Shown: positions 1 through 16,563 of the stretch, in pieces | How positions within the stretch are numbered: position 1 is the stretch's first letter | Layout of the letters: the number at the start of each line of letters is the position of its first letter | Source of the DNA: Clostridia bacterium | GTDB lineage: Bacteria; Bacillota_A; Clostridia; Lachnospirales; Lachnospiraceae | Reading direction: 5' to 3' | NCBI GenBank assembly: GCA_012515365.1 | Contig: JAAYYM010000357.1 | Span: forward strand, 1-16,563 | Length of the DNA stretch: 16,563 nt | Notes under the pieces: generated by a model | Databases searched by the model: none | What the model was told of the DNA's origin: nothing | The model's input: only the letters and a program-made list of their open reading frames with translations | Translations under genes and position numbers: made by a program

Positions 1-1
1 A

Positions 2-151
2 ATTCAGACTGACATTTCCTGGTTTGTTGATAAATTTGATTATCGCAACAAAGACGCCGACTGGAAAAATTCTATGGATGCCATTCCGAGGACCATGCAG
101 AAATTCGCAGGAGGATATCCCTCTGATCCGCCATATAAACCAAGAAAATAA
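2..151 (+). CDS. C-terminal tail of an unrecognised protein (5' end outside window)
   Basis: The frame starting at base 2 is open to a TAA at 149-151 and encodes the last 49 residues of a protein. The tail is hydrophilic and aromatic-rich (SWFVDKFDY near its start) and ends in a Gly/Pro/Lys-rich stretch (GGYPSDPPYKPRK). I see no membrane segment and do not recognise the family. The following gene has its own promoter-like region only a few bases later, so this is probably the end of a separate transcription unit. Because the stretch is short, chance openness cannot be fully excluded. Confidence 0.5.
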   Translation: MQTDISWFVDKFDYRNKDADWKNSMDAIPRTMQKFAGGYPSDPPYKPRK

Positions 152-173
152 TACCATTTGATGAATATTTTTC

Positions 174-224
174 TTGCTATCCCCTTTTCTTTATGTTAAC
201 ATAAAGTTTGACTAATAAAGTCAA
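174..224 (+). promoter_or_regulatory. TetR gene promoter with two back-to-back palindromic operator candidates
   Basis: A candidate -35 TTGCTA (174-179) lies 17 bases before a -10 TAACAT (197-202). An 18-base perfect palindrome, CTTTATGTTAACATAAAG (189-206), covers the -10. A second inverted repeat, TTGACT-5-AGTCAA (208-224), sits at the expected transcription start. TetR-family proteins usually bind palindromes at their own promoter, so autoregulation is the natural inference. Which palindrome is bound, or whether both are, cannot be told by eye. Confidence 0.6.
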
Positions 225-259
225 GCTTGCATGAGTAAACGAAAGGAAGGGTAAGTTAC

Positions 260-898
260 ATGAATCAAAAATTCTTCGATGTTAAGAAGGAGAAGCAGGA
301 TTCCATCATCAATGCAGCATTAAAGGTATTCGGGGAGAATGGATACAAAAGAGCCAGTACAGACGTTATTGTTAAACAGGCGGGCATTTCTAAGGGACTT
401 CTTTTTCACTATTTTATCAGTAAACAAGGATTATTTTCCTTTATCTATGATTACAGTGTCAGATTTATGACTCTTGAAGTAAATCAGACCGTAAAGAAGG
501 ATGAAACAGATTTTTTTGAATTGCAGAAACAGATTGAACAAGCTAAAACACGAGTTATGAAGAATTATCCATATATGCAGCAGTTTTTTGACAGCCTGAA
601 ATTTGAGAATCATCCTGATGCATTATCAGCACTCACACAGGATGATAAGCAAAATGCCATAAAAGAGCTTTATGCAGACTTCTATCAACAGGCTGATCTT
701 ACAAAATTTAAAGAGCATGTAGATGTGTCTTATATCAGAAATATGATCGAATGGTGCTCTGCCGGATTCATGAAAGAAGCATTTTGGGGAAACGATCCTG
801 ACATCGATGCAATGAGCTCAGAGTTTTCTAATTATCTAAAAATGCTACGCGACAATCTATATCGTCCGGAATATCTAACCGAAGATCACCCTACATAA
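260..898 (+). CDS. TetR/AcrR-family transcriptional regulator
   Basis: This 212-residue protein has the normal TetR length and layout. The N-terminal DNA-binding domain shows the family pattern: helix 1 around residues 12-28 (IINAALKVFGENGYKRAS), then a helix-turn-helix at about 32-52 with the typical GISKGLLFHYF recognition-helix region, followed by a KQGLF segment. The rest should be the all-helical ligand-binding and dimerisation domain, which is too variable to suggest a ligand. The ATG at 260 follows a good ribosome binding site (AAAGGAAGG, 242-250). The gene converges on the ABC exporter operon across a 284-base gap, so it could control that operon, but neither operator-like palindrome recurs at the ABC promoter near 5038-5067. 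Autoregulation is better supported. The upstream gene, mostly outside the window, is another possible target. Confidence 0.9.
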   Translation: MNQKFFDVKKEKQDSIINAALKVFGENGYKRASTDVIVKQAGISKGLLFHYFISKQGLFSFIYDYSVRFMTLEVNQTVKKDETDFFELQKQIEQAKTRVMKNYPYMQQFFDSLKFENHPDALSALTQDDKQNAIKELYADFYQQADLTKFKEHVDVSYIRNMIEWCSAGFMKEAFWGNDPDIDAMSSEFSNYLKMLRDNLYRPEYLTEDHPT

Positions 899-908
899 TA
901 AATGAATC

Positions 909-1176
909 AGTTGAGGAGGGTTGCATTTCATAATGCAACCCTCCTCAAAATCTATCGGAAAGAAAACAAAAGCTGATTGGCAAACAATAATTTGCGTTCT
1001 TAGATTGAGTGAAATCCACTCCTTACGCAGACTTACAATCGAAGTTTACTGAGATTGTGTAGCCTGCGTTAGGAGTTAGTTCACGAAGTCGCTGCAAATG
1101 TTTGCAAATCAGCTTTTGTTTTCTAGCTGCATAAATGGTAAAAGGGTCACATTATGAAATGCAACCCTCCTCAACT
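909..1176. repeat. Nested inverted-repeat element between convergent genes (bidirectional terminator and/or MITE-like)
   Basis: The outer arms are a perfect 27-base inverted repeat (909-935 against 1150-1176). The left side also holds a perfect 17-bp hairpin of its own: TTGAGGAGGGTTGCATT (911-927), loop TCAT, complement 932-948. Inside lies a second inverted repeat of 24 bases with one mismatch (962-985 against 1100-1123). Nested within that are ATTTGC/GCAAAT (990-995 / 1094-1099), a 13-base pair with one mismatch (1018-1030 / 1064-1076) and ACAATC/GATTGT (1035-1040 / 1053-1058). The element fills nearly the whole gap between the TetR stop (898) and the ABC stop (1183). No coding frame of note and no clear target-site duplication are seen. 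It probably ends transcription from both sides. A mobile miniature element is possible but unproven. Confidence 0.8.
1142..1168 (-). terminator. Weak terminator-like hairpin after the ABC operon
   Basis: On the minus strand, the right arm of the inverted-repeat element forms AGGGT-TG-CATT, loop TCAT, AATG-TG-ACCCT, followed by TTTTA. The stem has 5 and 4 pairs separated by a two-base mismatch. It lies just past the ABC operon stop codon, so it is the likeliest transcription end. The perfect hairpin at 911-948 lacks a T-run on either strand. Confidence 0.45.
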
Positions 1177-1182
1177 AATTCG

Positions 1183-2961
1183 CTATGAAATATTTTTGAA
1201 TTGTGCCTGATACAAATCGTAGTATGCACCTTTCTTGTCTAGCAGTTCCTGTACAGTTCCCTGCTCCAGAATACCACCTTGATCGATGACAAAGATTCGG
1301 TCGGCCTTTTGTATCGTCGACAGACGATGAGCAATTACGAAAGAAGTTCTGCCTTTAAGCAGAGTCTCAATTCCATCTTGTACCAGCAGTTCTGTCCTTG
1401 TATCTATGCTGGAAGTCGCCTCATCAAGAATCAGTATCTTAGGCATGGAAATCATTGTTCTTGCAAATGCAAGCAGCTGTTTCTGACCGATTGACAAACC
1501 ACCTCCACGCTCCTCTAATACCGTATCATATCCCTTCTCAAGCTTCATAATAAAACCATCCGCATTAACAGCCTTTGCTGCTTCCACAATTTCTTCATCT
1601 GTGGCATCAAGCTTTCCGTAACGGATATTATCTTTAATGGTTCCTGAGAAAAGATAATTGTCCTGCGTCATAATACCCATTTGTTTTCGCAGACTCTCCA
1701 CTCTAACCTCTTTAATATCATACCCGTCTATATAAATATGTCCCTCCTGAATATCATAAAATCTACTGATCAGATTAACGATCGTTGTCTTACCTGCACC
1801 GGTCGGGCCGACAAGCGCAATGGTCTCACCCGGTTTGATTAAGAAACTGACATCGTTTAATATGTTGGTCTCCTGATCATATGCAAAGGATACATGCTCA
1901 AATCTAACTTCTCCCTTAATCGTCGGAAGATCACTGACCCCCTGCTCATCTTCTATTTCCGGTGATGTATCCATAATGTCAAAAATACGCTCGGCACCTG
2001 AAATATTGGTTATCAGCTGATTATAGAAATTTGACAGATTCATAACCGGCGACCAGAACATCGTGATATAGGTTCCAAATGCCATTAATGTTCCTATCGT
2101 TACCTGTTCGATTCCAAGGACCTTGATCGCTACGAAATACAACGATATGGTTCCAAGTCCCCAGCAAAAATCAATGACAGACCCAAATGCATCATTGAGT
2201 CTGACCGCACTGCAAAAAGAATCTCTATGTTCCTTTAACAGCTGATCAAAAGTATCTCTTGTTTCATCTTCCGCAGAAAAGCTCTGTATGATTCTCATAC
2301 CTGCCAGATCTTCATGTAAAAACGCATTTAAATTAGAGGATTTCTTTTTGTGGATCTGCCACCTCTTATGCGAAAATATCTGGATATACCACATTCCCGC
2401 GATCATCAAAGGCAGGCTGATCAGTGCAGCAAAAGCAAGTTTGTAATTTTTGATAAACATGATTGTAACAACCGAACACACTGTAATGAAATCAGGAATC
2501 AATGTTGTCACAGAGTTTCCAAGTACATCTTTAAGTGCATTTACATCACCAATGATCCTTGCGAGCACCTTACCGGTCGGCCTGCTGTCGAAAAACTGAA
2601 ATCCCAGTTTTTGAATATGCGTATATAATTCCTGTCTGACACTCAGCAGGATCTGATTTGTCACCTTAGCCATGATACACATACGAAGCTTAATTAACAA
2701 AACCATGGTAACATTGATCACAACTGCAAAAATACCAAGATGTAACAAACCGTTAAAATCACGTTACTTTATGTAATGGTCGATTGCCTCCTCGATCAAT
2801 AGTGGATTGATCAGCGTAACAGCTACACAGACTGCCATTATAATGATTACAAATACAATCTGCAGTTTATATGTGAGTAAATATCGGAACAATCGAAGTA
2901 ATGTCTTCATTTTTGACACTTCTATTGTCTTTTCATCACTTTTAATTGAATTTATGGGCAT
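1183..2961 (-). pseudogene. Second ABC exporter half-transporter (consensus ATPase subunit), interrupted by an in-frame TAA
   Basis: Ignoring one stop codon, the frame from ATG 2961 to TAG 1183 is continuous and encodes about 592 residues, the usual length of a fused TMD-NBD half-transporter. A TAA at 2764-2766 (codon 66) cuts it after the first membrane helix. Reading resumes in the same frame with no shift, so a single substitution such as CAA to TAA explains it. In the reconstructed protein the ABC transmembrane domain covers about 17-320. The ATPase domain follows, with Walker A GPTGAGKT (about 385-392), degenerate signature LSIGQ (about 489-493), Walker B ILILDE with the catalytic Glu (about 514) and the H-loop His in IAHR. 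The start at 2961 follows AAAGGGG, 32 bases after the upstream partner. The TTG at 2748 could restart translation but has no ribosome binding site and would lose helix 1. A sequencing error remains possible. Confidence 0.85.
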
Positions 2962-2993
2962 ACATGCACCCCTTTCTTAAGTATCACCATCAT

Positions 2994-4724
2994 CTATGCG
3001 ATAGTAGCTAAATAGTCTCCGTATTGTGCCATATAGGTCAAATGATAAATTCCCTTTTTGGCAAGTAATTCTTCATGAGTACCACGTTCAACAATGCGTC
3101 CCTCATCCAGAATAATAATTTCATCCGCATTTCTGACAGCGGATATTCTATGTGCGATAATAATTTTTGTTGTTGATTTAAGAGATGCCAATGAACGCTG
3201 TATCTCATGTTCCGTCTCCATATCAAGAGCTGAAGTTGAGTCATCCAGCACAAGAATTGGAGCTTTCTTCGCAATGGCACGTGCAATTGAAATCCTTTGT
3301 TTTTGTCCACCTGAAAGACCAACTCCACGTTCTCCGATTACTGTCTCATATTGATTCTCCAGATTCTCAATAAAGTCAACAGCCTGTGCATCTGTAACCG
3401 CACGGCGGATCGTCTTAAAATCAACATAATCTCTCTTTCCTAACTTAATATTGTCTGTAATGGTGTCAGAAAACAGAAAGACATCCTGCATAACCAGTGA
3501 AATACTCTTCCTAAGCTCATTCAAAGACAAATTCTTGATGTTCACTCCATCCAGATAAATAGCTCCTTCAGATCCATCATACAGTCTTTGTAGAAGACTG
3601 ACGATAGAAGATTTTCCTGCTCCAGTTGCGCCCATGATTCCTATGGTCTTTCCAGGTTCAATGTGAAAATTAATATCAGCAAGAATGTTCTTTTTATCTT
3701 CTTTATGGTAGCTGACATGCTCAAATCTGATATCTCCTTTGACAGTTCCAAGTTTAACCGGATTTTCTTTCTCAGTAATCGTTGGCGTTTGTGCATAAAT
3801 TGCTTTAAATTTTTTATTGGAAGCACGCGCTGCAGATAATTCATTTGTCAGCCATCCAAGCATCTCCATTGGCCAGACAATATTATGTGAATACTCAACA
3901 AAAGCTCCCAGCTCACCCAAAGTCATCTCATCACCGATTACAAAGTAGCCCCCCAGAATCAAAGCTGAGATCGGCAAGAGTCTGGTAACAAACTGAAACA
4001 GTGGAAAGTATTTTACATACACACGCGACTGCTTCATATTCAATTCATAGTAGCGGCTATTGTGAGATAAAAACTTTGAAATCTCATGTTTTTCCCGTGC
4101 AAATGCTTTTACGGTACGCACCCCTGCAAGATTTTCTTCCGCAACTGTATTCAGCTTCGCATTTTCTTCACTGATTTCTCCGTAAATTACACCCAGCTTT
4201 CGCTCCATGATAATTGCAAATACCGCTACCAATGGTAGTGCAATCGTCGGAATGATCGCTAATTTCACATTAGTCTGGTACATACAAAATAGCGCGATAG
4301 AAGTATGAATACATACCTCAATGATCAGCATCCCGACAAAGCCAAGCGAATTCCAAATTCGGTCAACATCATCCTTTACTCTCGCCATTAATTCTCCGGT
4401 ATTATTCTTGTCAAAAAAGTCCATTGACAAACTCTGAATATGTGTAAACAGATTACGTCTGATTTCTGTCGCGATTTTTGCAGATGTAGCATCAAACAGG
4501 TATTCTTTACAATACTGACAGATACACCTTCCCACTCCTACAACCAGTATTCCAATCAGTAAAGTGGGCAATAATGAAATCTGTCCGTCTACCACAACCT
4601 TGTCAATAATCAGTCTTGTCAGCTGTGGAGCCAGCATGTCGAGTGACACTGCGATAATCATGCATAATAATGCAAACGCGTATGCCCATTTGTATTTCCA
4701 TATATAACTTGATATCTTTTTCAT
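2994..4724 (-). CDS. First ABC exporter half-transporter (degenerate ATPase subunit of a heterodimeric multidrug-type exporter)
   Basis: This is a 576-residue type IV ABC exporter half: six-helix membrane domain at about 1-310, then the ATPase domain. Visible motifs are Walker A GATGAGKS (365-372), Q-loop Gln413, canonical signature LSGGQ (470-474), Walker B ILVLDD (490-495) and H-loop His525. The usual catalytic Glu after Walker B is Asp495. The neighbouring half has the normal Glu but a degenerate signature. That split is the hallmark of heterodimeric exporters such as BmrCD, LmrCD, PatAB and TM287/288, with one dead and one active ATP site. The start follows AGGAGG in TAAATAGGAGGAAGAAATG. 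It is the first structural gene behind a long leader with an upstream ORF and a terminator. The substrate is not predictable; drug or peptide export from the membrane is the family role. Confidence 0.92.
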   Translation of the reverse strand: MKKISSYIWKYKWAYAFALLCMIIAVSLDMLAPQLTRLIIDKVVVDGQISLLPTLLIGILVVGVGRCICQYCKEYLFDATSAKIATEIRRNLFTHIQSLSMDFFDKNNTGELMARVKDDVDRIWNSLGFVGMLIIEVCIHTSIALFCMYQTNVKLAIIPTIALPLVAVFAIIMERKLGVIYGEISEENAKLNTVAEENLAGVRTVKAFAREKHEISKFLSHNSRYYELNMKQSRVYVKYFPLFQFVTRLLPISALILGGYFVIGDEMTLGELGAFVEYSHNIVWPMEMLGWLTNELSAARASNKKFKAIYAQTPTITEKENPVKLGTVKGDIRFEHVSYHKEDKKNILADINFHIEPGKTIGIMGATGAGKSSIVSLLQRLYDGSEGAIYLDGVNIKNLSLNELRKSISLVMQDVFLFSDTITDNIKLGKRDYVDFKTIRRAVTDAQAVDFIENLENQYETVIGERGVGLSGGQKQRISIARAIAKKAPILVLDDSTSALDMETEHEIQRSLASLKSTTKIIIAHRISAVRNADEIIILDEGRIVERGTHEELLAKKGIYHLTYMAQYGDYLATIA

Positions 4725-4760
4725 TTCTTCCTCCTATTTAGTAAAACGATAAACTTGCCG

Positions 4761-4794
4761 TAAATAAAAAACGTGATGTCAGGAGACACCACGT
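4761..4794 (-). terminator. Intrinsic terminator (attenuator) in the ABC operon leader
   Basis: On the minus strand the 10-base arms ACGTGGTGTC (4794-4785) and GACATCACGT (4780-4771) pair fully, counting one G-U, around the loop TCCT. A T-rich tail, TTTTTATTTA, follows (4770-4761). The hairpin lies between the leader ORF and the first structural gene, 36 bases ahead of that gene's ATG. It would therefore end transcription early unless something blocks it. Confidence 0.85.
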
Positions 4795-4817
4795 CAAATA
4801 AGCAGAAATAATACTAT

Positions 4818-4861
4818 GACCGCTTCAAACAGCGGTTTTTCTTCTCAAACACACTGCGGTC
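4818..4861 (-). promoter_or_regulatory. Alternative hairpin region overlapping the leader ORF stop codon
   Basis: On the minus strand, GCGGTC (4823-4818) can pair with either of two upstream segments. One is GACCGC (4861-4856), whose first two bases belong to the leader ORF's TGA stop. The other is ACCGC (4836-4832), which gives a compact hairpin extended to ACCGCT/AGCGGT. A ribosome paused at the end of the leader ORF would cover the first partner and force the second pairing. This is the kind of switch that attenuators use, but I could not identify the antiterminator itself by eye. Confidence 0.55.
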
Positions 4862-4976
4862 AAAAAATACTATTAACTCCATGACAGAGGTAATCTCTTG
4901 TTATTAAACTATAGTCATGTGCTGTTATACGAACTGTTACAGTATCGCTATAATGAATTAAGTTAATGCTATACAT
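4860..4976 (-). CDS. Leader peptide (38 aa) of the ABC exporter operon
   Basis: A short ORF starts at ATG 4976 and ends at TGA 4862-4860. The peptide begins MYSINLIHYS, continues DTVTVRITAH and ends CHGVNSIF. Its ribosome binding site, AAAGGAGG with the AGGAGG core at 4984-4989 and a 7-base spacing, is among the best in the window. The start lies about 55 bases after the predicted transcription start. The stop overlaps one arm of an alternative hairpin, and an intrinsic terminator follows. In Bacillus subtilis, the leader peptide BmrB works this way for the heterodimeric exporter BmrCD: drugs that slow ribosomes relieve termination. The same role is inferred here from position; I do not recognise the peptide sequence itself. 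Confidence 0.75.
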   Translation of the reverse strand: MYSINLIHYSDTVTVRITAHDYSLITRDYLCHGVNSIF

Positions 4977-5037
4977 ATAATTACCTCCTTTCAAAAAATT
5001 CACACAATCAGTTACTCATTTTTACAACTTATCTACC

Positions 5038-5067
5038 AGAATAGTACAATCCCACAGGATTTGTCAA
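5038..5067 (-). promoter_or_regulatory. Promoter of the leader/ABC exporter operon
   Basis: On the minus strand a perfect -35 TTGACA (5067-5062) is followed after 18 bases by -10 TATTCT (5043-5038), with TGTAC just before the -10. The spacer holds a small inverted repeat, AATCC-TGTG-GGATT. The predicted start near 5031 gives a leader of about 305 bases before the first half-transporter, long for this genome and consistent with attenuation control. No similarity to the TetR-region palindromes is seen. Confidence 0.8.
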
Positions 5068-5136
5068 CCCTTCTTTTTAAATTTTTTTCAAAAAATGGAT
5101 TCGGACAATTACGAAACTCATAATCTTACGAATCTA

Positions 5137-7794
5137 TTACCTGATATATTTTTCTTCAAAAGCACTTCTTTGCATCGGACGGTCAAAATAGAATCCTTGC
5201 ACCATTCTGACACTCATGTCTTCAAGAATCTTATACTGTTCTCTGGTTTCCACGCCCTCTACACATATTTTAACACCAATTGCAGCTGCCAATTCCCCGA
5301 CCATTTTAATAAAGGATTGCAGATACTGATCCTCTGCAAGCTCAGCTACAAAGCTTTGATCAACCTTAATCACATCAAGCGGAATTTCTCTGATATGATT
5401 CAGGGATGAATATCCTGTTCCAAAATCATCAAGTGCAATCCTGACACCAAGCTTCTTAATATTGCTTAGAATCTCTTTCATTCTTGCCATATCATTAATT
5501 GCCAGACTCTCCGTAACTTCCAATGTTAAATTACGCGGATTGATTCCTGTTTCCTTCAGGGTATGCTCAATAGAGTCAACAATATCAGTCTGTAACAGCT
5601 GCACTACAGATAAATTGACATTTACCTTGTAGTAAGGATGACCATTTTCATTCCAGGATTTGCATGCCTGACAAGCTTCCTTTAGCACATAATTTCCGAT
5701 TGGATTGATCAATCCCAGGTATTCCGCTAATGGAATGAATTCCGCCGGTGAAACAAATCCTAATTCTGTAGAATTCCATCTGATCAACGCTTCAGCACCT
5801 GTACATGGAGTTCCTTCCTTACGAATATCTATGATCGGCTGATAGTAAACTTCGAATTCTTTATAATTATCTGATGTTGCATCACGCATATTTTTTTCCA
5901 TGTCCAAACGTTTATTAGACGCAGAATCAGCATTTTCTGCATAATAGGCAACTCTGTTTTTTCCACTCTTTTTGGCTTCATACATAGCAATATCTGCCTT
6001 TTTGATCAGGTCCTGCGTTGTCTCGCCCTCATCCGGAAAGGTTACGATACCCATGCTAGTCGTGCAATAATAATCCGCACCCTTTAAAAACCATGGCTTA
6101 TTAAAAACAATTCTGATTTCTTCAATAATGTTGGTAAACCGCTCATAACTACTCTCCGGAACAATGATGACAAATTCATCTCCGCCCATACGATAGCATG
6201 TATTTTCAATCCCCTCAATCCTTCTCAGACTATGTGAAATTGCTTTTAACAGCACATCTCCATACTGATGTCCAAGTCCGTCATTGATATGTTTAAAATC
6301 ATCCAGATCCAGATACAAAAGTGCACCCTTTCCCGATTTCTGTTTTGCCTCGTCCACATAGCATACCAGATCTCGTTCACAGCACATACGGTTATAGAGT
6401 CCGGTCAGGAAATCGTTATTGGCCTGCTGTTCGATTTTTTGCTGATACAATTTTTTATCAGTAATATCAAAAATGGCACACAACGATACCTTTCTTCCAT
6501 CCACCCACTGAATGTAAGTATAATGAAGGTCATACCATCTTCCCTTCTTCGCATGATGGATCTCTAGGTAAGAATCACTGACCCTGGTTTTACGTCCCTG
6601 CTCCAACAGCTGGTCAATCGTACCCTCTTTTATTTCTGTTTCAAATGTATTCTTAAAAATCCTGTTTGCAAACAAGACTTCTCCTGTTTCCAGATCACGC
6701 ACATAAATCGCACTTCCGACATTATCTAAGATTGCTTCTAATGATGCGTAAGAACTTGCAAGTGAGTTCTTTTGTATTCTTCTTGTCAAAATACTTTGCA
6801 GAATTTTTGTGACATCTCCTAGGAATTTAACCTCATCAAGCTCCCAGTTTCTCTCACATCGTGTTTCCAAAAAGATTGCATACATAGCTGCAGCACCGTT
6901 AATCATAATAGGGATCACGATCAATGCCTTCACACCATAATGCATTAGATTTCTTTTTGCACTATCAAGAACTTTAGTTTTTGTAGAGATCACCGTGACC
7001 TTATCCGAGAAGGAAGACATACTCTCTGAATCAAGATCCGTCAGTGAACTAAGCAAAGACGGAGCATCACTGCTTTCCCATAATGCAATCGTTTCCATTC
7101 CGATTGTATGTTTGCATTTTCTTGCAATATATGCATGACTAAGCTCTATAAAGGTACCTGACAGCTGCATAATTTCAGTTGCAATCTGTTCAAAGCTCGA
7201 CTCACTTTCCAAAAGCTGCACTACGTCTGTCATAATCTCACTTCTACGAAGTTCACGGCTCATTTCCTGCTCAGACGTTCTGCTTCTGACAGATTCCGTT
7301 TTTGCTTTCAGGGCACTCATTTTATAATCTAAAATCTTTAAGGAAGCATTTCTGAGCAGATCCATTCTACTCACAAACCCTTCCTGTGATACTTTCGTTG
7401 TGAAGTTTAGTGCGTCATTCTCTCCTTCAGGTTTATCATCAAAAATAGCACAAATAAACCAGTTAATAACTGGTCTGCCAACAGCTCTGACTGACATACT
7501 TGCAATTTTGACGTTGGAATACTTCGTATCCTCAACAACCTGTTCTTCGATAGAAGCCCCTGTAACACGCTTGATTACATTTTCGACCTGGTTTCTATCT
7601 AAAATACCGAGAATTCTATCCACTTCGTCAGTTTTACCTGACATTTCCGTAATTCTTCTTCCATCTGCATCGGTGCAATACAAAAAAACATTTGCTACCT
7701 TGGAAAAATAATCCTGTAGTTTTTGTATTTCATTTACATCAATCAGACCAGTAGAGAAAAAAGAACTACGGCTCTGCTCATCCACAGCAGCCAT
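5137..7794 (-). CDS. Multidomain c-di-GMP enzyme: N-terminal sensor, GAF, PAS, GGDEF, EAL
   Basis: The 885-residue protein makes and/or breaks cyclic di-GMP. Residues about 12-120 form a sensor resembling the start of PocR-type domains (LIDVNEIQKLQDYF) but without their usual Cys residues. A coiled linker (about 140-190), a GAF-like domain (about 195-340) and a PAS-like domain (about 350-450) follow. The cyclase domain has an intact GGDEF (537-541) with D505 in its upstream HINDGLGH motif; no RxxD inhibitory site lies at the usual place before it. The EAL domain keeps all recognised phosphodiesterase residues: E668 (EAL), N727, E759, D789/D790 in the LDDFGTGYSS loop, K810, E846 and Q866. No membrane helix is evident, so it should be cytosolic. 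ATG 7794 follows AGGGAG with 6-base spacing. Its net direction is unknown. Confidence 0.93.
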   Translation of the reverse strand: MAAVDEQSRSSFFSTGLIDVNEIQKLQDYFSKVANVFLYCTDADGRRITEMSGKTDEVDRILGILDRNQVENVIKRVTGASIEEQVVEDTKYSNVKIASMSVRAVGRPVINWFICAIFDDKPEGENDALNFTTKVSQEGFVSRMDLLRNASLKILDYKMSALKAKTESVRSRTSEQEMSRELRRSEIMTDVVQLLESESSFEQIATEIMQLSGTFIELSHAYIARKCKHTIGMETIALWESSDAPSLLSSLTDLDSESMSSFSDKVTVISTKTKVLDSAKRNLMHYGVKALIVIPIMINGAAAMYAIFLETRCERNWELDEVKFLGDVTKILQSILTRRIQKNSLASSYASLEAILDNVGSAIYVRDLETGEVLFANRIFKNTFETEIKEGTIDQLLEQGRKTRVSDSYLEIHHAKKGRWYDLHYTYIQWVDGRKVSLCAIFDITDKKLYQQKIEQQANNDFLTGLYNRMCCERDLVCYVDEAKQKSGKGALLYLDLDDFKHINDGLGHQYGDVLLKAISHSLRRIEGIENTCYRMGGDEFVIIVPESSYERFTNIIEEIRIVFNKPWFLKGADYYCTTSMGIVTFPDEGETTQDLIKKADIAMYEAKKSGKNRVAYYAENADSASNKRLDMEKNMRDATSDNYKEFEVYYQPIIDIRKEGTPCTGAEALIRWNSTELGFVSPAEFIPLAEYLGLINPIGNYVLKEACQACKSWNENGHPYYKVNVNLSVVQLLQTDIVDSIEHTLKETGINPRNLTLEVTESLAINDMARMKEILSNIKKLGVRIALDDFGTGYSSLNHIREIPLDVIKVDQSFVAELAEDQYLQSFIKMVGELAAAIGVKICVEGVETREQYKILEDMSVRMVQGFYFDRPMQRSAFEEKYIR

Positions 7795-7847
7795 AAAGTG
7801 CTCCCTCTGGAAATATGAATTTCCTGTTATTCATCTCGTCTTTTTCC

Positions 7848-7876
7848 ATAATACATGAAACACAGATTTTTTTCAA
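7848..7876 (-). promoter_or_regulatory. Promoter of the GGDEF/EAL gene
   Basis: On the minus strand, -35 TTGAAA (7876-7871), a 17-base spacer and -10 TATTAT (7853-7848) place the start near 7841, about 47 bases before the ATG. The gene therefore appears to be transcribed independently of the guaB unit upstream. No GC-rich hairpin ends the permease transcript, so some read-through is possible. Confidence 0.75.
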
Positions 7877-7893
7877 TATGATAACCTTAAACT

Positions 7894-8661
7894 CTAAAAT
7901 TTCTTTTTATTAAATGCAATAACACCAACTATACTTGCGATCAATGCATAACCCACGCCAAGAATTAAGATCAGTGTTACATTTCTTGCCGGGTCAGCCG
8001 GATATGGAAGAAGTCCAAAATTCTGGGAAATGAGATAAGTTCTGATGGTTCTCATAATTCCCCATTCAAACGGTTCTGCTGCAAACAACATGATCGTTCT
8101 GGGAATCACAAATACAATCGCAAAAAAACTGATGTACGCTTTGATTTTGTGTTTCGTAATGAACAGACACATATTCGCAATGGAAATACCGGCAAACCAC
8201 AGAGGAACTGCCAACCACATTTTATCTAAAAAGTCTTCTACCACCCACCACTGCATAGTACCATCGCCATATTGAAACAGTGTGGTCGTTCCCATCAGCA
8301 TAATAAAAGCAACAAGCAAAAACAGAACTGCAAGAACCAGAGATCCAAGCAATTTTGAAAAATAGATTTGTGTTCTATTCAGATTTTTTGTAATCTTATC
8401 TTTAATTCGAGGATTTGGATAGGTCTTTCCAAATACAATATCAGAAATGACAATACAGCTGTAATAAGGAATAATAAAAGACCATGTCGCATACTCAATC
8501 AGATTATATGCGAAAGTTCCATCATTTGTTCCGTAAATCATTCGAAATCCAACAACTGCAATATTTGCAATCAAACATAATGCAATAATTCCAAGAACAT
8601 ACGCGTAGGTATATCTTCTACGCGCTATGATCTTCAAATCTCTTATAATATACTGTCCCAT
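7894..8661 (-). CDS. ABC-2-type membrane permease, no partner ATPase nearby
   Basis: The protein (255 residues from the chosen start) shows about six hydrophobic segments: near 10-35, 50-70, 100-125, 140-162, 170-192 and 225-248. The FGKTYPNPRIKDK-type cytosolic stretch before the third segment is typical of ABC-2 permeases, where it contacts the ATPase. The ATG at 8661 is preferred because CAGGAG lies 5 bases before it; the longer GTG frame start at 8682 has no ribosome binding site. It begins 29 bases after guaB with no terminator between, so the two are probably cotranscribed. ABC-2 permeases normally need a nucleotide-binding partner, and none is encoded in the flanking genes. It may use an ATPase encoded elsewhere. 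The substrate is unknown. Confidence 0.75.
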   Translation of the reverse strand: MGQYIIRDLKIIARRRYTYAYVLGIIALCLIANIAVVGFRMIYGTNDGTFAYNLIEYATWSFIIPYYSCIVISDIVFGKTYPNPRIKDKITKNLNRTQIYFSKLLGSLVLAVLFLLVAFIMLMGTTTLFQYGDGTMQWWVVEDFLDKMWLAVPLWFAGISIANMCLFITKHKIKAYISFFAIVFVIPRTIMLFAAEPFEWGIMRTIRTYLISQNFGLLPYPADPARNVTLILILGVGYALIASIVGVIAFNKKKF

Positions 8662-8690
8662 GTAATCTCCTGCCGGCACCACCTGAATAG

Positions 8691-10181
<1,491 letters not shown>

Positions 10182-10186
10182 TTAGC

Positions 10187-10215
10187 ATTCTACCAAAACA
10201 AAGCCGTAATGTCAA
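10187..10215 (-). promoter_or_regulatory. guaB promoter
   Basis: On the minus strand, a perfect -35 TTGACA (10215-10210), a 17-base spacer and -10 TAGAAT (10192-10187) give a near-consensus sigma-A promoter. Its -35 lies in the loop and arm of the hairpin that follows the upstream gene. Confidence 0.88.
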
Positions 10216-10225
10216 CATTCGGCTT
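10197..10225 (-). terminator. Terminator of the upstream membrane-protein gene, overlapping the guaB promoter
   Basis: On the minus strand, AAGCCG (10225-10220) pairs with CGGCTT (10206-10201). The inner AATG/CATT extends the stem apart from one bulged A, and TGTTTT follows. It lies 10 bases past the stop of the gene ending at 10236. The tail is only moderately T-rich. Confidence 0.55.
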
Positions 10226-10235
10226 CATTTCGTGA

Positions 10236-10736
10236 TCAATATTCAAATATTTTTCTCGGAGAAACAGTTTTTATGCATTTTATCATAGCTGCATTTGGTT
10301 CTAAACAGATTAACTCTGTTCCGTTTCCTCCATTATATACCATAATGTGCTTTTTATTTTCTGGATTGCCTGAAGAATAGTCCTGAATCTTGATGCGACG
10401 GCTTTTGTAGGAATCAAGTTCATGGGAAGTATCAGGTGCCAATAGCTCCATTTTATTCAGATCCAGCACACGTACTCTTTTGCGTTTCTGCTTATTTAAT
10501 ACCTTATCAATACTGATTTCTTTATCAAGATACAAGTATTCATATTCGACTGACAGACCGGGAAGCAGGAAATAAATCACCAGTCCCAATGCTATGGCCG
10601 GAATAAACAAAATCGGAAGCCCCATTACTGCCAGTAATACACAAATAGCAGTTAACGCATAAACCAAAACCTTGATCAGTCCGGAAAATGGGCTGCTTTT
10701 CCTTGGAACCATACATTCTACATATGAATCATTCAT
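10236..10736 (-). CDS. Small membrane protein of unknown function (DUF6106-like)
   Basis: The preferred start is ATG 10736, preceded by GGAGG with 7-base spacing and downstream of a clear promoter. It gives 166 residues beginning MNDSYVECMVPRKSS. Longer upstream frame starts run into the promoter and are unlikely. A hydrophobic region at about 19-60 should form two membrane helices in a hairpin, and the rest is a soluble, lysine-rich domain facing one side. The N-terminal pattern recalls a clostridial family of unknown function that I know as DUF6106; that match is from memory and needs a profile search. It is transcribed toward guaB and separated from it by a hairpin, so it is probably monocistronic. 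No function is claimed. Confidence 0.75.
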   Translation of the reverse strand: MNDSYVECMVPRKSSPFSGLIKVLVYALTAICVLLAVMGLPILFIPAIALGLVIYFLLPGLSVEYEYLYLDKEISIDKVLNKQKRKRVRVLDLNKMELLAPDTSHELDSYKSRRIKIQDYSSGNPENKKHIMVYNGGNGTELICLEPNAAMIKCIKTVSPRKIFEY

Positions 10737-10775
10737 AGATCTACCTCCACCGTTCATCTTGTTTTCGCTCCCTCG

Positions 10776-10804
10776 ATTATAGCAAAAAAGACTCACACAT
10801 GCAA
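10776..10804 (-). promoter_or_regulatory. Promoter of the DUF6106-like gene (extended -10)
   Basis: On the minus strand the -10 is a perfect TATAAT (10781-10776), preceded by TGC as in extended -10 promoters. A weak -35 TTGCAT (10804-10799) lies 17 bases upstream. It supports the start at 10736 over the longer frame beginning at 10868. Confidence 0.75.
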
Positions 10805-10877
10805 TCATTGACATGTTATTATTTGAAAGGTATGATAAATCGTACAGGTAATTGCGAAATAGTTTCATAAGTGGAGC

Positions 10878-10954
10878 GATTTCATGAATTTACACAAAAA
10901 CATGCGTCGAAGGCATTTTGACTCCTCACTTACTTTGTGTAAGTTCATGAAATC
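10878..10954. repeat. Lollipop inverted repeat between divergent genes
   Basis: Two 21-base arms (10878-10898 and 10934-10954, GATTTCATGAA... against ...TTCATGAAATC) are complementary apart from one T-G position, around a 35-base loop. The loop holds a small inverted repeat, ATGC-7-GCAT. No T-run follows either arm, so it is not a standard terminator. It lies upstream of the promoters or starts of both divergent genes. It could be a regulatory site, a small structured RNA or a degenerate mobile repeat. Confidence 0.7.
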
Positions 10955-11019
10955 TGTTCCTGGGATTGCGGGTTTCGCATTTATATATGATCACTTTTAT
11001 ATGGAAAGGATAAAATAAC

Positions 11020-11727
11020 ATGGCAGTTAGCGATGAAATCAAACAAGAGCATAAAAAGCTTAAATTTATGACAAAACAGGAAAAGATTCAGTACATCTGG
11101 GAGTACTACAAACTGCACATTGCTGTGACAATTGTAGCTATTATCTTCCTTTCATTATTGATTCATGATTTAATTGAGGGAAATAAACCGGTTCATCTTT
11201 ATGCGTGTCTGGTGAATGCAAATATGTCTACGCAAACAGAATCGACACTGTTAGATGACTATATTGCATATGCCGGCATTGACACAAAAAAAGAGAATAC
11301 CGCAATTGATATGTCAATGCATATTGACCTTGATTCTATGGATCAGGTGTCCCTTGCTTATCAGCAGAAAATCATGGCACTGTTGTCTTCTAAGGATCTT
11401 GATGTGTTGATCGCGGATAACGAAATGATACAGAAGTATGGTGAAATGGAAGCCTTTCTTGATCTCGAATCAGTACTTCCTGAGGCTTTAAAAGATGAGC
11501 TTGAAAAAAAGGGATATGAATATGTCACATGTAAGCTTGAAAGTGGAGAAATGTCTACCATCGGTATCTCAATCGGTAATAGCCGTGTGCTTGCTATGGA
11601 TGGTGATTTTGGGGCATATGAGCAAGATTCTCATCCCGTATTTACCATACCGGCAACATCCGTCAGACTTGATCAGTCTCTTGAGTTTTTGCGTTTTCTG
11701 ATCAGTCAGGATCACGTAAGTGAATAA
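11020..11727 (+). CDS. Single-pass membrane protein of unknown function
   Basis: The 235-residue protein starts with a charged cytosolic segment (residues 1-30, lysine- and glutamate-rich), then one hydrophobic helix at about 33-49 (HIAVTIVAIIFLSLLIHDLI). The remaining roughly 185 residues should be outside the cell. The pattern DVLIADNEMIQKYGEMEAFLDLE recalls the hinge region of solute-binding-like folds, where a substrate-binding lobe is tethered to the membrane, but I cannot assign a family. The ATG at 11020 follows GAAAGGA with about 9-base spacing. A TATGAT (10986-10991) upstream could be the -10, but no convincing -35 accompanies it. The gene stands alone, transcribed away from its neighbours, and ends before a long hairpin terminator. 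Confidence 0.8.
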   Translation: MAVSDEIKQEHKKLKFMTKQEKIQYIWEYYKLHIAVTIVAIIFLSLLIHDLIEGNKPVHLYACLVNANMSTQTESTLLDDYIAYAGIDTKKENTAIDMSMHIDLDSMDQVSLAYQQKIMALLSSKDLDVLIADNEMIQKYGEMEAFLDLESVLPEALKDELEKKGYEYVTCKLESGEMSTIGISIGNSRVLAMDGDFGAYEQDSHPVFTIPATSVRLDQSLEFLRFLISQDHVSE

Positions 11728-11747
11728 AATATCACTATCCATAAAGA

Positions 11748-11902
11748 AACCGTTAATAATTTGCCTTTGCCTGTTGGAGTTAGTCACGTATGCGATAATT
11801 GACATCACTATTTTTTTGTCGGAATACAGGCTTGCAGAGGACCTGTATCTATCTAGAGTTAGTAGTTAGTAGTGAGTGGCAAATATAATTAACGGCTTTT
11901 TT
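11748..11902 (+). terminator. Long branched terminator element after the single-pass membrane protein gene
   Basis: The arms CCGTTAATAATTTGCC (11750-11765) and its near-complement (11878-11895) pair as 8 and 7 base pairs with a small internal loop. They are followed by TTTTTT (11897-11902), so the element reads as an intrinsic terminator for the plus-strand gene ending at 11727. About 110 bases lie between the arms. They hold a second hairpin, ATACAGG (11824-11830) with CCTGTAT (11842-11848), and three tandem 7-mers GTTAGTA, GTTAGTA, GTGAGTG (11858-11878). Ordinary terminators do not need this insert, so the element may be a repeat that also terminates. Confidence 0.7.
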
Positions 11903-11921
11903 ATAGATAGCAATATAATTG

Positions 11922-11949
11922 TTACAAATATATTACAAATATATTACAC
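11922..11949. repeat. AT-rich 11-base tandem repeat
   Basis: TTACAAATATA occurs twice in tandem (11922-11932 and 11933-11943), and a partial third copy, TTACAC, follows. It lies in the AT-rich 11903-12078 stretch downstream of both flanking genes. That stretch holds no convincing ORF, and no GC-rich terminator for the minus-strand polysaccharide operon was found in it. The weak GTACT/AGTAC pairing near 12048-12065 is the only hairpin seen. Confidence 0.6.
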
Positions 11950-12078
11950 ACTATAACAATAAACCGTTTGATACGCAACATCACCTAGACATTTTTTTTG
12001 TATAAACAATTGAGTTTTCGACATTTACATGTTTTTTAAATAATACGTACTAGTAACAAAGTACTATTCACCTAATAT

Positions 12079-12417
12079 TTAAGAAAAACTGTATATCAGA
12101 ATACCAATAATGATGAGTATTAATGCTGCTATCTTCTTCCTTGTCAACTTCTCCTTAAACACAAGAACTCCAAAAAGCGTCACATAAAAGTAACTTGTCG
12201 TTTCCAACACAGGTCCAAGGCTAAGTGGGATTCCCCGATAAGCAATCACTTCGATCACTGTTGTCATAAAAAACAAAAAATAAGCACCGACGACCATAGG
12301 ATTGAGATATTCAGAAACAACTGACTGATGAGGCTTAAGTGCCTCTTTTTTTAATAAGACCTGTGAAACTGCTGCGATAAAAACACTAAATAAAAAACAA
12401 AGGATATAGATTATCAT
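12079..12417 (-). CDS. EamA/SMR-type small multidrug-like half-transporter (second of a pair)
   Basis: The 112-residue protein has four hydrophobic helices, about 2-22, 42-62, 66-84 and 93-111, matching one half of a ten-helix DMT transporter or one small multidrug resistance subunit. The pattern PLSLGPVLETTSYFYVTLFGVLVFKEKLTRKKIAALILIIIGI is the typical EamA C-terminal signature, with a Glu after the helix 3-4 turn. ATG 12417 is separated from the upstream half's TGA by one base, and AAAGGAGG lies about 11 bases before it, inside the upstream gene. The upstream-extended frame starts are rejected because of that signal. By analogy with ArnE/ArnF, which flip undecaprenyl-linked aminoarabinose, the pair may flip a lipid-linked sugar for the polysaccharide pathway. 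That role is inference. Confidence 0.8.
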   Translation of the reverse strand: MIIYILCFLFSVFIAAVSQVLLKKEALKPHQSVVSEYLNPMVVGAYFLFFMTTVIEVIAYRGIPLSLGPVLETTSYFYVTLFGVLVFKEKLTRKKIAALILIIIGILIYSFS

Positions 12418-12418
12418 T

Positions 12419-12802
12419 TCACTGATCCCTCCTTTGTTCTTCTGTCTGATCCACCTGCTGATCTGAAAAAGAAAATAGAATAATCCCTGCAATAATAATC
12501 AGACAACCTATGATTTTAAGCGGTGTAATCTGTTCCGAAAAGAACAACATCCCCCATATCATTCCCCATATGACTGTCACGGCACGATTTGCATATGCCA
12601 TCGTCAGAGGGACTCTCTTAATGATCTGCTGCCAGGCGATCGCATATAGTCCAAGAATCACAAGCATTGCCCCATATGCCAATATGAACCCCCGACTCAT
12701 AAAGCTCTGCGTCGAAGCGATTTTACTGCATACGGCAACCAATGAAAATATAACAAGGATGACATGAAGCAGCAAATAAATCAAATTTCTTTTGTTCTTC
12801 AT
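12419..12802 (-). CDS. EamA/SMR-type small multidrug-like half-transporter (first of a pair)
   Basis: The 127-residue protein has four hydrophobic helices (about 8-27, 36-54, 63-84 and 94-112) and a charged C-terminal tail rich in Gln, Glu and Asp. The stretch VPLTMAYANRAVTVIWGMIWGMLFFSEQ is characteristic of the EamA/DMT superfamily. The ATG at 12802 overlaps the TGA of the upstream polymerase/ligase gene as ATGA, and AAAGGAG precedes it, so translational coupling is likely. It probably dimerises with the next gene product, because halves encoded side by side with one base between them usually form a heterodimer. The pair's place at the end of a polysaccharide operon suggests a lipid-linked substrate rather than a drug. 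Confidence 0.8.
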   Translation of the reverse strand: MKNKRNLIYLLLHVILVIFSLVAVCSKIASTQSFMSRGFILAYGAMLVILGLYAIAWQQIIKRVPLTMAYANRAVTVIWGMIWGMLFFSEQITPLKIIGCLIIIAGIILFSFSDQQVDQTEEQRRDQ

Positions 12803-14385
12803 GCCTGCTCCTTTGTTCTGCAAAGATGCGATCCAATCCCCATGAAAAGAAAGATGATCGGCGTGCAAATGACCTGCTGATAGCAGAAAATATTATGAAA
12901 TATGTAACAAAATATACTGAGTCCTGCTGCTGCGATCATTGTGTTTCTTGCCCTGTTTTTCGTAAAGGTAACTGCTGCACTGATAAATGTACCAAGATAA
13001 GCAATTCCGCCAAATATTCCTGTACAAATGGTCAGATTAAACCATTCACAGTGTGCGTTTGTTAAGATACTTCCCCAAGTTGATTCTGCTTCTTTTTTAT
13101 AGAACTCGTAAGTATAAGCCGCAAAAGAATCTGGTCCAACACCAAATAGTTTTTCCTTTAGGGGAAACTCTGAAAACATTTTCGCAGAATACATCCAGAT
13201 ACCGCCTCGTGTATTTCCCCAGCCCTCATCAAAATACAAATAAGGAATCTTATTCAGAAATGCAAGTGCCGGTGGAAGCAACTGATTTGTATTCAAATAG
13301 ATCAAAAGAAATATAAGTATCAGACCTGTCGGCAATGCAATCAAAGCCGTTCTTTTGAGCCAGATTACTTTTCCCACATCCATCATCTGCTTTTTCTCTC
13401 TATTTCGCAAATAGAAATAAAGTAAGATGACTATGAGCAATACCGGCCACATAATGACATTCTGGGAGCATACAACAGAAATTGTATCCAGCTCCACTGC
13501 CTGTCCCGGGAACAAAAGCTGAAGAATTCCCATGATCCTCATAGATCCGATACATAAAATCACGATAAGCAGAAATCGCAACATGTCCTTATTAGAGTCA
13601 AATGAAAAGCAAAACAACACAAACATCAGAGTCGCTAATGCTATAAATGCACTGTCACTATTCTGTGTCACTAAGGTAGAAAAGCCTAGAAAACAATAAA
13701 TAGTCATACAGATCTTTACCCATTTCTTTTCAGCTTTCCATAAAACAACGACTCCAATCGGCAGTACAATACAAAGAAAGCTGGAATACCAAGTCGCCTG
13801 TCCGATCGTTGTCAGAAATTCAATATAATATTTGCTGTCAACTCCCTCATATAAAGCTAACGGATCAATCATAAAGCGGTGCAGGATTGCGAATAAAAAA
13901 ACAAATGCCGAAGAACCAAACAGCATGACCAGAAAATCCGGCATCCATGAATCCATCCAGAATCTTGACACCAGAAAATAAATGGCAACAAACATCAGTT
14001 GAGAAATCAGCCCCATTTTCCATCCATTATAACCATATAGAGCATCCTGCGGATAGGAGCTGAGAAAATATGAAGAAAGTGCCAGACATGCATAACCAAT
14101 TACAAACAGATCCAATGTCGAAAGTTTATCCGGCAATTGCTTAAATGACAGTTTCTTTCTGGACATAATTAGCAGAATCACGCCTGTAATAGCTGCAAAA
14201 ATTAACATCACTATTGTGATTTTGAAAAACATTTCATATTTAAAATCACCGATATCAAAATACTTATCATGATAAAATAATCCGGTGGAAACGACAAGGA
14301 TATACGCATAAATCGTAATAATTACCTTCATAATGTATGAAACTACTTCGTCTCCCTCGATTTTCGTCTTTTTCTTCTTTCCCAT
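12799..14385 (-). CDS. O-antigen ligase/Wzy-type polysaccharide polymerase
   Basis: This 528-residue integral membrane protein has about a dozen hydrophobic helices and one large outside loop, at about 366-443. The loop and following helix carry the family-like pattern TRGGIW...LFGVGPDSF...NAHCEWFN (about 392-450), matching the RGxxW, GxGxxxF and xAHxxxxx features of the Wzy_C/WaaL superfamily. Such enzymes join lipid-linked oligosaccharides, either polymerising repeat units or transferring them to an acceptor. The ATG at 14385 is chosen because AGGAAGGG lies just before it. The longer frame start at 14421 overlaps the upstream gene and has no ribosome binding site. The gene starts 16 bases after the glycosylphosphotransferase stop. 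Polymerase and ligase roles cannot be told apart from sequence alone. Confidence 0.85.
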   Translation of the reverse strand: MGKKKKTKIEGDEVVSYIMKVIITIYAYILVVSTGLFYHDKYFDIGDFKYEMFFKITIVMLIFAAITGVILLIMSRKKLSFKQLPDKLSTLDLFVIGYACLALSSYFLSSYPQDALYGYNGWKMGLISQLMFVAIYFLVSRFWMDSWMPDFLVMLFGSSAFVFLFAILHRFMIDPLALYEGVDSKYYIEFLTTIGQATWYSSFLCIVLPIGVVVLWKAEKKWVKICMTIYCFLGFSTLVTQNSDSAFIALATLMFVLFCFSFDSNKDMLRFLLIVILCIGSMRIMGILQLLFPGQAVELDTISVVCSQNVIMWPVLLIVILLYFYLRNREKKQMMDVGKVIWLKRTALIALPTGLILIFLLIYLNTNQLLPPALAFLNKIPYLYFDEGWGNTRGGIWMYSAKMFSEFPLKEKLFGVGPDSFAAYTYEFYKKEAESTWGSILTNAHCEWFNLTICTGIFGGIAYLGTFISAAVTFTKNRARNTMIAAAGLSIFCYIFHNIFCYQQVICTPIIFLFMGIGSHLCRTKEQA

Positions 14386-14401
14386 TTTAGCCCTTCCTCG
14401 A

Positions 14402-15817
14402 TCATTTGGCACCACTGCCATGAAAAACCGCGCTGACGGTTTTTAGTAAAATCAGCACATCCAGTCCCAATGACCATTCATCAATATACTGTACATCCAG
14501 TTTTACGACCTCTTCAAAATCCGTAATGTCGTTCCTGCCGCTCACCTGCCAAAGTCCTGTCAGTCCAGGTGTAAAACTCAGACGTTTTTTATGGTAATTC
14601 TTATATTTTTCAAATTCATCCAATGTCGGTGGTCTTGTTCCTACTAAACTCATGTCGCCTTTTAATATATTGAAAAATTGCGGAAATTCATCAATACTTG
14701 TCTTTCTTAGGAATTTACCGATTTTAGTTATTCTCGGATCATTTTCCATTTTAAACATCAGACCATTCATTTCGTTCTGATCCATCAGCTGCTTCTTCCT
14801 CTCCTCCGCATCCTGATACATCGTTCTGAATTTATACATTTTAAAAATACGTCCATTCTTTCCGACACGCTTTTGTGCAAAAAAGACCGGACCCTTTGAT
14901 TCGAGCTTAATGACCGGCGCCAAGAAAATGGTCAGGACAGCTGTAAATACAATTCCAACAAGTGCACCCAGGATATCCATCAGACGCTTCATCATTAACT
15001 TATGCATAGGCAGAATCTTATATGCAAATGTAACCGCATAAAAATTCCCTACCTTGGTAAGCGTGCGTTGTGCCCCGATGTCGATTCTAAACAAGTCAAT
15101 GTTCATATGAATGGTGATCCCCATAGAAAAGAGCGTCTCGATCAGATCCGTATATGTTTCCTCTTCGATGTGATCCACATAAAAATAAATTTCATCAATA
15201 GATGACTGCCTGCAGTATTCTACAAGTGAATCTCGATCCGCCACTACCGGGATCTGATTAATCGAAGAACCGATTTCATTTCGATCCATTAATGCAATAG
15301 ACGTCACATTGTAGTCCCAGTGCGTTTCATCTGCAATACCATGCATGACCATCTCCGCTTTATTACGTGTTGTCACTACCATAAGCTGTGTACTGCCTTT
15401 TCGTTTGCTGAATACTTTGGAAAGATACCATTTAAACAACTGATGTAATAACAGCATCAAGATTGTATCTATGATAAAGAAAATAATAAATACAGCTCTT
15501 GAAAAATCCAGCACAATACGGACAAAGAATAAAATAAATGTCGTCATGATCATAATGCATGCATTGATCTTGATCACTGACGTTAATTCCTGAATAAAAT
15601 TTCTCCTCATGACCTGTCTGTTTAAATTTACAAACAGAAACAGTAGCAGATAAGAAAGTAAAAAAGATCCAACAACCCCTAATACTGCACTCCGTCCAAA
15701 AAAGCTTACCAATTCCGGATTTCGGATATAACTGGAGATTAAAAAAGAGAGTGTAATCGCGATACAGTCCAACAGAATGATACAGATATTTTGTGAATTA
15801 GTTTTCTTCTGATACAT
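14402..15817 (-). CDS. Polyprenyl glycosylphosphotransferase (exopolysaccharide priming enzyme)
   Basis: The 471-residue protein transfers a sugar phosphate from a nucleotide sugar to undecaprenyl phosphate, the first step of polysaccharide repeat synthesis. The N-terminal half has about four hydrophobic helices (about 12-30, 43-66, 83-102 and 107-129), followed by a CoA-binding-like soluble segment. The Bac_transf domain runs from about 273 to 465. It shows KFRTM (329-333), TSIDEFPQ with the Asp376-Glu377 pair, LVGTRPP (391-397) and PGLTGLWQVSGR (417-428), all hallmarks of the WcaJ/WbaP type. The ATG at 15817 follows AAAGGGGG with 7-base spacing and overlaps the upstream glycosyltransferase by 20 bases. 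The sugar specificity is not visible. Confidence 0.95.
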   Translation of the reverse strand: MYQKKTNSQNICIILLDCIAITLSFLISSYIRNPELVSFFGRSAVLGVVGSFLLSYLLLFLFVNLNRQVMRRNFIQELTSVIKINACIMIMTTFILFFVRIVLDFSRAVFIIFFIIDTILMLLLHQLFKWYLSKVFSKRKGSTQLMVVTTRNKAEMVMHGIADETHWDYNVTSIALMDRNEIGSSINQIPVVADRDSLVEYCRQSSIDEIYFYVDHIEEETYTDLIETLFSMGITIHMNIDLFRIDIGAQRTLTKVGNFYAVTFAYKILPMHKLMMKRLMDILGALVGIVFTAVLTIFLAPVIKLESKGPVFFAQKRVGKNGRIFKMYKFRTMYQDAEERKKQLMDQNEMNGLMFKMENDPRITKIGKFLRKTSIDEFPQFFNILKGDMSLVGTRPPTLDEFEKYKNYHKKRLSFTPGLTGLWQVSGRNDITDFEEVVKLDVQYIDEWSLGLDVLILLKTVSAVFHGSGAK

Positions 15818-16562
15818 GATTTACCCCCTTTACTCTCGTATATAATTTCATCATTTCCTTGACATGCTCCGTATGAGAGAACATAAATACTTCTTTCATG
15901 ATATTTGCATTCATTTCAATCAGCTGCCTTGGATCATCCATCAACTGCCTAAAAGCCTGATACAAATCTTCTTCTAAAGGTTCGACAATCAATGAATCGA
16001 CTTCATGTCGAAAACAGTCTCTAGCGCCTACATGTGTCGAAAGCAACACAGGCACACCGTAAGTCTTGGCTTCCACTGCAACAAACCCAAAGGTTTCCAT
16101 CCAGATGTTCGGCACAGCCAGAATATCTGTCTGGTAAAAAATATCTCCCAGATCCTTATATTGATAAGGACCTTTTACACTTAAGTAGTCCCGTTCCACA
16201 TCTGTTGTTCCATAAACTGTCAGGCTGAATTTTGCTCCCTCATGGTGCAGTCGGTCAAGTACACGGATCAAAAGAGCGAATCCCTTATGTTCTCGCCCAT
16301 CCCCCAAAAAAGTAATACGAGGTTTTTGTGGAAATACTTTAATCTTGCGATAGTCGCGTATATCCCGGTGAGAGATCGAAATAACCTCACCGTTAAGTGT
16401 CATCTGTGGTAAAAAAGCCTCGTAAATATCTCTAGAGAGTTTACTGTTAAAATGAAATAAATTGATTTTTTCAAATAGTCTGCGATAAAATGCAGCAAGC
16501 TCATGATATTGCTCACAGGTGTATCCTTGAACAACAGTGGGTTCATCGACAGCAACATCTTT
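15798..16562 (-). CDS. Glycosyltransferase family 4-type enzyme, N-terminus outside window
   Basis: The frame is open from the window's right edge to TAA 15798 and encodes at least 254 residues, the C-terminal two-thirds of a GT-B-fold glycosyltransferase. The internal Met at 16403 is not the start, because the reading frame continues upstream in good family sequence (AFYRRLFEKINLFHFNSKLS). The nucleotide-sugar-binding half shows ITFLGDGREHKG, the segment FYQTDILAVPNIWMETFG and an EX7E-type motif, ETFGFVAVEA. The enzyme should act on the cytosolic face and add a sugar to a lipid-linked acceptor. Its end overlaps the next gene by 20 bases, indicating an operon and translational coupling. The donor and acceptor are unknown. 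Confidence 0.9.
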   Translation of the reverse strand, partial: KDVAVDEPTVVQGYTCEQYHELAAFYRRLFEKINLFHFNSKLSRDIYEAFLPQMTLNGEVISISHRDIRDYRKIKVFPQKPRITFLGDGREHKGFALLIRVLDRLHHEGAKFSLTVYGTTDVERDYLSVKGPYQYKDLGDIFYQTDILAVPNIWMETFGFVAVEAKTYGVPVLLSTHVGARDCFRHEVDSLIVEPLEEDLYQAFRQLMDDPRQLIEMNANIMKEVFMFSHTEHVKEMMKLYTRVKGVNHVSEEN

Positions 16563-16563
16563 C

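Follow-up and report, generated by a model that had tools for sequence, protein, structure and literature searches.

A putative ribosome-controlled transcription attenuator with its own Shine-Dalgarno sequence as a switch arm ahead of a heterodimeric ABC exporter in Lachnospiraceae

The window, by which we mean the whole 16,563-nt stretch of DNA analysed here, carries on its minus strand the two genes of an ABC exporter, which are preceded by a short open reading frame (ORF) and several RNA signals (Table 1). From 5067 down to 4724, these are arranged in the order promoter-like site, leader, stop-codon hairpin, intrinsic terminator, and exporter gene. The leader ATG is preceded by AAAGGAGGTAATTAT, a strong Shine-Dalgarno sequence (SD), and 64 nt separate the leader stop from the terminator, while the exporter has AGGAGG as its own SD. 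An original prediction had proposed a promoter, a 38-codon leader ORF with a good ribosome-binding site, a hairpin over the leader stop codon, and a terminator; each of these lies on the minus strand where it had been placed. The 307-nt leader folds with z = -2.75, and 1 of 100 shuffled sequences folds equally well.

Table 1. Features of the leader and of the exporter genes in the window.
Feature	Position	Strand	Sequence or motif	Remarks
Promoter-like site	5038..5067	-	TTGACA-18-TATTCT	10/12 consensus matches
Segment 1, leader SD	4979..4988	-	GGAGGTAATT	Putative anti-antiterminator 5' arm; pairs with 4895-4886
Leader ORF	4860..4976	-	Peptide MYSINLIHYSDTVTVRITAHDYSLITRDYLCHGVNSIF	38 codons; ATG at 4976, stop ends at 4860
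Segment 2	4883..4897	-	GAGATTACCTCTGTC	Within leader ORF; partner of segment 1 or segment 3
Anti-SD core of segment 2	4895-4886	-	GATTACCTCT
Stop-codon hairpin	4818..4861	-	GACCGC...GCGGTC	Over leader stop codon TGA; varies among relatives
Segment 3, terminator 5' arm	4783..4795	-	GACGTGGTGTCTC	Alternative partner of segment 2
Intrinsic terminator	4762..4795	-	Tail TTTTATTT	Hairpin 4795-4770, -15.8 kcal/mol
ABC exporter half 1	2994..4724	-	DDSTSALD	PF00664 + PF00005; Asp at catalytic carboxylate
ABC exporter half 2	1183..2961	-	DEATSSID	Split by in-frame TAA at 2766-2764
Half 2 pieces	2961-2764 and 2763-1183	-		First piece 65 codons; downstream piece carries the matches

Both exporter halves contain PF00664 and PF00005. 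Their matches among solved structures include BmrC/BmrD (YheI/YheH) and TM_0288 chains, with eukaryotic ABCB chains scoring higher. Among the best 80 of 581 relatives, the catalytic position is Asp in half 1 of 80 of 80 and Glu in half 2 of all 77 in which that gene is seen. We take this combination to be the usual arrangement of a heterodimer in which one site is degenerate, the type of pump that BmrB-type attenuators also control. Since half 2 carries an in-frame stop in the window, the pump is possibly non-functional in this genome. Its downstream piece comprises 437 residues ahead of Walker B, whereas all 77 relatives that show the gene (again from the best 80 of 581) have a frame open over at least 508 residues ahead of Walker B. 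The TAA could reflect a pseudogene, a polymorphism, or a base-call error; either the pump of this genome may be non-functional or the stop may be a wrong base call.

Just 3' of the exporter operon, positions 904-1181 contain nested inverted repeats with 39-nt and 26-nt arms (92-96% complementary) that look like a MITE-type element. Convergent with the operon lies a gene for a TetR-family regulator (260-898, plus strand), which might act as a second regulator. Upstream, a gene of 885 codons for a GGDEF-EAL protein (5137-7794, minus strand) ends approximately 70 nt ahead of the leader promoter. Because a simple terminator scan lists none between the end of this gene and the leader promoter, some read-through into the leader is possible. 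Elsewhere in the window, two overlapping frames of 137 and 149 amino acids (12079-12868, minus strand), the downstream one matching the C-terminal half of EamA, are possibly a frameshifted transporter gene.

For comparison, loci were picked by similarity to exporter half 1 only, and the best 80 of 581 confirmed matches were used. In these 80 loci, half 1 is 64-82% identical and the titles are mostly Lachnospiraceae; most display a leader ORF about 200-480 nt 5' of the exporter. An automatic leader call succeeded in 77 of 81 regions (the window and the 80 loci). This call favours ORFs whose end complements their own SD, and the same-place tests, the covariation, and the partner permutations described below all rest on it. 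A pairing-blind choice by SD strength alone agrees with the automatic call in 73 of 80 regions; of the leaders picked in this manner, 71 of 80 contain a strong SD complement compared with 86 of 800 shuffled leaders. Ahead of the exporter, 75 of the 77 called loci have a hairpin of -10 kcal/mol or below with a T-tail; the other two are L069, which shows a terminator farther upstream, and L080. At the 75 loci with a terminator, the leaders span 24-61 codons, including two that are not credible (L066 and L074). These two are excluded from the frame, arrest-motif, folding, and permutation analyses but included in the same-place, covariation, and word-frame counts. In the 73 kept leaders, frame 0 is open in 73 (by selection), frame +1 in 4, and frame +2 in 1.

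At 57 of 72 loci, compared with 7 of 72 after shuffling, the leader is preceded by a predicted promoter with at least 10 of 12 matches. A scan of the whole window yields 52 promoter sites versus 57.6 in shuffles and thus no excess, so that the promoter call in the window rests on position. The original prediction had staked its case on conservation of the leader frame and the terminator in orthologs. Both recur in the relatives, as does the promoter-like site.

Near the 3' end of the leaders, a AAATTACCTCC-like RNA word recurs, which can pair either upstream with the SD of its own leader or downstream with the GGTAATTT-like 5' arm of the terminator. The GGTAATTT-type stretch complements the 5' half of this anti-SD word, and judged from the sequences the two pairings are mutually exclusive. 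In the window, the duplex of segments 1 and 2 amounts to -15.1 kcal/mol and that of segments 2 and 3 to -13.4 kcal/mol. The antiterminator, which the original prediction had left without a pairing, can therefore be placed at 4897-4883 with 4795-4783. In the terminator 5' arm or loop, GGTAATTT or a variant is found at 64 of 75 loci by the loose expression GGT[AG][AG]?T, a count for which no control was run. Where the automatic call gave no leader (L010, L031, L041, and L055), the word is visible by eye in L010, L031, and L055 but not in L041. Hence, neither the automatic call nor inspection by eye reveals such a leader in L041, and none that is credible occurs in L066 and L074. Within an alignment of one 11-member clade, no invariant blocks are longer than the SD, the anti-SD block, and the terminator arm.

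The coincidence of the two pairings is well above that in shuffled leaders. When the best complement of the SD and the best complement of the terminator are sought independently, they fall in the same place in 48 of 75 leaders compared with 203 of 2250 shuffled ones; RNAduplex, which allows bulges, reduces the difference (50 of 75 versus 763 of 3000). Moreover, when the whole interval from leader start to terminator is considered, the terminator arm finds its best partner in the anti-SD stretch at 45 of 75 loci. As sequence relatedness inflates column shuffles, own and swapped partners were compared among 59 representatives, and none of 2000 permutations equalled the true partners for either helix. 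In motif-anchored columns from 71 distinct triples, the strongest covarying pair of the SD:anti-SD helix is paired in 58 compared with 47.1 in column shuffles (0 of 1000), and that of the anti-SD:terminator arm helix in 51 compared with 41.3 (0 of 1000). Covariation is uneven: only 2 of 12 SD:anti-SD and 3 of 11 anti-SD:terminator pairs are matched by no more than 10 in 1000 column shuffles, as the core is too invariant to be informative. The best covarying pair of SD:anti-SD is unpaired in 13 of 71.

Variants of the word near the ORF 3' end comprise ATTACCTCC, ATTATCTCC, TTTACCTCT, TTACCTCAT, and TTGCCTCC, each of which complements the SD of its own locus. Thus, L056 reads GGAGGCAG / TTGCCTCC / GCAATC, the loci L006, L017, L057, and L071 read GTGAGGTAA / TTACCTCAT, L053 and L073 read AGAGGTAAA / TTTACCTCT, and L065 reads CGGAGGTAA / TTACCTCCG. 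Sequence and comparison show the elements and the two competing pairings, as well as the recurrence of both and the fit of the pairings within each locus. L043 and L051 keep the layout with other pairings, namely GACTG/CAGTC contacts between leader and terminator arm, and L051 has a 12-bp lock ATCAATAACATC.

The word is read in leader frames 1, 0, and 2 in 57, 15, and 1 of 73 loci, respectively (at least 6 of 8 matches); one of the 15 frame-0 loci is the non-credible L066, and the single frame-2 locus is the window itself. Accordingly, it encodes ..ITS..-like or ..LPP..-like peptides or, in the window alone, ..DYL... As the word is read in three frames, selection at this site appears to act on the RNA rather than on the peptide. 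A conserved leader peptide was rejected because of the three reading frames, and comparison of the leader peptides across the loci revealed no common sequence. The notion that a particular peptide serves as the sensor is not supported, as what recurs is the RNA word.

These observations bear on the strongest competing explanation, a peptide-specific stalling leader of the Erm/MsrD type, in which one drug class causes a defined nascent chain to stall the ribosome, the RNA pairings being of secondary importance. The macrolide arrest motif R/K-X-R/K (PMC6851288, PMC10314930) is indeed enriched in residues 2-13, being present in 29 of 73 leaders compared with 12.0 +/- 2.7 after shuffling (0 of 1000), although the 29 is inflated by close relatives counted apart. 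Its X is mostly located at codons 5 to 8, and 5 of the 11 cases at codon 7 stem from one close clade. In the same residues, ++ (7 versus 13.2) and +XXX+ (6 versus 10.0) are not enriched, and +XX+ is weakly enriched (17 versus 11.1, 19 of 1000). Further, 30 close leader pairs from few clades show 0.31 synonymous versus 0.19 nonsynonymous differences per site, consistent with a mild constraint on the leader peptide. However, the peptides are otherwise unalike and include no conserved arrest peptide, the window leader and 43 others lack R/K-X-R/K in residues 2-13, and a word that occurs in three frames is not kept for its peptide. A dedicated stalling peptide is thus improbable as the basis of the family, while the enrichment suggests macrolide sensitivity in many of its members.

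The competition between the two helices was modelled by ensembles (partition functions) on the nascent RNA up to the terminator loop, in which a helix with at least 4 expected pairs was counted as formed. Without a ribosome and with a 5' UTR of 60 nt, SD:anti-SD, the lock, is formed in 69 of 73 leaders and anti-SD:terminator arm in 4; with 20 nt, the numbers are 64 and 6. No lock is formed in L011, L043, L051, and L078. With the start site occupied, the antiterminator appears in 49 of 73 leaders (mean 6.2 pairs) compared with 25 of 438 with a shuffled leader. An antiterminator exclusive with the terminator, as in attenuators, is hence modelled in these 49, the window included. It is absent from the modelled ensemble in the remaining 24, which include L001, the closest relative, at 0.7 pairs. 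In the window, the lock reaches 12.0 expected pairs without a ribosome at 60 nt of 5' UTR and 3.0 at 20 nt, and the antiterminator 10.7 with the start site occupied. Both helices are also modelled for Anaerocolumna aminovalerica DSM 1283 (L073), Mobilisporobacter senegalensis DSM 26537 (L013), and Mobilitalea sibirica DSM 26468 (L057).

Minimum-energy folds of the window place the ribosome more precisely. The lock is closed with a single ribosome at codon 5, 8, 12, 20, or 36-38, and a ribosome at codon 30 covers the word. A ribosome protects about 15 nt on either side of its P site, and the ribosome size used in these placements is an assumption. No antiterminator appears in the minimum-energy fold when the 5' UTR is included and the start is masked. 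Since ribosomes within the ORF leave the lock closed or cover the word, we propose occupancy of the start site, directly or by queuing, as the trigger. In 60 of 75 loci, a distance of 18-39 nt separates the 3' end of the anti-SD from the last nucleotide of the stop codon (full range 12-81), so that a terminating ribosome may leave the anti-SD uncovered. Once the 3' arm of the terminator exists, the completed hairpin dominates the ensemble; therefore, the decision must fall during transcription, as in other attenuators.

The hairpin over the leader stop codon had been regarded as the switch. It contains neither of the conserved switching arms and is variable among the relatives, where the region from stop to terminator folds to -5 kcal/mol or below in 49 of 74; it was therefore rejected as the switch. 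It is perhaps a spacer or a pause hairpin at the apex of the antiterminator, a role deduced from its position.

A second competing explanation retains the lock and discards the switch: SD:anti-SD would merely limit translation of the leader, as in autoregulation of a small protein, and the terminator would be a constitutive attenuator that sets a low basal level. This agrees with the lock being the stronger helix on average (-12.0 versus -9.8 kcal/mol for anti-SD:terminator arm) and being predicted in more loci (69 versus 49 of 73). Yet it leaves the complementarity between anti-SD and terminator arm and its locus-specific fit unexplained, and the peptide it would regulate is not conserved. 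We therefore judge simple autoregulation to be quite unlikely, even more so than a stalling peptide.

Taken together, the leader (about 5030-4770, minus strand) is likely a ribosome-mediated transcription attenuator in which the leader SD acts as an arm of the anti-antiterminator and a ribosome lingering on this SD turns the pump on. While the start site is empty, the SD would pair with the anti-SD word near the leader end and thereby form the anti-antiterminator. This closed lock would keep the 5' arm of the terminator free, the terminator would form, and the pump genes would not be transcribed. During fast translation, the ribosome would leave the SD and pass the anti-SD, and the lock would close behind it or the word would be covered, again resulting in termination. 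In contrast, if a drug acting on initiation or early elongation arrests ribosomes at the start site, or a queue behind a stall keeps them there, the SD would stay occupied. The anti-SD would then be free when the 5' arm of the terminator emerges, the antiterminator would form, and the exporter would be transcribed. The signal would be the occupancy of the leader SD and no particular peptide; the model does not place a stall at R/K-X-R/K on the SD. That RNA polymerase and the ribosome obey these pairings, and which drugs act as triggers, we infer from the pairing model. The original prediction of a ribosome-mediated attenuator before a heterodimeric ABC exporter of Lachnospiraceae therefore holds with regard to the recurring frame, terminator, and promoter, but has to be amended with regard to the hairpin as switch, the peptide as sensor, and the identity with BmrB addressed below.

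In a broader form, to which we give even odds, the leader is a peptide-independent gauge of the occupancy of its own SD, which would serve both as the ribosome loading site and as an arm of the anti-antiterminator. Anything that keeps ribosomes at the start, whatever the drug, would open the pump operon, and each finished round of translation would lock it again. An early R/K-X-R/K would add macrolide sensitivity in many members, and a family of such switches would guard one exporter across Lachnospiraceae. If this is true, a leader can report ribosome occupancy without a dedicated stall peptide by using its own ribosome-binding site as a switch arm, and a conserved pump of many Lachnospiraceae is poised for ribosome-targeting drugs. 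The pairing model can be checked at about 70 loci, some of them in cultured strains.

The weakest competitor, in which the RNA works as a translation attenuator or in the manner of a riboswitch on the ribosome-binding site of the exporter itself, could appeal to the fact that the anti-SD word could in principle pair with any SD, including the AGGAGG of the exporter, but is highly improbable given that the terminator stands between the two in 75 of 77 loci and that a scan of 14 of the 80 loci gave no Rfam match at the gathering score. At 4600-5200 of the window, Rfam yields only matches below gathering, the best being RsaF with 24.6 of 60 bits. A wider regulon was also considered and rejected, as exact patterns of SD, anti-SD, and terminator arm match only known exporter leaders. 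The three-part pattern is present in 2 of 9 genomes and, in two further searches, in 1 of 299 each time; all 9 genomes hold a known locus and 7 of them were missed, so that this strict pattern says little about distribution. The SD and anti-SD pattern alone matches in 7 of 120 genomes (one being a known leader) compared with 19 of 120 for a reversed control. Because the control matches more often, this pair alone is no general device in those 120 genomes.

Attenuators before ABC transporter genes are known in general (PMC2965389). In the leaders analysed here, a short ORF with an SD lies between promoter and structural gene, and an intrinsic terminator follows between leader and gene (75 of 77). 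One of the closest known systems is bmrB of the Bacillus subtilis bmrCD operon, which is described as a heterodimeric ABC exporter operon with a translated leader, an intrinsic terminator, and a predicted antiterminator and anti-antiterminator (PMC4191407). According to this description, lincomycin, erythromycin, and chloramphenicol induce, and translation of the leader is required (PMC4191407). The original prediction had equated the two plans. However, terminator, antiterminator, and anti-antiterminator of bmrB are all placed within nt 60-162 of its ORF (PMC4191407). Here, the terminator and the competing structures are not confined to the leader ORF, as the terminator follows the leader stop and the leader SD is itself an arm of the lock, so that bmrB as described is set apart.

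vmlR of B. subtilis likewise comprises anti-antiterminator, antiterminator, and terminator, and it is switched on when a ribosome is arrested while initiating on a short uORF (PMC9226507). Further likenesses are a hairpin at the apex of the antiterminator and natural uORF variants that are mostly tolerated (PMC9226507). In contrast to the leaders analysed here, where the SD forms part of the lock and the ORFs are 24-61 codons long, its uORF is described with three codons, its SD as single-stranded ahead of SL-1, and its target as an ABC-F protein (PMC9226507). Listeria rli80-hflXr has a 14-amino-acid ORF over the anti-antiterminator, an RLR motif, and a terminator, and is induced by lincomycin and erythromycin; it differs in its target gene, and the account of it does not describe a leader SD as a lock arm (PMC6310831). 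B. subtilis tlrB (yxjB) shares a leader peptide and an intrinsic terminator, but the report on it found no overlapping antiterminator, and a ribosome stalled at the C-terminal RYR itself blocks the terminator (PMC6851288), whereas in the present leaders a single word is contested by the leader SD and the terminator arm. A tlrB hairpin that hides the SD of the gene is said to inhibit leader translation as well (PMC6851288), which by analogy may serve as a partial precedent.

More distant are toiL-topAI of Escherichia coli and patAB of Streptococcus pneumoniae. The former has a uORF sensing several classes of ribosome drugs but is described as acting on the SD of the downstream gene and via Rho, with no role for an intrinsic terminator (PMC12121999). 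The latter displays a terminator ahead of a pair of ABC exporter genes, for which an antiterminator and an anti-antiterminator are predicted, but its predicted transcription start lies 67 bp before patA and the description mentions no leader ORF (PMC4319486). Our literature search, mainly of open-licence papers, returned no report of a leader or wiring of the present kind. The principle of a ribosome-set choice among anti-antiterminator, antiterminator, and terminator has experimental support for vmlR (PMC9226507) and rli80-hflXr (PMC6310831) and is described with predicted structures for bmrB (PMC4191407). Thus, while the principle is known from bmrB, vmlR, and rli80, what looks new is the wiring, with the SD as a lock arm, the terminator outside the leader, and switching arms that recur despite unlike peptides.
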